DNA from: an uncultured Geobacteraceae bacterium
GTDB taxonomy: Bacteria; Desulfobacterota; Desulfuromonadia; Geobacterales; Pseudopelobacteraceae
Direction of reading: 5' to 3'
Assembly (NCBI GenBank): GCA_903939115.1
Contig: CAJAFV010000046.1
Coordinates: 1 to 64,000 of the forward strand
DNA: 64,000 nucleotides
Part shown: positions 1-64,000 of the stretch, in pieces
Layout of the letters: every line of letters begins with the position of its first letter
Numbering within the stretch: the first letter of the stretch is position 1
Translations under genes and position numbers: made by a program
The notes under the pieces: generated by a model
The model's input: only the letters and a program-made list of their open reading frames with translations
What the model was told of the DNA's origin: nothing
The model's database searches: none

Positions 1-141
1 AAATAACATGGCTGATTAATTGGAAGGATTATTTTGGCGTATGGGAAAAATCCACATTTGCTCCACATTTGCTCCATATTGCTGGTCTATAGTGCAACCA
101 TGACGGGTTCACCCTATCAAAGAGCCAAGTTGTAGGGAGTA

Positions 142-399
142 ATGATGAATAAGCATAGACATGCTGAACGATTGTCTTGGGTTTCAAGCGGGGTCATGGA
201 AGTGAATAATTCCTGTTATGGGTGTTTTCTCGACAATATTTCTAACACAGGTGCGTTGATACGCTTTAGCGAGACGGACGCACCTACGTTAAAACCTGGT
301 GCGGTTTGTAAGCTCAAAGTAATACTGCTGAACGTTATTGAATATCCATGCAAGATCGTTCGAATTAATTATCCCAAGGTTGGAATCCTTTTCTTGTGA
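142..399 (+). CDS. PilZ-domain protein, short
   Basis: An 85-residue protein with the two PilZ signatures: RxxxR at residues 6-10 (RHAER) and NxSxxG at 32-37 (NISNTG). In PilZ domains these bind cyclic di-GMP. The ATG at 142 follows a GGGAG ribosome site. The protein stops soon after the last expected beta strand, so it is a minimal PilZ domain, slightly shorter than the usual 100 or so residues. It lies 62 bp before a run of exported-protein genes. Binding of c-di-GMP is inferred from the motifs only; a 3' truncation is possible. Confidence 0.75.
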   Translation: MMNKHRHAERLSWVSSGVMEVNNSCYGCFLDNISNTGALIRFSETDAPTLKPGAVCKLKVILLNVIEYPCKIVRINYPKVGILFL

Positions 400-460
400 A
401 ACAGATATGCTCGTATGGCGAAAATGTACTAATGATTACGACGAAAATAGGAGAAATATC

Positions 461-877
461 ATGAACACGATAATACGTATTTTGACAATGCTCGCTTTTG
501 TAATACTGCTTTCCCCATTGGCAGGCTATGCAGACGGGCCATATGGTGGCGGCTATCGTCATGGAGGTGGCGGCTACTATCGTGGGGGTGGTTACTATCA
601 CGGAGGAGGAGGCGGTATATGGATTACCCCCGGCTGGGGTCCTTGGTATGGGGGATATTACCCCTACTACTATGCAGCGCCTCCAGTCATAGTTGAACGC
701 CCAAGTATTGAATATTACTACCAGCAGACACCACAACTGGCTCCGCAGCAGGAAGAAGAGCCTGTTTACTGGTATTACTGTAAAAACCCCGAGGGGTACT
801 ACCCGTATGTTCAGCACTGTCCGGATGGGTGGATGAAAGTTGTGCCAAAACCGCCTACGCCCAACAAGGAGAAATAG
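461..877 (+). CDS. Exported glycine/tyrosine-rich protein
   Basis: The start at 461 is chosen because AGGAGA lies just upstream and the product then opens with a clear signal peptide (residues 1-24, hydrophobic core LAFVILLSPLAG). The mature part has GGGYY/GGGGY repeats (about residues 27-55), a Trp/Tyr-rich stretch, and a C-terminal module with WYYCKNPEGYYPY and HCPDGW, holding two cysteines. The same C-terminal module occurs in exported proteobacterial proteins found beside glycine-zipper lipoproteins, which is the arrangement here. Two bases separate it from the next gene. Its function is unknown; an envelope structural role is inferred. A longer in-frame start at 338 would overlap the PilZ gene and destroy the signal peptide. 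Confidence 0.8.
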   Translation: MNTIIRILTMLAFVILLSPLAGYADGPYGGGYRHGGGGYYRGGGYYHGGGGGIWITPGWGPWYGGYYPYYYAAPPVIVERPSIEYYYQQTPQLAPQQEEEPVYWYYCKNPEGYYPYVQHCPDGWMKVVPKPPTPNKEK

Positions 878-879
878 TC

Positions 880-1464
880 ATGCGAAAGTTTATCGTACGT
901 TTTTGTACAGTACTTTCTTTCTCTACTGTTTCTGCATGTGCCACAATTCCGCCCGGTCCAAGTGTCACGATCGTGCCTGCACGAGGCAAGCCGTTTGAAC
1001 TGTTCCAGCAGGATGATGCTTTATGCAGAAGATGGGCGGAGCAGCAGATTGGCATCTCCCCTCAGGAAGTGGCAAATAAAGATACTGCCACGGGTGCAAT
1101 AGTTGGTACGGGAGTCGGTGCAGGGCTTGGAGCGTTAACCGGCGCTGCATCCGGTCAGGCGGGAGAGGGCGCACTCATTGGCGGCGCCGTAGGGATGCTT
1201 GCAGGTGCAGCTTCCGGCTCTGATTCGGGACGGATGTCCGGCCAGGAGGTGCAACGACGGTACGACAATGCCTATATTCAGTGCATGTACGCTAAAGACA
1301 ATCATATTCTCGGGCAGAGCAGATGGGATAGACGGTACTATTACAGGAGTAATGTCGTCTTACCTCCGCCTCCGCCGACAGCCCGGTCACGATCAAATGA
1401 ATCTATTCCTCCTCCGCCTCCTGGTGCCAGGCCTCAGACTCCGCCAGAACTGATGGATAAATAG
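880..1464 (+). CDS. Glycine-zipper lipoprotein
   Basis: The start at 880 follows AAGGAG and gives a 194-residue product. The N-terminus is a lipoprotein signal with VSAC at residues 17-20, so Cys20 is probably lipidated. Residues 71-113 form a glycine-zipper segment of repeated GxxxG spacing (GTGVGAGLGALTGAASG), typical of small proteins that insert into or pack against membranes. The C-terminus is proline-rich with two PPPPP runs. It is directly downstream of the Gly/Tyr-rich exported gene and is probably co-transcribed. Precise function unknown; an outer-membrane-associated lipoprotein is the best reading. Confidence 0.8.
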   Translation: MRKFIVRFCTVLSFSTVSACATIPPGPSVTIVPARGKPFELFQQDDALCRRWAEQQIGISPQEVANKDTATGAIVGTGVGAGLGALTGAASGQAGEGALIGGAVGMLAGAASGSDSGRMSGQEVQRRYDNAYIQCMYAKDNHILGQSRWDRRYYYRSNVVLPPPPPTARSRSNESIPPPPPGARPQTPPELMDK

Positions 1465-1604
1465 GGAGCATACAGAGATCCTGATGACTCCGTTCGAAAA
1501 CCCAAACAAGACAAATAACATCTTATTATTCCCTTGTAATATTGTTTGATATCTGTTCTTCTGGCATAAGCAATATAATCAGGCAAACCTCTGGAGGAAA
1601 TAAG

Positions 1605-2348
1605 ATGAACTGTTCAAAAAATGCCCTTGTAGGTTTCTGTGTACTAGTCGTTTCAGTACTTCAATTTGGTTGCGGCGTTGAAGGTGGAACAAACGCCCCG
1701 GCAACAAAACTGACTGCATCAGTCGTTTCATCTGACGCTGATGTCACTGCTCACGTTCACACAGTGACTGTTCCCTTCACCGATGTTTCGGCTGCACCGA
1801 CTTCCGACGCCTATCAGTTCAGAAGTGAGGCCACCAACGGCCATTCTCACGTGGTTGCTATTTCAAAGCAGCAGATGATCGATTTAAACAACGGCATGAG
1901 GCTCACTCTTACATCATCTACGCCGAATTCAGGAACCAGCAGTCATACACACTCCTGGAGTATCCAGGGCGGCAGTCTGCTTTATGAGAAGAATTGCTAT
2001 AACTGCCATAGCAATGACAAACGAAATCATAGTCCGATGAATGTTTCTTTTAACTCCAGTCAGGCTATGGCTGTAATAAATCCTGGCAGCGCACCGCTTT
2101 CAGCTTCAACTGCAGCAACACCGGATCCAAATTATTCAACATCAACCGTTGTATCACTTGATGGAGCCTCTCTCTATGCAGCGAATTGTGCCGGATGTCA
2201 CGGGACATTGGCAACTTCATCCAAGAAGAACAGAACATCTGCTCAAATTAAAACTGCCATCACCAGTAATACCAATGGAATGGCCTCATTGGGAGCTTTG
2301 TCCGATGCCCAGTTACAGGCTATTGCAACAGCACTGCTATTAAACTAA
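1605..2348 (+). CDS. Dihaem c-type cytochrome, lipoprotein-like, with HxH motifs
   Basis: The start at 1605 follows GGAGGAAATAAG. The 247-residue product has a hydrophobic leader ending near Cys23 (QFGC, a loose lipobox) and two haem c attachment motifs, CYNCH at 131-135 and CAGCH at 195-199. The second is followed by a Met-containing loop and a C-terminal helix as in small cytochrome c domains. Between leader and haems are three HxH pairs (HVH 50-52, HSH 80-82, HTH 114-116), which is unusual and could bind metal. Location should be periplasm or outer membrane. Sixteen bases separate it from the FKBP gene, so co-expression is likely. The electron-transfer partner is unknown. Confidence 0.85.
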   Translation: MNCSKNALVGFCVLVVSVLQFGCGVEGGTNAPATKLTASVVSSDADVTAHVHTVTVPFTDVSAAPTSDAYQFRSEATNGHSHVVAISKQQMIDLNNGMRLTLTSSTPNSGTSSHTHSWSIQGGSLLYEKNCYNCHSNDKRNHSPMNVSFNSSQAMAVINPGSAPLSASTAATPDPNYSTSTVVSLDGASLYAANCAGCHGTLATSSKKNRTSAQIKTAITSNTNGMASLGALSDAQLQAIATALLLN

Positions 2349-2364
2349 ATCTCAAGGAGAAATT

Positions 2365-3027
2365 ATGTACCGACTACTTATAATCATGCTTGTGTGCCTT
2401 CTCGCTACCCCGCTATTTGCTGCCGAACCGGTCAGAACTGATGAACAGAAAACGTTCTATGCAATCGGCCTGATTGTAGCCCGACAGCTTTCCGTATTCA
2501 ACCTGACTCCTCCAGAAATAGAGTTGGTAAAACAGGGTCTGAGTGACTCGATGGCTAAAGGTTCTCCAGTAGTGGAATTGGAGTCATATGAGGAAAAAAT
2601 CCAAGAATTGGCACTAAAGCGTCGTGGTGAACAGAGTGAAAGAATGGCTGCTGTCGACAAGAAGTTTCTTGAAAAGGCTGCTCAGGAAAAAGGGGCCGTC
2701 AAATCTGAATCCGGTCTTATCTATTTCTCTTTGAAAGAAGGATCTGGTGCATCTCCGAAAGTGACAGATACGGTCATGGTCAACTATCGCGGCGCGCTCA
2801 CTGATGGCAAGGAGTTCGATAGCTCCTATAAGCGTAACGAGCCACTTGAAATCAAAGTGGACAGCGTAATTCCATGCTGGGCCGAAGGAGTGCAAAAGAT
2901 GAAGGTTGGCGGCAAAACAAAACTGCTTTGCCCTTCGCAGCTCGCCTATGGCGAGGAAGGCGCCGGAGATATACCGCCGGGCGCGGCATTAGTTTTCGAG
3001 GTGGAGTTGCTCAGCATCAAGAACTGA
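2365..3027 (+). CDS. FKBP-type peptidyl-prolyl cis-trans isomerase, exported
   Basis: A 220-residue Mip/FkpA-type protein: signal peptide (about 1-19, ending LFAAEP), a helical N-terminal dimerisation region (about 25-115, with charged helices around EKIQELALKRRGEQ) and a C-terminal FKBP domain from about 120. The FKBP core shows VNYRGALTDGKEFDSSY, a WAEGVQKMKVGGK stretch and the PPGAALVFEVELL ending. It catalyses proline isomerisation in periplasmic folding. AAGGAG precedes the ATG. Its place between a cytochrome and a lipoprotein gene suggests a folding helper for the exported proteins of this cluster, which is inference. Confidence 0.92.
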   Translation: MYRLLIIMLVCLLATPLFAAEPVRTDEQKTFYAIGLIVARQLSVFNLTPPEIELVKQGLSDSMAKGSPVVELESYEEKIQELALKRRGEQSERMAAVDKKFLEKAAQEKGAVKSESGLIYFSLKEGSGASPKVTDTVMVNYRGALTDGKEFDSSYKRNEPLEIKVDSVIPCWAEGVQKMKVGGKTKLLCPSQLAYGEEGAGDIPPGAALVFEVELLSIKN

Positions 3028-3087
3028 TATCTGTTCGCTATACATGACTTAATTCATAATCTCACAAATTCTTTATAAGGCACATGA

Positions 3088-4467
3088 ATGAAAATCAAAC
3101 TATTTGCTCTATCCATTCTTTCCATACAGCTTTCCGCCTGTGTTTCAACCACTCCGCAACTCTATCGTGGCGATATGGAACTGGTAAATGTTTCCGGCGA
3201 TTCATGTGCAGAGTTTGAAAAGGATAATACCCACATCCAGCTTGAATTAATTTTAAAGCAGTTCAAATCAAATAAAGGCCAACAAATAACAGGGTATCTA
3301 AGCGGTCCAGACATTCAAACCGGCAAACTTTCCGGCAGTGATGTCACCCAACTTCAGGTGGCATATCCAGACGAGACAGACTCAATTGCGCAAGGGCACT
3401 CCCTGCTTCTGGCACCCACTCCTGATGGCGGTATAAACGGTGAGCTTCATGAAAAGCCGGTAAGTTCATCAGGATGCTATTTTGTAAACGCTGCCATCAG
3501 GCTGAAGCATGCCGCCAATGAAAGTGAGGCTACGGTTGCGTTTGATCGTCAGCAGAAACTGTTTGTAGCTGATACCCTTTTTCACAAAGGGCAGGTCCAG
3601 TTGAAAGCCAACAGCCCGGAGGAGGCCTTGCGTAATTTTAGCGAAAGCCAAAGGCTGCGCAACGAAGAGTATCCTTTGGAATCAGGCAGTCCCTATCGGG
3701 CATTTGCCATTGCAACTGCCCATATGATGGCCGGTCGGTCCGGTGATGCAGTGAAAACCCTCCGTAATCTGCTCAATGAAAAACAGATCGCAGAAGATGT
3801 AACTCGTCAAAGGCACTTCGGGGTAATCCGAAGTCTTTGTGCGTATACATTTGAAGCAAAAGATGATGTACGAAAAATAGCTGCAGAGCAACTCTTGGAC
3901 GGCTTGGCACATGATTCAAATGGACCGGGTGAAGACGGGGCCGTTTTTGCTGAATGCTATCTGGAATTGGGGCAGAATCGGATAGATCAAGAGGAGCCAG
4001 ATGAAGCGATAGAATGTTTTCAGAAGGCTCTCGCTCTGAATCCAAATGATGCAGATAGCATCGGCGGGATTGTGATGAGTAACGTAGTAAAGGGAAACCT
4101 GACAGAAGGGCGCACATTTTTACAGGAACATTCACAGGTGATGATTGACAAAACCGGCAGCGAAAACTACAACGCCGGTCTGCTGCGTCTATACGCCACA
4201 GAGGCAAAGCAGGCGGAGAGAGAGCATGATTATATGCGAGCGGAGCCACTCTTACGCGAAGCGCTCAAAATATCCCCAAACGAGCGAGCCCTCATAATAG
4301 ACCTGGCCACTGTTCTGGAAAAAATTGACAAGAGGGACGAAGCGCAAAAATTATTAGAAACAGCCAGCTCAAATTGCAGTGATGAACCCTGTCGACGTGA
4401 TTATGCGAGAGCACTGGCACGCCAAAAACAAATTGAGAAAATTGTGGATCGCCTGGGGACGGAGTAA
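3088..4467 (+). CDS. TPR-repeat lipoprotein
   Basis: A 459-residue protein opening with a lipoprotein signal (LSAC, Cys18). The first 150 or so residues are beta-rich and unassigned. From about residue 155 onward there are TPR-like helical pairs, clearest around residues 290-325 (ALALNPNDAD is the typical TPR turn) and 375-430 (ALKISPNERALI). TPR arrays scaffold protein interactions. The ATG lies 60 bp after the FKBP gene behind TAAGGCAC. It closes the exported-protein run; the next genes are on the other strand. Its partner proteins are unknown. Confidence 0.85.
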   Translation: MKIKLFALSILSIQLSACVSTTPQLYRGDMELVNVSGDSCAEFEKDNTHIQLELILKQFKSNKGQQITGYLSGPDIQTGKLSGSDVTQLQVAYPDETDSIAQGHSLLLAPTPDGGINGELHEKPVSSSGCYFVNAAIRLKHAANESEATVAFDRQQKLFVADTLFHKGQVQLKANSPEEALRNFSESQRLRNEEYPLESGSPYRAFAIATAHMMAGRSGDAVKTLRNLLNEKQIAEDVTRQRHFGVIRSLCAYTFEAKDDVRKIAAEQLLDGLAHDSNGPGEDGAVFAECYLELGQNRIDQEEPDEAIECFQKALALNPNDADSIGGIVMSNVVKGNLTEGRTFLQEHSQVMIDKTGSENYNAGLLRLYATEAKQAEREHDYMRAEPLLREALKISPNERALIIDLATVLEKIDKRDEAQKLLETASSNCSDEPCRRDYARALARQKQIEKIVDRLGTE

Positions 4468-4550
4468 GTAAACGCAGAACACATACAGGCATCGCAAACA
4501 ATATGAAATCGCGGGGCAAGAATCCATGGGATTTTGAAGTGACACAGAGT

Positions 4551-5084
4551 TCAAAAGAAAAGGAAGAATCCATTCAGGAAATATACAACCCCCACCAGAC
4601 CGACACTGACCCCAAGAAGCCAGACCAGTTTCTTCTTTATCAACGCCGCTATTGAAGAGAGAAGAATTGCTATCTGTAAATATATGACGGCAATACCGAA
4701 TATTTGGGAGTGTTGCTGAGCATCATTCCGTACTTGTTCAAATCGCTTGGCCTCAGCTTGTATTTCATTCTTTTCAGCATCATATTTTTTGGACTTTTTC
4801 TCATACTCCTCAATTTTTTTTGCATACTCAGCAGTTGCCTGAGGTGACATTTTGCCTGCAGTTTTTAACTCAAGTTCTATTTTGTCTTTTTGCATATCAT
4901 AGATGTAGCTTTTAATGCTTTTGGCCTGGAAATATGCCCACTGATCAGATGCCTGCGTCTGACTCATAACCGACCTTGTTGAATATCCACCACCTTTGAA
5001 TGTTGCAAGAGTTGCACAAACAGCAAGAATAACTGTAGTTAATGCCAGGTAGTTAAGCCACGTATCTTTTTTCTCTTCTGCCAT
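4551..5084 (-). CDS. DUF4337 family inner-membrane protein
   Basis: A 177-residue protein with a first membrane helix near residues 12-28 (LALTTVILAVCATLATF), a charged coiled-coil middle (about 60-115, Lys/Glu-rich) and two C-terminal membrane helices. The TRSVMSQTQASDQWAYFQAKSIK block is the hallmark I associate with DUF4337. A strong CAGGAGG site sits upstream of the ATG at 5084. Function is uncharacterised in the family. It faces the TPR lipoprotein gene tail to tail and follows the adenosine deaminase-like gene on the same strand with a 54-bp gap. Confidence 0.8.
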   Translation of the reverse strand: MAEEKKDTWLNYLALTTVILAVCATLATFKGGGYSTRSVMSQTQASDQWAYFQAKSIKSYIYDMQKDKIELELKTAGKMSPQATAEYAKKIEEYEKKSKKYDAEKNEIQAEAKRFEQVRNDAQQHSQIFGIAVIYLQIAILLSSIAALIKKKLVWLLGVSVGLVGVVYFLNGFFLFF

Positions 5085-5138
5085 TATGAAAATCCTCCTG
5101 TTGCTGAATTTATAATCAATAATTCGTAACTCATAAAA

Positions 5139-6650
5139 TCAATTCAGCTTGCCACCCGTTCTGGTCAATTTTGCAATGGAAGCCTCAAATCGATCAAAGC
5201 GCCGGCTTAGGGCTTTTAGCTCTATAGCCTTTTCTTCCTCCTGTAAGAAGGAATAGCGGATGCTATTATAGACGACCTCCTTCAGTTCATTGTATGTTGG
5301 CTTGTAACGACTGACAAAGAGCGCATATTCACTGCTTAAGTTATTCCGCGATACGCCGGGGTCATCGGTTGAGATTACAAGCGGAACATGATAGCGGCGA
5401 TACAGGTTAACCGGATGAGCCTCATTTTTTATACCGAGAATGAACTCGTTGCTCGTAAGGTTCACTTCCACGGCTATTTTCTGCGTTTTCATTACTTCAA
5501 GCAATTCTAAAGCGTTAGACTCGTGACCGATATCCACACCATGCCCGATGCGTTTCGCCCCTGCGACCTCAACGGCGTCATGGATATGGAATGTCAGTCC
5601 CTCTGGCGGGACCATTCCTAAAGCCAATTCTCCCGCGTGTAGAGACAGCTTGGTGCTGGGAAATAGCTGCTTCAAAAATTTAAACATATGCATATGCAGT
5701 TTGTAGTCTCGCATGGCCACATAGCCATTTTCCGGGCCAACGATATTCACCCCGACGAGCAACTTGCTTTTTTGCGTGCATGCAAAAGCCGAGTACAATC
5801 CAGAAAATACTTGAGCGGGCGGGTTATTGCGAGAGACGTAACTCAGGAAGCGAATTTTGAACTCGCTGTCATCTACCCCTGCTGCAGCTTCTTCAATACT
5901 TTTTGCGTAGTTTGTAATTTTTTGCTGGGTGTCAGGATCGCTGGCCATTAAGTCTGCATATGCAGACAATACCTGATATATATCTTTTTCAGAAGCATTC
6001 TGGGGGAGATCATTTATCTGTTTGGCTAAATTGGGATTGTTGATATCTGGAGCACTTTTAAACATTGTTTCAAGGTACTGGAGATTTTCGGCCTTTGCTC
6101 TCACTTTCAGGATGTTTAGCCCCTCTCTGGCTGAATAGTTGGACGCCGCCGAGAAGTAGCCAAAAGTATCAAAAAACTGTTGATCTGGTGCATTCTGTTC
6201 GTGGTAATGGTTGTTGTAGTCCTTGTTAGACCAGCGTTTGAGCACTTCCCGATAAAAGGCTTTGTCGTTGCGAACGGCATCGGCTGTAAGGCATTTCTTC
6301 CGGCCTGCCTCTGATATTAGCGGTTTTGTCTCAATACGAAATTTTTCCACCTGGAGGACTGCGTCATTTTCGTTGTAAATACAGTATTTAAGCTTCTCCA
6401 GCCAATCTATGTATGTTTCCGCATAGAGAGAGCCGGAATAGTGATTGTGAAGGTCGGCACCTTTGGGAAGCATCGTCATAATGAGATTTAGTTCAGCACC
6501 ATTATTGATTGTGCCTGAAATGAGCTGCGCATAGTACTGCTCCGTCGCTTTTAAATTTCGTTGTCTGACCTGATTGCTGATGGAGGACTCTTCTGCAAAC
6601 GCTATAACTGCCTGAAGCATTATTATCATAAGCAGCAAAACTCTTCTCAT
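5139..6650 (-). CDS. Exported adenosine deaminase-like amidohydrolase
   Basis: The start at 6650 follows AGAGGG and gives a 503-residue protein with a signal peptide (LLLMIIMLQAVIAFAEE). Adenosine/AMP deaminase motifs are in order: the metal site ADLHNHYSGS (His68, His70), LSLHAGE with its histidine and catalytic glutamate, RIGHGVDIGHE, EVNLTSNE, and ISTDDPG with the metal aspartate. The length (about 500) and the leader resemble secreted ADGF-type deaminases more than the 330-residue cytosolic enzyme. Likely reaction: hydrolytic deamination of adenosine or a related purine nucleoside in the periplasm, for purine salvage. Substrate is not provable here. An upstream in-frame start at 6716 would hide the leader. 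Confidence 0.88.
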   Translation of the reverse strand: MRRVLLLMIIMLQAVIAFAEESSISNQVRQRNLKATEQYYAQLISGTINNGAELNLIMTMLPKGADLHNHYSGSLYAETYIDWLEKLKYCIYNENDAVLQVEKFRIETKPLISEAGRKKCLTADAVRNDKAFYREVLKRWSNKDYNNHYHEQNAPDQQFFDTFGYFSAASNYSAREGLNILKVRAKAENLQYLETMFKSAPDINNPNLAKQINDLPQNASEKDIYQVLSAYADLMASDPDTQQKITNYAKSIEEAAAGVDDSEFKIRFLSYVSRNNPPAQVFSGLYSAFACTQKSKLLVGVNIVGPENGYVAMRDYKLHMHMFKFLKQLFPSTKLSLHAGELALGMVPPEGLTFHIHDAVEVAGAKRIGHGVDIGHESNALELLEVMKTQKIAVEVNLTSNEFILGIKNEAHPVNLYRRYHVPLVISTDDPGVSRNNLSSEYALFVSRYKPTYNELKEVVYNSIRYSFLQEEEKAIELKALSRRFDRFEASIAKLTRTGGKLN

Positions 6651-6853
6651 AATACCCTCTTTTAAAAAAGGTTCGTCACAGAAAAAGTGACATACGATTG
6701 ATGCCAAAACGAACATTCATAATGCAATCCACTTGATTTCCCCAAAGCCACCCCCCGGAAAACGTCAACCAGTGAACATAATCGTCACCGTTCCGTGCGC
6801 TACTAATTTGTTATTGGCGTTATGTACGTCAACTCGTACTGTATATTACGGAC

Positions 6854-8176
6854 TCAATCTGTTGAGTCGGGAATCTGTGGTTGTTCAGATGCAGACCCCA
6901 TCCCTTCCGCAACTTCCTTGATAATGCCCATATCGATATAGATGGGCCGGATTTTCTCTCTGATACGTGGAAGATTCTTTGCGAATACGGCGGTACCGAC
7001 AAGGCAACATATGGCTCCGATTAAAAGTGTTGGCCGTGGCCCGATAATGCCAGCCATTGTTCCGGCTCCAATACTGCCGAACGGAACCATTCCCATAAAA
7101 GCGACCGTGAACAGACTCATTACCCTGCCACGTTTATCTTCTTCAAGAATTGTCTGGAGGATTGTGTTACTGGAGGCAATCATTGTTATTCCTCCAAATC
7201 CGGCAATCACTAAAGATAGAAACGAAATATTGATGTTGCTTGAAAGGGCAAATGACGATATTCCAGCAACAAACAATAATCCCGCCGTTACGATTAATTT
7301 GCCTAGACCTAGAACGCTGGTACGTGAAGCAAGATTGACGGTTCCGATTAAAGCTCCGCATCCCCCCGCTGTCATAAGAAAACCGTATGTATGAGCACCT
7401 CCGTGAAGAATCTCCTTGGCAAAAACGGGCACGAGAACGGCATATGGCATTCCGGTCAAACTTACCAGTGCTACCATCAATAATATACTTCGTATAGGTC
7501 CGAAGCCAAAGGCATATCTAAAACCTTCACGAAGTTCATGGAGAATATTACGATGTGGTTTCCCTCGATGGGGGCTGGGAGTGATTCTCATGGCAATAAG
7601 CGCCACCAAAACTGCCAGGTAGCTGAGACTGTTTAATATAAAGCAAATACCCTCCCCAATTGAAGCGACAAGAAGCCCCGCAATAGCCGGTCCGATAAGT
7701 CGAGCTGCCTGCACCATGGAAGAATTCAGGGCGATAGCATTACTCAGGTCCTCACGTCGCGAAACCAATTCAACAACAAATGATTGCCTGACAGGGATCT
7801 CAACTGAATTGGAGATTCCAAGTACCAGACTCAAGGCAATAAGGTGCCATACCTGTACGGTTCCGGCGAGTACATCGACTGCCAGAACTGTTGATTGAGC
7901 CATAGCGAGTATCTGGGTGGCAATCAGCAGGCTTCTGCGATTCCACCGGTCGGCAAGCACTCCTGCAAACGGTGCAAATATAAGCGTCGGAATTTGACTG
8001 GTGAAACCGATAACTCCAAGCAGAAAGGCCGAACCGGTCAGACGATAGACAAGCCAGCTCATTGCAACCTGTTGCATCCACGTTCCTATCAAGGAAACAC
8101 TCTGGCCTGCGACAAAAAAACGATAGTTTCTGGACTGTAGTGATCGCAGTAAGGTTTTTAAACCAGATAATTTCAT
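6854..8176 (-). CDS. MFS transporter (EntS/MFS_3-type exporter)
   Basis: About 440 residues with 12 predicted membrane helices. The opening LRSLQSRNYRFFVAGQ followed by SLIGTWMQQVAMSWLVYRLTGSAF is typical of the MFS_3 exporter group, and FAGVLADRWNRRSLL is the conserved MFS loop after helix 2. A second copy of the loop signature lies near EEDKRGRVMSLF. Substrate is unknown; members export siderophores or drugs. The ATG at 8176 fits family N-termini; a TTG at 8215 with AGGGA upstream is an alternative giving 453 residues. The C-terminal 50 residues extend beyond the last helix into the cytoplasm. Confidence 0.88.
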   Translation of the reverse strand: MKLSGLKTLLRSLQSRNYRFFVAGQSVSLIGTWMQQVAMSWLVYRLTGSAFLLGVIGFTSQIPTLIFAPFAGVLADRWNRRSLLIATQILAMAQSTVLAVDVLAGTVQVWHLIALSLVLGISNSVEIPVRQSFVVELVSRREDLSNAIALNSSMVQAARLIGPAIAGLLVASIGEGICFILNSLSYLAVLVALIAMRITPSPHRGKPHRNILHELREGFRYAFGFGPIRSILLMVALVSLTGMPYAVLVPVFAKEILHGGAHTYGFLMTAGGCGALIGTVNLASRTSVLGLGKLIVTAGLLFVAGISSFALSSNINISFLSLVIAGFGGITMIASSNTILQTILEEDKRGRVMSLFTVAFMGMVPFGSIGAGTMAGIIGPRPTLLIGAICCLVGTAVFAKNLPRIREKIRPIYIDMGIIKEVAEGMGSASEQPQIPDSTD

Positions 8177-8626
8177 AATAGAAATTCTTGTAACCCCAGA
8201 CAGGTAATTATGCAATATCCCTGTTCAATGCATATTAACTTCGTCAGGCACTTGTAGAATAGTCGTAACGCATTGTAATGCCTATCGGTCGTCATCACAA
8301 TAACGTGTGGTGATGGTGCTTCGGTTTACTTCCCTTTTAATGTACGGGTAGATTTCCGGATCTGAACAAAAGAAGACCGGCACAAGCTATCTATATCCAT
8401 CTCCCAGTATTCTGAAGAGAGGGATGAAACAGTCGGGTTTTATAGCTGGGAATAAAGTGGCGGCATTTTGGGTAGGAAAAATTTCCGACAACTGCCGCAG
8501 CGGTTTCAGGATGCGATCTTGAGTAATTGTTTGCACAGCATTAAGTCGGGCAAGTATACCTTCCTCAGCTTTTGCATCAATGATCGTGGAAAACGATTCT
8601 CCGGCATTTGTTTCCGTACCAGATTG
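8177..8626. other. Intergenic region, with an open frame after higA-like gene
   Basis: No complete gene is seen. On the minus strand, the reading frame of the higA-like gene stays open after its TAA for 79 more codons, to a TAG at 8387-8389, but without a start codon. That stretch reads like protein (for example QTITQDRILKPLRQLSEIFP). It may be a gene fragment left after a deletion. A weak inverted repeat CATCAC/GTGATG lies near 8295-8320. The promoter of the MFS gene must also be here, but I cannot place it with confidence. Confidence 0.35.
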
Positions 8627-8944
8627 TTAAACTGCCTTGCTTGGAACCAAGTGGATCTCGAGCTTGCATCCAACCGCCTGAGCATATTTTTTCAACGTAG
8701 CGATGGTTGGTGAATGCCGGTTCCCGGAAAGTGCTGTTTCCAAACGTGTTACCGCAGGTGGTTTTGTTCCCATTTTTTCGGCAACTTCAGCCTGTGTAAG
8801 TCCTGTTCTCTGGCGAGCCGATAGAAACTCACGCAGTAAAGTGAATTCTGTATCCAGCTCCTCGTATGCCGTGTTGAATTCCGGATCCTGCTTCCATGAA
8901 TCAACCATTTGTTTATGGGTTTTGGTAGGTGCCATTCTTTTCAT
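8627..8944 (-). CDS. XRE-family antitoxin, HigA-like
   Basis: A 105-residue protein with a Cro/C1-type helix-turn-helix at about 45-80: TGLTQAEVAEKMGTKPPAVTRLE, then TIATLKKYAQAVGCKLEI, the standard XRE layout. It is the second gene of the pair and its ATG overlaps the toxin stop codon (ATGA). Antitoxins of this kind neutralise the RelE-type toxin and repress the operon; toxin-first order is usual for higBA. Inverted repeats upstream of the toxin gene (9276-9319) are the probable operator. Confidence 0.88.
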   Translation of the reverse strand: MKRMAPTKTHKQMVDSWKQDPEFNTAYEELDTEFTLLREFLSARQRTGLTQAEVAEKMGTKPPAVTRLETALSGNRHSPTIATLKKYAQAVGCKLEIHLVPSKAV

Positions 8945-9267
8945 GATTCGGTTATCTCCTTTTGCCGACGACGTGCAAGATCAAGCTCCCGTTTTGGGGT
9001 TTCATCCGTTTTCTTTATAAACGAATGAAGCACGACAATTTTCTTCCCAACCTTCGTACAGTAGAACACTCTTGCTATGCCTTCACGCCCCTTAGGCCGC
9101 AATTCAAACAAGCCACCTCCCATTGCACGCGAATGTGGCATGCGGAGGTCAAGGCCAAACTCTTCCAGCAGATTGGTAAGGCGAGCATACGAAGCTCGAA
9201 TCCCAACCGGCAAGTAATCAATTTCCAAACGTACCTCTTCACTGTAGTAGTCTATTATCCAGTGCAT
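8941..9267 (-). CDS. RelE/HigB-superfamily toxin (Gp49-like)
   Basis: A 108-residue basic protein with the layout of phage-derived Gp49/HigB-like toxins: an N-terminal yYSEEVRLEI segment, LRMPHSRAMGGGLFELRPKG and ARVFYCTKVGKKIVVLHSFIKKTDETP near the C-terminus. HSFIKKT.ETP is the best known signature of this group. Such toxins cleave mRNA on the ribosome. It lies directly upstream of, and overlaps by 4 bp, the XRE antitoxin gene, so the pair forms a type II toxin-antitoxin operon. The coding sequence looks intact. Confidence 0.88.
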   Translation of the reverse strand: MHWIIDYYSEEVRLEIDYLPVGIRASYARLTNLLEEFGLDLRMPHSRAMGGGLFELRPKGREGIARVFYCTKVGKKIVVLHSFIKKTDETPKRELDLARRRQKEITES

Positions 9268-9275
9268 TCATGCCT

Positions 9276-9319
9276 CATAACATATTTGTTATGTTTGTTC
9301 AATGATCAATTTGAACAAA
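9276..9319. promoter_or_regulatory. Inverted repeats upstream of the higBA-like operon
   Basis: Two inverted repeats lie just upstream of the toxin start: CATAACA/TGTTATG (9276-9282 and 9287-9293) and TTTGTTCAA/TTGAACAAA (9294-9302 and 9311-9319). Both arms are perfect. Their place in the only upstream region of the operon suggests operators for the XRE antitoxin. Function is inferred. Confidence 0.55.
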
Positions 9320-9455
9320 AAGTTTGACAGAGTCGATAGTTTTCCTATAAAAGGTGTATTCGCTTCTTGGGTGATTTTTCTTTACGGGGATCATCTGAAA
9401 TTCGAAATGGTAATCAAAAAAGTTTTGCTGAGTGTTCCGTTTGGGGAGCCAGTTT

Positions 9456-9500
9456 AAACAAGTCTGATTACGCTATAACAGCTGGTCAGGCTTGTTTTTT
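9456..9500 (+). terminator. Hairpin followed by T run upstream of tRNA-Gly
   Basis: AAACAAGTCTGA (9456-9467) pairs with TCAGGCTTGTTT (9486-9497) with one G-U pair, and T residues follow. It looks like a rho-independent terminator on the plus strand. No plus-strand gene ends just before it, so it could instead insulate the tRNA gene or be a relic. Confidence 0.4.
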
Positions 9501-9509
9501 ATCATGTAT

Positions 9510-9584
9510 GCGGGAATAACTCAGTGGTAGAGTGCAACCTTCCCAAGGTTGAGGTCGCGAGTTCGAATCTCGTTTCCCGCTCCA
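9510..9584 (+). tRNA. tRNA-Gly, anticodon CCC
   Basis: A complete cloverleaf of 75 nt. The acceptor stem is GCGGGAA/TTCCCGC, the D arm ACTC-AGTGGTA-GAGT, the anticodon stem CAACC/GGTTG with loop TTCCCAA (anticodon CCC, reading GGG), the T arm GCGAG-TTCGAAT-CTCGT, and an encoded CCA end at 9582-9584. A terminator follows at once. tRNA genes are common integration targets, but no integrase is seen here. Confidence 0.97.
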
Positions 9585-9594
9585 AATAACACAC

Positions 9595-9625
9595 GGGCCA
9601 GGTCAAGTACCTGGCCCTTATTTTA
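9595..9625 (+). terminator. Rho-independent terminator after tRNA-Gly
   Basis: A perfect stem GGGCCAGGT/ACCTGGCCC (9595-9603 and 9609-9617) with a 5-nt loop is followed by TTATTTTA. It starts 11 nt after the tRNA CCA end. Confidence 0.85.
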
Positions 9626-9732
9626 TGTGGCTTTACAGCAATTATACCTTCCGCTTTTTTCTTCGGTAATAACCTATTCCACACCATATTAGTCAATTCT
9701 GTGCCTTAGCCGTGCCTTTGATGTCCCATTGT

Positions 9733-10476
9733 TTAAAACTGCCCCTCTAATATTTTTCTCAACTGATCGTCAAGCCTGTATTCAGCCAGCATGAAGTCTT
9801 CCAGTTCGTGAGTTGCGGTGTTATAGCAAATAAACTTCGGTGAATCTATTCCGACGTGCTTCTTTTTATTCTTTCCCTTCCCCTCAAAAAGGACAAATGG
9901 CTCAGAACGTGGGGTATGACCAACTACTTGGTTGAAGCGGTTGTCCATCTTTTCATAACCAATCGAACACCAAAATATTCCGGAAACATCTTGATGGCCG
10001 CCTCGAATAGACCCTATATCAAAAATAGATGAGAGAGATTCCGGTGCTATTGGTTGTGCAAGATACCAGGCAAACTCAGCATTAATCCAGGCACTCGCGT
10101 CTTCTATGGTCTTGAACGGTTTCCCGTGTTTTCTCGACAGGCCTCCGTGGACGAGAAGGTAATTATCGCGGACCAGAGAACCATGCAGAAGATCCTTATA
10201 CAGATTTACTACATGGAATAGCTCTGGGCTGTACCTGTTTCCTGAACATCTGAAATAGGCATGAGCATTGCTTAAATACGGCAGTTCGTGGTTACCGCAT
10301 AACAGAACACAATTGCTATCAACCGCGAGCTTGAAGGTAACAATGATATCCGCATCGGAGGCAGGGTATGAATCCATAAAGTCGCCGAGGATGATATGCT
10401 CTTCTTCCGGCTTGTAATCAATGAACGCTTTGCATTTTGCGTAATTGCCGTGGAGGTCGCTTATTATCAGGCTCAA
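9733..10476 (-). CDS. Calcineurin-like metallophosphoesterase
   Basis: A 247-residue protein with the metallophosphatase motifs in order: DLHGN (Asp7, His9), GDFMD (31-35) and GNHE (61-64), then a GGLSRKHG-type segment and VVGHTPR near residue 190. This pattern resembles the PP1/ApaH-like serine/threonine phosphatases or diadenosine-tetraphosphate hydrolases. The start codon appears to be TTG, preceded by GAGG. It has two metal ions in the active site by family knowledge. The substrate cannot be named. It lies 25 bp downstream of the hydrolase gene on the same strand, so the two may be co-transcribed. Confidence 0.85.
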   Translation of the reverse strand: MSLIISDLHGNYAKCKAFIDYKPEEEHIILGDFMDSYPASDADIIVTFKLAVDSNCVLLCGNHELPYLSNAHAYFRCSGNRYSPELFHVVNLYKDLLHGSLVRDNYLLVHGGLSRKHGKPFKTIEDASAWINAEFAWYLAQPIAPESLSSIFDIGSIRGGHQDVSGIFWCSIGYEKMDNRFNQVVGHTPRSEPFVLFEGKGKNKKKHVGIDSPKFICYNTATHELEDFMLAEYRLDDQLRKILEGQF

Positions 10477-10501
10477 TGTATTTCAACCTCAATGGATATT
10501 T

Positions 10502-11260
10502 TTATATTGAAATCCGGCGGACCAGATTCCCGACTTTCACAAAGTACTCTTCCTCATTGGCAGGCAGGATGGTGTTATGGTCTCCACGTTCAAACACAAT
10601 GAGTTCCTTCGGTTCATTGGCCCAATCATAGAGCCGTTCAGCATGACTGACTGATACCAGATCGTCATTACGGGTGTGCATAATCAGCACCCTACCGGTA
10701 AATGAGGAGATTTTTGCCTGCTGGTTAAAGTGACGGTCTACTTCGTTTTTCAGTTCGTCCATGGTCGCACCCACATGACGCGGTTCGATGCGAACCAGAA
10801 TCCGCTCTAAGGGGTCGGCCACTCCACTTTCAATGATGAGGCCTGCCGCCTGGGGATACAGAGAAGCGCCATGCAGAGCGTACAAGGAACCGAGTGAACG
10901 TCCAAAGAAGATGATCTTTTCCGGCGGGATGGCAATGGCTTCAACAATCAGACGGACATCCTCCAGCATAGCAGTCAAGGCCGGTGCACCGCTCGACATG
11001 CCGTAACCGCGATATTCTGCCAGTAGCAGGTTGGCACCCAATCCGGCAATGCGCTGTTCAAAATCTCCCAGATAATCCTGAACGCTTTCGCCGTTGCCAT
11101 GAAAATGAATAATAGTGGGGAATTTATCGGAAACCTTCAGACAGCGGCACCCCAAACGGTAGCCGTCTCCCGTAACAAAGAACGGGTTATCGAAATGGTT
11201 CGGCCAGGGGTAGAAATATTGCGCCGAAAGGGTTGGGTGATCGAGCATTGAATCGTTCAT
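10502..11260 (-). CDS. Alpha/beta hydrolase
   Basis: A 252-residue alpha/beta hydrolase. The nucleophile elbow is GRSLG with Ser122, the oxyanion-hole loop is HFHGNGES (about 52-60), the acid is in RNDDLVSV (Asp199 or Asp200) and the catalytic histidine is His228 in GDHNT. The layout resembles the ABHD13/ABHD17-like serine hydrolases (family Hydrolase_4 or peptidase S9-like). The ATG at 11260 follows AGGATAA. Substrate is unknown. It sits between a DUF364 gene and a metallophosphatase, all minus strand. Confidence 0.85.
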   Translation of the reverse strand: MNDSMLDHPTLSAQYFYPWPNHFDNPFFVTGDGYRLGCRCLKVSDKFPTIIHFHGNGESVQDYLGDFEQRIAGLGANLLLAEYRGYGMSSGAPALTAMLEDVRLIVEAIAIPPEKIIFFGRSLGSLYALHGASLYPQAAGLIIESGVADPLERILVRIEPRHVGATMDELKNEVDRHFNQQAKISSFTGRVLIMHTRNDDLVSVSHAERLYDWANEPKELIVFERGDHNTILPANEEEYFVKVGNLVRRISI

Positions 11261-11319
11261 TGTCTTATCCTATTGATTGACGTATATAACTAGCTTTCGC
11301 TGCCTGGTAACCTTCCCGT

Positions 11320-12147
11320 TCAGGAAGACACGGGGCAGCCGTTATAAAGACTGGCCTCAAAACAGAGCTTCCGGGTGGCCGTACCCCATGGCTTGCGCTG
11401 AGCAATCAGTTCCAGTAACAGCAGACCGTCGTTGACTAGGCGCCCACCCAGCACATGCACCCCGCAGGCGAAGAGTGGATCGGGAAAATAGCCCGCCGTT
11501 GGTCCCAATACGGAGATATGTTCGGCTGCAGTGCAGTGTAACAGCACCTCCTCAATGGTTCCGTTCTGCACAGTAGTGCCGGTGCACAACACCTTGTTAC
11601 AGCCGTTCAGTGCCTTCACATCCAGAGTTACAGGGAGCTTTGGGTAACGTTCAATAAGTTGGGGATTCTTCTCAATGATGACCAGCTCGGCATCGGAGTC
11701 CCGAAGATATTTGAGAAGGGGTGGAAAGAAGCCGACCATTCCCACCCGGTCTCCAGCTCTAATCTGCATCAAGCCTATGGAATCGGTGGCACTGCCGGGA
11801 GAGTTCCCGGTGAGTCGCATCACCTGCTGGCAAATGGCGTTAATCGCGGCCAGTCCCAGCATATTCAGGACAGGATCGCTCCCGCCGAAGGCCTCAACAT
11901 ACCGCTCAGGGCGGCAGCCGACAAACGTATCCGGCATTAACGTCATGTAGTCCCCAGCACTGTTGTCGGGGATAAGCACATAACTAATTCCTCCGGCGCC
12001 CCCCTCCAGAGCCATAGCCATAAACTCACACTCCTTGGGTTGGCCTCCTGGGAAAAAAGGCGGGAAGACTATTCCGGCCACCTTCGGAATGGAAAAGCGG
12101 GCTGAAAGCCCCAGTGCCATATCCCGTATTTCGGTCATAATACTCAT
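11320..12147 (-). CDS. DUF364 family Rossmann-like protein (DUF4213 N-domain)
   Basis: About 275 residues from the ATG at 12147, chosen because GAGGAG lies 6 nt upstream. The C-terminal half carries the DUF364 pattern: GDRVGMVGFFPPLL, an acidic strand VIIEKNP, a CTGTTVQNGTIEEVL block and VLGPTAGYFPDPLF. The family is thought to bind metal or a small molecule in a PLP-synthesis-like or Rossmann fold, and some members adjoin molybdenum or nickel metabolism. No metal-cofactor genes are near here. True function unknown. A longer in-frame start at 12198 is possible but has no good ribosome site. Confidence 0.78.
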   Translation of the reverse strand: MSIMTEIRDMALGLSARFSIPKVAGIVFPPFFPGGQPKECEFMAMALEGGAGGISYVLIPDNSAGDYMTLMPDTFVGCRPERYVEAFGGSDPVLNMLGLAAINAICQQVMRLTGNSPGSATDSIGLMQIRAGDRVGMVGFFPPLLKYLRDSDAELVIIEKNPQLIERYPKLPVTLDVKALNGCNKVLCTGTTVQNGTIEEVLLHCTAAEHISVLGPTAGYFPDPLFACGVHVLGGRLVNDGLLLLELIAQRKPWGTATRKLCFEASLYNGCPVSS

Positions 12148-12319
12148 CGGTTGCTCCTCTCTGACAGGTACGCAGTCATGCGGACAATCTCTTCGCAAGG
12201 TCCCAGATAATTGAAATGGGTTATTGCTACTCCGATTGCTTGTAAAGGCTTACGCGGCACGATTATTTGTATCATAACTCATATTGAAACTCAGAACTTT
12301 GCCAAAACGTATTGGTGGC

Positions 12320-12736
12320 TTAACTGCCAATTATTTTCACCAGCACCCGTTTCCGCCTTTTACCGTCAAATTCCCCGTAAAAGATCTGCTCCCAGGGTCC
12401 GAGGTCAAGCTTGCCATCGGTAACGGCGACAACAACTTCACGTCCCATGATAGTGCGTTTCAGATGAGCGTCCGCATTATCCTCGTAGCCATTGTGGCGG
12501 TAATGTGAATATGGTTTTTCAGGAGCAAGTCCCTCAAGCCATTCTTCAATATCCTGATGCAAGCCGGACTCATCATCATTTATGAAGACGCTTGCTGTTA
12601 TGTGCATCGCGTTGCAGAGCAGGATTCCTTCGGTAATTCCACTTTCGCGCAGGCATTCAGAAACAGTAGCCGTGATGTTGATTAACTCACGGCGTTGCTT
12701 TGTCTCAAACCACAACTCTTTACGGAATGATTTCAT
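12320..12736 (-). CDS. YjbQ/UPF0047 family protein
   Basis: A 138-residue protein of the usual UPF0047 length. It shows the conserved pieces [42 protein letters not shown] and [18 protein letters not shown]; the histidines in HRHN and DAHLK are typical metal-site residues of the family. Members have been linked to thiamine phosphate synthase side activity, but the physiological role is unsettled. The ATG at 12736 matches family N-termini; the in-frame TTG at 12814 adds residues without family support. Confidence 0.88.
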
Positions 12737-12830
12737 TTTGGACCACCTATCAGTCATGATTTTTTTTGTGTATGAATGCTTTTTGTGGCGGGAAGGTACA
12801 AACATTACTTCCAAAACGGCACTTCATCTC

Positions 12831-12860
12831 ACGCGAAGGTGCGAAGACGCAAAGAAACAA
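12831..12860. repeat. Dispersed GCGAAG/GCAAAG-type intergenic repeat
   Basis: A short stretch with the elements CGCGAAGG, GCGAAGACGC and GCAAAGAAAC. It resembles the paired elements at 38101-38133 and 38196-38224, which contain CCGCAAAGGCGCAAAG and CGCGAAGG. It is therefore one member of a small dispersed intergenic repeat family. No function seen. Confidence 0.5.
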
Positions 12861-12907
12861 AATGAGAAGAGTCTTTATCGGGTCATCGGTACATTCTTCA
12901 CAAGAGG

Positions 12908-13267
12908 TTATGCCGCTAACCTGAGCGTCGTTTCGATCTCATCCCATGGCACACACACTCGCTTTAGCTCGTCGCGTTCGATCAATCCCACTAACTCAAG
13001 AGTCTTTACATCCTCATGGACATTTGCATAGCTGCGTTTCAGGAGCTTCGTCAAGGCGTTCACACTCATAGCACCCGAAGTGTGGAGCGTTTCAAGGAGA
13101 ACAAGCCGTTTGGGGGTGATATAACGCAAGAGGGTTTTGAAATCGTGGAAGTATGTCCGCTCAATTGGTTGCGTCGGGAAGACACCCTTGTCAAACTGTT
13201 GAAAAATTGCGGCGGTTTCCTTGTTGGATTCGTTCCAGCTCTTTATTCCAATGTTCAAATCTCTCAT
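12908..13267 (-). CDS. Winged-helix regulator, TumA/HVO_A0114-like antitoxin
   Basis: A 119-residue protein whose C-terminal half is a winged helix: KRLVLLETLHTSGAMSVNAL, then KRSYANVHEDVKTLELVGLIERDE, a MarR-like DNA-reading layout. Such proteins (HVO_A0114-like) are paired with TumE-type small toxins. The ATG at 13267 overlaps the stop of a broken TumE-like frame just upstream (ATGA), which supports the assignment. The antitoxin frame is intact although the toxin is not. DNA targets are unknown; a recycled role as a regulator is possible. Confidence 0.7.
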   Translation of the reverse strand: MRDLNIGIKSWNESNKETAAIFQQFDKGVFPTQPIERTYFHDFKTLLRYITPKRLVLLETLHTSGAMSVNALTKLLKRSYANVHEDVKTLELVGLIERDELKRVCVPWDEIETTLRLAA

Positions 13268-13435
13268 GGCGTATTATCCTCATTTAAAATAGTCTCAATG
13301 TCAGCAAGAAAGTCTGTAAAAGACGCTTCCAACTTTCGGAAGATGTACGGAAACTCTGTACCCATGATCTGTTTGTGATCACCCTTGCCGCGTTCAGATC
13401 TCGTTCTTATAGTGTAAAATACTATAGCTCACCAT
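13264..13435 (-). pseudogene. Broken TumE-like toxin gene (C-terminal remnant)
   Basis: Too short for a normal gene call. The last about 50 codons read RGKGDHKQIMGTEFPY, then FRKLEASFTDFLADIE, which fits the conserved GKGDHxH...PYxF...DFLxD ending of small TumE-family toxins. Upstream, the preceding part is in another frame: ATG at 13435 gives MVSYSILHYKNE and stops, which fits the usual YDNE that precedes RGKGDH. So the gene seems 5'-truncated and frameshifted near 13405. Its stop overlaps the antitoxin start. Family assignment is from memory of the motif. Confidence 0.5.
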
Positions 13436-13728
13436 TGAGGTCAATTTATATATGTTGCCAGAATTGCGGCAGTCCATAATGCTATTTCACACAGTGAGTG
13501 CACCGCATCGGCTTCTCCTTGGATAACGCAAATTACCCTGTTAACGTAATAAGTATACGGTAAACTTGTCTGTTGGTCGGTAAATGCTGCGCTCAAAAGA
13601 GGCCGATTTGCGAAAAGCAGGGTGGTGTTTATTGATATGGAGGCCATTAGTGATTTGGTCGAATACATGGAGGAATTACAGGAATGGTTATGGGGTGTAT
13701 CTGTAAGCGGGGGTGGAGATGCTGGAAA

Positions 13729-14133
13729 TCAGATAGCGGCAACTGCAATCACCCCAGGCAGTTGCGCAGCTTTCCTGTCAAAGGTGAGCATCGCGGAACA
13801 TCCAAGTCGGGCATACCTTGCAGTCATGAGGCAATCGGCAAAATCGGCACTGCTGTTTTCGTAGAGATAAAGTGCCTCTTCCAGCGTTTCTTCCTGTTCG
13901 ATTCTAATATCACGGGTTTCAAGCAGCATTCTGAAGGTGGATAAGATGGTTTTTTTGTCAATCGAGGCACACGAACGCAATACCCACTCACTTTCCAGCA
14001 TGGTCAAAAGGCTGACGACAACCGGCTCACCTGATTGAACAGCATTTTCAATCGCCGCCCTGGCCAGTTCGGCCTGCATCAGGTCATCGCGAAGCAAATA
14101 TCGGATTAGGACGTTGGTATCAAGTCCATACAT
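13729..14133 (-). CDS. vapC: VapC-type PIN-domain toxin
   Basis: A 134-residue PIN-domain ribonuclease. The start LDTNVLIRYLLRDD holds the first catalytic aspartate (Asp5), LLTMLESEWVLR the second acidic residue, and ENSSADFADCLMTARYARLGC the DF.D segment, ending with LTFDRKAAQLPGV. VapC toxins cut tRNA or rRNA. The ATG overlaps the antitoxin stop (TGATG), so translation is coupled. All expected acidic residues are present and the gene looks functional. Confidence 0.93.
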   Translation of the reverse strand: MYGLDTNVLIRYLLRDDLMQAELARAAIENAVQSGEPVVVSLLTMLESEWVLRSCASIDKKTILSTFRMLLETRDIRIEQEETLEEALYLYENSSADFADCLMTARYARLGCSAMLTFDRKAAQLPGVIAVAAI

Positions 14134-14354
14134 CAGCGCCAACTCTTCATATCATCAACAGCTAACGGTCTACGTTCCGAATCGTGTAACAGACCATACA
14201 TATCTTTGATGCTTCGTTTCTTGGCACGCATAATAACGGTACCATCCGATGTCAGCGTAAACTGGATCTGATCCTGCGGCTGTAAACAGAGAGCCTCTCT
14301 GATGTCCCTCGGTATCGTAGTTTGCCCTTTAGAAGTCATGGTTGCGAGTGACAT
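14133..14354 (-). CDS. vapB: VapB-type AbrB-fold antitoxin
   Basis: A 73-residue SpoVT/AbrB-fold DNA-binding antitoxin, with the swapped-hairpin signature TMTSKGQTTIPRDIREALCLQPQDQIQF and a C-terminal tail that binds the toxin. The start at 14354 is decided by a perfect AAGGAGGTG site 7 nt upstream. It is the first gene of the vapBC operon and probably represses it through the inverted repeat at 14368-14396. Confidence 0.92.
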   Translation of the reverse strand: MSLATMTSKGQTTIPRDIREALCLQPQDQIQFTLTSDGTVIMRAKKRSIKDMYGLLHDSERRPLAVDDMKSWR

Positions 14355-14367
14355 GGGTAGCACCTCC

Positions 14368-14396
14368 TTCCTTACATATAACAATATAGTAAGGAA
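14368..14396. promoter_or_regulatory. vapBC operator candidate
   Basis: TTCCTTAC (14368-14375) and GTAAGGAA (14389-14396) are perfect inverted arms around an AT-only-like 13-nt core (ATATAACAATATA). The element overlaps the ribosome-binding region and the presumed promoter of vapBC. AbrB-fold antitoxins typically bind such sites. Inferred. Confidence 0.6.
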
Positions 14397-14756
14397 TCCA
14401 CTGATGCAATCAAAATTTTCAAAATTTTCCCATTACTAACGATCATGAAAACGGCTATTTGGTCCGTAAAACATAATAACTAACTGGCTGGCTGGACTGG
14501 ACATAGTTGAAATTGAGAGTGGAACAAACCGGGAATTATAATTGTTGTTGACGGTAAAAGTAGTTGACGATCAGTCAAAGACAACTTCCGATTCAGACCG
14601 CTGGCTGATAGAGGATGCAATAACTGCTGGATGTAGACCTCACGGGAAGAGTATGAAAGGGCTTTAAAAAATGGGATGCCGGTGCGGAATTAGGAACGAA
14701 TGAGTATCCATAGTTGGGAACCCTGAAAAGTAGCCTGCTGGAGGGATATCAAACAG
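14397..14756. other. Intergenic region without a recognisable gene
   Basis: Nothing that looks like a complete gene is present. There is a short plus-strand open stretch of about 42 codons near 14547-14670 (including DDQSKTTSDSDRWLIEDA), without a good start or known family. It may be debris from the surrounding accessory region. Confidence 0.4.
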
Positions 14757-14784
14757 AAAAGGACACCCCGAAAGGTGCCCTTCA
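14757..14784 (-). terminator. Terminator of the first twin-peptide gene
   Basis: On the minus strand, AGGGCACC and GGTGTCCT form a stem around TTTCG and are followed by TTTTC. It lies 35 bp beyond the stop of the 76-residue peptide gene, giving a compact single-gene unit. Confidence 0.75.
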
Positions 14785-14819
14785 ATTTGCTGCTATTTCC
14801 ATTTATTCCTCCTTATTAT

Positions 14820-15050
14820 CTAGTTTTTTGCTGCTGCTCCAACTTTCTCGTCTTTCACTACTGAGACAATCCCTTTTACCATTCCAGTCATAAGCAATAC
14901 CGCTGGAACAATCTGGCCTACAACTATCATCGAGCAGAATCCTAAGAATACCCAGACCAAAATCCCACTGCTTGCTTCCATTGCGCCCGTTGCTGCCATT
15001 GCCGTTACTGGTGCCAAGATTCCTACGATAGTGGTAATAAGTGCTCTCAT
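14820..15050 (-). CDS. Small exported/membrane peptide, twin copy A
   Basis: A 76-residue protein: a signal-like first helix (ALITTIVGILAPVTAMAA), a short acidic spacer (GAMEASSG), one long membrane helix (ILVWVFLGFCSMIVVGQIVP and beyond) and a basic/acidic tail KDEKVGAAAKN. If the leader is cleaved after AMA, the mature peptide is about 57 residues. It has strong GGAGG, its own terminator and a sigma-54-like promoter 59 nt upstream. A paralogue about 78 percent identical is encoded at 19806-20036 on the other strand. I do not recognise the family. Layout is like small inner-membrane or fibre-forming peptides; function unknown. Confidence 0.85.
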   Translation of the reverse strand: MRALITTIVGILAPVTAMAATGAMEASSGILVWVFLGFCSMIVVGQIVPAVLLMTGMVKGIVSVVKDEKVGAAAKN

Positions 15051-15108
15051 GACATCCTCCTTGTATTTTTTACTTTGGATTTATTTCGTGTGCTTCTGTC
15101 TTTACCTA

Positions 15109-15127
15109 TTACACTTGCCGTGCCAAA
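15109..15127 (-). promoter_or_regulatory. Sigma-54-like promoter of twin peptide A
   Basis: On the minus strand the sequence TTTGGCACGGCAAGTGTAA has TGGCACG at -24 and GTGTA at the -12 position, with correct GG-N10 spacing but T in place of C in the -12 GC. It lies 59 nt before the ATG. The same kind of element is found 54 nt before the paralogous gene, which strengthens both. Confidence 0.5.
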
Positions 15128-15417
15128 CTTTGAAACAAAGTAACGGTGTGATGTAACATGCAGATATTGTTTATAATAATATTATTCCTGTAGCAGGGAT
15201 GGTGTCAGTCTGGGGTGTGTCTGGGGAGTTACTGTATGAATTTCTCATACTAATCTTAGTCCGCTGAAATGTTAGTACTTGTATTTCAGTTGGTTACAAA
15301 ATTGTATATTACGATGTAGGGTGTATCATTCTTTGATACCCAATGATTATGTACTATATCAGACTGTACCCAGCGCGAGGCTGGTGAGTGGTTCACGCAG
15401 AAGTACGCGAGGTAGTT
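15128..15417. other. AT-rich intergenic region upstream of twin peptide A
   Basis: No gene is seen. It would contain any enhancer-binding-protein sites for the sigma-54-like promoter at 15109-15127. A TATTGTTTATAATAATATTATT stretch around 15164-15186 is AT-rich; no clear palindromic activator site could be picked out by eye. Confidence 0.4.
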
Positions 15418-15636
15418 ATGGTTGAGCCAGACGAGAGAACCACCGCCACTGAAGAAGTTGATGACACCAAAGAAGCTGAAGAAACCTCTGAAAAAGGCGG
15501 CACCATCGCAGCAGAGACTGCGCCAGTAACCACCGTTACAAACAAGGGTGGTTTCGAAGCGACGAAAGAGTCAGAGGCAGTATCGGCAAAAGAGAGACTG
15601 GTGTTATATAAGTCCTTTGGGATAAAGGGTAACTAA
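15418..15636 (+). CDS. Possible small acidic protein, unknown
   Basis: A 72-residue reading frame from the ATG at 15418, preceded by GAGGT at 5-nt spacing. The product is rich in Glu, Thr, Ala and Lys (VDDTKEAEETSEKGG), with no membrane segment or known domain. It sits alone between minus-strand genes. Composition is plausible for a small disordered protein, but there is no family support and it could be a chance frame. Confidence 0.35.
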   Translation: MVEPDERTTATEEVDDTKEAEETSEKGGTIAAETAPVTTVTNKGGFEATKESEAVSAKERLVLYKSFGIKGN

Positions 15637-15796
15637 GGGGAGAGGTGAATACATCCTCGGCATCTCAGCTCGAAACACTAGCGGTTCAGTTTGCCAGTTA
15701 ACCGTCTTTTTTGAGTTATGCTTGAACTGATCAGAACTGCCTCTCCATATGGAAATTACGCCATTGGGATTTGAGTCGGTAGTTTGTCATATGCAT

Positions 15797-16633
15797 TTAG
15801 ATTTCGATGATTTTATGGTTTTCAAGCAACCATCGCTCTTGAAATGCTCTTCTAGCCGCCCATCCGACCTCCTTGATGTACCAGCCATTCACAGAAGCCC
15901 CAACGAGCGCCCCGATAGCAGGGATCGTCTGGAGTGCTTTTCGTTTCGTCAAATTGATACCAAGTTGCTTCGCGAGATTTTTGACGCCGATAATACCAGC
16001 TTCCTTGCTCATTTGCTTGGCTGCAGCTTTTTGCGCCAACACCTTCCATGTTTCCCTGGTAATAGCGACCTCAATCGTTCGGAGTGTACTTAACGCAGAA
16101 ACTTTTTCGACCATATCGTTAGCGCCTGAAGTTGCCAAAATAGCGAGTATAAACTCTTTGTCCTGGGCTGTTTTGACTTCAAACCCATAGCACACGCCAA
16201 TCTTATGGATAGTTCTCATTGCCAGTACGACTATCGCAGGTATGTCTGCAGTTATTCCAAGTAAGCCAAACGCTCCTGTAGCGCCCCCTTCAGCACTTCC
16301 CATCCCGATAGCCCAGTTGTGAACTTCGTTTGACAGAGCATCTGATTTCTCAAGATCATGCGTTTTCAATCCTTCAACGGAATTAACACCGGCATCGCGA
16401 ACAATGTCTTTCGTATCAGTAAGCCATTCGGCTGCTGATGATGAACAGTCTAAAACCCCCCGTATCGCCGCTTCTGGAATTATTTTATTGATCAGCCACG
16501 TAATAGGCGCCAGTGCAACGCCCAATGCTTTTGAAACAACAGAGGGTTCTTCTCTCTTCCACTTCAGAATATCGGTAACCTGATCTGATTCATACTTTGT
16601 CAAAGGCATTAAAAGGCCTGTGTTCTCTGTCAT
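15797..16633 (-). CDS. EcsC family protein
   Basis: A 278-residue protein matching the EcsC layout: N-terminal LTKYESDQVTDILKWKREEPS, a GATGAFGLLGITADIPAIVVLAMRTIHKIGVCYGF core (glycine-rich, membrane-affine), and LTKRKALQTIPAIGALVGASVNGWYIKEVGWAARRAFQERW at the end. EcsC proteins are membrane-associated and of unknown biochemical function (named from a Bacillus ABC-transporter locus). Its ATG overlaps the stop of the upstream Pmp3-like gene by 4 bp (ATGA), so the two are translationally coupled. Confidence 0.85.
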   Translation of the reverse strand: MTENTGLLMPLTKYESDQVTDILKWKREEPSVVSKALGVALAPITWLINKIIPEAAIRGVLDCSSSAAEWLTDTKDIVRDAGVNSVEGLKTHDLEKSDALSNEVHNWAIGMGSAEGGATGAFGLLGITADIPAIVVLAMRTIHKIGVCYGFEVKTAQDKEFILAILATSGANDMVEKVSALSTLRTIEVAITRETWKVLAQKAAAKQMSKEAGIIGVKNLAKQLGINLTKRKALQTIPAIGALVGASVNGWYIKEVGWAARRAFQERWLLENHKIIEI

Positions 16634-16788
16634 TTACCAGCCTTCGTGCAGACAACCAGTGCAGCAATCACACCAGGAACCCATCCACACAAGGTTAACA
16701 GTGATACGAGCAATATAGTCCCACAACCTTTGTCTAAAATAGCGAGCGGTGGCAAAAGAATGCAGAGTAAAGCTCTTCCAAGTCCCAT
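16630..16788 (-). CDS. Pmp3/YqaE-type small membrane protein
   Basis: The start at 16788 is chosen for the GGAGAA site 6 nt upstream and gives 52 residues. The product has the Pmp3/UPF0057 pattern: LLCILLPPLAILDKGCGTILLVSLLTLCGWVPGVIAALVV, two membrane helices joined by a turn with the family proline and glycine residues. Members are stress-linked small proteolipids. It is coupled to the EcsC gene by a 4-bp overlap. In-frame codons upstream (to 16836) lack family similarity. Confidence 0.82.
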   Translation of the reverse strand: MGLGRALLCILLPPLAILDKGCGTILLVSLLTLCGWVPGVIAALVVCTKAGK

Positions 16789-17079
16789 GGTGTTTTCTCC
16801 TGAATCACTAAATATGTTTCCTTGAATCCGCCTCAAGTCCCTTCAAAGAGTAGCCTGATCAGTTTGTCAAAGGTAACTTTTTTTACGAATGTAGATCCTG
16901 TAGAACTCAGAGGGCCGTAACCCCGCTAATAACTGGCCAGCGACATTCAGAAGTTCTTGGTTTTCACTACGCTGACATTATGGCGTGTTGTCTTATGTAA
17001 ATGGATTATTGTTTTAGCCCCATCAAGTGTTATTATTTCCGCGATCACCGTGAAGACGAGGATGGTATTTTACCGGTTA
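16789..17079. other. Intergenic region, no gene seen
   Basis: This stretch separates the ADP-ribosylglycohydrolase stop from the Pmp3-EcsC unit. It should hold the promoter of the Pmp3 gene. No reading frame of note, tRNA or clear hairpin was found. Confidence 0.4.
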
Positions 17080-18168
17080 TTATATTGGTGGATACCTCTT
17101 CAACCAGTTTTCAGTCCCTTCAAAAGTGGTGAATAAATCGTCGCCAACCTGCTTAATAACATCACCCAGCTCAAGCTGGTTCAACCATTCTTTGGGAACC
17201 GCCTGCTCGCCCAGCAACGCACCAAGGATGTTGCCGGTGATGGACCCGGTAGAGTCGGAATCACCAGAATGATTGACTGCCAGACTTACTCCTCTTACAA
17301 GATCATCTCCTGCAGTTAGTGCGCAGTAAAGTCCAATTGCCAGTGCTTCCTCGCCAACCCATCCGCCACCGAGTGATTCAATAGTTGCAGGCGAAGGCAT
17401 TATATTCTGATCTCGCCACAAGTCGAGTGCCGACTGAACCGCGTCAATAGTTTCCTTTGCACCTATTCGCCCATCCAGGAACGTGAGACTGATGCTGATG
17501 CCGTCTTCAATAGATCCACCAGTAATAATGGTGGCGATGACTGAAGCCAGTACACCTGCCGGATAATATCCTGATGGATGCCCGTGGGTAATACGTGCTG
17601 TTGCACAGCCTATTTCAAAAGCGAGTCGTGCCGTACTTGAGCTGTCACCGTCGATAATGCTTGCGGCTAAAAGCCCTGCCGGTGCAGCTCGCATGACTCC
17701 ACCGCATCCTTTACTGGTATTTTCGATAATGCCATTTTCTGTAAATGTACCCTCACTCAGTGCAGACAGACAGGTATTGCCGGGAGCCCGTCTACGATGG
17801 AGACCTTCAACTGACAGCAGCCAGCCTGGACGAATTACTTCAGGGAGCGACGAGGTTGTTTCTCCCTGTGTCTTCAACCAGCAAAGATAAGAACCCCTGA
17901 CCGTTGCAGCAAAATCAGGTACTCCGCCGGTATGACGAGCTGATGTCCAGGCACGAAGAAGTCCTTCCGCTGTGAACAGAGTCATCTGGGTGTCGTCAGT
18001 TATCTCGAACAGATTGCCTTCTCCTGGTTCCAGCTCCTGAATACCAGCGGACCCGTATTTCTGGATAACGGATTCCATGTCATTAAATTCTATTGGCCAG
18101 CCTAATGCGTCTCCAACAGCGCCTCCCAGAAGGCAGCCGGTAAAAAAGTCTCTTCTATAATTATTCAT
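17080..18168 (-). CDS. ADP-ribosylglycohydrolase family protein
   Basis: About 362 residues from the ATG at 18168. Typical ADP-ribosylglycohydrolase features: GCLLGGAVGDALGWPIEF at residues 11-28, EITDDTQMT (Thr57, Asp58, Asp59 bind magnesium), KGCGGVMRAAPAGL, ITHGHPSGYYPAGVLA, and the C-terminal metal site VNHSGDSDSTGSITG. The enzyme removes ADP-ribose from proteins or small molecules. Its start overlaps the phosphatase stop by 4 bp (ATGA), so it is made together with a dual-specificity phosphatase. The acceptor substrate is unknown. All metal ligands appear intact. Confidence 0.92.
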   Translation of the reverse strand: MNNYRRDFFTGCLLGGAVGDALGWPIEFNDMESVIQKYGSAGIQELEPGEGNLFEITDDTQMTLFTAEGLLRAWTSARHTGGVPDFAATVRGSYLCWLKTQGETTSSLPEVIRPGWLLSVEGLHRRRAPGNTCLSALSEGTFTENGIIENTSKGCGGVMRAAPAGLLAASIIDGDSSSTARLAFEIGCATARITHGHPSGYYPAGVLASVIATIITGGSIEDGISISLTFLDGRIGAKETIDAVQSALDLWRDQNIMPSPATIESLGGGWVGEEALAIGLYCALTAGDDLVRGVSLAVNHSGDSDSTGSITGNILGALLGEQAVPKEWLNQLELGDVIKQVGDDLFTTFEGTENWLKRYPPI

Positions 18169-18674
18169 GATTCGCTTGCCCCAATACATTTAGACCGGAG
18201 AATTGGCCACTTTTTCAGCCTCAACACATACTGTTCCTGAGCTGCCGTCTCGATTGTGCCGGGTCGTGTTTTCCGCACGAGGTCAACCGCGTCGGATGGC
18301 TTGAAACCGAACTCTACCAGCAGTTTCGCAGCTATGGTTCCCGTTCGGCCTATCCCGCCACGGCAATGAAGGAGAACCTTTCCGCCTCCAGACAGAATCG
18401 ACTTGATCCTTGCCCCGTTATAACGCCATCTCTCTTCAAATAGGTGGTCAGGTACGTCTACATCACGAATCGGCAGGTGATGCCATTCGATGCCTCTCTC
18501 CTCAAGAAGTGAGGGGAGAGTGGGTATTCCCAACATCTGCAGCTCAAACTCCTCCATCAGGGTTACAACGGCATCCGCTCCCCAGTCTGAAATGGCATCA
18601 AGGTCGGTAGCCAGATCCCGGTCACAGGGTGTGCCGGAGTATCCTTGGTCCTTTTTACCGGGGCAGATTGTCAT
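18165..18674 (-). CDS. Dual-specificity (CDKN3-like) protein phosphatase, N-terminus interrupted
   Basis: A 169-residue frame with the PTP loop HCRGGIGRTG (catalytic Cys104, Arg110) and a general acid in IRDVDVPD. It is of the CDKN3-like type often next to ADP-ribosylglycohydrolase genes. The ATG at 18674 has poor ribosome-site spacing. In the same frame, 27 codons upstream, an ATG at 18755 has a strong GGAGGAG site and begins MKTALTSENSPLRIDTIA, then TAA (18699-18701), then PGNRGHIG into this ORF. Homologues, as I recall them, read through there, so the TAA looks like a CAA-to-TAA nonsense change; re-initiation at 18674 could still yield the catalytic domain. Confidence 0.82.
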   Translation of the reverse strand: MTICPGKKDQGYSGTPCDRDLATDLDAISDWGADAVVTLMEEFELQMLGIPTLPSLLEERGIEWHHLPIRDVDVPDHLFEERWRYNGARIKSILSGGGKVLLHCRGGIGRTGTIAAKLLVEFGFKPSDAVDLVRKTRPGTIETAAQEQYVLRLKKWPILRSKCIGASES

Positions 18675-18792
18675 GCCGATATGCCCCCGGTTGCCTGGTT
18701 ACGCGATCGTATCGATGCGCAGGGGTGAATTTTCACTGGTAAGGGCTGTTTTCATTGGTGACTCCTCCATCGGCTTGATTCTCTATACGTCT

Positions 18793-19035
18793 TCAATTGA
18801 TGCTCCACAGTTCCGTAAGCGGGCAGTTGCAGTGCAGGCATACTGTTGAAAGCTGTGCGTACACAAGTCCGCCGGCATGAATATCGGTGACTTCATGGAT
18901 ATGCTGTGAACTAGAGGCAGCAATCATCTCGCCGCAGTTCGGGCATCCCAGTCGCCAACCGGTCAGATAGGTATTCTCATCATAATCTACGATGTGATCA
19001 CGATGCGGTTGTCCGGGCCAAGTAAATGCCAGCAT
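18793..19035 (-). CDS. Small Cys-pair (zinc-ribbon-like) protein, unknown
   Basis: An 80-residue protein from the ATG at 19035, which has GAGAGGAA 7 nt upstream. It carries GCPNCGEM (residues about 34-41) and STVCLHCNCPL near the end, two CxxC pairs that could hold zinc. A HEVTDIHAGG segment adds histidines. No family recognised. It follows the DUF4258 gene; an alternative start at 19068 (TGATG coupling) gives 91 residues. It precedes the phosphatase and glycohydrolase genes on the same strand. Confidence 0.65.
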   Translation of the reverse strand: MLAFTWPGQPHRDHIVDYDENTYLTGWRLGCPNCGEMIAASSSQHIHEVTDIHAGGLVYAQLSTVCLHCNCPLTELWSIN

Positions 19036-19067
19036 GCTATTTCCTCTCGACTGTTCTCTATTGTTCA

Positions 19068-19391
19068 TCAGGGAGCCCACCGGTTATTCCGCCGTTTCAG
19101 ACTGCTGAAGTCATTGTTGCGATAGACTGTGATGACCGTATCGTCTTGTACAGCGCATACGACCTGCAGCCCTTCGATCCGGTCTGAGCGCAGACCATCC
19201 TTGCGACAGATCTCTGCCTCGTGGCGACCAAGAGCGTAGATCACAGCGCCGCGCACATGATACGTCCGTCCATAACTCATCACGTTAGCAACATCGTCCG
19301 GACTAATACGCCGGCTTCCCATTCTGGAACTGGCGTGCTTACTCAGGTGTGGCATGGTTTCAAACTCTTGATAGCTGGCTGCAGTTCCCAT
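19068..19391 (-). CDS. DUF4258 domain protein
   Basis: A 107-residue protein with the DUF4258 pattern: LSKHASSRMGSRRISPDDVANVMSYGR, then ALGRHEAEICRKDGL and VVCAVQDDTVITVYRN. DUF4258 is a small fold related to BrnT/RelE-like toxin domains and often occurs in toxin-antitoxin or accessory loci, but its activity is unproven. The ATG at 19391 follows GGGAGG-like GGGGAGGAACACC. It is first in the minus-strand run leading to the Cys-pair, phosphatase and glycohydrolase genes. Confidence 0.75.
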   Translation of the reverse strand: MGTAASYQEFETMPHLSKHASSRMGSRRISPDDVANVMSYGRTYHVRGAVIYALGRHEAEICRKDGLRSDRIEGLQVVCAVQDDTVITVYRNNDFSSLKRRNNRWAP

Positions 19392-19734
19392 GGTGTTCCT
19401 CCCCGTGATTGTTATGGTTCCTATAATAAAGGACGACCACCCCCATCTAGCGACCTATGGGAATATTTATTTTCGTTTTTAAAAAATAAACTGCAGCAAC
19501 ATCTTGATGCTCTGTTAAGGCGTATATGCATTTCATACACGTACAAATCCGGACTGATTTGCTCTAACAGCCAGTAATCATTGCACATGTTGTTGTATCA
19601 GTGAAAATTAGGTATCAATAATTCATACAACTGGCGATACATTCTCATTGAATTTATAGAGTCGTCGTCAGAGCAAAAATAAAATATTAAACAATACAAG
19701 CTTGTTACGATAATAATAATCATAGAAACATAAC
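19392..19734. other. Divergent intergenic region before twin peptide B
   Basis: Lies between the DUF4258 gene (minus) and the sigma-54-like promoter at 19735. It is AT-rich, with AATAAAATATTAAACAATAC around 19677. No gene is seen. Promoters of the DUF4258 operon and activator sites for twin peptide B would be expected here. Confidence 0.4.
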
Positions 19735-19752
19735 TTGGCATCGTGAGTGCAG
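19735..19752 (+). promoter_or_regulatory. Sigma-54-like promoter of twin peptide B
   Basis: TTGGCATCGTGAGTGCAG has GG at -24 and GC at -12 separated by exactly 10 nt and an overall good match to TTGGCACG-N4-TTGCA. It lies 54 nt before the ATG. The paralogous gene has a similar element at nearly the same distance. Confidence 0.6.
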
Positions 19753-19805
19753 TAGCTAAATACAACAGCAATCAAATTCAACAACAATTAAAATAGGAGG
19801 ATGTC

Positions 19806-20036
19806 ATGAGAGCACTAATTACAACTATCGTAGGAATCTTGGCACCGGTTACAGTATTTGCAGCATCAGGATTGAGTGAAGATAACAGTGGGATTTTTGT
19901 CTGGGTATTTTTAGAATTTTGCGCACTGATAGTCGTAGCACAGATAATCCCGGCACTATTGTTAATGACCGGCATGGTTAAAGGACTTGTGTCTGTAGTG
20001 AAAGACGAAAAAGTCGGCGCTGCATCTAAAAGCTGA
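19806..20036 (+). CDS. Small exported/membrane peptide, twin copy B
   Basis: A 76-residue protein; the first 16 residues are identical to copy A at 14820-15050, and so is most of the membrane helix and the tail VSVVKDEKVGAA. The variable part is the spacer after the leader (SGLSEDNSG against TGAMEASSG). Leader cleavage is expected after VFA. The start follows AGGAGGATGTC, the same leader as copy A. A terminator follows 41 bp after the stop. Function unknown. The DNA identity drops to about three quarters, so the duplication is not recent. Confidence 0.85.
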   Translation: MRALITTIVGILAPVTVFAASGLSEDNSGIFVWVFLEFCALIVVAQIIPALLLMTGMVKGLVSVVKDEKVGAASKS

Positions 20037-20076
20037 TCAAGCAAAGGGGGAATACATGGAGTTTGGAGAAAAGTAG

Positions 20077-20104
20077 AAGGCCAACTTTCGGGTTGGCCTT
20101 TTCT
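20077..20104 (+). terminator. Terminator of twin peptide B
   Basis: AAGGCCAAC (20077-20085) pairs with GTTGGCCTT (20092-20100) around a short TTTCGG loop and is followed by TTC TG. It mirrors the hairpin after copy A. Confidence 0.8.
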
Positions 20105-20190
20105 GTTGGTGAAACAGGCAATAATTAGCTGATAACTGACAATAATGATGGGAAAAATCCTACCTCTTTCTGTGGAAAGTTCCTCTGTTT

Positions 20191-20261
20191 TGAAATTAAT
20201 TTCACAAAATCAAACTTATCGTTATTCCCTGTTTGACGGGGGTGGTTTATCTGTGTATGAT
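20191..20261 (+). promoter_or_regulatory. Sigma-70 promoter and palindrome before the WYL gene
   Basis: TTGACG (20233-20238), a 17-nt spacer and TATGAT (20256-20261) make a near-consensus promoter 48 nt before the WYL start at 20309. Upstream, TGAAATTAATTTCA (20191-20204) is a perfect 14-bp palindrome that could be an operator or activator site. Autoregulation by the WYL protein is inferred from position only. Confidence 0.6.
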
Positions 20262-20308
20262 CTTGCAACTTTTTAATTTTAATGAAAAATATTAATTGGG
20301 GGGGAGTT

Positions 20309-21277
20309 ATGGGCGACCAGCTTTATCTGGAGAGGTTTGTCTGGTTCGACCATGAAGCTCGCAAAGAGCGGTACCCCAATGCAAACACGCTTGGAGAGCA
20401 TTTCGAGATTGCCTCCAAGACAGCTCAACGCTCCATTGATCACTTCCGCGACCGCCTTCAAGCCCCCTTTGAATATGACAAGTCCCATAAAGGTTATTTC
20501 TACACTGACCCCACTTTTCAGCTCCCCGTTATTCGCATCTCCGAAGAAGAAATCCTGGCACTTTTAATTTCCCGTAAACTGATTACCGAGGTGTCAGCAG
20601 GATCTCTGGCGGATGAGCTGGGGAGTGTTTCTCAAAGGCTTGGCTCTCTGCTGTCCGCGAACCTGCCGGGACGGGCAAAGCCGGAAGATGCTTTCTCTTT
20701 CCGTTGGAAGAATATAAGTCCCACTGATCCAATGACTTTCAAGGTTGTCACCTCGGCCCTTCTGCAGGGCAAATTACTCACCTTCTGCTACTATTCACCA
20801 TCATCCAAGAACTGCACCATGCGTACGGTCGAACCGCACCACATGGTCAACTACATGGGCAACTGGCACCTGATCTCTTTTTGCCATCTGCGTAATGACT
20901 GGCGTGACTTTGTTCTGGGTAGAATGACGCTCTGTAACGTCGAAGCAACGGCTTTTAAGATACGTGAGAAAGCTGAGTGGGAGCCGTACCTGCAGAATAC
21001 CTTTGGTATTTTTCAGAACAGGAAGAGTTTTAACGTGGTGTTACGCTTTACCCCGGAGAGGTCACACTGGATCAAGGGCGAGATGTGGCATGAGGCACAG
21101 ACGGAGATAATTCAGGATGATGGCTCGCTGGTGCGTACTATTCCAGCATCGCACGAGGCGGAGATTATGATGGAGGTCCTCAAGCATGGTTCGCATGTGG
21201 AGGTATTGGAGCCGGAGTGGTTGCGGGAGAAAATAATTTACGAAATGAAAGATGCGGTAAATAAATATTGTGTGTAG
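20309..21277 (+). CDS. WYL-domain transcriptional regulator
   Basis: About 322 residues from the ATG at 20309, chosen for GGGGAG just upstream. The N-terminus is a helix-turn-helix (ERYPNANTLGEHFEIASKTAQRSIDHFRD). A middle region follows, then the WYL domain at about 150-225 (LLTFCYYSPSSKNCTMRTVEPHHMVNYMGNWHLISFCHLRNDWRDFVLGRM) and a C-terminal WCX-type extension. WYL regulators sense ligands, often nucleic acids, and commonly control phage-defence or DNA-damage genes. It stands immediately before the repeat-bounded island, so control of that island is a reasonable guess. Confidence 0.9.
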   Translation: MGDQLYLERFVWFDHEARKERYPNANTLGEHFEIASKTAQRSIDHFRDRLQAPFEYDKSHKGYFYTDPTFQLPVIRISEEEILALLISRKLITEVSAGSLADELGSVSQRLGSLLSANLPGRAKPEDAFSFRWKNISPTDPMTFKVVTSALLQGKLLTFCYYSPSSKNCTMRTVEPHHMVNYMGNWHLISFCHLRNDWRDFVLGRMTLCNVEATAFKIREKAEWEPYLQNTFGIFQNRKSFNVVLRFTPERSHWIKGEMWHEAQTEIIQDDGSLVRTIPASHEAEIMMEVLKHGSHVEVLEPEWLREKIIYEMKDAVNKYCV

Positions 21278-21298
21278 GTCGCTGGATGGGGGAGGTCG
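21276..21298 (+). repeat. 23-bp direct repeat, left copy
   Basis: A 23-bp sequence beginning AGGTCGCTGGATGG and ending GGAGGTCG overlaps the stop codon of the WYL gene. An identical copy in the same orientation is at 32495-32517, just after the SbcC-like gene. The 11.2 kb between them holds the island of broken and intact defence-type genes. Confidence 0.8.
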
Positions 21299-21304
21299 TG
21301 TGGG

Positions 21305-22232
21305 ATGGTGCCTAAAATGTTTAGTAGGAGGCTGCTCGTGAATCAGAAAAATGTTAGCTATAAATACGTGCTAAAAAACATTGAACAATTGGATAAAGTA
21401 AAAGATCTCACTCTGATCAAGGGGTATCATCAGATCTTTGAGTTTGAGGAGAACTATGGTCTGCATCCAGATGGCTTTGATGACTCGGAAAGTGGTTGGC
21501 CCGAAGCTTTAAGACCGATATGCGCGGAAATGTGGCGGCGTGTTGACGCTCCTGAAAGTAACATTGGCATTGAAAATATATACTATATTAATAAGTGGTT
21601 CCGGCAGTTGGCCGTTGAATCACGACGTTGTGTCAATTGTTTATGACTACAAGCATCCCGGTTATCGACCGCAAATTGTTTCATATTCATTGTCAATTCT
21701 GTTCCTTGCAGCCAGAAATCTGGGCAGTGAAATTGATCTTGGGCTGATTTGGGCAAGGCAGGATACTGATTCTGTCTTGGAAGGATTCATACAGAAGACA
21801 GCAATCCAAGTTCAGTCACTCCTACTTGATCCGCCGTCTGGCATGACTAATGTCGGGGAATGGTGCAAGAAGGATGCATGCTGGGAGAAAGTCAGCACAC
21901 ACCTCATATTACAATTGACTGCCATTGATGCATGGCTTATCGGAAAAGAAGAATTCTCTCAGAACCGCACAGAGGGTCGTAAACAGGGAAAGCAGGATGA
22001 TGGGATTGTCTTGCAGAAACAGGTGTTGGACTTGGTGATCCGCGGTTACTGGCAATCTCTCATGAACTGGCAACGGTTCGAAAGCACCGTCTCGCCGGTG
22101 GATCGCAGCCTTGTTTCAAGAGCTGCTTCAATTAGCGGGTTCACTAAAGTCAATACCGAGAAGGATTGGAAGCGACTTATCGAAATCAGGAATCGTTGTG
22201 AGGAGGAAGGGTTTAGGTATTCTTCCAGTTAA
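21305..22232 (+). pseudogene. Frameshifted AIPR-like gene remnant
   Basis: Two overlapping frames make one protein-like unit. The first (21305-21646) runs to YYINKWFRQLA, the second resumes near 21605 with NHDVVSIVYDYKHPGYRPQI and runs to 22232. The join needs a one-base shift. The C-terminal half (IDLGLIWARQD, then NVGEWCKKDACWEKV, then WKRLIEIRNRCEEEGF) resembles, from memory, the C-terminal part of AIPR-type abortive infection proteins, which are normally about twice as long. So the gene seems both 5'-truncated and frameshifted. Family is tentative; it lies just inside the left direct repeat. Confidence 0.5.
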
Positions 22233-22308
22233 GTCTAATTGTGATTTTTGGGGACAGTTGACTTGATTCAACAAAAACCGTTTCCCTCTCGCTGTTGTTT
22301 TCCGCGGA

Positions 22309-22478
22309 CAATACCGATTAGTGTGTAGGCCCTGTTGAACTTTTTTTGCCACGCGACATTGCGATGCTGCAGACGTCTGAAATGTTGTGTTACGCTCCTG
22401 TCCTGAGCGTAGCCGAAGGGATGAGGCAGCACCAACAAAAGCCGCAGTTGTCTTTGCGAGTGAGCATGAGCAGGGATC
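22309..22478 (+). repeat. Dispersed repeat R1, left of rhuM
   Basis: About 170 bp, opening CAATACCGATTAG and closing GAGCAGGGATC, shared at roughly three quarters identity with 23841-24019. It contains the inverted pair TACGCTC/GAGCGTA around CTGTCCT, a motif type widespread between bacterial genes. It fills the intergenic stretch 22233-22738, where no gene is seen. Confidence 0.7.
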
Positions 22479-22738
22479 ACCCCCGACGATACGCGATGCA
22501 GTGGGTGGGGGCGAGGATAAAAACCTGAAAGCACCGGACGTCCGGAATATTAAGATAAGATGCTGATTTTGAAGAATACCGCTTTAAAAAGTGGGTAGAT
22601 TTTTTGAGACTGGACGAGATAAATAAACGGGACGCTGGAGCGCAAAAGCAAAAGTAACAAGGTGCTGGTTGGCGTGAACAACACCAAATCCATGAAAAGC
22701 CCGCGGCAACGGTTTCGGGCGGTGGGGGATGAAGAGTG

Positions 22739-23761
22739 ATGAGGAAGCAATCCACTATGAATGCCGAACCAACTGCTGGCAATGAAATCATCTTTTACAC
22801 TTCGCCGGAAGGAAGCAAGAAGATTGAGGTCTGCTATCAGGATGAGAATTTCTGGATGTCACAGAAACAGTTGGCAGAGTTGTTCGGTGTTGAAATCAAC
22901 ACAGCCAACTATCATCTGAAAGAGATATTTAAGAGCAACGAATTAAGTGAGGATTCAGTTATTCGAAAAATTCGAATAACTGCAGCGGACGGCAAAAAGT
23001 ATCTCACAGCCCTTTACAATCTCGACGCCATCATCGCTGTTGGTTACAGAGTCAACAGCTATCAAGCTACGCAGTTCCGCATCTGGGCAACCAATACATT
23101 GAAAGAGTTTATCATAAAAGGCTTTGTCCTTGATGACCAGCGTCTAAAGCAAGGGAAACGCTTTGGCAAGGATTATTTTGATGAATTGCTGGAACGCATC
23201 CGCGAGATTCGCGCCAGTGAACGCCGCTTTTATCAGAAAATCACCGACATTTACGCACTTTCCTCTGATTATGATAAAGATGCTCCGCAAACAAAAGAGT
23301 TCTTCGCCACGGTACAAAACAAGTTTCATTGGGCAATTACCGGTAAAACTGCCGCTGAAATCATCTACGCTTCCGCAGACGCAACAAAACTGTATATGGG
23401 TTTGACCAGTTGGAAACAGGCACCGGAGGGAAAGATTCTTAAATCAGATGTAGCCATTGCAAAAAACTACCTCAGCGAAGCCCACATAAAGGAACTGAAC
23501 CAGATTATTTCTGCCTATCTCGACTTGGCGGAAAACCGCGCGCAGCGCCAGATACTAATGAAAATGACGGACTGGATAGCATTCCTGCACAATTTTCTGG
23601 AACTTTCTAAATATCCGATACTTGAAAATAAAGGGACTGTGACGGCCCTAGAGGCAAAGCTCAAAGCGGAACAGGAGTACGACGTTTATCGCACTATTCA
23701 GGATGAAATATATATTTCTGATTTCGATAAAGAGATTCAGCGGATTGAAGGGAAAAAATGA
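22739..23761 (+). CDS. RhuM family protein
   Basis: A 340-residue protein of the RhuM family: N-terminal DENFWMSQKQLAELFGVEINTANYHLKEIF (a helix-turn-helix-like KilA/Bro-type region), VIRKIRITAADGKKYLTALYNLDAIIAVGYRVNS, and FRIWATNTLKEFIIKGFVLDD with the C-terminal helical region. The family is named after a Salmonella pathogenicity-island gene; its molecular role is unclear, possibly DNA-binding, and it is found on islands and near restriction systems. The frame is intact between two copies of a dispersed repeat. The ATG at 22739 or 22757 could be the start. Confidence 0.9.
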   Translation: MRKQSTMNAEPTAGNEIIFYTSPEGSKKIEVCYQDENFWMSQKQLAELFGVEINTANYHLKEIFKSNELSEDSVIRKIRITAADGKKYLTALYNLDAIIAVGYRVNSYQATQFRIWATNTLKEFIIKGFVLDDQRLKQGKRFGKDYFDELLERIREIRASERRFYQKITDIYALSSDYDKDAPQTKEFFATVQNKFHWAITGKTAAEIIYASADATKLYMGLTSWKQAPEGKILKSDVAIAKNYLSEAHIKELNQIISAYLDLAENRAQRQILMKMTDWIAFLHNFLELSKYPILENKGTVTALEAKLKAEQEYDVYRTIQDEIYISDFDKEIQRIEGKK

Positions 23762-23840
23762 GGAAGGTACTAAATGAACAGGAAACCACGGAGGAAAAAA
23801 GTCTCATCTGGGAGTATTCCTGTGGGGTATTCCGAAGACG

Positions 23841-24019
23841 CAATACCGATTAGTGAGTGGGTCGCGTTGAACGTTTTTTGCCACATGACATTGCGATGCT
23901 GCGGGCATCTTAAATATTGCGTTACGCGCCTGTCCTGAGCGTAGTCGAAGGGTTAAGGCCGATCAACGGCAACCAACAAAAGCTGTAGAGGTCTTTACAA
24001 GCCTACATGAGCAGGGATC
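23841..24019 (+). repeat. Dispersed repeat R2, right of rhuM
   Basis: A divergent copy of the repeat at 22309-22478 in the same orientation, from CAATACCGATTAG to GAGCAGGGATC. With R1 it brackets the rhuM gene, so the gene plus one repeat forms a cassette-like unit of about 1.5 kb. Short reading frames inside it are artefacts. Confidence 0.7.
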
Positions 24020-24031
24020 TTTCGTGGTGAT

Positions 24032-24322
24032 GTGGTGGTGAAAAAAGGAAATCTGAAAATGACCAAAAATACCGTTACAAAGCAGCAAAAGGGCATCACC
24101 GTTGTTACATCGGGTATTCTTGCCGACCTGCATGAATTGATACAATCCGCCCGGCTTCGGGTTGCTACTGCAGCCAATGCCGAGCAGATGCTTCTTTATT
24201 GGCGTTTGGGTAAACGGATTGCATCTGAAAAACTGACAGATGGCCGTGCAGAATACGGAAAACAGATTTTTGCAACACTGTCACAAAAATTGGTCGCCGA
24301 ATTTGGCAATGGTTTCAGTTAA
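24032..24322 (+). pseudogene. Truncated DUF1016 (YhcG-type nuclease) N-terminal fragment
   Basis: Up to 96 residues matching the start of DUF1016_N proteins: LLYWRLGKRIASEKLTDGRAEYGKQIF, then ATLSQKLVAEFGNGFS, where the family continues for about 250 further residues into a PDDEXK nuclease domain. Here a TAA comes at once and a different gene fragment follows. Only the N-terminal helical part could be made. Probable remnant of a nuclease associated with DNA-damage or phage-defence loci. Confidence 0.7.
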
Positions 24323-24330
24323 CCCCGGAG

Positions 24331-24837
24331 ACCTTTGGAAAAACAGGATATGCCGATTATCGAAATCCAGCTATCGCAGAGGCAATGAAAAACCTCGGTT
24401 TTGTGCAGCGCTATGGAGTTGGCATCCAGACGGCTCAAGAAGAACTGAAAGCAAGCGGAAATCCGCCCGCTGAATTTATCCTGGAGAGCGGTTCCGTTCT
24501 CTGCAAGGTGTACCAGCGTGTGGTGGCTCCTTCACAAAAAAATGATTCTGTTCAAGTAAATGGTGAACTCGAGGCCCCAGTCGAGGCCCTAGTCGAGGCC
24601 CTAGTCGAATTGTCAGCGACCGATAGCGCAATCCTTAAAGCTCTGACTAAGCTAGCACTTGGGCGTAGTTCTCTTTAGCCGTTATTGGGATACACTCGCC
24701 CGACAGGTAATTATAAGAAGGCAATGGAAAAACTTATTATGATCGGGTTGATTGAAATGACAATCCCCGACAAGCCTAATAGCCGTCTGCAGAAGTATCA
24801 GATTACTGAAAAAGGGCGGAAATATTATGGTAGCTAA
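24331..24837 (+). pseudogene. 3' fragment of a RecG-like/AlbA_2 DNA-binding protein gene, with in-frame amber
   Basis: From 24331 one frame reads TFGKTGYADYRNPAIAEAMK, then NLGFVQRYGVGIQTAQEELK, typical of the end of AlbA_2/RecG-C-like transcriptional regulators. It passes through a 12-bp tandem repeat, then TAG at 24676-24678, and continues in the same frame to IGLIEMTIPDKPNSRLQKYQ and a TAA at 24835, the usual winged-helix ending. So it lacks its 5' part and has a nonsense codon near the 3' end. It is joined to the DUF1016 fragment, giving a chimera of two broken genes. Confidence 0.65.
24569..24604 (+). repeat. Three 12-bp tandem repeats in the RecG-like remnant
   Basis: The unit TCGAGGCCCTAG occurs three times (the first with one change, CCCAG), encoding EAPVEALVEAL. 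Intact relatives often have a repetitive linker here, so this may be slippage in a natural linker. Confidence 0.75.
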
Positions 24838-24840
24838 ACC

Positions 24841-25179
24841 ATGAAAAGTAACCCATCACAAATGGCGGTAATGAACATCGGTAAAGGTGAAGAGATCCTC
24901 GCTGGATATGCCACTGCCGGCATTCCGCAGGTCGGCATTTACAAGCTTCTGGTGAAGAAAAAAGTGGATGGAACAATTGAATGGGCGCATTTCGTTGAGC
25001 GCGATAGCGGATTGAAGGAAAAGGTCATGCGCGGCACCGTTAAATCCCTTGATGAATTGAATATTGTGATCGACGCCATCAACAACAACCTGCGCAATGT
25101 TTTTGGTGTTGCCATGCTGCCCGCTGAGTACGAAGTCCGCACACTGGATGGCAAGAAAATTTCTGAGACAATGCATTAA
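24841..25179 (+). CDS. Hypothetical protein, 112 residues
   Basis: A 112-residue frame with no family I recognise. Parts such as GIYKLLVKKKVDGTIEWAHFVERDSGLKEKV and LDELNIVIDAINNNLRNVFG look like a normal soluble alpha/beta protein, and codon use is ordinary. No ribosome site precedes 24841; the ATG at 24871 (MNIGKGEEIL) is an alternative. It follows the RecG-like remnant and precedes a repeat fragment. Possibly the tail of the same mobile cassette. Confidence 0.5.
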   Translation: MKSNPSQMAVMNIGKGEEILAGYATAGIPQVGIYKLLVKKKVDGTIEWAHFVERDSGLKEKVMRGTVKSLDELNIVIDAINNNLRNVFGVAMLPAEYEVRTLDGKKISETMH

Positions 25180-25266
25180 TCAGGGTGTACGCTTTGTTAT
25201 ACAACATGTAAGAGCAAAAGAGGCCTGGCACGCAGATTGGTGAATCGGGCTGCGGAGCACGCAAAA

Positions 25267-25310
25267 GCGATTAGAGTGAGGACGTGCCGAACGTTTCTTG
25301 CCGCAGATGG
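25267..25310 (+). repeat. Short copy R3 of the dispersed repeat
   Basis: About 44 bp (GCGATTAGAGTGAG and AACGTTTCTTGCCGCA) match the first part of R1 and R2 with several changes. It is a truncated third copy. It marks the left border of the winged-helix/nucleotidyltransferase unit. Confidence 0.45.
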
Positions 25311-25340
25311 TATCAAAAACCAGCATAGCAACTATTGCCC

Positions 25341-25395
25341 TTGACAACTGTTTTGGCTTGCTATATTGACTTACTATGTAGGTCATATGACCTAC
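25341..25395 (+). promoter_or_regulatory. Promoter with 18-bp perfect palindrome before wHTH-NTase genes
   Basis: TTGACA (25341-25346), a 17-nt spacer and TATTGA (25364-25369) form a likely promoter. Immediately downstream, GTAGGTCATATGACCTAC (25378-25395) is a perfect 18-bp palindrome, placed at the expected transcription start and 19 nt before the ATG at 25415. This is the position of a repressor operator; the winged-helix product of the first gene is the obvious candidate repressor. Confidence 0.65.
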
Positions 25396-25414
25396 TATCT
25401 GTATGGAGTTCTAC

Positions 25415-25744
25415 ATGCTCGAGTCTGTGCTTGGATCCATAAGCTGCGAACGGGTACTTGTCTTTCTTGCTGCGCGTGATGAGGGGTATGCGCGGGAGAT
25501 TGCAACCTTCTTTGCAACATCTCTTGCGCCGCTCCAAAAACAACTCGACAAACTTGAGTCTGGAGGGGTGCTCATAAGTCGGACTGCCGGACGTACACGC
25601 CTTTACAACTTCAACCCCCGTTACCCTTTTCTTGCCGAGCTAATCGCATTTCTCAATAAAGCTATTTCATTCTACGACCAGGATCTCCAAGATAAGCTTC
25701 TTCTCAACAGGCGTCGCCCGCGGCGAAGAGGAAAGCCTTTATGA
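25415..25744 (+). CDS. Winged-helix DNA-binding protein, partner of the nucleotidyltransferase
   Basis: A 109-residue protein; the ATG at 25415 is preferred over 25403 because GGAG lies 6 nt upstream. It has an ArsR/MarR-like winged helix: CERVLVFLAARDEGYAREIATFFATSLAPLQKQLDKLESGGVLISRTAGRTRLYNFNPRYPF. The C-terminus is very basic (LLLNRRRPRRRGKPL). Its stop overlaps the next start (ATGA). Arrangement, size and the upstream palindrome suggest an autoregulated two-gene module in which this is the antitoxin or repressor. Not a named family to my knowledge. Confidence 0.75.
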   Translation: MLESVLGSISCERVLVFLAARDEGYAREIATFFATSLAPLQKQLDKLESGGVLISRTAGRTRLYNFNPRYPFLAELIAFLNKAISFYDQDLQDKLLLNRRRPRRRGKPL

Positions 25745-26283
25745 TCCCACTCTCCGAACTTTCTATTGGCGAATTAGCTGCTTTTGTTGCAGATCATTTA
25801 CGTAACAAGGGGATTGATGTTGTGCTGGTTGGAGGAGCCTGTATCAGTATATACTCTGAAAACAAGTACAGCTCGTTTGATCTTGATTTTATTACAACCG
25901 GTATGACAACTCGCCAGAAAATTCGCTCTGCACTTGCCAAAATTAATTTTGTCGAAGAGCAACGGTATTTCAAAAACCCCGAGACCGATTACTTCATTGA
26001 GTTCCCCTCAGGTCCTCTTGCCATAGGTGACGAACCACCTGCAGAAATCGCTACCCTTCGCTATTCAACCGGCTCACTGCGACTTCTTTCGCCAACAGAC
26101 AGCGTTAAAGATAGACTCGCAGCGTACTATCACTGGAAAGATCAACAAAGTCTGGAGCAGGCTATACTTGTCGCTCACAATCACCTTGTTGATTTGGGTG
26201 AGATATCTCGTTGGTCAATACATGAAGGATTTACAGATACTTTCAATTCCATTCGGGCGAAGCTTACACCGCCATGCCCCTGA
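25741..26283 (+). CDS. Nucleotidyltransferase-fold protein (DUF6036-like)
   Basis: A 180-residue protein with the nucleotidyltransferase start: VVLVGGACISIYSENKYSSFDLDFIT (about 27-52), where GG and the D.D pair are the expected catalytic elements, then LRLLSPTDSVKDRLAAYYHWKDQQSLEQA, a segment shared with DUF6036 and AbiEii-like proteins. Such folds transfer nucleotides to tRNA or protein in several toxin systems. It is coupled to the winged-helix gene by a 4-bp overlap. Activity is unproven, but the catalytic residues look intact, unlike many neighbours. Confidence 0.75.
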   Translation: MIPLSELSIGELAAFVADHLRNKGIDVVLVGGACISIYSENKYSSFDLDFITTGMTTRQKIRSALAKINFVEEQRYFKNPETDYFIEFPSGPLAIGDEPPAEIATLRYSTGSLRLLSPTDSVKDRLAAYYHWKDQQSLEQAILVAHNHLVDLGEISRWSIHEGFTDTFNSIRAKLTPPCP

Positions 26284-27682
26284 TAATCCCTGACGACATC
26301 GATCATTACACCACCGCCGGCGAAGAGATTTTCTGCCGTTTTTTACGCACTGTCGCCAAGCCTGATGACCGATACATCGTCTGGTATTCGCCTGACATCA
26401 ACGACTCTGAACCTGATTTTATCCTCTATAACCCTGATGTTGGCTTGATCGTTTTCGAGGTGAAAGACTGGACGATTGACCAGATCCGTGAGGTCAATCC
26501 CAAAACCTTCAAAGTCAGGTTCGGCTTCAAAGAAGAATCCCGCACCAATCCTCACGAACAGGCGCGTGGGTATGTCCACAACCTGATGGAATGTCTCCGC
26601 AGTGACGGCAGACTGGTCAACAAGGACGGCTTCGCGCAGGGCAAACCGAAGATCCCGATCTCGCACGGCGTGGTATTCCCCAACATAAACTCCTACGAAT
26701 ACAAAGAGCGCTTCACCCACGACGGTATCATCCCGCTCGCCAAGATTCTCTTCTTTGATGACCTCGACCCCCATTCCGAACTGTGCGAACGCCTGACCGG
26801 TGACAAGGCCTCCACGAAAAACAGGATAAAGACTACTACGATCTTGTTACTGAAGATGCCATTGCGAAGGAGTTGCCGGAGTCGCTCTGCTACGACGCTA
26901 TTCTGGTTGATGAAGGGCAGGATTTTTCCAACGAGATGCTGCAGGTAGTCATGAAATTCCTCAACCGGAAAACCAACTTCCTCACTATCGCCCTTGATGA
27001 AGGGCAGGACCTCTATTGCCAGAAACGCGTCTGGAGTAATGTGGGGATCCACATCAAAGGGCGTAAACGGCAATTGAACGTGATCTATCGCAACACCAAA
27101 GAAATTGCCGAGTTTGCCAACCGTTTTCGTTACGGCAGTAAAGATCCCGGAGAAGGAACCAATCAGCAACATGCCCTCTTTGCCGATCCGCGCATTTCGA
27201 ACGGCCCCTGTCCGATGCTGAAACAGTTCAGCGATATTGACAAAGTAATTGATTCCGTTGCCAAAGAGATAAAATCGCTTGTTGATTCCGGCACATTCCC
27301 ACTGTCTGAAATAGCCGTTATGTACACCATGAAAAAATCGGGAAAAGAAGGCGGCCAGTCAATACCAGAACTGCTTGCGACTGCACTCGACAGATGCGGC
27401 ATCCTCAACAAATGGCTTTCAGAAGATTATCGCGCCAAACGCTCTCACGATATCACCGCCAACAGCGTGACTATAACTACTATCCACAGTGCCAAAGGGC
27501 TGGACTTTGCCTGTGTATTTCTGGTCGGGCTTGATGCCCTAGAGCCCGGTGAACGCTGGGCTCAAGAGCAGATCGACAGCCTCGCGTACGTCGGTATAAC
27601 CCGAGCCAGGTTTCAGCTTGAAATCCCGTACGTAACGAAAAGTGCCCTGATTGAGCGGTTGTTGTCAGTGGCTAAACCCTAA
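26274..27682 (+). pseudogene. NERD-domain UvrD-like helicase gene with internal deletion
   Basis: Two frames make one gene. The first (26274-26948) holds a NERD nuclease-related domain: DDRYIVWYSPDINDSEPDFI, VGLIVFEVKDW, then FDDLDPHSELCERLTG. From about 26820 the second frame begins HEKQDKDYYDLVTEDAIAKE and goes on to DAILVDEGQDFS (motif II), VIYRNTKEIAEFANRF, TIHSAKGLDFACVFLVGLD and YVGITRAR (motif VI). The region that should carry the Walker A motif and motif Ia, about 200 residues, is missing, and the join shifts the frame. The helicase cannot be functional as encoded. Confidence 0.8.
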
Positions 27683-27697
27683 TTTTCAGGAGGCAGC

Positions 27698-28963
27698 ATG
27701 TTCACCTTCATCCATGCCGCAGATATCCATCTTGACAGCCCCCTGCGCGGGTTGGAATACTATGAGGATGCTCCGCTGGAGCAGATTCGCGGCGCAGCAC
27801 GGCGCGCGCTGGAAAACCTCGTCAACCTTGCCGTTGAGGAGCTGGTCGCATTCGTCCTGATAGCCGGTGACCTGTATGATGGTGACTGGCGCGACTTTAA
27901 TACCGGCCTCTATTTCAACCGCATGATGGCCAGACTGAAGGAATCAGGCATCCGGGTGTTCGTTGTTTCCGGAAACCACGATGCCGCTAGTTCGCTCACC
28001 AAAAATCTCCGTCCACCTGACAACGTCACCTTCTTTTCGTCCCGCAAGCCTGAAACAGTAACAATTTCCGACAGAGCTGTCGCAATCCACGGGCAGAGTT
28101 TTGCCAACCGGGCTGTTCAGGAGGATCTGAGCAGCGCCTATCCACCGGCTCTGCCGGGGCATCTGAATATAGGCCTCCTGCACTCGTCACTCTCCGGCAG
28201 GGAAGGACATGAACCGTATGCCCCTTGTAGTGTCGATGGGCTGAAATCAAAAGGATACGACTACTGGGCGCTGGGACATGTGCACCTGCGGGAAATAGTG
28301 GCCGAGGATCCCTGGATTGTCTTCCCCGGCAATATTCAGGGGAGGCATATAAAAGAGCAGGGTACGAAGGGGTGCACCCTGGTTACGGTAGAAGAGGGGA
28401 CTATCACAAAGGTAGAGCATCGGGACCTGGATGTTTTGCGCTGGCAGACCTGCACGGTAGACCTCTCGGAATGCCGCAGTGGCGATGATCTCTATCAGCA
28501 GGTTCAAGCAGCATTTGAACGGGTTCTGAAAGAGTGCGACGGCCTACCCGCCATGGTGCGCCTGGAACTGACCGGTACGACGCCGATGCATCAGCAACTG
28601 CAAAAAGAAACCGTATGGTGGGAGCATGAATTTCGCGGCATGGCAGCCAATCTTGGGGGTGCCGGGCTCTGGGTGGAGAAAGTCCGGATTCGTACCAGAG
28701 AAGAGCTGAATCTTGATGCCTTGATGGCAGATGACAACCCGATCAGCGGTATGCTGAGAATGCTCGTTGGACTTGAAGTCAGCAGTGACAACATGGCTGA
28801 TCTTGATCCCGAAATGGGGACATTTCTGGCCAAACTTCCTGCCGAAATTCGGGGAGGCAGCGAACCTTTCGATCCACTGCAGACGGAACAGTGGAGCGAA
28901 ATCTGCGCTGACGTCAAAGAAATGCTGATCGCCAAGCTGCTGCACGCCGGAGGTGGCCGATGA
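27698..28963 (+). CDS. SbcD/YhaO-like DNA repair exonuclease
   Basis: A 421-residue Mre11/SbcD-type metallophosphoesterase: HAADIHLD (His6, Asp9, His11), IAGDLYDGD, VSGNHD, LLHSSL and ALGHVHLRE, in the standard order with all metal ligands visible. The long C-terminal part resembles YhaO, a partner of YhaN. Mre11-type enzymes cut DNA ends and hairpins with an SMC-like ATPase. It overlaps the next gene by 4 bp (ATGA), so the two form a complex-encoding pair. GGAGG precedes the ATG. The start lies 15 bp after the helicase remnant. Confidence 0.92.
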   Translation: MFTFIHAADIHLDSPLRGLEYYEDAPLEQIRGAARRALENLVNLAVEELVAFVLIAGDLYDGDWRDFNTGLYFNRMMARLKESGIRVFVVSGNHDAASSLTKNLRPPDNVTFFSSRKPETVTISDRAVAIHGQSFANRAVQEDLSSAYPPALPGHLNIGLLHSSLSGREGHEPYAPCSVDGLKSKGYDYWALGHVHLREIVAEDPWIVFPGNIQGRHIKEQGTKGCTLVTVEEGTITKVEHRDLDVLRWQTCTVDLSECRSGDDLYQQVQAAFERVLKECDGLPAMVRLELTGTTPMHQQLQKETVWWEHEFRGMAANLGGAGLWVEKVRIRTREELNLDALMADDNPISGMLRMLVGLEVSSDNMADLDPEMGTFLAKLPAEIRGGSEPFDPLQTEQWSEICADVKEMLIAKLLHAGGGR

Positions 28964-31900
28964 AACTGGGCAAACTCAGTATCAAGGCATACGGCCATTT
29001 TTCTAACAAGGAGCTGGATTTCTCATCCACACTACCGGGACTGCATATTATCCACGGACCGAACGAGGCGGGGAAAAGTACCGCTCTCAGGGCGCTCAAA
29101 GGGCTTTTCTTTGGTATACCGGAGCGGACCACGGACAATTTCATGCACAGTTACGATCAGCTTCTGATCGGTGGCTCTCTTGAAGGGGAGGGTGGGGAAG
29201 AGTTGACCTTCTATCGCCGCAAGAAGCGTGTCGGCGATCTTCTTACCGCTGCAATGGAACAACTCGATCCTGCACGCCTCGCCATATTCCTGCACGGGGT
29301 TGAGCCGGCGCTCTTTGACTCACTGTACGGCATCGACCAGGAGACGCTTGTCAGTGGCGGCCGGGATATTCTGGAGCAGAAAGGTGACGTTGGCCAGGCG
29401 CTCTTTGCCGCCGGGGCCGGGCTTTCTTCGCTGCATGGGATTATTGCTGATCTGGAGAAAGAGTACGCCGATATCTTCAAAACATCCGGCAGTAAGCCCG
29501 AATTGAACCGGGCCATCAAAGAGTACAACGACTGCCTGAAGGAGAGCCGGTCCCTTTCGCTCTCCACCAATGAATGGGAACAGTGCCGTAAGGCGTATGA
29601 AGCGACTCTCGATGAGCTGGTGCAGTGCGACCGGCAACTGAACGAGCAGAACAGCGAGCTCGTCAGGTTGAAGCGCCTTTCTAAAGCGTTGCCGAAACTA
29701 GCTGTCAGAAAGGATCTGGAGCTACGGCTTGCCGAGCTTGAACAGGTGAGTCGCTTGCCGGATGATTTCCCCGAACAACTGCACACGATTCTCCAGAAAA
29801 GAGAGACGGTTAACGGCAGACTTAATGAAGCGCGCTCGCGGCTGTTGAAATTGGAATTCGATCGACAGGGGCTCAATGTCTGTCGGGAGATTCTTGATCA
29901 GGAAGAGACCATTGACTCGCTCCATCAGAGATTGGGCGTTGAGCGACAGGCCCGTAAGGACAGGCCGGGACTTTACGAAAAGATGATCAAAGCCAGAACC
30001 GAAGCGGAAAGCCTGCTGCGCAGGGTAGCTCCGGAGTGTGAACTGTCGGCAGTGGATACCTTAAAAGGTGTGCTGAGTAAGCGTCAGAGTATTACCAAAC
30101 TAGGGAACAGCTTTGAAGCACTGGAGCAGAGTTTACTTAAAGCACAGCAGTTGGCAAAAAGCACCGAGGGCACACGGGCCAAGGCTGAACAGCGTCTTAC
30201 AGGGCTGGCAGGTGCCACCGATCTGACGCCATTATCAACGGCCCTTGCCCTGGCCACGAAAGCCGGAGATCTGGATGCGGTCATTCGCGGACTGAAACAT
30301 GACAGCGTTACCGCGCGTGCTGCTGTCGAAAAACTCATTGCCGGTCTCGGTCTCTGGCAGGGGACACCGGAACAGCTCCTAATATTGCAACTCCCCTCGA
30401 ATGAATCGGTCATGAACGGTTTGGACTCTTTCCTGGAAAGTGACAGAAAGATAAAAGAGAGCAGACAGAAGGTTCAGGAGCTTGAGGGCGAACAAGACCA
30501 GGTGCAGTGTGATATCAGGGCGATGGAGCTGGTCGGGTCAGTGGTGACAGATGATGATCTTACCGTCTGTCGTGACGGCAGGGAGGTCCGCTGGCGGCTT
30601 ATCAAGCGCGCCTGGCTGGGCGGAGAAGATGTCTCCTCTGAGGCCACTCTTCTTGGTGATGGTGCCGCGTTACCGGAAGCGTACGAAAAACTGGTCCACG
30701 GGGCAGATGAGGTCTCAGACCGGCTGCGCTCAGAAGCTGAACGGGTACATACCTATGCCGGGCATCGTGCCTTGCTGGAAAAATTGTCGCTGCAAATTAC
30801 CAGATGGCGTGAGATGGAACAGGAAGCACTTCTGGAGCGTACTACACTTGAGACTTCGTGGCATGAGCAATGGGGGAAGTGTGGTATACAGCCGGGGACT
30901 CCGAAAGAGATGCGTGATTGGCTTGAGCGCTGCACACGCGCAGGGCGTGCGGCTGAAGATATGCTGGCAAAAGAAGCCCAGGTTATGCCGTACTGTGAAC
31001 AGCGCAACAACCTTGCCGCCCTTCTGAACGATGCATTAGTCTCACTTGGCAGGGGACAACAGTTTGCCGGAGAAGAGCTGAGCCCACTGCTGGAATATGC
31101 AGCCCGGATATATGAAGAGCTGAATGGGATTTGTACCGAGCGGGTAAAACTCCAGGGTGAAATAGAAAGGCTATCGCTTGAACTCAAAGCGGCCAGTGAG
31201 GCAACAATTACGTGCCGGTCAGCTTTGGCTTCCTGGCGGAGCCAGTGGCAGGAAGCTCTCCACGGTCTCTGGCTATCAGAAGGGAGTTCCCCGGCAGAAG
31301 CTATGGAAGCTCTTGAAAATCTGCGTAGCTGCCTGGAACAACGGGATTTAGCTGGCGGATTCCAACTGCGGATAGACGAAATTGACCGGCACACGAGGCT
31401 GTTTGGCAACGATGTGGCAGCACTGGTTAAAGCGATTACACCGGAGCTTGACGGTATTCCTCCCGAGCAGGCGGTAGTGAAGTTGCAGAGCATGTTGACT
31501 GACACCAAAAAGACTCTGTCGGTCCTTGAAAAAATAGTGGCTGACGTAGCGTTGGCTGAAGACGAGATTCGCAGCGCAGAGATTGAACAGCAAAGCGTTA
31601 TCGAAGCGATGGTGGCTTTGAATGAACGCACCGGCTGTATAACCGACGATGACTTCTCTGAACTCGAAAGATCTTTCAGAGATTATGTGAAACTCAAAAT
31701 GGAACTGGAGCAGGTAACGAAAAGCCTAGTCGAACTGTCAGATGGTATCTCACTTGAACGTATCAAGCAGCAGGTGGAAAAGATTGATCCTGATGAATTG
31801 CTGGCACGGCTGGATGCACTCGACAAACTGATTCATGATGACATAGAACCCCGGATAAAAAGTCTCTCGGAGAAAAAAGGTGCCGGGCGCATCCAGCTTG

Positions 31901-32463
31901 ATCAGATGGATGGCAGCGGTAAAGCCGCAGAGATGCTGGAAAAGGCTGAGGCGGCGCTCGCACGGGTACGAAGGCTGGCAGGGCGCTATGTGCGACTCAA
32001 GCTGGCAGGGCAGATTCTGAAACGGGAAATCGATCTGTATCGGCGTGAGCATCAGGATCCGGTTCTCAAAATAGCTTCCCGCTACTTTTCAGAACTCACC
32101 TGTGGCGCGTACGAGGGGCTGAAGACCGATGTGGATGATAACGGGCAGCCCGTACTCGTCGGTGCGACGAATGATGCTCGAAGCAGGTCTGTTGACCAGA
32201 TGAGTTCCGGCACTCGTGATCAGCTCTATCTGGCACTCAGGCTGGCAACACTGGAGAGGCGTCTTGAAAAACATCAGCCGATGCCGTTTATCGCAGATGA
32301 CTTACTGGTCAATTTCGACGATGCGCGATCAGACGCGACGCTTCGTGCTCTTTCCGACTTGGGAGCGAAAAATCAGGTAATTCTTTTTACCCACCATCGC
32401 CAGATTGTAACCATCGCGGAAGCTCTTGGCCGGAAGGATAGAATATTTATCCATGAACTATGA
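28960..32463 (+). CDS. SbcC/YhaN-like AAA ATPase with coiled coil
   Basis: A 1167-residue SMC-like ATPase. Walker A is GPNEAGKST (33-41), the C-terminal half has the signature QMSSGTRDQLYLALRLATLE and the Walker B FIADDLLVNFDD, followed by QVILFTHHRQIV. Residues about 170-1040 are helical and heptad-like, as in Rad50/SbcC coiled coils; no CxxC zinc hook is obvious, which fits YhaN rather than SbcC. It works with the SbcD-like gene product to process DNA ends. The gene ends 31 bp before the right direct repeat, and is intact. Confidence 0.92.
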   Translation: MKLGKLSIKAYGHFSNKELDFSSTLPGLHIIHGPNEAGKSTALRALKGLFFGIPERTTDNFMHSYDQLLIGGSLEGEGGEELTFYRRKKRVGDLLTAAMEQLDPARLAIFLHGVEPALFDSLYGIDQETLVSGGRDILEQKGDVGQALFAAGAGLSSLHGIIADLEKEYADIFKTSGSKPELNRAIKEYNDCLKESRSLSLSTNEWEQCRKAYEATLDELVQCDRQLNEQNSELVRLKRLSKALPKLAVRKDLELRLAELEQVSRLPDDFPEQLHTILQKRETVNGRLNEARSRLLKLEFDRQGLNVCREILDQEETIDSLHQRLGVERQARKDRPGLYEKMIKARTEAESLLRRVAPECELSAVDTLKGVLSKRQSITKLGNSFEALEQSLLKAQQLAKSTEGTRAKAEQRLTGLAGATDLTPLSTALALATKAGDLDAVIRGLKHDSVTARAAVEKLIAGLGLWQGTPEQLLILQLPSNESVMNGLDSFLESDRKIKESRQKVQELEGEQDQVQCDIRAMELVGSVVTDDDLTVCRDGREVRWRLIKRAWLGGEDVSSEATLLGDGAALPEAYEKLVHGADEVSDRLRSEAERVHTYAGHRALLEKLSLQITRWREMEQEALLERTTLETSWHEQWGKCGIQPGTPKEMRDWLERCTRAGRAAEDMLAKEAQVMPYCEQRNNLAALLNDALVSLGRGQQFAGEELSPLLEYAARIYEELNGICTERVKLQGEIERLSLELKAASEATITCRSALASWRSQWQEALHGLWLSEGSSPAEAMEALENLRSCLEQRDLAGGFQLRIDEIDRHTRLFGNDVAALVKAITPELDGIPPEQAVVKLQSMLTDTKKTLSVLEKIVADVALAEDEIRSAEIEQQSVIEAMVALNERTGCITDDDFSELERSFRDYVKLKMELEQVTKSLVELSDGISLERIKQQVEKIDPDELLARLDALDKLIHDDIEPRIKSLSEKKGAGRIQLDQMDGSGKAAEMLEKAEAALARVRRLAGRYVRLKLAGQILKREIDLYRREHQDPVLKIASRYFSELTCGAYEGLKTDVDDNGQPVLVGATNDARSRSVDQMSSGTRDQLYLALRLATLERRLEKHQPMPFIADDLLVNFDDARSDATLRALSDLGAKNQVILFTHHRQIVTIAEALGRKDRIFIHEL

Positions 32464-32494
32464 TGGTCTTTAAAATTTGAATAAAAAATAACCA

Positions 32495-32517
32495 AGGTCG
32501 CTGGATGGGGGAGGTCG
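32495..32517 (+). repeat. 23-bp direct repeat, right copy
   Basis: Identical over 23 bp to 21276-21298 and in the same orientation, placed 31 bp after the SbcC-like stop. Flanking bases differ on both sides, so the identity ends sharply. Together they bracket 11.2 kb. Confidence 0.8.
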
Positions 32518-32606
32518 GGTGTTATTCTGGCACAACCAAAATCTCTATGAGAGACTATAAGGGATGGACAGTACAAAGGACTAACACTTGATGAAATTGT
32601 AATGAG

Positions 32607-32731
32607 TACCTAGAGGCATCCGCCCTGACTTTAGGGCTCAAGATGACCTGACTCATCAACTTGGTGATCCGCAGGAAGGAATGATGAAGAAAGCGCTGGA
32701 AATTCTTGAAAAAGATGCATTCAAAATGTAG
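32607..32731 (+). pseudogene. Possible gene tail before ihfA
   Basis: A short open frame without a start codon ends at TAG 32729-32731 and includes DDLTHQLGDPQEGMMKKALE. It reads like the end of a protein. A neighbouring frame has KGLTLDEIVMST. It may be the residue of a frameshifted small gene outside the right repeat. Weak evidence. Confidence 0.2.
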
Positions 32732-32762
32732 TGTGGCGTTATCTTGATTACGTGGGGGGATA

Positions 32763-33050
32763 ATGACCAAAGCCGACATCTTTGAAAAGGTACAGGAACG
32801 ACTCGGTTTCACCAGAAAAGAATCTGCTGAGATGGTTGAAGCCGTTTTTGCTATTATGAAATCGACTCTCGAATCCGGTGAAAATCTTAAAATATCCGGA
32901 TTCGGCAACTTTATTGTCAAACAGAAAGCTGACCGACGCGGTCGCAACCCTCAGACGGGCGAGACGCTTACCATCGATGCGAGACGGATATTAACATTCA
33001 AACCGAGTGGTGTTTTGAAGGATCAGATTAACAAAGTGTGTGCCGCTTAA
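32763..33050 (+). CDS. ihfA: Integration host factor alpha-like (HU/IHF family)
   Basis: A 95-residue HU/IHF protein: TKADIFEKVQERLGFTRKESAEMVEAVF, then GENLKISGFGNFIVKQKADRRGRNPQTGETLTI and the RRILTFKPSGVLK ending. The SGFGNF and GRNPQTGE segments and DARR are IHF-alpha-type. It bends DNA as a heterodimer with an IHF-beta-like partner; a candidate is at 55852. In many bacteria ihfA follows the tRNA synthetase gene pheT; here it does not. GGGGG lies upstream of the ATG. IHF also assists sigma-54 promoters. Confidence 0.92.
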   Translation: MTKADIFEKVQERLGFTRKESAEMVEAVFAIMKSTLESGENLKISGFGNFIVKQKADRRGRNPQTGETLTIDARRILTFKPSGVLKDQINKVCAA

Positions 33051-33090
33051 AAATGTATTGCTGGCATCCAGAATTTTGTGAGGTTTCTTT

Positions 33091-33303
33091 TTGAATGGCC
33101 TTGGACGATCACTGATAATCATAGGATTGTTGCTGGTCGCAGTGGGGTTGATCATTTCCTTCACGCCGCGCCTCCCCTGGCTGGGTAAGTTGCCGGGCGA
33201 TATTCTCGTCAGGAAAGAGAACTTCAGCTTTTATTTTCCCCTTGGCTCATGCATCCTCATCTCGTTGCTACTGTCGTTTATCATGTGGTTGTTTCGGCGA
33301 TAA
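33091..33303 (+). CDS. DUF2905 small membrane protein
   Basis: A 70-residue protein with two membrane helices and the DUF2905 centre PRLPWLGKLPGDILVRKENFSFYFPLGSCI. The start codon is TTG at 33091 with GAGG 7 nt upstream; the ATG at 33094 is out of frame. DUF2905 proteins are small inner-membrane proteins of unknown role, common beside housekeeping genes. Confidence 0.88.
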   Translation: MNGLGRSLIIIGLLLVAVGLIISFTPRLPWLGKLPGDILVRKENFSFYFPLGSCILISLLLSFIMWLFRR

Positions 33304-33447
33304 ATGATCTGACCGGGGTTGCGTTGAGACACTGACAAACTGCGCACCCCATCTTGAAGAACCAGTTGGGAGACTCCGCCGGAGTATTTGGTGCCGCGTG
33401 GATCGGGCAGACTGCCACAGGATGACAATAATGATCAGGGAGCGGAA

Positions 33448-34248
33448 ATGACAGCGTACAGTGACTATTTACGGGAGGCAGTAAGTGCGGCCCGAATTGC
33501 CGGACAGTATCAGAAGTCGCGTTTCGCCTCAACTCTGGCTATAGAGATGAAAGGTGACAAGGATTTGGTGACCGAGGTAGACAAGGAATCTGAACGGTTA
33601 ATTGTCGAACATCTGCTCTCTCGCTTTCCCGGTCATGATATTATTGCTGAGGAAGGTGCTTACCTTCATGCTGGTTCTCCCTGCCGCTGGATCATTGACC
33701 CGGTTGACGGCACGACAAACTATGCCCACGGATATCCCTGGTTCTGCTCCTCGATTGCGCTTGAAGTTGAAGGAGAGCTGGTTGTCGGGGTAATCTATAA
33801 TCCGATTTATGATGAACTCTTTACGGCATTGAAGGGAGAAGGCGCATATCTGAACGGCAACCGACTGTCAGTATCCACCCGTATGCCCCTGAGCAATTCA
33901 CTCCTTGGCACCGGTTTCCCGTATGATTGCGCCACAGACCCAGCCAACAATTTTGCTAATTTCATCACCTTCCAGAAGAGTGCCAGAGGAATTCGCCGGG
34001 CTGGTGCCGCCGCACTTGACCTGGCCTATGTGGCTGCGGGACGGTTGGATGGTTTCTGGGAACTCAAGCTGAAAGCATGGGATGTGGCAGCAGGAGTCCT
34101 GATGATCCGTGAAGCGGGCGGTGTCGTAACGACCTTCGATGGTTCGACCTACGATGTTTTTAACGACAAGATAGTGGCCAGCAACGGCTTGATCCACGAT
34201 AGTATGGTAGCTACGTTGGCAGCGGTTGCTGCCGGTGTGGTCGGCTGA
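33448..34248 (+). CDS. Inositol-1-monophosphatase family protein (SuhB-like)
   Basis: A 266-residue protein from the ATG at 33448, preceded by AGGGAG. It carries both family signatures: WIIDPVDGTTNYAHG with metal ligands and WDVAAGVLMIREAGG near residue 210, plus IIAEEG for the first metal glutamate. It hydrolyses inositol monophosphate or a related sugar phosphate with magnesium and is inhibited by lithium in characterised relatives. It precedes the selenoprotein-like gene by 13 bp. A longer frame from 33388 is unlikely. Confidence 0.93.
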   Translation: MTAYSDYLREAVSAARIAGQYQKSRFASTLAIEMKGDKDLVTEVDKESERLIVEHLLSRFPGHDIIAEEGAYLHAGSPCRWIIDPVDGTTNYAHGYPWFCSSIALEVEGELVVGVIYNPIYDELFTALKGEGAYLNGNRLSVSTRMPLSNSLLGTGFPYDCATDPANNFANFITFQKSARGIRRAGAAALDLAYVAAGRLDGFWELKLKAWDVAAGVLMIREAGGVVTTFDGSTYDVFNDKIVASNGLIHDSMVATLAAVAAGVVG

Positions 34249-34261
34249 AAAGGAGGATAAT

Positions 34262-34864
34262 ATGAGCAAAATGCCCGTTATGGAGGTTTTCTTCGACTAC
34301 GTCTGACCCTGGTGTTACCTCGGTGCCGTGCGTACCGACCGCTTGCACAAGGAATATGGAGTCGAAATGCAGATGAGAGTATTCCCCCTGCACCCGGAAA
34401 CACCGGAGGAAGGGATGGAACTATCAGAAATGTTTGCCGGACGCGAGGCGATGATTGCAGCCATGCAGACCAGACTCACACAGGTTGCCGCAGCGGAGGG
34501 CCTTCCTCTGATGCTGCGGACACGCACGTACAACAGCAGACGCGCTCAAGAACTGGGAAAATGGGCTGAGTCACAGGGAGCAGGAGAGTTGTTCCATCAA
34601 GCCGTCTACCGGGCCTATTTCGTCGATGGCATCAACATCGCTTTAATAGACGAGTTGGTCGTCATCGCTGAATCAATTGGACTTCCAAATGTCGAAGCGC
34701 GAAAGGTTATCGAAACGGGGAGCTTTGCCGCTGCAGTCGATGCCGACTGGCAACTATCGAGAGAGTTGCGGGTAACTGCTGTTCCCACTCATCTTTATGA
34801 AGGCAAGAGATTGGCGGGGTTTGGAGCCTATGAAGATTTCGAGCGCCTGATTGGGAAAAGGTAG
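34262..34864 (+). CDS. DsbA/FrnE-like thioredoxin-fold protein with in-frame TGA (probable selenoprotein)
   Basis: Translation from the ATG at 34262 (AGGAGG 8 nt upstream) gives MSKMPVMEVFFDYV, then TGA at 34304-34306, then PWCYLGAVRTDRLHKEYG and on to 34864. DsbA-family 2-hydroxychromene-isomerase-like proteins have DxVCPWCYLG here, so TGA sits exactly at the first active-site cysteine (residue 15), giving UPWC. The rest (VFPLHPETPEEGME, NSRRAQELGKWA, VTAVPTHLYEG with the cis-proline) is a complete 200-residue protein. A SECIS-like hairpin follows the TGA. I read it as selenocysteine; a TGC-to-TGA error is the alternative. It would act as a cytosolic thiol-disulfide oxidoreductase. Confidence 0.78.
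34307..34338 (+). promoter_or_regulatory. SECIS-like hairpin after the in-frame TGA
   Basis: TCGGT (34320-34324) and ACCGA (34334-34338) form a 5-bp stem around a 9-nt loop GCCGTGCGT. The stem begins 14 nt after the TGA and its loop contains GU, as bacterial SECIS elements need. The spacing falls in the accepted range. The stem is short, so support is moderate. Confidence 0.5.
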
Positions 34865-34953
34865 AATTGTATGAACAAACAGCAGTGACCATTACTTGAC
34901 GAGCGAGACTTGCAACATAGTCCCGTGTCGGCAACATAAACCGGAGGTACTCA

Positions 34954-35625
34954 ATGAAAATACTCGCCATAATGGGCAGTCCGCGCGGGATGCAAGGGAA
35001 CACTGGTCGCCTTCTGGAAGAAGTCCTTGCAGGGGTAGAATCTTTCGGGGCTGAAACGGAAATCCTTTCTCTGAAAACCCTTGATGTCCAACCATGCGTT
35101 GCATGTGATGTCTGCCACAAGACCGGGGTCTGCAACATCAATGATGACTACGAGTTCATTAAGGACAAACTCCTTGCTTGTGACGGCTTCATCCTGGCCA
35201 GCCCAAACTACATCTTCAGCGTCACTGCCCAGATGAAAGCGCTTTTTGATCGCTGTAACGGCCTGATTCATTGTATGGCGCTGGAGGGAAAGTATGCCGC
35301 TATGGTCGAGACATCGGGCGGTGGTGAGGACGATGAAGTGATCTCTTATATGAGCCGATTCGTTAACACCCTTGGGGCTTGCTCTGTCGGAGGGGTCGGG
35401 TCGGCTATCGCTGGAGTCAGAACCTTTCCCGATGAAGAAAACCTCTATGCCAAAGCCCGTGACCTTGGGCAGGAACTCTGCCAGAGCATTAAGGACAAAC
35501 GGGTTAACCTTGAGCAGGATGCGTTTCGGGAAAATTTCAAATCAAGGATGACTGGCCTTGTGGATATTATGCAAGAATACTGGCCATTCGAGCGGGAATA
35601 CTGGCAGAAGAAACTGTCGAGGTAG
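34954..35625 (+). CDS. NAD(P)H-dependent FMN reductase-like iron-sulfur flavoprotein
   Basis: A 223-residue flavodoxin-fold protein with GSPRGMQGNTGRLLEEV at the start (FMN phosphate loop), CVACDVCHKTGVCNI near residue 48 and SPNYIFSVTAQMKALFDR. The four clustered cysteines (CxxCxxCxxxxxC) resemble iron-sulfur flavoproteins, so a 4Fe-4S cluster next to FMN is likely. Its physiological partner is unknown. It follows the selenoprotein-like gene by 89 bp. A good GGAGG site precedes the ATG at 34954. Confidence 0.88.
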   Translation: MKILAIMGSPRGMQGNTGRLLEEVLAGVESFGAETEILSLKTLDVQPCVACDVCHKTGVCNINDDYEFIKDKLLACDGFILASPNYIFSVTAQMKALFDRCNGLIHCMALEGKYAAMVETSGGGEDDEVISYMSRFVNTLGACSVGGVGSAIAGVRTFPDEENLYAKARDLGQELCQSIKDKRVNLEQDAFRENFKSRMTGLVDIMQEYWPFEREYWQKKLSR

Positions 35626-35628
35626 AAC

Positions 35629-35793
35629 ATGTTTGAATCGCAGTACAACGACGAAATGGAAGCCGAAGTGAAGCGTCTGGAGGCACAGATACGCGCTGTT
35701 AATGCCGGACATCCGGAATGGGCCAACGCCTGTGCCGTTTGTGGATGTGAGTTGACCGGCACAGATACGAACAAATGCGAACAATGCCGCTGA
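35629..35793 (+). CDS. Small zinc-ribbon-like protein, 54 residues
   Basis: A short gene of 54 codons. The ATG at 35629 has GAGGT 6 nt upstream and begins 3 bp after the flavoprotein stop, so it is co-translated with it. The product starts with a charged helix (EAEVKRLEAQIRAV) and ends with CAVCGCE and CEQCR, two CxxC pairs like a small zinc ribbon. Function unknown; coupling to the flavoprotein suggests a related role. Confidence 0.7.
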   Translation: MFESQYNDEMEAEVKRLEAQIRAVNAGHPEWANACAVCGCELTGTDTNKCEQCR

Positions 35794-35825
35794 ACATCTA
35801 AAAGAGAAGATTGGAGTTAAAGCCT

Positions 35826-36389
35826 ATGAGCACAGCACTGGTACTGATTGACATTCAGAAAGACTATTTCCCCGGCGGGCGCATGGAGTTAGTCGGCAGC
35901 ATTGAAGCAGCAGGAGCAGCAGCACGGCTACTGGCAGCGTTCAGGAGGGCCTCGTGGCCGGTTTTCCATATCCAGCACATTGCTGTTCAACCTGGTGCTA
36001 CTTTTTTCGTACCTGGCACTGCCGGCCTTGATATTCACCCCAGCGTCACACCACTACCGGATGAACCAGTAATCATAAAACACTATCCAAACAGCTTCCG
36101 CGAAACATGCCTCCTGGAGAGTTTACGGCAAGCCGAAGTGAACAATATTCTCTTCTGCGGGATGATGACCAGTATGTGTGTTGACGCCACGGTAAGAGCC
36201 GCTTTTGATCTAGGGTTTACCTGTACGATAGCTCAGGACGCCTGTGCTGCTCCTGATATTGCTTTTAACGGCGAGACGATTCCCGCCCGTCAGGTGCATG
36301 GATCCTTTCTGGGTGCTCTGGGCGCAGTCTATGCCAAAATAAGAACTTCTGATGATATACTTGAAGGCATTTCCGCCGGGAGGGGATGA
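35826..36389 (+). CDS. Isochorismatase-family cysteine hydrolase
   Basis: A 187-residue protein with STALVLIDIQKDYFPGG (catalytic Asp9), VIIKHYPNSFRET holding the catalytic lysine, and FCGMMTSMCVDATVRAAFDLGF with the nucleophile cysteine. The triad Asp-Lys-Cys places it with isochorismatase-fold amidases such as nicotinamidase-like enzymes; substrate not known. The ATG at 35826 has GGAG upstream. A 70-bp copy of its 3' part lies at 37704. Confidence 0.9.
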   Translation: MSTALVLIDIQKDYFPGGRMELVGSIEAAGAAARLLAAFRRASWPVFHIQHIAVQPGATFFVPGTAGLDIHPSVTPLPDEPVIIKHYPNSFRETCLLESLRQAEVNNILFCGMMTSMCVDATVRAAFDLGFTCTIAQDACAAPDIAFNGETIPARQVHGSFLGALGAVYAKIRTSDDILEGISAGRG

Positions 36390-36470
36390 GATTGTGGGGA
36401 GTCTACTGGGCTACTCAAGACAAAAAGACGGCGCAACGCCGATCTGGTCGTAACCTCAACGAGGCAAAAA

Positions 36471-37703
36471 ATGAGCGCTGAAAATACGCATAAATGGGAA
36501 TTCTCCGCCCGCTTCCGGAGAGGCGGTTTTGGTTGGCGATCTGAACCGGCGATTACCCGAATCAAAGAAGCTATTGCGGAAATCAGCAAGGTTGCTCGTA
36601 AGGATCAAATCCTTGCAGCCACGGGAGCAGTACTGTTCCTTGAAAAACTTTCTCCTGCCCTTGAGCATGTTGACAGTTTTTCGGGAGCAATCGGCACGGC
36701 AGTCAACAATGCCATAGAAAAACTGACTGCAATCATTTCTAAAGCCCCGTCTGATGAGAAGCTGCGCCACCGATGGCTGGAACGGCTATGGGAGGCAGTC
36801 CAGGAAGATGATGTTCCCTATATCGAACAACTGACTGACCAGTGGGGAGACCTCTGCGGTATATCCATGACGGCTTCAATGTGGGCCGATAAACTGATTG
36901 ATACGGTGCGTATGGCTTGGAGCAGTGATCCGGGGCTGCGCGGTTATTTCAAGGGAACCTCGGCTTGTCTCAGTGCTTTGTGCAAGGCTGACAGAAATGA
37001 GGAATTACTGGAACTGCTTAAATTGATGCCGTACAAGACGATGTATTATCGGAAGTGGGGAGTGAAGGCGTTGTCTTCAATGGGAAAAAGAAGTGAGGCC
37101 CTCCAGTATGCTGAGGACTCTGGAGGAAAGAACGAGAGCCCCTTTGAAATTGCCAGGGCATGCGAGGAAATCCTGCTTTCTGATGGATCGGTTGAAGAGG
37201 CATACCATCGCTACGCCATTGAGGCCAATCGCAAGGCAACCAATCTGGCGACTTTTCGGGCGATTGTCCAAAAATACCCGAATAAGAATCCAAGGGATAT
37301 TCTAACCGAACTTGCGGCAAGTTCACCAGGAGAGGAAGGGAAATGGTTTGCTGCGGCAAAATCTGCCGGATTCTACCCGGAAGCTCTTGAACTGGCAAAC
37401 AGGTCCCCCTGTGATCCTAAAACGCTCACCAGAGCTGCACGGGATATGGCGGAGAATGAGCCCCTGTTTGCAATTGAGATCGGCATAACAGTTCTCAAGT
37501 GGCTGATTGCTGGATATGGCTATGAAGTGACTGGTGACGATGTAATGTCAGTTTACTCACATACGATGAGAGCTGCGGAGGTCGCCCAGCTAAAGAATGA
37601 AACCTTCGAGCGTATACGCACATTGGTTGCCGGGGAGGTTTTTGGTGAACGTTTTGTTACAAAGATTCTTGGGCCTACGCTTGGGTTGAGCCGCCAAGCG
37701 TGA
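36471..37703 (+). CDS. Hypothetical helical-repeat protein
   Basis: A 410-residue, almost fully alpha-helical protein without a leader or membrane helix. Several helix pairs (LERLWEAVQEDDVPYIEQLTDQWGDL, LLELLKLMPYKTMYYRKWGVKALSSMGKR, ALQYAEDSGGKNESPFEIARACEEI) look like TPR/HEAT or SWIM-type scaffold repeats. The N-terminal WEFSARFRRGGFGWRSEPAI segment is distinctive. I do not recognise the family. ACGAGG lies upstream of the ATG at 36471. A duplicated hydrolase fragment starts directly after its stop. Confidence 0.7.
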   Translation: MSAENTHKWEFSARFRRGGFGWRSEPAITRIKEAIAEISKVARKDQILAATGAVLFLEKLSPALEHVDSFSGAIGTAVNNAIEKLTAIISKAPSDEKLRHRWLERLWEAVQEDDVPYIEQLTDQWGDLCGISMTASMWADKLIDTVRMAWSSDPGLRGYFKGTSACLSALCKADRNEELLELLKLMPYKTMYYRKWGVKALSSMGKRSEALQYAEDSGGKNESPFEIARACEEILLSDGSVEEAYHRYAIEANRKATNLATFRAIVQKYPNKNPRDILTELAASSPGEEGKWFAAAKSAGFYPEALELANRSPCDPKTLTRAARDMAENEPLFAIEIGITVLKWLIAGYGYEVTGDDVMSVYSHTMRAAEVAQLKNETFERIRTLVAGEVFGERFVTKILGPTLGLSRQA

Positions 37704-37774
37704 TTCAGGACGCCTGTGCTGCTCCTGATCTTGCTTTTAATGGTGAGACGATTCCCGTCCGCCAGGTGCATGGG
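37704..37774 (+). pseudogene. Duplicated 3' fragment of the isochorismatase-family gene
   Basis: About 70 bp starting right after the previous stop are nearly identical to 36233-36302 in the intact hydrolase gene (encoding QDACAAP and FNGETIP). Only a few bases differ. It has no start or end of its own, so it is a dead duplicated fragment. Confidence 0.8.
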
Positions 37775-37792
37775 TCAGGCACAGAGTCAGAA

Positions 37793-38071
37793 TGATACAG
37801 TGGAGGCTGTGGAAACGCAGCAGCAGAAGGTGCTATGAGATTGTAAAGCTTGGCGTGAAAGAAGGCATGGCCCTCATGCCAGTTGGTTCTGCCAAGGGAT
37901 CGTACACGCTAACTCACTGGCACTACATATCGGGTTGAATCCCGCAGAAACAAATGCCCGCCTTCGTCTGTCATTAGTGGCTCAATTTTCCGAACCGCCG
38001 TATGCGGACCCGCATGTAATGTGACGTGGGGGGAGAGGAGAGGAATCTCGCGACTTCTCCTTATCCCGATT
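37793..38071 (+). mobile_element. 3' remnant of a group II intron (maturase tail plus domain V/VI)
   Basis: Positions 37793-37938 encode WRLWKRSSRRCYEIVKLGVK, then EGMALMPVGSAKGSYTLTHW and a stop, which matches the C-terminal end of bacterial group II intron reverse transcriptase/maturases. From 37991 the sequence GAACCGCCGTATGCGGACCC, CGCATGT, and later a hairpin ending TTATCCCGATT resembles the domain V and VI end of bacterial class C introns. The 5' part and the catalytic reverse-transcriptase domain are missing. It cannot move by itself. Confidence 0.65.
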
Positions 38072-38100
38072 CGCGATTTATCCTGAAATCGGCAATAGAA

Positions 38101-38224
38101 CCGCAAAGGCGCAAAGAACGCGAAGGAAAACAATTAGATAAACGAATTATACTCGCACCCAAAAGGTGATTGCAAAATATAGAGTAACATCCTGATTTCT
38201 TTGTGCACTTGGCGTCTTTGCGGT
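38101..38224. repeat. Inverted pair of GCGCAAAG/CGCGAAGG repeats
   Basis: CCGCAAAGGCGCAAAG followed by CGCGAAGG (38101-38133) is mirrored by TTTCTTTGTGCACTTGGCG, TCTTTGCGGT (38196-38224). The intergenic stretch 38072-38323 has no gene. The same repeat family occurs at 12831-12860. Confidence 0.6.
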
Positions 38225-38323
38225 AATGAACTGTTTTTTCTAGATTTATTAATCCACCAACACCTTATCCGACCGGCTTGCACTTTCATGCATCCTCTTT
38301 TGCGTAAAAAGAATGGCTAAATA

Positions 38324-39061
38324 TCAAAAGCCGATGGCACCCCTTAAAGAATAAACCGGCTTGTCAGCGTATTCTGCCTCAACAGTCACAGAGAAAAGCG
38401 GGAACGGCGTGATTTTGACTCCGCCAAAGTAGCGCGGTACCGTGGTGGATACGTCAGTCAGGTCGATTGATTGGAGATATCCTTTCGCCTCGCTTTTAAT
38501 CCACAACATACCGGCTCCGGCATACGGGGTGAGGAACAGAAATCCCTTGCTGATTGAAGCATCCACGCCGTAGGTCTGCAGACCTAAATCATCAACACCG
38601 TTTAATTTGGTATAAGTTGCGCGCACACCGAGTGCCGGTTTAGCCGCGCTGCCTTCTAGAATCGCTTTGCTCAACTCAGCGCCGTACAGCTTGACATTGC
38701 TGTCAGGCACATAGGAATAAATCGCGCCAACGTCAATGCCAAACGGTAACCCTTTCCGCACACGAATCTTGGGTACAGCAAGGTACGCAGGTGCATCTTG
38801 ACTAAAAGCGGCTTTCCAGTAGGTGCTGTTTTCATTGATACTCATTACTGTTGCCTCAACCCCAATATCAAAGCCGGTAATGCCAAGCGGTGCAGCAGGC
38901 ACCAGATTTCTATAGCCGAGTGCGGCACCCGCCTCCTTGGTGAGGCTTTTAAATTCACTCTGGTTTATACTACTACCGGAAAAATTGATGTCCGCCGCAA
39001 CGGCCGGTGAAACTGCAAGCATTAACGCCGCCAACACGCCGTATAAAACATTTCTTTTCAT
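38324..39061 (-). CDS. Exported beta-barrel/porin-like protein
   Basis: A 245-residue protein from the ATG at 39061 (GGGGAGAG upstream) with a signal peptide (YGVLAALMLAVSPAVAAD). The mature part alternates polar and apolar residues with aromatic and Gly-rich turns (ITGFDIGVEATVMS, GVRATYTKLNGVDDLGLQTYGVDASIS) and ends in AEYADKPVYSLRGAIGF, whose terminal phenylalanine is a classical outer-membrane sorting signal. An outer-membrane barrel is likely. Ligand unknown. It is divergent from the RND adaptor gene, which starts 154 bp away. Confidence 0.8.
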   Translation of the reverse strand: MKRNVLYGVLAALMLAVSPAVAADINFSGSSINQSEFKSLTKEAGAALGYRNLVPAAPLGITGFDIGVEATVMSINENSTYWKAAFSQDAPAYLAVPKIRVRKGLPFGIDVGAIYSYVPDSNVKLYGAELSKAILEGSAAKPALGVRATYTKLNGVDDLGLQTYGVDASISKGFLFLTPYAGAGMLWIKSEAKGYLQSIDLTDVSTTVPRYFGGVKITPFPLFSVTVEAEYADKPVYSLRGAIGF

Positions 39062-39214
39062 GTCACTCTCCCCGAAATTTAGTGATCGAACTGTAACAGA
39101 GTAGATATCAAGGGTCAATACCTCTGGCTGGAGGTCATATTTTTGTTTCTCCCATTCACCTGCTGGTATATACTCAGAATCTTTGCTTACCCAGTCACCA
39201 TACCGGAGAGTTGT

Positions 39215-40411
39215 ATGAATATTTACCGCTATAAAATCTCACCCTTCTTTATTACGGTCTCCATTGTTTCACTCTGCTTTGTACTGGCCGGATGCTCCAA
39301 AAAAGTTGAAAAGCTAAAAGGAAGGCCACCTGCTCTGGTAATTACTGCTCCGGCAACAGTGCAGAATGTTCCGGTACTGATCAAAGCGATCGGAAATATC
39401 GAAGCGTCAGAAAGCGTGACGATAAGAACTCAGATCAGTGGTGAGCTGACAAAGGTTGCGTTTCGTGAGGGGCAGGATGTGCAAAAAGGGGCGCTGCTGT
39501 TTCAGCTCGACCCCCGTACGCTTCAGGCGGCAGTGACGAAGGCCGAAGCCTCGCTGTCCCGCAACCGAACAATCCTCAATAATTCCCGTAAAGATTATGA
39601 ACGCTATTCAAAGCTGGTCACGGATGGCATTGTTACCCAGGAACAGGCGGAAGGGTATCGCACCAGAGCCGACTCGGCAGTAGACGATGTCGCCGCCGAT
39701 GTTGCCGCTGTTGAAAACGCCAGAGCGCAACTCTCATTCTGTACCATTACCGCTCCGATCAGCGGTCGCCTGGGTGCATTGGTGATTGATCGTGGTAATG
39801 TTGTCAAAGCCAATGACACGGTGCTGGTGACTATCAACAAGCTGACTCCGGTCAATGCTTCCTTTACGGTTACCGATAAAGACCTGCCAGCAGTGAAGCG
39901 GCAGATGGCCACCGGAAAAGTTATTGTTACGGCTGAAGTCCCCGGCACGCCGACGTTAAAAGAAACCGGTGCCATCACATTTATCGACAACAGTATCGAT
40001 CCTGCCACCGGCACGATCAGAATGAAAGCGTCCTTTGATAATACGAAAAAACTGCTCTGGCCCGGACAGTTTGTGAACCTTTCGATTGCGATGGCCCTGT
40101 TGAATAATGCCGTCGTAGTGCCGAGCCAGGCTATCCAGACCGGCCAGAAGGGCCAGTTTGTGTTCGTAGTTGCCAAAGATGGCACCGCAGAGATCCGTCC
40201 GGTCAGTTCCGGTCCGGTTGCCTCCGGAATGACGGTAATCGAAAAAGGTCTGCAAGCGGGTGAACAGGTGGTAATCGACGGGCAGATGCGTGTAATCCCC
40301 GGCGGCAAAGTTGAAATTCAGAGTCAAACGCCAAAGCCCCAGTCCTCCGGGTTGAACAGCACAGAGCAAGGCAAGGCCGGGCAGAAAGGGCCGGGGGCAC
40401 AAACGCCGTGA
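39215..40411 (+). CDS. RND efflux periplasmic adaptor lipoprotein
   Basis: A 398-residue HlyD/AcrA-type adaptor. The start at 39215 follows CGGAGAG and the leader ends LAGC with Cys27, so it is a lipoprotein. It contains a lipoyl-like half motif (IGNIEASESVTIRTQISGEL, FREGQDVQKGALLFQLDP), a coiled-coil hairpin (around residues 105-170, KAEASLSRNRTIL), the second lipoyl half (STITAPISGRLGALVIDRGN type) and beta-barrel/membrane-proximal domains. It links the inner-membrane pump encoded next to an outer-membrane channel. No TolC-type gene is seen nearby. Confidence 0.93.
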   Translation: MNIYRYKISPFFITVSIVSLCFVLAGCSKKVEKLKGRPPALVITAPATVQNVPVLIKAIGNIEASESVTIRTQISGELTKVAFREGQDVQKGALLFQLDPRTLQAAVTKAEASLSRNRTILNNSRKDYERYSKLVTDGIVTQEQAEGYRTRADSAVDDVAADVAAVENARAQLSFCTITAPISGRLGALVIDRGNVVKANDTVLVTINKLTPVNASFTVTDKDLPAVKRQMATGKVIVTAEVPGTPTLKETGAITFIDNSIDPATGTIRMKASFDNTKKLLWPGQFVNLSIAMALLNNAVVVPSQAIQTGQKGQFVFVVAKDGTAEIRPVSSGPVASGMTVIEKGLQAGEQVVIDGQMRVIPGGKVEIQSQTPKPQSSGLNSTEQGKAGQKGPGAQTP

Positions 40412-43400
40412 ACCTGTCCGAACTATTCATACGACGCCCGATCATGACCAACCTTGTCATGGTGGCGGTCATGGTATTTGGCCTGTTTGCCTATCGACTG
40501 CTGCCGGTGAACGACTTGCCGAGTATTGATTTTCCTACCATTCAGGTCAGTGCCGACCTGCCGGGTGCCAGCCCAGAAACTATGGCTTCATCTGTTGCCA
40601 CACCGCTGGAACGCCAGTTTTCAACAATAGCCGGCCTCGACTCCATGACCTCCACTAATGGGCAGGGGGTTTCACGCATTACCCTCAAATTCTCTCTGGA
40701 AAAGAGCATTGATTCTGCTGCACAGGATGTTCAAGCGGCGATTTCGAAAGCGGCCCGGCAGCTCCCTCAGGAAATGCCCACTCCACCCTCCTATCAGAAG
40801 GTTAACCCCGCCGATTCGCCTGTTTTCTATCTGGCGCTCAGTTCGCCGACTTTGCCGCTCTCGGAAGTCAACGAATTTGCCGATACCGTCATCTCGCCGC
40901 GCATATCCATGATAAACGGGGTCGCCCAGGTGCAGGTATATGGGTCACAGAAATATGCCGTGCGGGTTCAGCTTGATCCGAAAGCGCTTGTCAGTCGTAA
41001 AATAGGTCTGGATGAAGTCTCGGCCGCCCTGGCCAAATGGAACGTAAACCTGCCGACCGGTGGCTTGCAGGGTGATAAACAGGCGTTTACTATCCAGGCG
41101 AGCGGTCAGCTGCTCGATGCAGAGGCATTCAAAGCGGTGACGGTTGTGTTTCGTGGTGGAGCGCCGGTGCGACTCTCCGATATAGCAACCGTTACGAACA
41201 GCGTTGAAAATGACAAGATAGCTGCGTGGTACAACTCGAAGGGGGTCTCGACCAGGGCTATCGTAATGGCAATTCAGCGTCAGCCCGGAACCAATACCAT
41301 CGAAGTTGTTGATAGTATCAAGCAGCAGATGCCAAGTTTTCGCAGTCAATTACCTGCATCTGTCGACCTGAACACGCTTTTTGATCGTACCAACACGATC
41401 CGTGAATCGGTGGCCGATGTCAAGTTTACCCTGCTCCTGACGATAGCCCTGGTTATCCTGGTAATTTTTCTCTTTCTGCGCAACCTTTCCGCAACAGTCA
41501 TTCCAAGTCTTGCCCTGCCGCTTTCGATAATCGGGACGTTCGGGGTAATGTACGCGTTGGGGTTTTCCGTCAACAACATCACCTTAATGGCTTTGACACT
41601 GTCAGTCGGCTTCGTCGTCGATGATGCCATCGTTATGCTGGAAAACATCGTCCGGCACATGGAACATGGCGAGTCGGCAATGACGGCGTCACTGCACGGC
41701 TCAAAAGAGATCGGCTTTACCATCATTTCGATGACAATCTCGCTCGTGGCGGTCTTTATTCCGGTTCTGTTCATGGCCGGTATGCTGGGGCGTATGCTGC
41801 ACGAATTTGCCGTTACGATTGCCTTTGCCATCCTCATTTCCGGCGTCGTGTCACTGACCCTGACGCCGATGCTTTGCAGCCGCTTTCTCAAGCCGCCGGC
41901 CGAGCAGAAACATGGTCGACTCTATAACTTTATGGAGCGTTTCTTCGACGCCATGCTGCATACCTATGAGCGCTCCCTGTCAAAAATCCTCCGCTTCCGG
42001 CGGACAACGGTGGTTGTCACATTCATCATGATGCTGATCACCGGGTGGTTGTTTACCCGGATGCCGATGGGACTGCTTCCTGCCGATGATATCGGTGCCA
42101 TCTTTGCCATTACGGAAGGGGCGCAGGGAATATCCTTTGAAGATATGAAGCGGCAGCAGCAGAAGCTGGCCGATATTGTTCTGCAGGAGCCGAACGTTGA
42201 AGCATTTATGTCGTCAGTCGGTTCCAGCGGTAGCAGGGTCGGCTCTAACAGCGGTTCTATGTTCATGCGCTTAAAACCGCGCCACGAACGGAAGCTGAAT
42301 GCCGACCAGATTATCCAGAAACTGCGCCCGAAAGTTATGGCGGTGCCCGGAATAATGATGTTTATGCAGAATCCTCCGCCAATCCGTCTCGAAGCCACCC
42401 AGTCAAAGGCACAGTATCAGTTTGTGCTGCAGAGCCCCGACACTGATGATCTCTATAAACAGGCGGCTGCGTTTGAGTTGAAGGTTCGCGGCATGTCGAT
42501 GCTGCAGGACGTTACCAGTGATCTGCAGATTAAAAACCCGCAGGTGTCGTTGCAGATAGACCGGGATCGCGCCGCCTCCATGGGGGTTTCTGCCGAGCAG
42601 ATTGAGGAGACGCTCTATTCCGCCTACGGTTCCCGACAGGTGTCGACAATTTATTCGCCGAATAATCAATACAAGGTCGTCATGGAGCTCGAACCACAGT
42701 ATCAGCAGGATCCAAGTGCGCTGGGACTGCTGTATGTCCGCTCCTCTACCGGCACCCTTGTCCCGCTGGCGTCGCTTGGTACGCTGAAAAACAGTCTCGG
42801 TCCGCTCTCGGTCAACCATCTGGGCCAGATTACCGCTGTGACCATCTCATTTAATCTCAAACCTGACGTTCCGCTTGGCGACGCCGTTGCGGCAATCGAG
42901 ACGGAAGCCAAAAGCCTTCCGGCGTCCGTTACTACCGGTTTTCAGGGGACCGCCCAGGTCTACCAGGCTTCCACCAAAGGACTGGCACTGCTGCTGGTGA
43001 TCGCGATACTGGTGATCTATATCGTGCTTGGTGTGCTGTACGAAAGTTACGTCCACCCTCTCACCATTATATCCGGACTGCCGTCGGCCGGATTCGGAGC
43101 GCTGATTACCCTGCTGATTTTTGGCAAAGATCTCAACCTCTACTCGTTCGTCGGCATAATCATGCTGATTGGCATTGTTAAGAAGAACGCCATCATGATG
43201 ATCGACTTCGCCCTTGAAGCACAGCGAACCGAAGGAAAAACGCCGATGGAGGCGATCTATCAGGGGTGCCTGGTCCGATTCCGGCCGATCATGATGACCA
43301 GTATGGCGGCTCTCATGGGGACACTTCCGATTGCTATCGGCATTGGCGCCGGTGCTGAATCCCGCCGGGGGCTCGGCCTGGCCGTTGTCGGCGGCTTGCT

Positions 43401-43497
43401 CGTCTCGCAACTGCTGACACTCTATATCACTCCGGTCGTCTATTATTACATGGATCGACTGCAGTCTTTTGTCGTGAAACGCTACAAAAAACTGTAG
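40408..43497 (+). CDS. RND efflux pump permease (AcrB/MdtB family)
   Basis: A 1029-residue HAE1-type pump beginning with GTG at 40408, overlapping the adaptor stop by 4 bp. N-terminal LFIRRPIMTNLVMVAVMVFGLFAY is helix 1; LPSIDFPTIQVSADLPGASPETM is the porter domain start. LSVGFVVDDAIVMLENIVRHME contains the two transmembrane aspartates used for proton relay. A second repeat carries IGIVKKNAIMMIDFALE. Drives drug or lipid export by proton antiport. Substrates unknown. The MdtB/MdtC-like subgroup is probable. Confidence 0.94.
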   Translation: MNLSELFIRRPIMTNLVMVAVMVFGLFAYRLLPVNDLPSIDFPTIQVSADLPGASPETMASSVATPLERQFSTIAGLDSMTSTNGQGVSRITLKFSLEKSIDSAAQDVQAAISKAARQLPQEMPTPPSYQKVNPADSPVFYLALSSPTLPLSEVNEFADTVISPRISMINGVAQVQVYGSQKYAVRVQLDPKALVSRKIGLDEVSAALAKWNVNLPTGGLQGDKQAFTIQASGQLLDAEAFKAVTVVFRGGAPVRLSDIATVTNSVENDKIAAWYNSKGVSTRAIVMAIQRQPGTNTIEVVDSIKQQMPSFRSQLPASVDLNTLFDRTNTIRESVADVKFTLLLTIALVILVIFLFLRNLSATVIPSLALPLSIIGTFGVMYALGFSVNNITLMALTLSVGFVVDDAIVMLENIVRHMEHGESAMTASLHGSKEIGFTIISMTISLVAVFIPVLFMAGMLGRMLHEFAVTIAFAILISGVVSLTLTPMLCSRFLKPPAEQKHGRLYNFMERFFDAMLHTYERSLSKILRFRRTTVVVTFIMMLITGWLFTRMPMGLLPADDIGAIFAITEGAQGISFEDMKRQQQKLADIVLQEPNVEAFMSSVGSSGSRVGSNSGSMFMRLKPRHERKLNADQIIQKLRPKVMAVPGIMMFMQNPPPIRLEATQSKAQYQFVLQSPDTDDLYKQAAAFELKVRGMSMLQDVTSDLQIKNPQVSLQIDRDRAASMGVSAEQIEETLYSAYGSRQVSTIYSPNNQYKVVMELEPQYQQDPSALGLLYVRSSTGTLVPLASLGTLKNSLGPLSVNHLGQITAVTISFNLKPDVPLGDAVAAIETEAKSLPASVTTGFQGTAQVYQASTKGLALLLVIAILVIYIVLGVLYESYVHPLTIISGLPSAGFGALITLLIFGKDLNLYSFVGIIMLIGIVKKNAIMMIDFALEAQRTEGKTPMEAIYQGCLVRFRPIMMTSMAALMGTLPIAIGIGAGAESRRGLGLAVVGGLLVSQLLTLYITPVVYYYMDRLQSFVVKRYKKL

Positions 43498-43567
43498 AAA
43501 CCTGCCAATCTGCCGATGAATAAGTAACGTTCATGAAGTTATTCCGGAGCAGAGCTAAGGGCAGATC

Positions 43568-43954
43568 GTGGCAAAAACAGTTGAAATAAAAATTGCGGAT
43601 GATATTGAATTTCGCGCAATTGCCAATGCCTTTGGCCTTCTCATCGCCTCTGCCGGACTGGTCGCCGGTGAAATGGTGCGCCAGCGCAGCTTTGAATACT
43701 GGCTGGATGATATCGTACCGCTTCTGTTTGTCTGTTGGATGGCGTTTCGGCTCTACCGGAACTTCTTATCAACAATGAATGCCTATCTGGACTATGTTCC
43801 ACCACCCTCTGTCGCGCGTGATCGAAAAATTCGTGAAGCTCTTAAGTCCGAGCAGGCGGCGGTCGCACAGATTTCCGCTAAGACCGGATATTCAGAGGAA
43901 CAGGTGGCGGCGGAAGTTGCCAAGCGCATAAGTGCAATGAAGAAGAAACCCTAA
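43568..43954 (+). CDS. Hypothetical small membrane protein
   Basis: A 128-residue protein with GTG start at 43568. It has two membrane helices (about 18-38 and 48-66: AFGLLIASAGLVAGEMV and DDIVPLLFVCWMAFRLY) and a cytoplasmic C-terminal helical part with a motif EEQVAAEVAKRI. Family not recognised. It lies between the RND pump and the GspE-like gene, 71 bp after the pump. Translation is supported by GGGCAG upstream only weakly. Confidence 0.6.
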   Translation: MAKTVEIKIADDIEFRAIANAFGLLIASAGLVAGEMVRQRSFEYWLDDIVPLLFVCWMAFRLYRNFLSTMNAYLDYVPPPSVARDRKIREALKSEQAAVAQISAKTGYSEEQVAAEVAKRISAMKKKP

Positions 43955-43984
43955 AAAAATAAATTTTCATAGCAGACGAAGATA

Positions 43985-45775
43985 ATGCCTGAGACGAAGA
44001 AACTGACGTTTGAAAATTTGGCTCGCCTGATGGAACAACGAGGGCTGTTGTCGCACATTCAACTGAAGGAGATTCTGACGCTCGGAAAGGTCCAGGAATC
44101 TCGCCTGCATGCTCTCCATTACTCCGGTGCATCCCGCAGAACCAGTACCGGTGCCGAAATTGTCTCCCCCACCGAAATTCTCGCATCCCTCAATCTTGAA
44201 ATACAGGGTTCTCGCGGACAAGTGCTTACTGTGGATGTTATCACCGAAGCATTAGCTTCTGCCACCGGACTCCCTTATTTAAAAATTGATCCTCTCAAAC
44301 TTGATCTTCACGTTGTCACCGACCATATTCCCCGTCCTTTTGCCCTCAAAAATCTGATCGTTGCCGTTAAGGAGTTGCATGGCGTTATTACGGTCGCAGT
44401 GGCCGATCCGTTCAATGAAGCAATTGTGAACGAACTAGCCGTTGCCAGGGGCTTGAATGTCAGGCGGGTACTCAGTTCAAAGAGTGACATCTTAAAAATA
44501 TTACGTGAATTTTATGGCTTCCGGGCATCGGTGTTGGCAGCTGAGGCTGAGGTGTCAACGTCAATAGATTTAGGAAATCTAGAACAATTCTTTAAACTGA
44601 AAGGGCATCAGGATGTTGAAAGCTCCGACAAACACGTCATATCGGCTGTCGATTTTCTTCTGAACTATGCATTTGACCAGCATGCCAGTGATATTCACAT
44701 AGAACCGAAACGGGAAACCTCGCTGATCCGTTTTCGTATCGACGGTGTCATACATAATATTCATGTTATTCCAAAGCCGATGCATGCCCCGATCATCTCG
44801 CGTATTAAAATGCTCTCCCGTATGGATATGGCTGAAAAACGGCGTCCTCAGGATGGCCGTATCAAGACAAACTTCAACAACAAGGATATCGAACTCCGTG
44901 TCTCGACGGTGCCGGTTGCCTTTGGAGAAAAAGTTGTCATACGGGTGTTTGATCCAGACATTCTCCTCCAGGATCTGGACAGCATGGGCTTTTACCCGCG
45001 CGAACTATCGCTCTTCAACTCATTTCTGCGGCGTCCGAATGGCATCGTATTGGTGACCGGCCCAACCGGCAGCGGCAAGACGACCACGCTTTATTCGTCG
45101 CTCCGGTCGCTTTCCTCACCTGAGGTCAATATCGTCACGGTTGAAGATCCGATCGAGATGGTAATGGAGGAGTTTAACCAGATTGGTGTGCAACAGGGGA
45201 TCGGCGTCAGTTTTGACAGCATACTGCGCAACATACTGCGTCAGGACCCCGACATTATCATGATCGGTGAAATTCGAGATCGCGAGACGGCAGAAAACGC
45301 AGTTCAAGCCGCATTGACCGGACATCTGGTTCTGTCTACTCTGCACACCAACGATACCGCCTCCACCGTCATCCGGTTGCTGGACCTGGGTGTCCAGCCC
45401 TTTATGATCTCGGCAACCGTGCTCGGCATAGTCGCACAGCGACTGGTACGCAAAATATGTCCTCACTGCAAAAAAACCCGCACCCTTTCTTCCGATGAAT
45501 GCGCCTACCTGCAGTTGCCGCAGTCATCGTACTCCGTGTGGGAAGGAAATGGTTGTAAAGAGTGCCGGGGTACCGGCTATCGGGGGCGCAGCGGTCTGTT
45601 TGAAGTAATGGAGCTGAATGAACGGCTGAAGGCTCTGGTGGCAGATTCTGCAGGGCTCGCCGCAATTGTCGGGGCAGCCCGTCAGGAGGGTGTTGTCACT
45701 CTGCGTGAAATTGCCATTAAAAAAATGCTGGAGGGGGTAACGACGTACGAAGAAGTTATCGCAATGACAGGATAA
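43985..45775 (+). CDS. GspE/PilB-family type II secretion or pilus ATPase
   Basis: A 596-residue traffic ATPase. The N-terminal part is the GspE_N/MshEN domain, with LKIDPLKLDLHVVTDHIPRPFALK, a known cyclic di-GMP-binding fold in some members. Further on come DIHIEPKRETSLIRFRIDG, GPTGSGKTTTLYS (Walker A, about 358), EDPIEMVMEEFNQ (Asp box) and GEIRDRETAENAVQAALTGHLVLSTLHTND (Walker B, His box). The C-terminus carries CPHCKK and CKECRGTGY, the zinc tetracysteine site. It powers pilus extension or type II secretion. No other pilus genes are near, so the machine served is uncertain. Confidence 0.92.
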   Translation: MPETKKLTFENLARLMEQRGLLSHIQLKEILTLGKVQESRLHALHYSGASRRTSTGAEIVSPTEILASLNLEIQGSRGQVLTVDVITEALASATGLPYLKIDPLKLDLHVVTDHIPRPFALKNLIVAVKELHGVITVAVADPFNEAIVNELAVARGLNVRRVLSSKSDILKILREFYGFRASVLAAEAEVSTSIDLGNLEQFFKLKGHQDVESSDKHVISAVDFLLNYAFDQHASDIHIEPKRETSLIRFRIDGVIHNIHVIPKPMHAPIISRIKMLSRMDMAEKRRPQDGRIKTNFNNKDIELRVSTVPVAFGEKVVIRVFDPDILLQDLDSMGFYPRELSLFNSFLRRPNGIVLVTGPTGSGKTTTLYSSLRSLSSPEVNIVTVEDPIEMVMEEFNQIGVQQGIGVSFDSILRNILRQDPDIIMIGEIRDRETAENAVQAALTGHLVLSTLHTNDTASTVIRLLDLGVQPFMISATVLGIVAQRLVRKICPHCKKTRTLSSDECAYLQLPQSSYSVWEGNGCKECRGTGYRGRSGLFEVMELNERLKALVADSAGLAAIVGAARQEGVVTLREIAIKKMLEGVTTYEEVIAMTG

Positions 45776-45800
45776 GGTTCCGAAAAATAGTTGAATAGAC

Positions 45801-45840
45801 AGAAAAGCCGCCCGTTGTCTGGCGGCTTTTCTGTGTTTTT
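45801..45840. terminator. Bidirectional terminator between convergent genes
   Basis: AGAAAAGCCGCC (45801-45812) pairs with GGCGGCTTTTCT (45821-45832) with a loop CGTTGTCT and T run after on the plus strand, and an A run before serves the minus strand. It lies 26 bp after the GspE-like stop. Confidence 0.85.
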
Positions 45841-45858
45841 GGAGATGAATTATTCCAA

Positions 45859-45969
45859 TTCTAAATCAAGAGTGATATCAAGGCGGCGAGGATTGAGGCG
45901 ACGAAGGCATAAAACCAATATGTTGAGGAGCCGAAGACGAGCCAACGAAGATAGCGCCTTGATTTAGAA
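45859..45969. repeat. Inverted-repeat element downstream of cpsB-like gene
   Basis: TTCTAAATCAAG (45859-45870) and CTTGATTTAGAA (45958-45969) are perfect inverted arms 111 bp apart overall. Inner arms ATCAAGGCG and CGCCTTGAT offer an alternative pairing. On the minus strand one frame reads RWLVFGSSTYWFYAFVASI, resembling a membrane-peptide coding stretch, but without a start codon. It may be a small structured repeat or a MITE-like relic. Confidence 0.4.
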
Positions 45970-45975
45970 ATGGTA

Positions 45976-46707
45976 TTAGCTGTCTTTAAATGGTTGGAGA
46001 ATCCGGTCGGCATGCTCAGCTGCGTGCAGGTCACTGCCATACCGGTCGTACACACCTTTGCTGCGCAATATCTCCGCATTTGTCTTGACCTGATTGCCAT
46101 AGAAGCCGCCGAAGCTGCCCAGGTTCCCCTGAAACGAGCATCCCAACTTGCGCAGATAGTCAAGGAGTGGGTTCCCGGTAGAATCGGTAAGTTCTTGCTC
46201 CTGACGGTCGTCATGGCCGCCGGTTAACGCGTTTTTTATCGTATTGAAGAAGCCCCTGGTAGCGGTCCGTTCCGCTCCCGGTTCAAGGAGGCGGCATCGC
46301 TCCGGGTGGGCAATTACCGGGGTAAAACCTGACCGCACAACGTTCTGCAGCAACAGGCGCACCGTCTCATCGGCAGTGCGCGGTGGGATTTCAACCAGAA
46401 TCTGGCGACTGTCACCAAGCGGAAGGGGGTCTTCCAGGTAGGCCGGCAGATACTCATCAAGATAGTATTCGCGTCCGGACAGCAAGGTCAGCGGAATATT
46501 GTTGTCGCAAATGCGCTGCTGAAGTTCCCGTATTACCTGGCGTACTTCACTATTGCTTGCTTCAAAACAGTCGCGGATCAGGTGGGGTGTGCAATGGATC
46601 TCCGTGAATCCATAATCTGCAAGGAGACCAGCCATGACGAGTGATTGTTCGATGTTTCTCGGGCCATCGTCGAGACCGGGTAGTATATGGCAGTGCCAGT
46701 CGATCAT
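45976..46707 (-). CDS. CpsB/YwqE-type PHP-domain tyrosine phosphatase
   Basis: A 243-residue PHP-domain protein: MIDWHCHILPGLDDGP with the metal histidines, EIHCTPHLI, GREYYLDEYLP, VIAHPERCRLL and a final YGSDLHAAEH. CpsB-type enzymes dephosphorylate the tyrosine kinases that control capsule and exopolysaccharide chain length. No kinase gene is adjacent, so the target is unknown. All metal-ligand residues visible. The insert around residues 150-180 (ALTGGHDDRQEQELTDS) is longer than typical. Confidence 0.88.
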   Translation of the reverse strand: MIDWHCHILPGLDDGPRNIEQSLVMAGLLADYGFTEIHCTPHLIRDCFEASNSEVRQVIRELQQRICDNNIPLTLLSGREYYLDEYLPAYLEDPLPLGDSRQILVEIPPRTADETVRLLLQNVVRSGFTPVIAHPERCRLLEPGAERTATRGFFNTIKNALTGGHDDRQEQELTDSTGNPLLDYLRKLGCSFQGNLGSFGGFYGNQVKTNAEILRSKGVYDRYGSDLHAAEHADRILQPFKDS

Positions 46708-46802
46708 GATGTTAATTTTCCAGGGAAGTTATTGGGCAAGATTTTAAATATAAGGGACTTTACTACACTTTGGCGGCTGATGCAATTACGGGGATAGTTC
46801 GA

Positions 46803-46856
46803 TTGTTAACCATTTGTATGTGACTGGTTGACAATATAAGACTGCTATGGTATCGA
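46803..46856 (+). promoter_or_regulatory. BirA operator overlapping the bioBD promoter
   Basis: TTGTTAACC (46803-46811), 14 nt, then GGTTGACAA (46826-46834) matches the BirA operator TTGTAAACC-N14to16-GGTTTACAA closely. The second arm overlaps a -35 TTGACA (46828-46833), with a weak -10 TATCGA at 46851-46856 (17-nt spacer). Biotin repression through BirA is thus likely. bioB starts at 46875. Confidence 0.75.
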
Positions 46857-46874
46857 ACTCTCCGGAGGTAGGTT

Positions 46875-47879
46875 ATGACGATACGAAATTATATTCAGAG
46901 TATGGCCGAAAAAGTGCTCGCCGGAGAAACCATTGGAGCCGAAGAGGCGTTAAAACTCTCTGCGGTGACCGGTTCCGACCGGTACCTGCTGTTTGCCGAA
47001 GCGGCCAGAATACGCGACCACTTTGTCGGCAGTGCTGTGTTCCTCTGTTCAATCATCAATGCCAAATCTGGGCGCTGTGCTGAAAATTGCGCATTCTGCG
47101 CCCAGTCGGCTCACCATGACACCGGCGCCCCGGAGTACGCACTGGTTGACGAGGATGAAATGGTGCGCTGTGCCGCTCTGGCGGAAGAAAACGGTGCCGG
47201 TTGCTACGGCATTGTCACCAGCGGCACCAGTATCAATAACGCGGATGAGCTTGATCGCGTCTGCCGAGCGGTCGCACGAATCAAAACAGAAACCGGGATA
47301 TCCCCCTCCTGCTCGTTGGGGATTATGGACGGCGAAACGGCGCTGTGCTTGAAAAATGCCGGGATGGAAACCTATCATCACAATATTGAAACCGCCCGCA
47401 GTTTTTTTCCGGAAATCTGCACAACCCATGACTATGAAGAAGATGTCGCTACAATTCGTGCTGCCAAAGCCGTTGGATTACGGGTCTGCTGTGGCGGCAT
47501 CTTTGGTTTGGGGGAATCTTTTGCCCAGCGGGTCGAGATGGCGCTGACTCTCCGTGAGTTGGATGTTGACTCGATACCGCTCAATTTTTTGAATCCGGTG
47601 GCAGGGACACGACTTGAAAATGCAGATAACCTTAGACCGCTTGAATGCTTGACGATTATTGCCGTGTACCGCTTTCTGCTGCCTGATAAACGCCTGTCAG
47701 TCTGTGGCGGGAGGGAGAAGAACCTGCGGGAATTGCAGTCATGGATGTTCCTTGCCGGTGCGAACGGCACCATGACCGGTAATTATCTGACGACCCCGGG
47801 GCGTCCTCCCGAACTTGACCGGCAGATGCTGAAAGATCTTGAAATTCCGGTCGAGGGTTGTTGCGGAGCGGAAAGCTGA
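46875..47879 (+). CDS. bioB: Biotin synthase
   Basis: A 334-residue radical SAM enzyme. The cluster motif is GRCAENCAFCAQSAHH with Cys68, Cys72 and Cys75 (CX3CX2C). CGGIFGLGESFAQR and PLNFLNPVAGTRLE are typical; conserved residues for the auxiliary 2Fe-2S cluster follow. BioB inserts sulfur into dethiobiotin. The ATG at 46875 follows CCGGAGGT. The stop overlaps the bioD start (TGATG). It is controlled by a BirA-type operator directly upstream. Confidence 0.97.
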   Translation: MTIRNYIQSMAEKVLAGETIGAEEALKLSAVTGSDRYLLFAEAARIRDHFVGSAVFLCSIINAKSGRCAENCAFCAQSAHHDTGAPEYALVDEDEMVRCAALAEENGAGCYGIVTSGTSINNADELDRVCRAVARIKTETGISPSCSLGIMDGETALCLKNAGMETYHHNIETARSFFPEICTTHDYEEDVATIRAAKAVGLRVCCGGIFGLGESFAQRVEMALTLRELDVDSIPLNFLNPVAGTRLENADNLRPLECLTIIAVYRFLLPDKRLSVCGGREKNLRELQSWMFLAGANGTMTGNYLTTPGRPPELDRQMLKDLEIPVEGCCGAES

Positions 47880-48598
47880 TGGCGCCACGCGGAATTTTTG
47901 TGACCGGTACCGATACCGGTGTCGGCAAGACGATCGTTGCGGCAACTTTGGCACGATTGCTGAGGATGAACGGCGTTGCAGTCGGTGTTATGAAGCCGGT
48001 CACCAGCGGTTGTCGCGAAGAGAATGGCATGCTGGTTTCGGATGATGCCCGACTGCTCTGCCAGGCGGCCGGCATTCAGCTGTGCGATGATGTTGCTCCG
48101 TATCGCCTCCGTGAGGCGATAGCCCCCGCTGAGGCCGCCCGGATTGATGGCGTCCGGATTGATTTCTCCAACATTAAGGCCGCTTTTGACCGGTTGGCGT
48201 CTTCGTATCAGTACGTGATTGTTGAAGGGGCGGGGGGGCTAATGGTTCCGCTGTCAGGTGGACTGCTGGTTGCTGATCTGGCTCGCGAGCTTGAGCTGCC
48301 CCTTCTTGTCGTGGCCCGTCCGGGGTTGGGTACAATCAACCACACGGTTTTGACCTGTTTTGCTGCTCGGCAATTGGGGCTTCAGGTTGCCGGTGTTATT
48401 GTTAATGGTATGCCGGCCTCTCCCGGACCGGCGGAGCAGGGTGCTCCTCATCAGATCGGCTCGCTTTGCGGTGCGCCTGTTCTGGGAATATGGCCGCATC
48501 GTGATGAAGTTGATGAGATGGAGGTCGTTGACGAACTGGCAGCCTGGCTGGATGGGCAGGCGGAGACGAGTATAGTGTTGAGGGAGTTAGGGGTGTAA
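47879..48598 (+). CDS. bioD: Dethiobiotin synthetase
   Basis: A 239-residue P-loop enzyme: GTDTGVGKTIVAATLARLL near residue 10, MKPVTSGC for substrate binding, VIVEGAGGLMVPLS, and VNG near 170 for ATP. It makes dethiobiotin from diaminopelargonic acid, CO2 and ATP, the step before BioB. Start at 47879 is translationally coupled to bioB. bioA and bioF are not in the window. Confidence 0.95.
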   Translation: MAPRGIFVTGTDTGVGKTIVAATLARLLRMNGVAVGVMKPVTSGCREENGMLVSDDARLLCQAAGIQLCDDVAPYRLREAIAPAEAARIDGVRIDFSNIKAAFDRLASSYQYVIVEGAGGLMVPLSGGLLVADLARELELPLLVVARPGLGTINHTVLTCFAARQLGLQVAGVIVNGMPASPGPAEQGAPHQIGSLCGAPVLGIWPHRDEVDEMEVVDELAAWLDGQAETSIVLRELGV

Positions 48599-48690
48599 AT
48601 TTCCCCTCATCCGCCCTGTCGGGCACCTTCTCCCTAAAGGAGAAGGGATATTAATTCTCCCCTCGCCCATCGGGAGAGGGTGGTCGAAGA
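48597..48690. repeat. Hairpin-rich dispersed repeat (CCTCATCC / GGAGAAGGG type)
   Basis: A cluster of palindromic pieces: CACCTTCTCCCTAAAGGAGA, then AGGG, and CTCGCCCATCGGGAGAG. It resembles intergenic REP-like repeats found near gene ends in many bacteria. Its right half encodes the last residues of the SulP gene and may act as a terminator for bioBD. Confidence 0.65.
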
Positions 48691-50423
48691 CCGGGGGTAA
48701 GGTTTCGGTTCTCCCGTTCAAAATCTTCAACAATATCTGCCAGCGACGTATGTCTGCTGACCCCCCCCAATGATTCACTGATGCCGGTAGCCCGCAGAAT
48801 CTCGCGGGCTTCTGCGTGTGCTTCCGCCACTTTCAACTGAATCCCTTCCCGTTCCAGTTCCTCCACAAGCTGTTCCAGCATTTTGGCGCCGGCCGCATCG
48901 ATATATGGGGATGTTGAAAGGTCGCACACCGCAAGTTTGACAGGTGTTGTTTCACTGTGAAGTGCTTCCAGCACAGACGAATTAACGGCATTGACATTGA
49001 AATAGAGCAATGGTGCTTCCACCCGGAACAGAAACAGTCCGGGGAAGCGTTCATTACTGGGGTGACGGATCGAGTCACTGAATCTGGTACTGCCCTGAAT
49101 TCTGCCGAGCACGGAAACATGTGGTTTGGCCATCATCCGGAGGAGGAAGAGGATTGAAGCTATTGCTGAAATCGTGACACCCTTCAAAATCCCGAGCAGA
49201 AGTACTCCCACAAACGCGACCATGGCAACGTTAAACTCGAGTCGGCTGATCTGTCGCAAACGTTTGAAATCGGATATATTCACAAAACCGGCCACCGCGA
49301 CCATGACGATGGCGGCCAATACGGCCTCCGGAAGATTTCGCAGCATTCCGGTCAGAAAAAAGAGTACCAGGACAAGTGTGCAAGAAGCAAAAATCAGTGA
49401 AAGCGGCGACCGTGCGCCAGCCTTTTCATTAACTGCCGACTGCGATAAACCACCGGCAACCGGATAGCCATGGCCCAGTGCCGCCACCAGATTGGCGGCG
49501 CCCAAGCCGAGAAACTCCTGACGGGGATTGACCGGGTAGTGATGTTTTAACGCAAACGCGCGGGCTGCGGCAATGCTTTCAACATAGGAGAGCAGAAAAC
49601 AGGCGAACGCCAGTTCAAGCAGGCCTTCGATCCGGTCAATATGAATGGATGGGGCTTCAAAGGGGGGCAACCCCGGGGGAATAAACCCTACGACTCTGAC
49701 ACCGTGCTCAGCCAGTCCGAACAGTGAGACGATTCCGGTTGACAGTATGACGACCGCCAGTGCTGCGGGACGGCCGGGAAATATCCGGTCGCCGGCGAGC
49801 AGCAGCAGTAGTGAGCCGATTCCAAGGGCAATAACAGTTACGTTGACGCTGTCAAGTTGCTGCAGGATGACGAACAGCCGCTCGAAAAAATTGTCGCCCC
49901 CACCGGCAACTCCAAGCAACTTGGGGAGTTGCATTGAGGCGATGCTTAATGCAGCACCGGCTTTGAATCCGAGCAGGATGGATTCAGAAATGAAGTTGAC
50001 GAATGAACCGAGGCGCATGATCCAGGCCAGAAAGCAGAAGGCAGACACCATTCCGGCGGTCATGGCGGCAATAGCGGCATAACTTGAAGGGTTGCCTGCC
50101 GCCATTCCTCCGACAACGCTGGCGATCATGACAGATATTGCAGCGGTCGGACCGATTGACAGGTGGCGCGATGAAGCGAACAGCGCATAGGCAATGCCGC
50201 TGAATATATAACAGTAGAGTCCCGCCTGCGGAGCCAGGCCGGCAAGTGTGGCGTACGCCATTGCGACCGGTACGGCATACGCCGCAAGGGTAACACCGGC
50301 AATCAGGTCCTGCCAGAGCCAGGATGTCTGGTAGCGGGGCAGCCACTCAAAAATCGGCATCATGAGAGTTATCCAGCGGATACTATTCTTCATACTCTCA
50401 GCCGTACCATCGAACAGTGGCAT
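48651..50423 (-). CDS. SulP family anion transporter with STAS domain
   Basis: A 590-residue transporter. The membrane domain has LIAGVTLAAYAVPVAMAYATLAGLAPQAGLY near residue 35-65 (the SulP signature), then SIGPTAAISVMIASVVGG, and NLVAALGHGYPVAGGLSQSAVNEKAGA. A C-terminal STAS domain (KLAVCDLSTSPYIDAAGAKMLEQLVEELE) controls transport. Substrate may be sulfate, bicarbonate or others. The last 20 residues (TPGLRPPSPDGRGEN) come from the dispersed repeat at 48597, so the natural C-terminus was altered. The start at 50423 is uncertain. Confidence 0.9.
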   Translation of the reverse strand: MPLFDGTAESMKNSIRWITLMMPIFEWLPRYQTSWLWQDLIAGVTLAAYAVPVAMAYATLAGLAPQAGLYCYIFSGIAYALFASSRHLSIGPTAAISVMIASVVGGMAAGNPSSYAAIAAMTAGMVSAFCFLAWIMRLGSFVNFISESILLGFKAGAALSIASMQLPKLLGVAGGGDNFFERLFVILQQLDSVNVTVIALGIGSLLLLLAGDRIFPGRPAALAVVILSTGIVSLFGLAEHGVRVVGFIPPGLPPFEAPSIHIDRIEGLLELAFACFLLSYVESIAAARAFALKHHYPVNPRQEFLGLGAANLVAALGHGYPVAGGLSQSAVNEKAGARSPLSLIFASCTLVLVLFFLTGMLRNLPEAVLAAIVMVAVAGFVNISDFKRLRQISRLEFNVAMVAFVGVLLLGILKGVTISAIASILFLLRMMAKPHVSVLGRIQGSTRFSDSIRHPSNERFPGLFLFRVEAPLLYFNVNAVNSSVLEALHSETTPVKLAVCDLSTSPYIDAAGAKMLEQLVEELEREGIQLKVAEAHAEAREILRATGISESLGGVSRHTSLADIVEDFERENRNLTPGLRPPSPDGRGEN

Positions 50424-50476
50424 TAGTCAACCGCAACTGTGTCGTTTCATGATGTTACCGCTATATAGTGCGATAA

Positions 50477-51838
<1,362 letters not shown>

Positions 51839-51860
51839 TTTCACCTTTTTTTGTGAATAT

Positions 51861-51893
51861 GATGGGCAGCCCTTGTGGTTGCCCATTTTTTTG
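51861..51893 (+). terminator. Terminator after metY
   Basis: ATGGGCA (51862-51868) pairs with TGCCCAT (51880-51886), with an inner GCC/GGT pairing, and TTTTTTT follows. It closes the metY transcript before queD. Confidence 0.85.
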
Positions 51894-51941
51894 TGTAGTA
51901 TCAGCCCGAATTTTTATTTTTCACCAGAGGAGCTATCTATA

Positions 51942-52310
51942 ATGTATGTGCTGACAATCCGCACCAGTTTTGCTGCCGCGCATAATCTTATTAATTATCA
52001 GGGCGATTGTGAAAATCTGCACGGACACAATTGGAAGGTTGAGGTGGCGGTAACCGCTCGTGAATTGGACAAAGCCGGTCTCGGTATCGATTTTAAAATT
52101 CTCAAGCGGGAGGCGGGCGCAATCATTAACGAACTGGATCACAAGTATCTCAACGACAACCCCGCCTTTCGTGATATTTCGCCTTCATCTGAACATATTT
52201 CAAAATATCTGTATCAGCGCATTTCCGAGCGGATGAATAACGATAACATCAAAATTGATTCTATCACTGTCTGGGAGTCTGATAACGCATCCGCCCGCTA
52301 TTATGAGTGA
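51942..52310 (+). CDS. queD: 6-carboxy-5,6,7,8-tetrahydropterin synthase
   Basis: A 122-residue QueD/PTPS-type protein. The metal histidines are His14 (FAAAHNL), His27 and His29 (LHGHNW), and Cys23 is in the QueD position (GDCENLHGHN). DFKILK and ITVWES complete the family pattern. The enzyme forms 6-carboxytetrahydropterin in queuosine biosynthesis. AGAGGAG precedes the ATG at 51942. Its end overlaps queE by 8 bp. Confidence 0.93.
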   Translation: MYVLTIRTSFAAAHNLINYQGDCENLHGHNWKVEVAVTARELDKAGLGIDFKILKREAGAIINELDHKYLNDNPAFRDISPSSEHISKYLYQRISERMNNDNIKIDSITVWESDNASARYYE

Positions 52311-53052
52311 TCCGGTCTATATCAGTGAGATTTTTTCGTCAATTCAAGGCGAAGGGATGCTGGTCGGTCGCCGACAGATTTTTGTTCGTCTGATGGAATG
52401 TAATCTCGATTGTCGCTACTGCGACACCGATTTTGTAAAATCCGATATTTGCCGTCTTGAAACAAAGCCCGGTTCAGGAATATTTCATAATCTCCCGCAA
52501 CCGCTGACGCTCCATAATATATCTGCACTGTTACACGACTGGCTCATGCAGCTGCCGGCGGCGCACCATTCGGTCAGTATTACCGGCGGGGAGCCGCTCC
52601 TGTATGCGGATGCTCTCGCGGAGTGGTTTCCTGAAATCAGAAGAATCCTTCCGATCCATCTTGAAACAAACGGCACTATGCCCTTTGCCCTTAAACAGGT
52701 AAAGGAGTATGTAGATTATATCAGTATGGATATGAAGCTTCCTTCAACAGCCGTATGTACGGAGCAGCTGTGGGATCTTCATGCTCTCTTCCTTCGTGAG
52801 TGCCACGGTAGAAATGTCTCGGTAAAAGTGGTGATAGGCGAGGATACGCCTGATGGTGAAATTATGCAGGTGTGCGATGTGATCTCTGCCGTTGACGCAT
52901 CGCTGCCGCTCTTTTTACAGCCGTTATCACTGGCTAACGGTGCCGTCGGTATTTCTGCGGCACATATTTTTCACCTTCAGGAGCTGGCATCGTCACGTCT
53001 GCCGGATGTTCGGGTTATCCCACAAATGCATAAGCTTCTGGGTGCACTGTGA
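52303..53052 (+). CDS. queE: 7-carboxy-7-deazaguanine synthase
   Basis: A 249-residue radical SAM enzyme beginning MSDPVYISEIFSSIQGEG, with MECNLDCRYCDTDF carrying Cys33, Cys37 and Cys40, and SITGGEPLLYADALAEWF. QueE converts the QueD product into the deazaguanine ring. The start at 52303 overlaps the end of queD, so expression is coupled. QueC and QueF are not in the window. Confidence 0.92.
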   Translation: MSDPVYISEIFSSIQGEGMLVGRRQIFVRLMECNLDCRYCDTDFVKSDICRLETKPGSGIFHNLPQPLTLHNISALLHDWLMQLPAAHHSVSITGGEPLLYADALAEWFPEIRRILPIHLETNGTMPFALKQVKEYVDYISMDMKLPSTAVCTEQLWDLHALFLRECHGRNVSVKVVIGEDTPDGEIMQVCDVISAVDASLPLFLQPLSLANGAVGISAAHIFHLQELASSRLPDVRVIPQMHKLLGAL

Positions 53053-53429
53053 TTATTGAAACGATACCGCTCGGTCAGGCGCTCAGCATTACGCTGCTGG
53101 ATCAGACCCGCCACTACTTTGGCGGTTACTATCATGTAAAACTGCTCGCATATTGTGATATTCAGCTGGAGCAAAGTTATTTTGAAAGCTTTTCTGAATT
53201 CAATGGTGCAGTCGAGAAAATGGGATTGACTGTCAGGTTTGAACGGATTTTAGAGAAAATGGCTGTTCCGGAGTCAGAAATAGAATCAATTCGCAGCCAG
53301 CTGACGAAGGCTTTTCATGAAACCGCGGTAGCTTATCTGTCTTCGCCCGGTTTTGCCCCCGGTTTTGTTCGCAGCGAGTATCAGAAGTGCATAAAAAAGT
53401 CCCCCAAAATTCGAAGAGACCGAGCGTAG
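53049..53429 (+). CDS. Hypothetical protein in the que operon
   Basis: A 126-residue protein with GTG start overlapping the queE stop (GTGA). Sequence such as RHYFGGYYHVKLLAYCDIQL and EMAVPESEIESIRSQLTK-like helical parts is that of a soluble alpha/beta protein. I do not recognise it as a known family. It lies between queE and rlmD with a 1-bp gap to rlmD, so it is probably expressed with both. A role linked to tRNA or rRNA modification is inference. Confidence 0.7.
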   Translation: MIIETIPLGQALSITLLDQTRHYFGGYYHVKLLAYCDIQLEQSYFESFSEFNGAVEKMGLTVRFERILEKMAVPESEIESIRSQLTKAFHETAVAYLSSPGFAPGFVRSEYQKCIKKSPKIRRDRA

Positions 53430-53430
53430 A

Positions 53431-54741
53431 GTGACATTACCCGTTGCTACTATTGATAAACTTGCCTTTGGTGGCAATGGTGTCTGTCGAATTGGCGGCA
53501 AAGTCTGTTTTGTGCCCTTCAGCTCTCCTGGCGATGAAGTCGCTCTTCGGGTCACCGCACAAAAGAAGTCGTACTGTACGGCTTCGATAGCTGAAATAAT
53601 CACCCCTTCTCCCGCACGGACAACGCCGGAGTGTTCAATCTTCGGCCTCTGCGGAGGGTGCCATTGGCAGCATATCAGTTACTCTGCGCAGCTTGAACAG
53701 AAGCGGAATATTCTGGCAGAAACGCTCTGGAGGGGAGCTCGCGTTCCGGCAGATATAATCGGTGCTGCTGTTGCAGCGGCTCTGCCGTATGGGTACCGCA
53801 ATCGTCTTCAGTTCAAGGTTGCTGTTCAACACGGAAAAGTGGTGCTCGGGTTTTACCGGCAGGGTACGCATCAGGTGGAGGACGCTGCTGACGGGTGTCC
53901 CATAGCCGCTCCCATAATCAATCAGGCGCTGAACCGCTTCAGGGGGGTACTTCAGCTATATCCCGGCATCGAGGCGGTCACTCAGCTCAGTATCGACGCC
54001 GGTGATAGCGGAGTAATCGTCTTCATACACCAGGCAGGGAGCATAACAGAGAATAGTAGAGAGTATGTACGCTCTCTAGCAGAGGATCTGTGGCCATGCA
54101 CGGGGCTTTTTATTAAAACAGACCGTCATGCATCCGGCGAAAAAATATGGGGTGATTCAGAAATCCGGTATCGGATGAACCAGGCCGATCCCGACCAAAA
54201 ACCGGTGGAGCTTACGTACCCTCCCGGCGGGTTTGCGCAGGTCCATCAACGTCAAAATGTATCCATGCTCTCCCTCATACGGCAATTAGGCGCTTTCTCC
54301 GCTGCAGAGCATCTTCTTGATCTGTATTGCGGGAATGGTAATTTCTCCATTCCTCTCGCCGCTGAAGTTGCTTCAGTCGTCGGGATTGAGGGAAATGCGG
54401 ACTCAGTTCTGGCTGCGGAACATAATAGGGACATCAACAAGGTTGCAAATGTCCGTTTTTTTTGTGATGATGCCGCCTTCGGGGTAAAGCGCATTTTTGA
54501 CGAGGGACGCAAAATCGATACCGTTTTGCTTGATCCGCCCCGTTCCGGGGCAGGTGATGTCGTTGCCGGTATTGCCAGACTGCAGCCCGGTAAAATCATC
54601 TATGTTTCGTGCGATCCCAGTACCCTCGCACGTGATTGCGGTCTGCTCTCGGGGTGCGGGTACCGGGTTGTTACCTCTGTTCCGGTTGATATGTTTCCAC
54701 AAACGTTTCATATTGAAAGTGTTACATTACTCTGCAAGTAG
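53431..54741 (+). CDS. rlmD: 23S rRNA (uracil-5-)-methyltransferase, RumA/RlmD-type
   Basis: A 436-residue TrmA/RumA-type methyltransferase starting with GTG. It shows a TRAM-like N-terminus (ATIDKLAFGGNGVCRIGGK), the iron-sulfur cysteines in PECSIFGLCGGCHWQ (Cys68, Cys74, Cys77) with DGCPIA as the fourth, LLDLYCGNGNFSIPLA for SAM binding, and LLDPPRSGAG and IYVSCDPSTLARD with the catalytic cysteine. It methylates uridine in 23S rRNA, though RlmD and RlmC cannot be told apart by eye. Confidence 0.9.
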   Translation: MTLPVATIDKLAFGGNGVCRIGGKVCFVPFSSPGDEVALRVTAQKKSYCTASIAEIITPSPARTTPECSIFGLCGGCHWQHISYSAQLEQKRNILAETLWRGARVPADIIGAAVAAALPYGYRNRLQFKVAVQHGKVVLGFYRQGTHQVEDAADGCPIAAPIINQALNRFRGVLQLYPGIEAVTQLSIDAGDSGVIVFIHQAGSITENSREYVRSLAEDLWPCTGLFIKTDRHASGEKIWGDSEIRYRMNQADPDQKPVELTYPPGGFAQVHQRQNVSMLSLIRQLGAFSAAEHLLDLYCGNGNFSIPLAAEVASVVGIEGNADSVLAAEHNRDINKVANVRFFCDDAAFGVKRIFDEGRKIDTVLLDPPRSGAGDVVAGIARLQPGKIIYVSCDPSTLARDCGLLSGCGYRVVTSVPVDMFPQTFHIESVTLLCK

Positions 54742-54753
54742 AAAGGCATTGTC

Positions 54754-55764
54754 TTGAATTTTATTAGCAAATGGTTTTCAAAGTCCCCTTCAGATCTGCT
54801 GGCGAAGGGTGACAAGTGTATGGAGTCAGACAGTTTTTTTGATGCCAGAACGTACTACGAGGATGGCCTTCATCTTATTGTCGGCGGTGAGCTTGAATCT
54901 GCTTTTATCGAGCGTATCGCTACTGCGAATCTTAGACTGGCTGAACGCAATCTTTATGAAGCTGAATTTGCTCATTCGCACGGGGATTTCGCCAAAGCGA
55001 TAGACCACCTGGAACTCGCAAAAACATTGACGCACGATCCTGCGATACGGGAAAAGGCGGATCTGCTGCTTCATAATTATGCAGAAAATGACCGCCCTCA
55101 AGAGAAACCGCCGGCAGCATCTTCATGTAATTCGTGCAGTACCTCTTCAGGATGCGCCCCTTCAGATAGTGATAATTCGGGCCATTCCCTGTCAATCTCA
55201 GAGTACTATGAGCTGCTTATTCAGCAATTGCCGGCAGATCAGTGTCAGCGGTATGCCGGTTTGGGAGAGGATTTTGCGCACGCGTTCATCGCCGCGAGTC
55301 ATGATGATCACCAGCAAGCGTTATCTGCTCTCGAAAAGTGTATTGATCTGATTCCGCGTGACATTTATTCCTATGAAAAAGGGAAGTTGCTTCATCGGCT
55401 TGGTAATGATCGTGAGGCGGAGCAGCTGCTTCGTACTGCCATTCAGCTGAATGGCAGTAATTCGCTTGCCTGGCTTAATCTGGCTCTTGTCCTTCGCGAG
55501 GGTAACCGCTTTCAGGATGCCATAACCGTAATTGAAGCGATGGTTTCAGGAGAGATAATGGCCGGAGAGGCCCTGTTGATGCGTGCCGATATATTTGAAG
55601 CGACCGGTGACCACGAGTCTGCCGTGAATCAGTATGTTGCACTGTTACAGACACCGTATGCCCGTCCTGCGGCCGAAAAGCTTTACGGAATCCTTCAGGA
55701 GATTGGCCGCCACAATGATGCCGCTGTCATATTTAAAAAATATTTAAATAAATCTTGTCATTAA
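54754..55764 (+). CDS. TPR-repeat protein with Cys-rich linker
   Basis: A 336-residue protein starting with TTG at 54754. N-terminal helices (DLLAKGDKCMESDSFFDARTYYEDGLHL) and C-terminal TPR units (YEKGKLLHRLGNDREAEQLLRTAIQLNG, LALVLREGNRFQDAITVIEAM) flank a linker with SSCNSCSTSSGC, four cysteines that could bind metal or a disulfide. Cytoplasmic by absence of a leader. A scaffold role is inferred. It follows rlmD by 12 bp. Confidence 0.82.
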   Translation: MNFISKWFSKSPSDLLAKGDKCMESDSFFDARTYYEDGLHLIVGGELESAFIERIATANLRLAERNLYEAEFAHSHGDFAKAIDHLELAKTLTHDPAIREKADLLLHNYAENDRPQEKPPAASSCNSCSTSSGCAPSDSDNSGHSLSISEYYELLIQQLPADQCQRYAGLGEDFAHAFIAASHDDHQQALSALEKCIDLIPRDIYSYEKGKLLHRLGNDREAEQLLRTAIQLNGSNSLAWLNLALVLREGNRFQDAITVIEAMVSGEIMAGEALLMRADIFEATGDHESAVNQYVALLQTPYARPAAEKLYGILQEIGRHNDAAVIFKKYLNKSCH

Positions 55765-55851
55765 TAGTAAGGCTGTCGTACTATCCACTTTCTGTTTCAC
55801 GTTGTTTATTGGTTAATATGCGCCGTTACGGCTACGAACTGGAGGATTTCA

Positions 55852-56127
55852 ATGAATAAATCAGAACTTATTGAACAGTTGGCTCTGAAAAAAGATTTAC
55901 CGGTCAAGCGAGCTGAGGAACTTGTTAATCTGATTTTCTCTTCGATGGGCGAAGCCATGGTACAGGGCGAGCGCATTGAAATTCGAGGCCTCGGGAGCTT
56001 TGTAATAAAAGAGTACGGTACGTATACCGGTCGAAATCCAAAAACCGGAGAGCCGATCAAGGTTAGTCCCAAAAAGCTTCCTTTTTTCAAGGTCGGTAAG
56101 GAGCTCAAAGAAATGGTGCTTGGATAA
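55852..56127 (+). CDS. ihfB: Integration host factor beta-like (HU/IHF family)
   Basis: A 91-residue HU/IHF protein: NKSELIEQLALKKDLPVKRAEELVNLIF, then GERIEIRGLGSFVIKEYGTYTGRNPKTGEPIKV and FFKVGKELKEMV. The ERIEIRG.GSF and GKEL elements are IHF-beta type, so it could pair with the IHF-alpha-like protein encoded at 32763. HU cannot be ruled out. GGAGG lies upstream of the ATG. It stands alone, with a hairpin after it. Confidence 0.9.
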   Translation: MNKSELIEQLALKKDLPVKRAEELVNLIFSSMGEAMVQGERIEIRGLGSFVIKEYGTYTGRNPKTGEPIKVSPKKLPFFKVGKELKEMVLG

Positions 56128-56179
56128 AGCATCTCAGTAAACCCTGACTGTGGCGGGACTCCTCCCGTTTCACAAATCT

Positions 56180-56225
56180 GATGCACTTCTCTTTCTGTTG
56201 CGCTATACAGAGATGGAAGTGCATC
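56180..56225. terminator. Hairpin between ihfB-like gene and ppx
   Basis: GATGCACTTC (56180-56189) and GAAGTGCATC (56216-56225) are perfect inverted arms, with partial pairing inside (CTGT/ACAG), followed by GCCGTTTTTACG. It is probably a terminator after ihfB, or a leader hairpin of ppx, 24 bp before its start. Confidence 0.5.
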
Positions 56226-56248
56226 GCCGTTTTTACGAGGAAAGCTGA

Positions 56249-57163
56249 ATGACAAATTACTGTGCCGCTATCGATTTCGGGACAAATACGGCTCGTTTAT
56301 TAATTGCAGAACGTTCGTCAGGAGGAATTGTTCCTGTTCGTGTCGAACGTGAGATAATCCGGCTTGGTGGTGGTTTCAGTGATGAATCCGGTTTGTCTGC
56401 CGAGGCACAGGAGCGCGGCTTAAGCTGTCTGGGTAGATTTGCCGAAATACTAAGTGGTTACGGAGTGAAACAAGTTCGGGCATCAGCTACAAGTGCGGTA
56501 CGAGATGCACATAATGGCCGCGCGTTCGTTGAAAAAGCTTTTCAGGAAACCGGAATAAACCTTGTTGTCATTGATGGCGAGGAAGAAGCACGTTTGACGC
56601 TGACGGGTGTTTTGTCCGCGCTCGATTCAGAGCCGAAAATGCTTGTGGTACTTGATGTCGGTGGCGGGAGTACCGAATTTACTGTTTCATCAGGTGGAAT
56701 CCCTGTCTTCATAAAAAGTATGCCGGTCGGAGTGGTCAGGCTCACAGAGGGTTTTCGTACGAACAGCGAAATGAGTACACGGGTACAGTCGGTAATCAAC
56801 CAGCTTGGCGACGACCTTTCCGCCGCCGGAATAGTCTTTTCTAAAGAAGCTGAACTTGTCGGGACGGCCGGAACCGCGACAACCCTGGCAGCAGTAAAGC
56901 TGGAGATGGTTGAGTACGATTATCGTACGGTAAATAATTTTACGATTAACCGGGACGATATATCCGCTATCTATCATCGCCTTTCGCTGCTGACTCCACA
57001 GGAGAGGCTGCTGGTAAAAGGGGTTGAAAAAGGGCGCGAAGACCTGATTATAGCCGGTCTGGTAATTATTACCTCTGTTATGGATAAATTTGGTTTTACG
57101 CGTTTAAAAGTGAGTGATTTTGGCTTGTTGGAAGGTTTAGCGCTTTCAGAAAATATAGTTTAA
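56249..57163 (+). CDS. ppx: Exopolyphosphatase/guanosine pentaphosphatase
   Basis: A 304-residue Ppx/GppA-type protein: CAAIDFGTNTARLLIAE (phosphate-1 loop), VRASATSAVRDAHNG, LVVIDGEEEARLTLTGV, MLVVLDVGGGSTEFTV (phosphate-2) and LVGTAGTATTLAAVKLEM. This is the short two-domain form. It hydrolyses polyphosphate or pppGpp to ppGpp. ACGAGG precedes the ATG. Which substrate dominates cannot be told from sequence. Confidence 0.9.
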   Translation: MTNYCAAIDFGTNTARLLIAERSSGGIVPVRVEREIIRLGGGFSDESGLSAEAQERGLSCLGRFAEILSGYGVKQVRASATSAVRDAHNGRAFVEKAFQETGINLVVIDGEEEARLTLTGVLSALDSEPKMLVVLDVGGGSTEFTVSSGGIPVFIKSMPVGVVRLTEGFRTNSEMSTRVQSVINQLGDDLSAAGIVFSKEAELVGTAGTATTLAAVKLEMVEYDYRTVNNFTINRDDISAIYHRLSLLTPQERLLVKGVEKGREDLIIAGLVIITSVMDKFGFTRLKVSDFGLLEGLALSENIV

Positions 57164-57181
57164 CTAATAACGGGAGGCAAC

Positions 57182-58687
57182 ATGTTAGACAAACGGGGTT
57201 GTGGCGTGCTGATGCACCTTACATCATTGCCGGGGCCGGGCGGTATCGGTTCAATGGGTGCTGATGCCCGCCGGTTTGTTGATCTGCTGGCAGCAATGGG
57301 AATGTCATATTGGCAGATACTGCCGCTTTCGCCCCCGGCGTGTGGGAATTCTCCCTATTCTGCATTTTCGGCATTTGCAGGAAACCCTCTTCTGATTGAT
57401 CTTGATCAGATTGTCGTTGATGGTGACCTTGCTGAAATCACGTATGAAGATAGTTCTGATTGCACTGGTGTTGATTTTGAAGCGGTTTCCGAACATAAGA
57501 TGAAACTGCTGAAGAGTGCCGCAGTCAATTTTTTGGGAAACGCTGCTGCGCCGTGCAAACAGGAATTTTGGGAATTCTGTGACACGACGCCCTGGCTTCA
57601 TAATTATGCGCTTTTCATGGCGCTGAAGCAGCGATACAACGGTAAATCCTGGGATAAATGGCCCGCAGGATCGGCTCTTCTGACAACGGAAAAGTATGAA
57701 AAATTTTCAGTTGAATTCGGCCCTGAAATAGGCATTCAAAAGTATATTCAGTGGCAGTTTTTCAGGCAATGGCGACAGTTGCGAACGTACTCTTCAGCTA
57801 AAGGGATTGCAATTATCGGCGATATTCCCATTTTTGTCGGTTACGATTCTGCTGATGTCTGGAGTCATCGTGAACTGTTCCTGCTCGACTCAAAAGGTAA
57901 ACCTACGGTTGTTGCCGGCGTACCTCCCGATTACTTCAGTGAAACCGGGCAGTTATGGGGTAATCCGTTGTACGATTGGGATGAGATGGGGCGTCAGAAG
58001 TATGCGTGGTGGATCGAGCGTTTTCGATCCATGTTCGAGCTTTTTGATGTCGTCCGTATTGACCACTTTCGGGGGTTTGAAGCTGCCTGGCATGTGCCGT
58101 ACAAAGAAAAAACCGCGATAAACGGCACCTGGGTAACGGCACCCGGAATACTCGTCTTTGATGCTATCTTTACAGCCCTTGGAAAACTGCCGGTGATTGC
58201 CGAAGACCTGGGCGTTATTACGCATGACGTTATTGTTCTCCGTGATCGCTATAATTTTCCCGGCATGAAAATAGTGCAGTTTGCTTTTGATTCGGGGCCT
58301 TCAAACGTATATCTACCCCATAACCATCTGAAAAATTGCGTAGTTTACACGGGAACCCACGATAATGATACCCTCGTTGGTTGGTATAATTCGTTGTCAA
58401 AAACTCAACGTAGTCGAGTGAATTTTTATGTCGGGGGGCATGGCAAAGATGGCAAAGAGTCACTGGAAGCGCTTATTCGTACTGTTTTAATGTCCGTTGC
58501 AGATACTGCAATTGTTCCTCTGCAGGATTTTATCGGATTGGGAACCGAGGCCCGCATGAACATTCCCGGAACGGCATTCGGAAATTGGGCGTGGCGTTTT
58601 GACTGGAGCATGATTAATGGCGATTTAGCCCGGTTCGTACGGGATCAATTGGAATGTTACGGCAGGTGTAATACGAGGCACCAGTAA
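57182..58687 (+). CDS. malQ: 4-alpha-glucanotransferase (amylomaltase)
   Basis: A 501-residue GH77 enzyme: GCGVLMHLTSLPGPGGIGSMG, YWQILPLSPPACGNSPYSAFSAFAGNPLLIDL at about 37-70, IIGDIPIFVGYDSADVWSH, VRIDHFRGFEAAW with the nucleophile aspartate, VIAEDLGVITHDV with the acid/base glutamate, and YTGTHDNDTLVGWY. It transfers glucan chains in maltodextrin and glycogen metabolism. CGGGAGG lies upstream. The gene is followed by a promoter for the yceD-rpmF operon. Confidence 0.95.
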   Translation: MLDKRGCGVLMHLTSLPGPGGIGSMGADARRFVDLLAAMGMSYWQILPLSPPACGNSPYSAFSAFAGNPLLIDLDQIVVDGDLAEITYEDSSDCTGVDFEAVSEHKMKLLKSAAVNFLGNAAAPCKQEFWEFCDTTPWLHNYALFMALKQRYNGKSWDKWPAGSALLTTEKYEKFSVEFGPEIGIQKYIQWQFFRQWRQLRTYSSAKGIAIIGDIPIFVGYDSADVWSHRELFLLDSKGKPTVVAGVPPDYFSETGQLWGNPLYDWDEMGRQKYAWWIERFRSMFELFDVVRIDHFRGFEAAWHVPYKEKTAINGTWVTAPGILVFDAIFTALGKLPVIAEDLGVITHDVIVLRDRYNFPGMKIVQFAFDSGPSNVYLPHNHLKNCVVYTGTHDNDTLVGWYNSLSKTQRSRVNFYVGGHGKDGKESLEALIRTVLMSVADTAIVPLQDFIGLGTEARMNIPGTAFGNWAWRFDWSMINGDLARFVRDQLECYGRCNTRHQ

Positions 58688-58724
58688 CTCAAGGCACCGG
58701 TAAAATTGCGGGACAGTAAATTCC

Positions 58725-58752
58725 TTGACAATTTAACCATATTCTTTATACT
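58725..58752 (+). promoter_or_regulatory. Sigma-70 promoter of the yceD-rpmF-plsX-fab operon
   Basis: TTGACA (58725-58730), a 16-nt spacer and TATACT (58747-58752) form a near-consensus promoter 38 nt before the yceD start. It follows malQ by 37 bp and should drive the ribosomal-protein and lipid-synthesis genes. Confidence 0.65.
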
Positions 58753-58789
58753 GACTTGCTTTAAATTATAGTCTCACTCTGATCTGCGG

Positions 58790-59344
58790 ATGGTGCATGT
58801 GAAACTTATTGTAGACCACATCAAAGATACGCCGATTATGCTCCATATCGACGAACCGGTAGACACGTTTCCTCTTCTTGCGTCAATGCAGAACGTCGAC
58901 GGCTGCAGCATTACCGGGAATGTTCAAGGGGATATATCGGTTGTCCGTGAATATAAAAACATACGGGTTACAGGAAGAATTACGGCCCCTCTGGCCCTTT
59001 CCTGCTCACGTTGTCTTGCTGACTACACATCGTTTATTGATACCAACTTTACACTGTTTTTTCGCAAAGAAGCCGCTGTTGCAGCTTCAGCTGAAGATGA
59101 ACTTGAGTTAGGCGAAATGGATTTGATGTCATCTACGTACTCTGGAGATGACATTGATCTGACGCATGAAATTGAGGAACAGGTCGCGATGGAGATTCCG
59201 TCAAAGCCGCTCTGCAATGAGGAGTGCAAGGGGCTGTGCCATGAGTGCGGCACGGATTTGAACACTTCCAGTTGCTCGTGCAGCAAAGAACCGGTCCGAC
59301 TCGCATTCAATGCACTGAAGAATTTTAAAATAGCCGTAAAATAG
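58790..59344 (+). CDS. yceD: YceD/DUF177 family protein
   Basis: A 184-residue YceD-type protein: GNVQGDISVVREYKNIRVTGRITAPLALSCSRCLADYTSFIDTNF, then SSTYSGDDIDLTHEIEEQVAMEIPSKPLCNEECKGLCHECGTDLNTSSC with the conserved Cys-rich tail (four to six cysteines). The family has been linked to 23S rRNA processing and its gene always precedes rpmF in many bacteria, as here. The ATG at 58790 is weakly supported; GTG at 58793 or 58799 are alternatives. Confidence 0.88.
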   Translation: MVHVKLIVDHIKDTPIMLHIDEPVDTFPLLASMQNVDGCSITGNVQGDISVVREYKNIRVTGRITAPLALSCSRCLADYTSFIDTNFTLFFRKEAAVAASAEDELELGEMDLMSSTYSGDDIDLTHEIEEQVAMEIPSKPLCNEECKGLCHECGTDLNTSSCSCSKEPVRLAFNALKNFKIAVK

Positions 59345-59390
59345 AGCGGTGACACGATAACGTGTATCACTGGAAAAAAGGAGAAACACC

Positions 59391-59579
59391 ATGGCTGTAC
59401 CCAAGAAAAAAACGTCCAAATCCCGCAAAAATATGAGAAGGGCGCATGATTTTTTAACAACACCTTCATTGTCCATCTGCCCTCAGTGCAAAGCTGCAAA
59501 GCTGCCGCATCGTACCTGTCTTGCCTGTGGTACGTACAAAGGTAAAGAGGTTATCGACGTATCCTCCGCACACGCCTAG
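59391..59579 (+). CDS. rpmF: Ribosomal protein L32
   Basis: A 62-residue L32: [21 protein letters not shown], then [14 protein letters not shown] and [13 protein letters not shown]. Both CxxC pairs are retained, giving the zinc-binding (C+) type. It belongs to the large ribosomal subunit. AAGGAGAAACACC lies before the ATG. Its place between yceD and plsX is the standard one. Confidence 0.97.
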
Positions 59580-59609
59580 AGATCTGACCCTGTGTCACGT
59601 GCGGAACAG

Positions 59610-60656
59610 ATGAGAGTTGCCGTTGACGCAATGGGCGGCGATAATGCGCCGGTTATTGAAGTTGCCGGTGCCGTTGATGCGTGCCGCGAATTCGGGCTTT
59701 CGGTCACTCTAGTCGGTGACAGATCCCGATTGGAGGCCGAACTGACCAAGCATGCAGTCAGCGGTCTTGACATTGATATTTTTCATGCGAGCGAAGTTGT
59801 CGGAATGCATGATTCCGCTTCAGATGCGGTACGAAAAAAGCGTGACTCTTCCGTGCGCCGTGCCTTTGAACTCGTCAAGGACGGTAAGGCATGTGCTGCC
59901 GTTAGTGCCGGGAATTCCGGTGCAACAATGGCGTCAGGCATGTTTGTCCTGAAACGGATTACAGGTATTGAACGCCCTGCTATCGCTCAGCTGTTTCCTA
60001 CTCTGAAAGGGCAGACACTTGTCCTTGATGTTGGCGGTAACGTTGATTGCAAGCCGCTTCATCTTGTGCAGTTTGCAATTATGGGAGAGGTCTATGCCCG
60101 CTACGCGATGGGAATAGCGTCTCCGAAGGTCGGTTTGCTTTCCAATGGTGAGGAAGATTCAAAGGGAAATGAGCTGACGCGGGAAACAAACTCCTCTCTG
60201 CGTAAGACATCGCTTAATTATTGCGGATATATTGAAGGGCGTGATATTTTTGCCGGCGCTGTTGACGTAGTTGTCTGCGATGGCTTCGTTGGAAATATTG
60301 TGCTTAAGCTTTCCGAGGGGTTGGCGGATGCTGCCGGCAAAATGCTGAAAAGGGAAATCGTCAAAAGCTGGGTTTCCAAAATTGGTTATCTGTTTGTGCG
60401 CGGTGCCTTCGACCGTTTTAAAAAGATTGTCGATTATGCCGAATATGGTGGAGCACCACTGCTGGGTATTAACGGTGTCGGTATGATATGTCATGGCGGG
60501 TCCAACGCCAAAGCGATTAAGAATGCGATTCGATTCGCTCATGAATACGCAAAAAGTGGCGTATCGGAACATGTTTCAGAAAAACTGTCTGAGAACTATT
60601 CGGTATCGATACGAAACGATAGCCAGCCTCCCGCAGCTGCCGTAATGGAGTTTTAA
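59610..60656 (+). CDS. plsX: Acyl-ACP:phosphate acyltransferase PlsX
   Basis: A 348-residue PlsX from the ATG at 59610, which begins [17 protein letters not shown], the usual N-terminus. [39 protein letters not shown] and [16 protein letters not shown] and [28 protein letters not shown] are family signatures. It makes acyl phosphate from acyl-ACP for phospholipid synthesis. A GTG at 59592 giving six more residues is an alternative start. Confidence 0.95.
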
Positions 60657-60658
60657 TC

Positions 60659-61639
60659 GTGAACGTCAGAATTACCGGAACCGGCTCTGCATTACCCGGA
60701 AAGATTCTCACTAATGCCGAGCTTGAACGGTTGGTTGATACCAGTGATGAATGGATAACAACGAGAACAGGCATTAAGGAGCGGCGTATTGCGGTTGAGG
60801 GTGAATATACGTCCACTTTTGCCGCTGAAGCTGCACGCCGCGCAATGGCAATGGCTGGCGCTCATCCAGAAGAAATTGATCTGATAATAATCGGCACAGT
60901 TACTCCCGATTTTCCTTTTCCCTCAACTGCATGTATAGTTCAAGACCTTCTTGGTGCCACGAATGCAACCGCCTTTGACCTCTCGGCGGCTTGTTCAGGT
61001 TTTCTTTATGGAGTATCAATCGCCGAAAAATTTCTTCGCTCGGGCGCTGCACGAAAGGTTCTTGTCATTGGATCTGAAGTTCTGTCCCGCATTGTTGATT
61101 GGCAGGACCGCAATACCTGCGTTCTCTTTGGTGACGGAGCAGGAGCGGTAGTTCTTGAGGCTTCCGAGGGCGACCATTCCCTCCTCTCAACCCATACATT
61201 CAGTAACGGTTCCTTCTGGAATCTTCTGTATCAGCCGGGGAGCGGCAGTCGCAACCCGGCTACTGAAAGCCGCACAATTGATGAACGTCTGATATATCTG
61301 AAGATGGAAGGGAATGACGTTTTCAAGCATGCAGTCCGCGCTATGGAAGAGGCTGCCTTAAAGGCGTTGGATGCGAATGGGCTCACGCCATCCAATATTT
61401 CCCTGATGATTCCTCATCAGGCTAATCGTCGTATTATAGATGCAACCACGAAGCGGCTCGGACTTGGTCCGGATAAATTGTTCACCAATCTCCACCGGTA
61501 TGGTAATACCTCGTCAGCATCAATACCCATTGCTCTCGATGAGGCAAACCGGCAAGGAGTTATCAAACCAGACAGTAAGCTTCTGATGGTTGCATTCGGG
61601 GGGGGATTCACGTATGCGTCCGCTCTTGTTAACTGGTAG
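60659..61639 (+). CDS. fabH: Beta-ketoacyl-ACP synthase III
   Basis: A 326-residue KASIII with a GTG start. DLSAACSGFLYG carries Cys112 (nucleophile), PHQANRRIIDATTKRLG the active histidine, and NLHRYGNTSSASIPIAL the asparagine. The DEWITTRTGIKERRI segment near the start is typical. It condenses acetyl-CoA with malonyl-ACP to begin fatty-acid synthesis. Two bases separate it from plsX, so the genes are one operon. Confidence 0.96.
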   Translation: MNVRITGTGSALPGKILTNAELERLVDTSDEWITTRTGIKERRIAVEGEYTSTFAAEAARRAMAMAGAHPEEIDLIIIGTVTPDFPFPSTACIVQDLLGATNATAFDLSAACSGFLYGVSIAEKFLRSGAARKVLVIGSEVLSRIVDWQDRNTCVLFGDGAGAVVLEASEGDHSLLSTHTFSNGSFWNLLYQPGSGSRNPATESRTIDERLIYLKMEGNDVFKHAVRAMEEAALKALDANGLTPSNISLMIPHQANRRIIDATTKRLGLGPDKLFTNLHRYGNTSSASIPIALDEANRQGVIKPDSKLLMVAFGGGFTYASALVNW

Positions 61640-61675
61640 TAAAAAAGAATATTAACGTAAGGCAGGGATATAGGC

Positions 61676-62608
61676 ATGGCTAAAACTGCATTTATTTTTC
61701 CAGGGCAGGGTTCTCAATATTCCGGCATGGGAAAGGAGCTGGCAGAAACGTTCCCCATCGCGCAGCGCCTGTTTGACGAGGCTGATGATGCCCTCGGATT
61801 TAAGCTGTCTACACTCTGTTTTTCCGGGAGCGATGCCGATCTCAAGCTGACAGCAAATACACAGCCGGCTATCCTGACGGCCAGTATTGCGGTATTGAAG
61901 GTAGTTCAGCAGGAAACCGGCCTGAATGCCGATTATGTTGCCGGGCATTCTCTTGGTGAATATTCTGCGTTGGTCTGTTCTGGTGCCCTCTCTTTTGCTG
62001 ATGCTGTCAGAACGGTACGTGCCCGTGGAACGTTTATGCAGGAGGCGGTTCCGGTCGGTACTGGAACAATGGCGGCCATGCTTGGTGTTGATAGTGATGA
62101 ACTGGAGGATATCTGTCGTGAAGCCTCCGAAGGGGACGTCGTCTCACCGGCCAACTTTAATTCTCCCGGCCAGATTGTCATTGCCGGATCCGTTGCTGCT
62201 GTTGCCCGTGCGATAGAGATTGCCAAGGGGCGTGGTTTTCGCAAATCCATGCTGCTGCCGGTCAGTGCACCTTTTCACTGTGCATTGATGAAGCCTGCGG
62301 CAGATCGGCTGGCAGAAGTGCTTAATGCGATCGACGTGTGTGAAATGAATGTTCCGGTTGTTGCGAATGCCGATGCTGAGCCGAACTGTGATAGAGAGCG
62401 GGTGAAACCTCTGTTGATTACACAGGTCTGTTCTCCGGTATTGTGGGAGCAGTCGGTAAATGCCATGAGCGCTCTTGGCGTGACATCGTTTGTTGAACTC
62501 GGTCCTGGTAAAGTTCTCAGCGGTCTGGTGAAACGGATTAACAAGGCGGCAGTTCTGGCTAACATAGAAGATGTTGCCGGGATAAAAACTGCCGGAGGGA
62601 ACGCATGA
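61676..62608 (+). CDS. fabD: Malonyl-CoA:ACP transacylase
   Basis: A 310-residue transacylase: FIFPGQGSQYSGMGKELAE, GHSLGEYSALV with nucleophile Ser92, SVPVGTGTMAAMLGVD-type loop (VPVGTGTMAAMLG), and APFHCALMKPA with the catalytic histidine. It loads malonate on ACP for FabH and FabF. Its last codons overlap the fabG start. The gene is intact. Confidence 0.96.
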   Translation: MAKTAFIFPGQGSQYSGMGKELAETFPIAQRLFDEADDALGFKLSTLCFSGSDADLKLTANTQPAILTASIAVLKVVQQETGLNADYVAGHSLGEYSALVCSGALSFADAVRTVRARGTFMQEAVPVGTGTMAAMLGVDSDELEDICREASEGDVVSPANFNSPGQIVIAGSVAAVARAIEIAKGRGFRKSMLLPVSAPFHCALMKPAADRLAEVLNAIDVCEMNVPVVANADAEPNCDRERVKPLLITQVCSPVLWEQSVNAMSALGVTSFVELGPGKVLSGLVKRINKAAVLANIEDVAGIKTAGGNA

Positions 62609-63342
62609 TGAAAGGTCAGGTCGCTCTTGTAACGGGAGCTTCACGTGGAATTGGGCAGGCGATTGCCCTGAAATTGGCTGCCGAAGGCATTTACGTAATA
62701 GCGACTGCTACATCCGAGAAGGGGGCTGATGCTACCGTTGCCGCTATTACTGCGCAGGGCGGCACTGCTCAGGCGGTCAAGCTCGATGTTACGAACTCTG
62801 CAGAAGTTGAAGCCCTTTTTAAAAAAATCGTATCTGAGCAGGGGCGTCTGGATATTCTGGTAAATAATGCCGGCGTAACAAAGGACGGGCTTATGATGCG
62901 CATGAAGGATAATGATTGGGATTCTGTTCTCGATACGAATCTCAAAGGTTCTTTTATCTGTATGCGCGAAGCCTCCAAAATTATGACCAAAGCCCGCTAC
63001 GGACGTGTCGTTAATATCAGTTCTGTCGTCGGAGAGATGGGAAACCCCGGTCAGGCAAACTATTGTGCCAGTAAAGCCGGGTTGTTTGGCTTGACTAAAT
63101 CGGCGGCGCGTGAACTGGCAAAACGGAATATTACCGTAAATGCCGTTGCTCCCGGATTTATCGAAACTGATATGACAGCCGGACTTCCTGAAAAGGGTCG
63201 TGAAGCGCTACTGCAAAATATTCCCATGGAGAGGCTTGGCTCGGCAGACGATGTCGCGCATGCGGTCTGTTTTCTCGTCTCTCCGCAGGCGGGATACATC
63301 ACCGGTCAGGTGCTGTCGGTAAATGGCGGGATGTACATGTAG
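62605..63342 (+). CDS. fabG: 3-oxoacyl-ACP reductase
   Basis: A 245-residue short-chain dehydrogenase. TGASRGIGQAIAL is the NADPH loop; NNAGVTKDGLMMRM, INISSVVGEMGNPGQANYCASKAG with Tyr-xxx-Lys, and PGFIETDMTAGLPE follow. The start is at 62605 or 62608 (ATGATG), GGAGGG upstream. It reduces beta-ketoacyl-ACP. Its stop codon lies within a perfect 21-bp inverted repeat (63336-63356). Confidence 0.96.
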   Translation: MMKGQVALVTGASRGIGQAIALKLAAEGIYVIATATSEKGADATVAAITAQGGTAQAVKLDVTNSAEVEALFKKIVSEQGRLDILVNNAGVTKDGLMMRMKDNDWDSVLDTNLKGSFICMREASKIMTKARYGRVVNISSVVGEMGNPGQANYCASKAGLFGLTKSAARELAKRNITVNAVAPGFIETDMTAGLPEKGREALLQNIPMERLGSADDVAHAVCFLVSPQAGYITGQVLSVNGGMYM

Positions 63343-63356
63343 TACTGTACTACATG
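63336..63356. promoter_or_regulatory. Perfect palindrome overlapping the fabG stop
   Basis: CATGTAGTAC (63336-63345) and GTACTACATG (63347-63356) are perfect 10-bp arms around a single T. The fabG stop TAG (63340-63342) is inside. It stands 16 bp before the -35 of the acpP promoter, a position suited to an operator, though no known regulator site was recognised. It has no T run, so it is not a typical terminator. Confidence 0.5.
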
Positions 63357-63371
63357 AAATAGAAATATCGG

Positions 63372-63400
63372 TTGACATTTAAAGATTTCATGCTTAATTA
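63372..63400 (+). promoter_or_regulatory. acpP promoter
   Basis: TTGACA (63372-63377), a 17-nt spacer and TAATTA (63395-63400) make a good promoter 58 nt before the acpP start. A separate acpP promoter is common, as ACP is needed in large amounts. Confidence 0.65.
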
Positions 63401-63457
63401 GCACACAGCATTATTATACAAAACCTGAAAAGGTTTAAAATCACATGGAGGTGAAAG

Positions 63458-63691
63458 ATGTCTGATATCGCAAAGCGGGTTAAAGAAATTGTTGCAGAGC
63501 AGCTTGGGGTTGAAGAAGCTCAGGTGTTAACTGAATCTTCATTTATGGATGATCTCGGCGCGGATTCCCTTGACACAGTTGAGTTGGTAATGGCACTTGA
63601 AGAAGAGTTCGATATCGAAATTCCTGACGAAGATGCTGAAAAAATTCAGACGGTGAATGACGCCATCGAATACATTACCGAGCACAGCTGA
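63458..63691 (+). CDS. acpP: Acyl carrier protein
   Basis: A 77-residue [39 protein letters not shown] with Ser37 as the phosphopantetheine site, and [23 protein letters not shown]. Acidic as expected. It carries acyl chains between the FabH, FabD, FabG and FabF enzymes. ATGGAGGTG lies before the ATG. Confidence 0.98.
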
Positions 63692-63703
63692 AATAACAGT
63701 ACT

Positions 63704-63732
63704 GAGGGGAGGGGCACCCCCCCTCTCTTTTA
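63704..63732 (+). terminator. Hairpin between acpP and fabF
   Basis: GAGGGGAGGGG and CCCCCCCTCTC form an imperfect stem around a short loop and are followed by TTTTAATT. A partial terminator here would give more acpP than fabF transcript. Confidence 0.55.
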
Positions 63733-63775
63733 ATTGTGACATCACAGAAGATGCCGTTATATGGAGCTAATTATC

Positions 63776-64000
63776 ATGAGAAGAGTTGTGGTTACTGGTG
63801 TCGGGACTGTTTCACCACTCGGCTGCGGGAATATGAAAAACTGGGATGCACTCACCTCGGGAAAATCAGGTATAGGCTTGATTACCCGTTTTGATACGAG
63901 CGATATGCCGGTCAAAATAGCTGGTGAGATTCCGGATTTTAATGCGGAAGAGTTTATTGATAAAAAAGAGATAAAAAAAATGGATCTTTTTATTCAGTAT
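63776..64000 (+). CDS. fabF: Beta-ketoacyl-ACP synthase II, partial (5' end)
   Basis: The first 75 codons of a KASII, running off the window. RRVVVTGVGTVSPLGCGNMK and SGKSGIGLITRFDTSDMPVKIAGEI are the conserved N-terminal sequence; the catalytic cysteine and histidines lie beyond the end. It extends acyl-ACP chains. Position after acpP is standard. GGAGC is found 8 nt before the ATG. Confidence 0.93.
   Translation, partial: MRRVVVTGVGTVSPLGCGNMKNWDALTSGKSGIGLITRFDTSDMPVKIAGEIPDFNAEEFIDKKEIKKMDLFIQY

Follow-up and report, generated by a model that had tools for sequence, protein, structure and literature searches.

A reading frame that continues past an in-frame TGA may be broken, may begin further downstream or may use the TGA as a sense codon. 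This question is raised by a frnE/dsbA-like gene in the stretch of DNA analyzed here (the window, 64,000 nucleotides), whose TGA stands in place of an active-site cysteine. A sequence-only reading of the locus had concluded that it encodes a selenocysteine (Sec)-containing oxidoreductase. We consider, with strong confidence, that this is a genuine selenoprotein gene, predicted to insert Sec at the TGA. The grounds are the reading frame, the exchange of TGA and Cys codons among copies, a conserved and covarying stem-loop, the Sec machinery of the genome and the predicted fold of the protein, from which we infer Sec insertion, cellular location, catalysis and role. What looks like a gene interrupted by a stop almost certainly yields an intact redox enzyme, with UGA read as selenocysteine.

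A TGA Codon at the Active Site of a DsbA-Like Protein

Table 1. Features of the selenoprotein locus and its neighbors (window coordinates).
Feature	Position	Strand	Remarks
Inositol monophosphatase family, upstream neighbor	33388..34248	+	Pfam PF00459, E 4.4e-71
AGGAGG ribosome-binding site	34251..34256	+	5' of the ATG at 34262; seen in sequence
frnE/dsbA-like selenoprotein gene (predicted)	34262..34864	+	coding part 34262-34861 (200 residues), then TAG stop reaching 34864; UPWC active site
In-frame TGA, codon 15	34304..34306	+	first position of CPWC; read as selenocysteine (predicted)
Bacterial SECIS candidate, 7-bp stem	34320..34338	+	strands 34320-34326/34332-34338; loop 34327-34331, CGUGC
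NADPH-dependent FMN reductase family, downstream neighbor	34954..35625	+	Pfam PF03358, E 1.5e-26

The Pfam DSBA domain (PF01323) is matched straight across the TGA (residues 8-194, E 3.9e-31, with TGA translated as Cys), and in the alignment with FrnE of Deinococcus radiodurans the CPWC motif has its first Cys opposite the TGA. Both observations bear out the sequence-only reading, which had described intact protein on either side of codon 15 and had placed the TGA on that cysteine of DsbA-like enzymes. The gene contains a single Cys codon besides the TGA, that of Cys18. Of the 17 loci listed, 12 have a GGAG at the matching upstream position.

A TGA with an open frame on either side is weak evidence when taken alone, because a loose filter over the 64-kb window returns 119 open frames with a TGA inside, 8 others of which also carry a UxxC motif. 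This locus is set apart from such chance cases by homologous sequence spanning the TGA, by TGA/Cys exchange, by purifying selection downstream and by covariation in the stem.

Exchange of TGA and Cysteine Codons

The codon was inspected in 84 loci which, after removal of one repeat and of two whose sequence does not reach the site, leave 81 copies including that of the window. TGA occupies the site in 76 of these and a Cys codon in five (TGT in L012; TGC in L096, L097, L102, and L104), while neither TAA nor TAG occurs there in any of the 81. The 76 TGA copies come from 72 genomes of the class and from a gene remnant in genome G003. A scan of named genomes, whose 43 loci share some records with the 81-copy set, gave 35 TGA and 8 Cys forms. 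The alternation of TGA and Cys codons among relatives, proposed earlier as a check, is therefore present: an in-frame UGA lies within a conserved coding region that has Cys homologs at the same position. L012 (Cys) and L013 (Sec) both show 90% identity to the window protein.

A Conserved Stem-Loop Downstream of the TGA

Thirteen nucleotides separate the UGA from the stem, whose first base is therefore number 14 after the codon, and the loop contains GU, just as had been noticed in the window. Across an alignment of 57 nt counted from the TGA in the 76 TGA copies, 98.3% of the 532 cells are paired; all seven pairs form in 67 copies and six pairs in nine. Five of the seven pairs have changed on both sides, a number reached in 1 of 500 shuffles, and the 33 cells changed on both sides (shuffled mean 8.8) were reached in none of the 500. 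Kinship among sequences can beat such shuffles without any structure; however, the drop is large when the partner strand is slid by 1-3 columns, pairing then falling to 12-46%, with 0-3 cells changed on both sides except for 15 at +3. RNAalifold, unaided, recovers five of the seven pairs. The G at 34328 in the loop is invariant in all 76 copies. When 137 four-fold sites are ranked by third-position entropy over 73 Sec copies, four of the five lowest values fall in codons 20-23, and codons 24-25 are within the lowest 11.

The fold energy of the stem in the window is unremarkable (z -0.39; matched by 55 of 200 shuffles), and an Rfam search of 34200-34900 at E up to 1 gave no match. The SECIS candidate was judged from the alignment of copies rather than from a ready bacterial SECIS model, and what emerges from the alignment is a SECIS-like element conserved by covariation. 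The stem, the loop G, and the frozen third positions agree with the bacterial SECIS elements outlined in the available part of one survey, namely a stem-loop immediately 3' of the UGA with a small apical loop containing a G (PMC1088965).

Cys copies retain the structure to varying degrees. L012, L096, L097, and L102 form 6, 7, 5, and 4 of the seven pairs, respectively, and the distant Cys copies L104, L149, L150, and L155 form three. The stem does not strictly track Sec, because L096 and L012 keep 7 and 6 pairs.

Selenocysteine Machinery and the Decoding of UGA

All four genes of the Sec pathway, selA, selB, selC, and selD, are found in the genome of the window, as the selenoprotein reading would have it. 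The matches for selA (609 bits), selB (346 bits), and selD (390 bits) are all over cut-off, and tRNA-Sec (selC) scores 72 bits, with the anticodon TCA assigned by ARAGORN. One contig (C70) holds selC, selB, and selA inside a 6-kb span. Across the class, co-occurrence with selA carries little information because 237 of 277 genomes match this gene. A selA match is present in 65 of the 72 genomes that hold a TGA copy; in G131 it is weak (1.4e-9), and a tRNA-Sec was found in that genome. The search gave no selA match in the other seven (G024, G230, G236, G111, G116, G118, and G121). Parts of the pathway were found in several of these: selB and tRNA-Sec in G230, selB in G236, where the tRNA match falls slightly short of cut-off, tRNA-Sec in G121, and tRNA matches under cut-off only in G111 and G118. 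At E 1e-40, selB was not matched in G024, G111, G116, G118, G121, or G131, and G024 and G116 showed no match to selA, selB, or tRNA-Sec. Completeness is 96% for G024 and 63-81% for G111, G116, and G118.

The TGA copy of G024 (L011) is 91% identical to that of the window, though no selA, selB, or tRNA-Sec was found in that genome. One missing contig could explain this, as selC, selB, and selA cluster within 6 kb in the genome of the window; or the gene may be a selenoprotein gene that outlived its machinery.

The G024 copy also lends something to the view that UGA is read in another way, through near-cognate read-through with Trp or Cys, the stem serving some other role, and the case for Sec insertion is in any event an indirect one. 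Against this stand the complete Sec machinery in the genome of the window, the choice of Cys as exchange partner at a catalytic site, and the apical-loop G in 76 of 76 copies, as in the bacterial selenoprotein genes described in the available part of PMC1088965. Such decoding is thus very unlikely.

Selective Constraint Around the TGA

Constraint is evident on both sides of the codon. Compared with its four nearest copies, the window gene shows 3' of the TGA a dN of 0.05-0.06 against a dS of 0.42-0.55, a dN/dS of ~0.1, and the eight codons 5' of it differ by 0-2 residues per pair in 15 pairs of near copies. The latter bears on a second reading, that translation does end at the TGA and a shorter protein is made from a later start, for example a GTG at 34328, from which the frame is open for 178 residues. 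Neither the first strand nor either of the two active-site positions would be part of that product, and AGGAGG precedes the ATG at 34262, not the GTG. With the conserved codons 5' of the TGA, these points led to rejection of an internal start, to which we grant a very slim chance. A pseudogene or a sequencing error, in which the TGA would be a genuine nonsense mutation of a gene that encodes Cys, is rejected as exceedingly improbable: degenerate copies of the family do occur (about the first 50 codons in G003; C-terminal pieces in G030 and G039), but the TGA is shared by 76 of 81 copies and never replaced by TAA or TAG, a covarying stem directly follows it, and dN/dS downstream is ~0.1.

Distribution and Evolution

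A first homolog set covered 58 genomes, that of the window and its near relatives, of which 18 matched at E 1e-8, some as pieces only. At E 1e-15, 74 of 277 genomes of the class match and 72 of the 277 carry the TGA form in one or more copies; the two that match without it are G032 and G200, both with Cys, the latter distant. Named carriers among the 43 loci include Geobacter argillaceus (two copies), Pelotalea chapellei, Geomonas limicola, and Geomonas silvestris. TGA forms also occur in metagenome-assembled genomes (MAGs) labeled Alphaproteobacteria, Gammaproteobacteria, and Myxococcota. L144, L145, L146, and L153, from MAGs labeled Alpha-, Gamma-, or just Proteobacteria, combine a TGA with a similar stem, which in L144 and L146 reads GGTACCGTGAGTATC; their presence there suggests transfer or mis-binning.

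Copy number varies. Three genomes have two TGA copies each (G036, L014/L027; G047, L016/L029; G051, L017/L028), and three others have one TGA and one Cys copy (G235, G236, and G259). In one relative (L026 in G003; L154) the stretch that remains, about the first 50 codons, includes the TGA and stem and is flanked as in the window, by an inositol monophosphatase gene upstream and an isochorismatase-like ORF downstream; this copy is a decaying remnant. L031 (G039:C2:257710-257838) is a C-terminal piece with a TAG; an intact copy with TGA lies ~1.2 kb away, and the piece is probably a broken duplicate.

A tree was drawn of 84 Sec and 8 Cys rows, 92 in all, with the midpoint as root for drawing. 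On it the Sec/Cys label requires five changes, at least four of them forced by supported branches; L104 and L155 sit on long branches and their placement is unsure. L012 (Cys) adjoins L013, and L096, L097, and L102 (Cys) fall within a group that holds seven Sec rows. Under the midpoint root, these placements would suit changes from Sec to Cys. There is about an even chance that the clade is a long-lived Sec-first enzyme, in which the Sec form is the rule and the Cys forms of G032, G235, G236, and G259 arose from it repeatedly. The stems of these near Cys forms keep 6, 5, 7, and 4 of the seven pairs, respectively, and if the Sec-first history is true they offer a natural series of SECIS decay following Sec loss. 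It would also run contrary to the general evolutionary trend from Cys to Sec stated in the abstract of PMC1794560.

Predicted Structure, Gene Context, and Proposed Function

A structure model built from 89 sequences has a mean pLDDT of 95.4; an earlier one, from 9 sequences (pLDDT 49), was set aside. The best solved relatives by sequence are D. radiodurans FrnE (E 7e-18) and Streptomyces SCO1869 (E 1.5e-12), and the family profile likewise finds D. radiodurans FrnE (E 6e-35). For the predicted structure, Foldseek and VIA-align 2 rank FrnE first, with TM 0.87-0.92 by query length, and this best match has a Z of 26.7 and an rmsd of 1.9 over 200 residues. SCO1869 comes second (Z 25.5), followed by, among others, 2-hydroxychromene-2-carboxylate isomerases and GST kappa (Z 20.9-22.3). 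Sequence and fold both confirm the FrnE label given in the sequence-only reading. Invariant across the 89 rows are Asp12, Cys/Sec15, Pro16, Cys18, Pro45, Leu132, Pro175, and Gly186. Val174-Pro175 presumably marks the place of the cis-proline loop, with Pro175 at the cis-proline position.

Insertion of Sec by SelB acting with a stem-loop is known from other bacteria, and the conserved parts found here point to the same mechanism. SelB carrying Sec-tRNA-Sec would bind the stem-loop that begins 13 nt past the UGA, so that Sec is inserted instead of termination. The product would be a probably cytosolic thiol/selenol-disulfide oxidoreductase of the FrnE kind with a DsbA fold, in which Sec replaces the first Cys of CPWC; no hydrophobic leader is apparent by eye at its N-terminus. 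For a UxxC protein the expected chemistry is attack of the selenolate, here at position 15, on a disulfide or another electrophile, followed by resolution of the selenenyl-sulfide, here by Cys18. Most likely the enzyme serves cytosolic disulfide reduction or isomerization, perhaps under oxidative stress.

The gene begins 13 nt after the end of the inositol monophosphatase ORF, a spacing that suggests the two are possibly co-transcribed. Neighbors were compared between the window and 38 of the 43 named loci. An inositol monophosphatase-like ORF lies upstream in four of the 38, and an FMN reductase-like ORF occurs in the flanks of six, on either side. Gene context gives no role because no neighbor is general across these 38 loci.

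A gene finder that halts at the TGA would miss this enzyme or misplace its start, in Geobacter and relatives included. In the NCBIfam library searched, no model recognizes the selenoprotein above cut-off, with no match at E 0.001 and two below cut-off at E up to 10. The covarying SECIS candidate and the Sec/Cys pair L013/L012 make a clean system in which to ask what Sec buys an enzyme of the DsbA fold.

Comparison With Known Systems

The closest known protein is D. radiodurans FrnE (PDB 5cnw, 5cp1), the best match by sequence and fold, which carries CPWC at the same place. The window protein differs in its predicted Sec for the first Cys, in its length (200 residues against 260) and in lacking the C-terminal CXXXXC of D. 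radiodurans FrnE. This last difference is not decisive, since some FrnE proteins lack CXXXXC: in the available part of PMC8945050 FrnE proteins are predicted to be cytoplasmic, and the motif is present in many, not all. More distant are the 2-hydroxychromene-2-carboxylate isomerases and GST kappa, which share the DsbA-type fold but are a weaker match than FrnE (2.1e-14). The enzymes of these two groups are not known to carry a CXXC pair.

UxxC selenoproteins of DsbA type, by contrast with the member described here, are already known. They have been in print since the Sargasso Sea survey of 2005, which in its available part lists nine sequences under COG2761 (PMC1088965), and recur in the accessible portions of later inventories: a DsbA-like TGA cluster including Dde_1263 (PMC1914089), 'DsbA 1' with UxxC (PMC2398784), 'DsbA-like protein 41, 45', figures taken as organisms and genes (PMC5029168), a DsbA-like selenoprotein in the tables of PMC9312934 and 'DsbA-like protein form 1' with PF01323 in an inventory of 2026 (PMC13188914). 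Like these, the window protein has a PF01323 domain with Sec first in UxxC and a stem with an apical-loop G directly after the UGA; the assignment to the published family, whose representatives include NIP15863.1, is made on domain and motif. The family occurs in Deltaproteobacteria, members being given for Anaeromyxobacter dehalogenans and Desulfovibrio desulfuricans (PMC1794560). Desulfotomaculum reducens is listed there as well, while the selenoproteomes of three Geobacter species include none in the available part of the same paper (PMC1794560). In the literature searched, no paper has selenoproteins or selenocysteine together with FrnE as its subject, and neither the window member nor its spread in the class was found in print. 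The earlier description of a 'new selenoprotein' accordingly holds for the member and fails for the kind. What is added to the known family is the member itself, its spread through 72 of 277 genomes, a covarying SECIS candidate and the nesting of Cys forms within the Sec forms.
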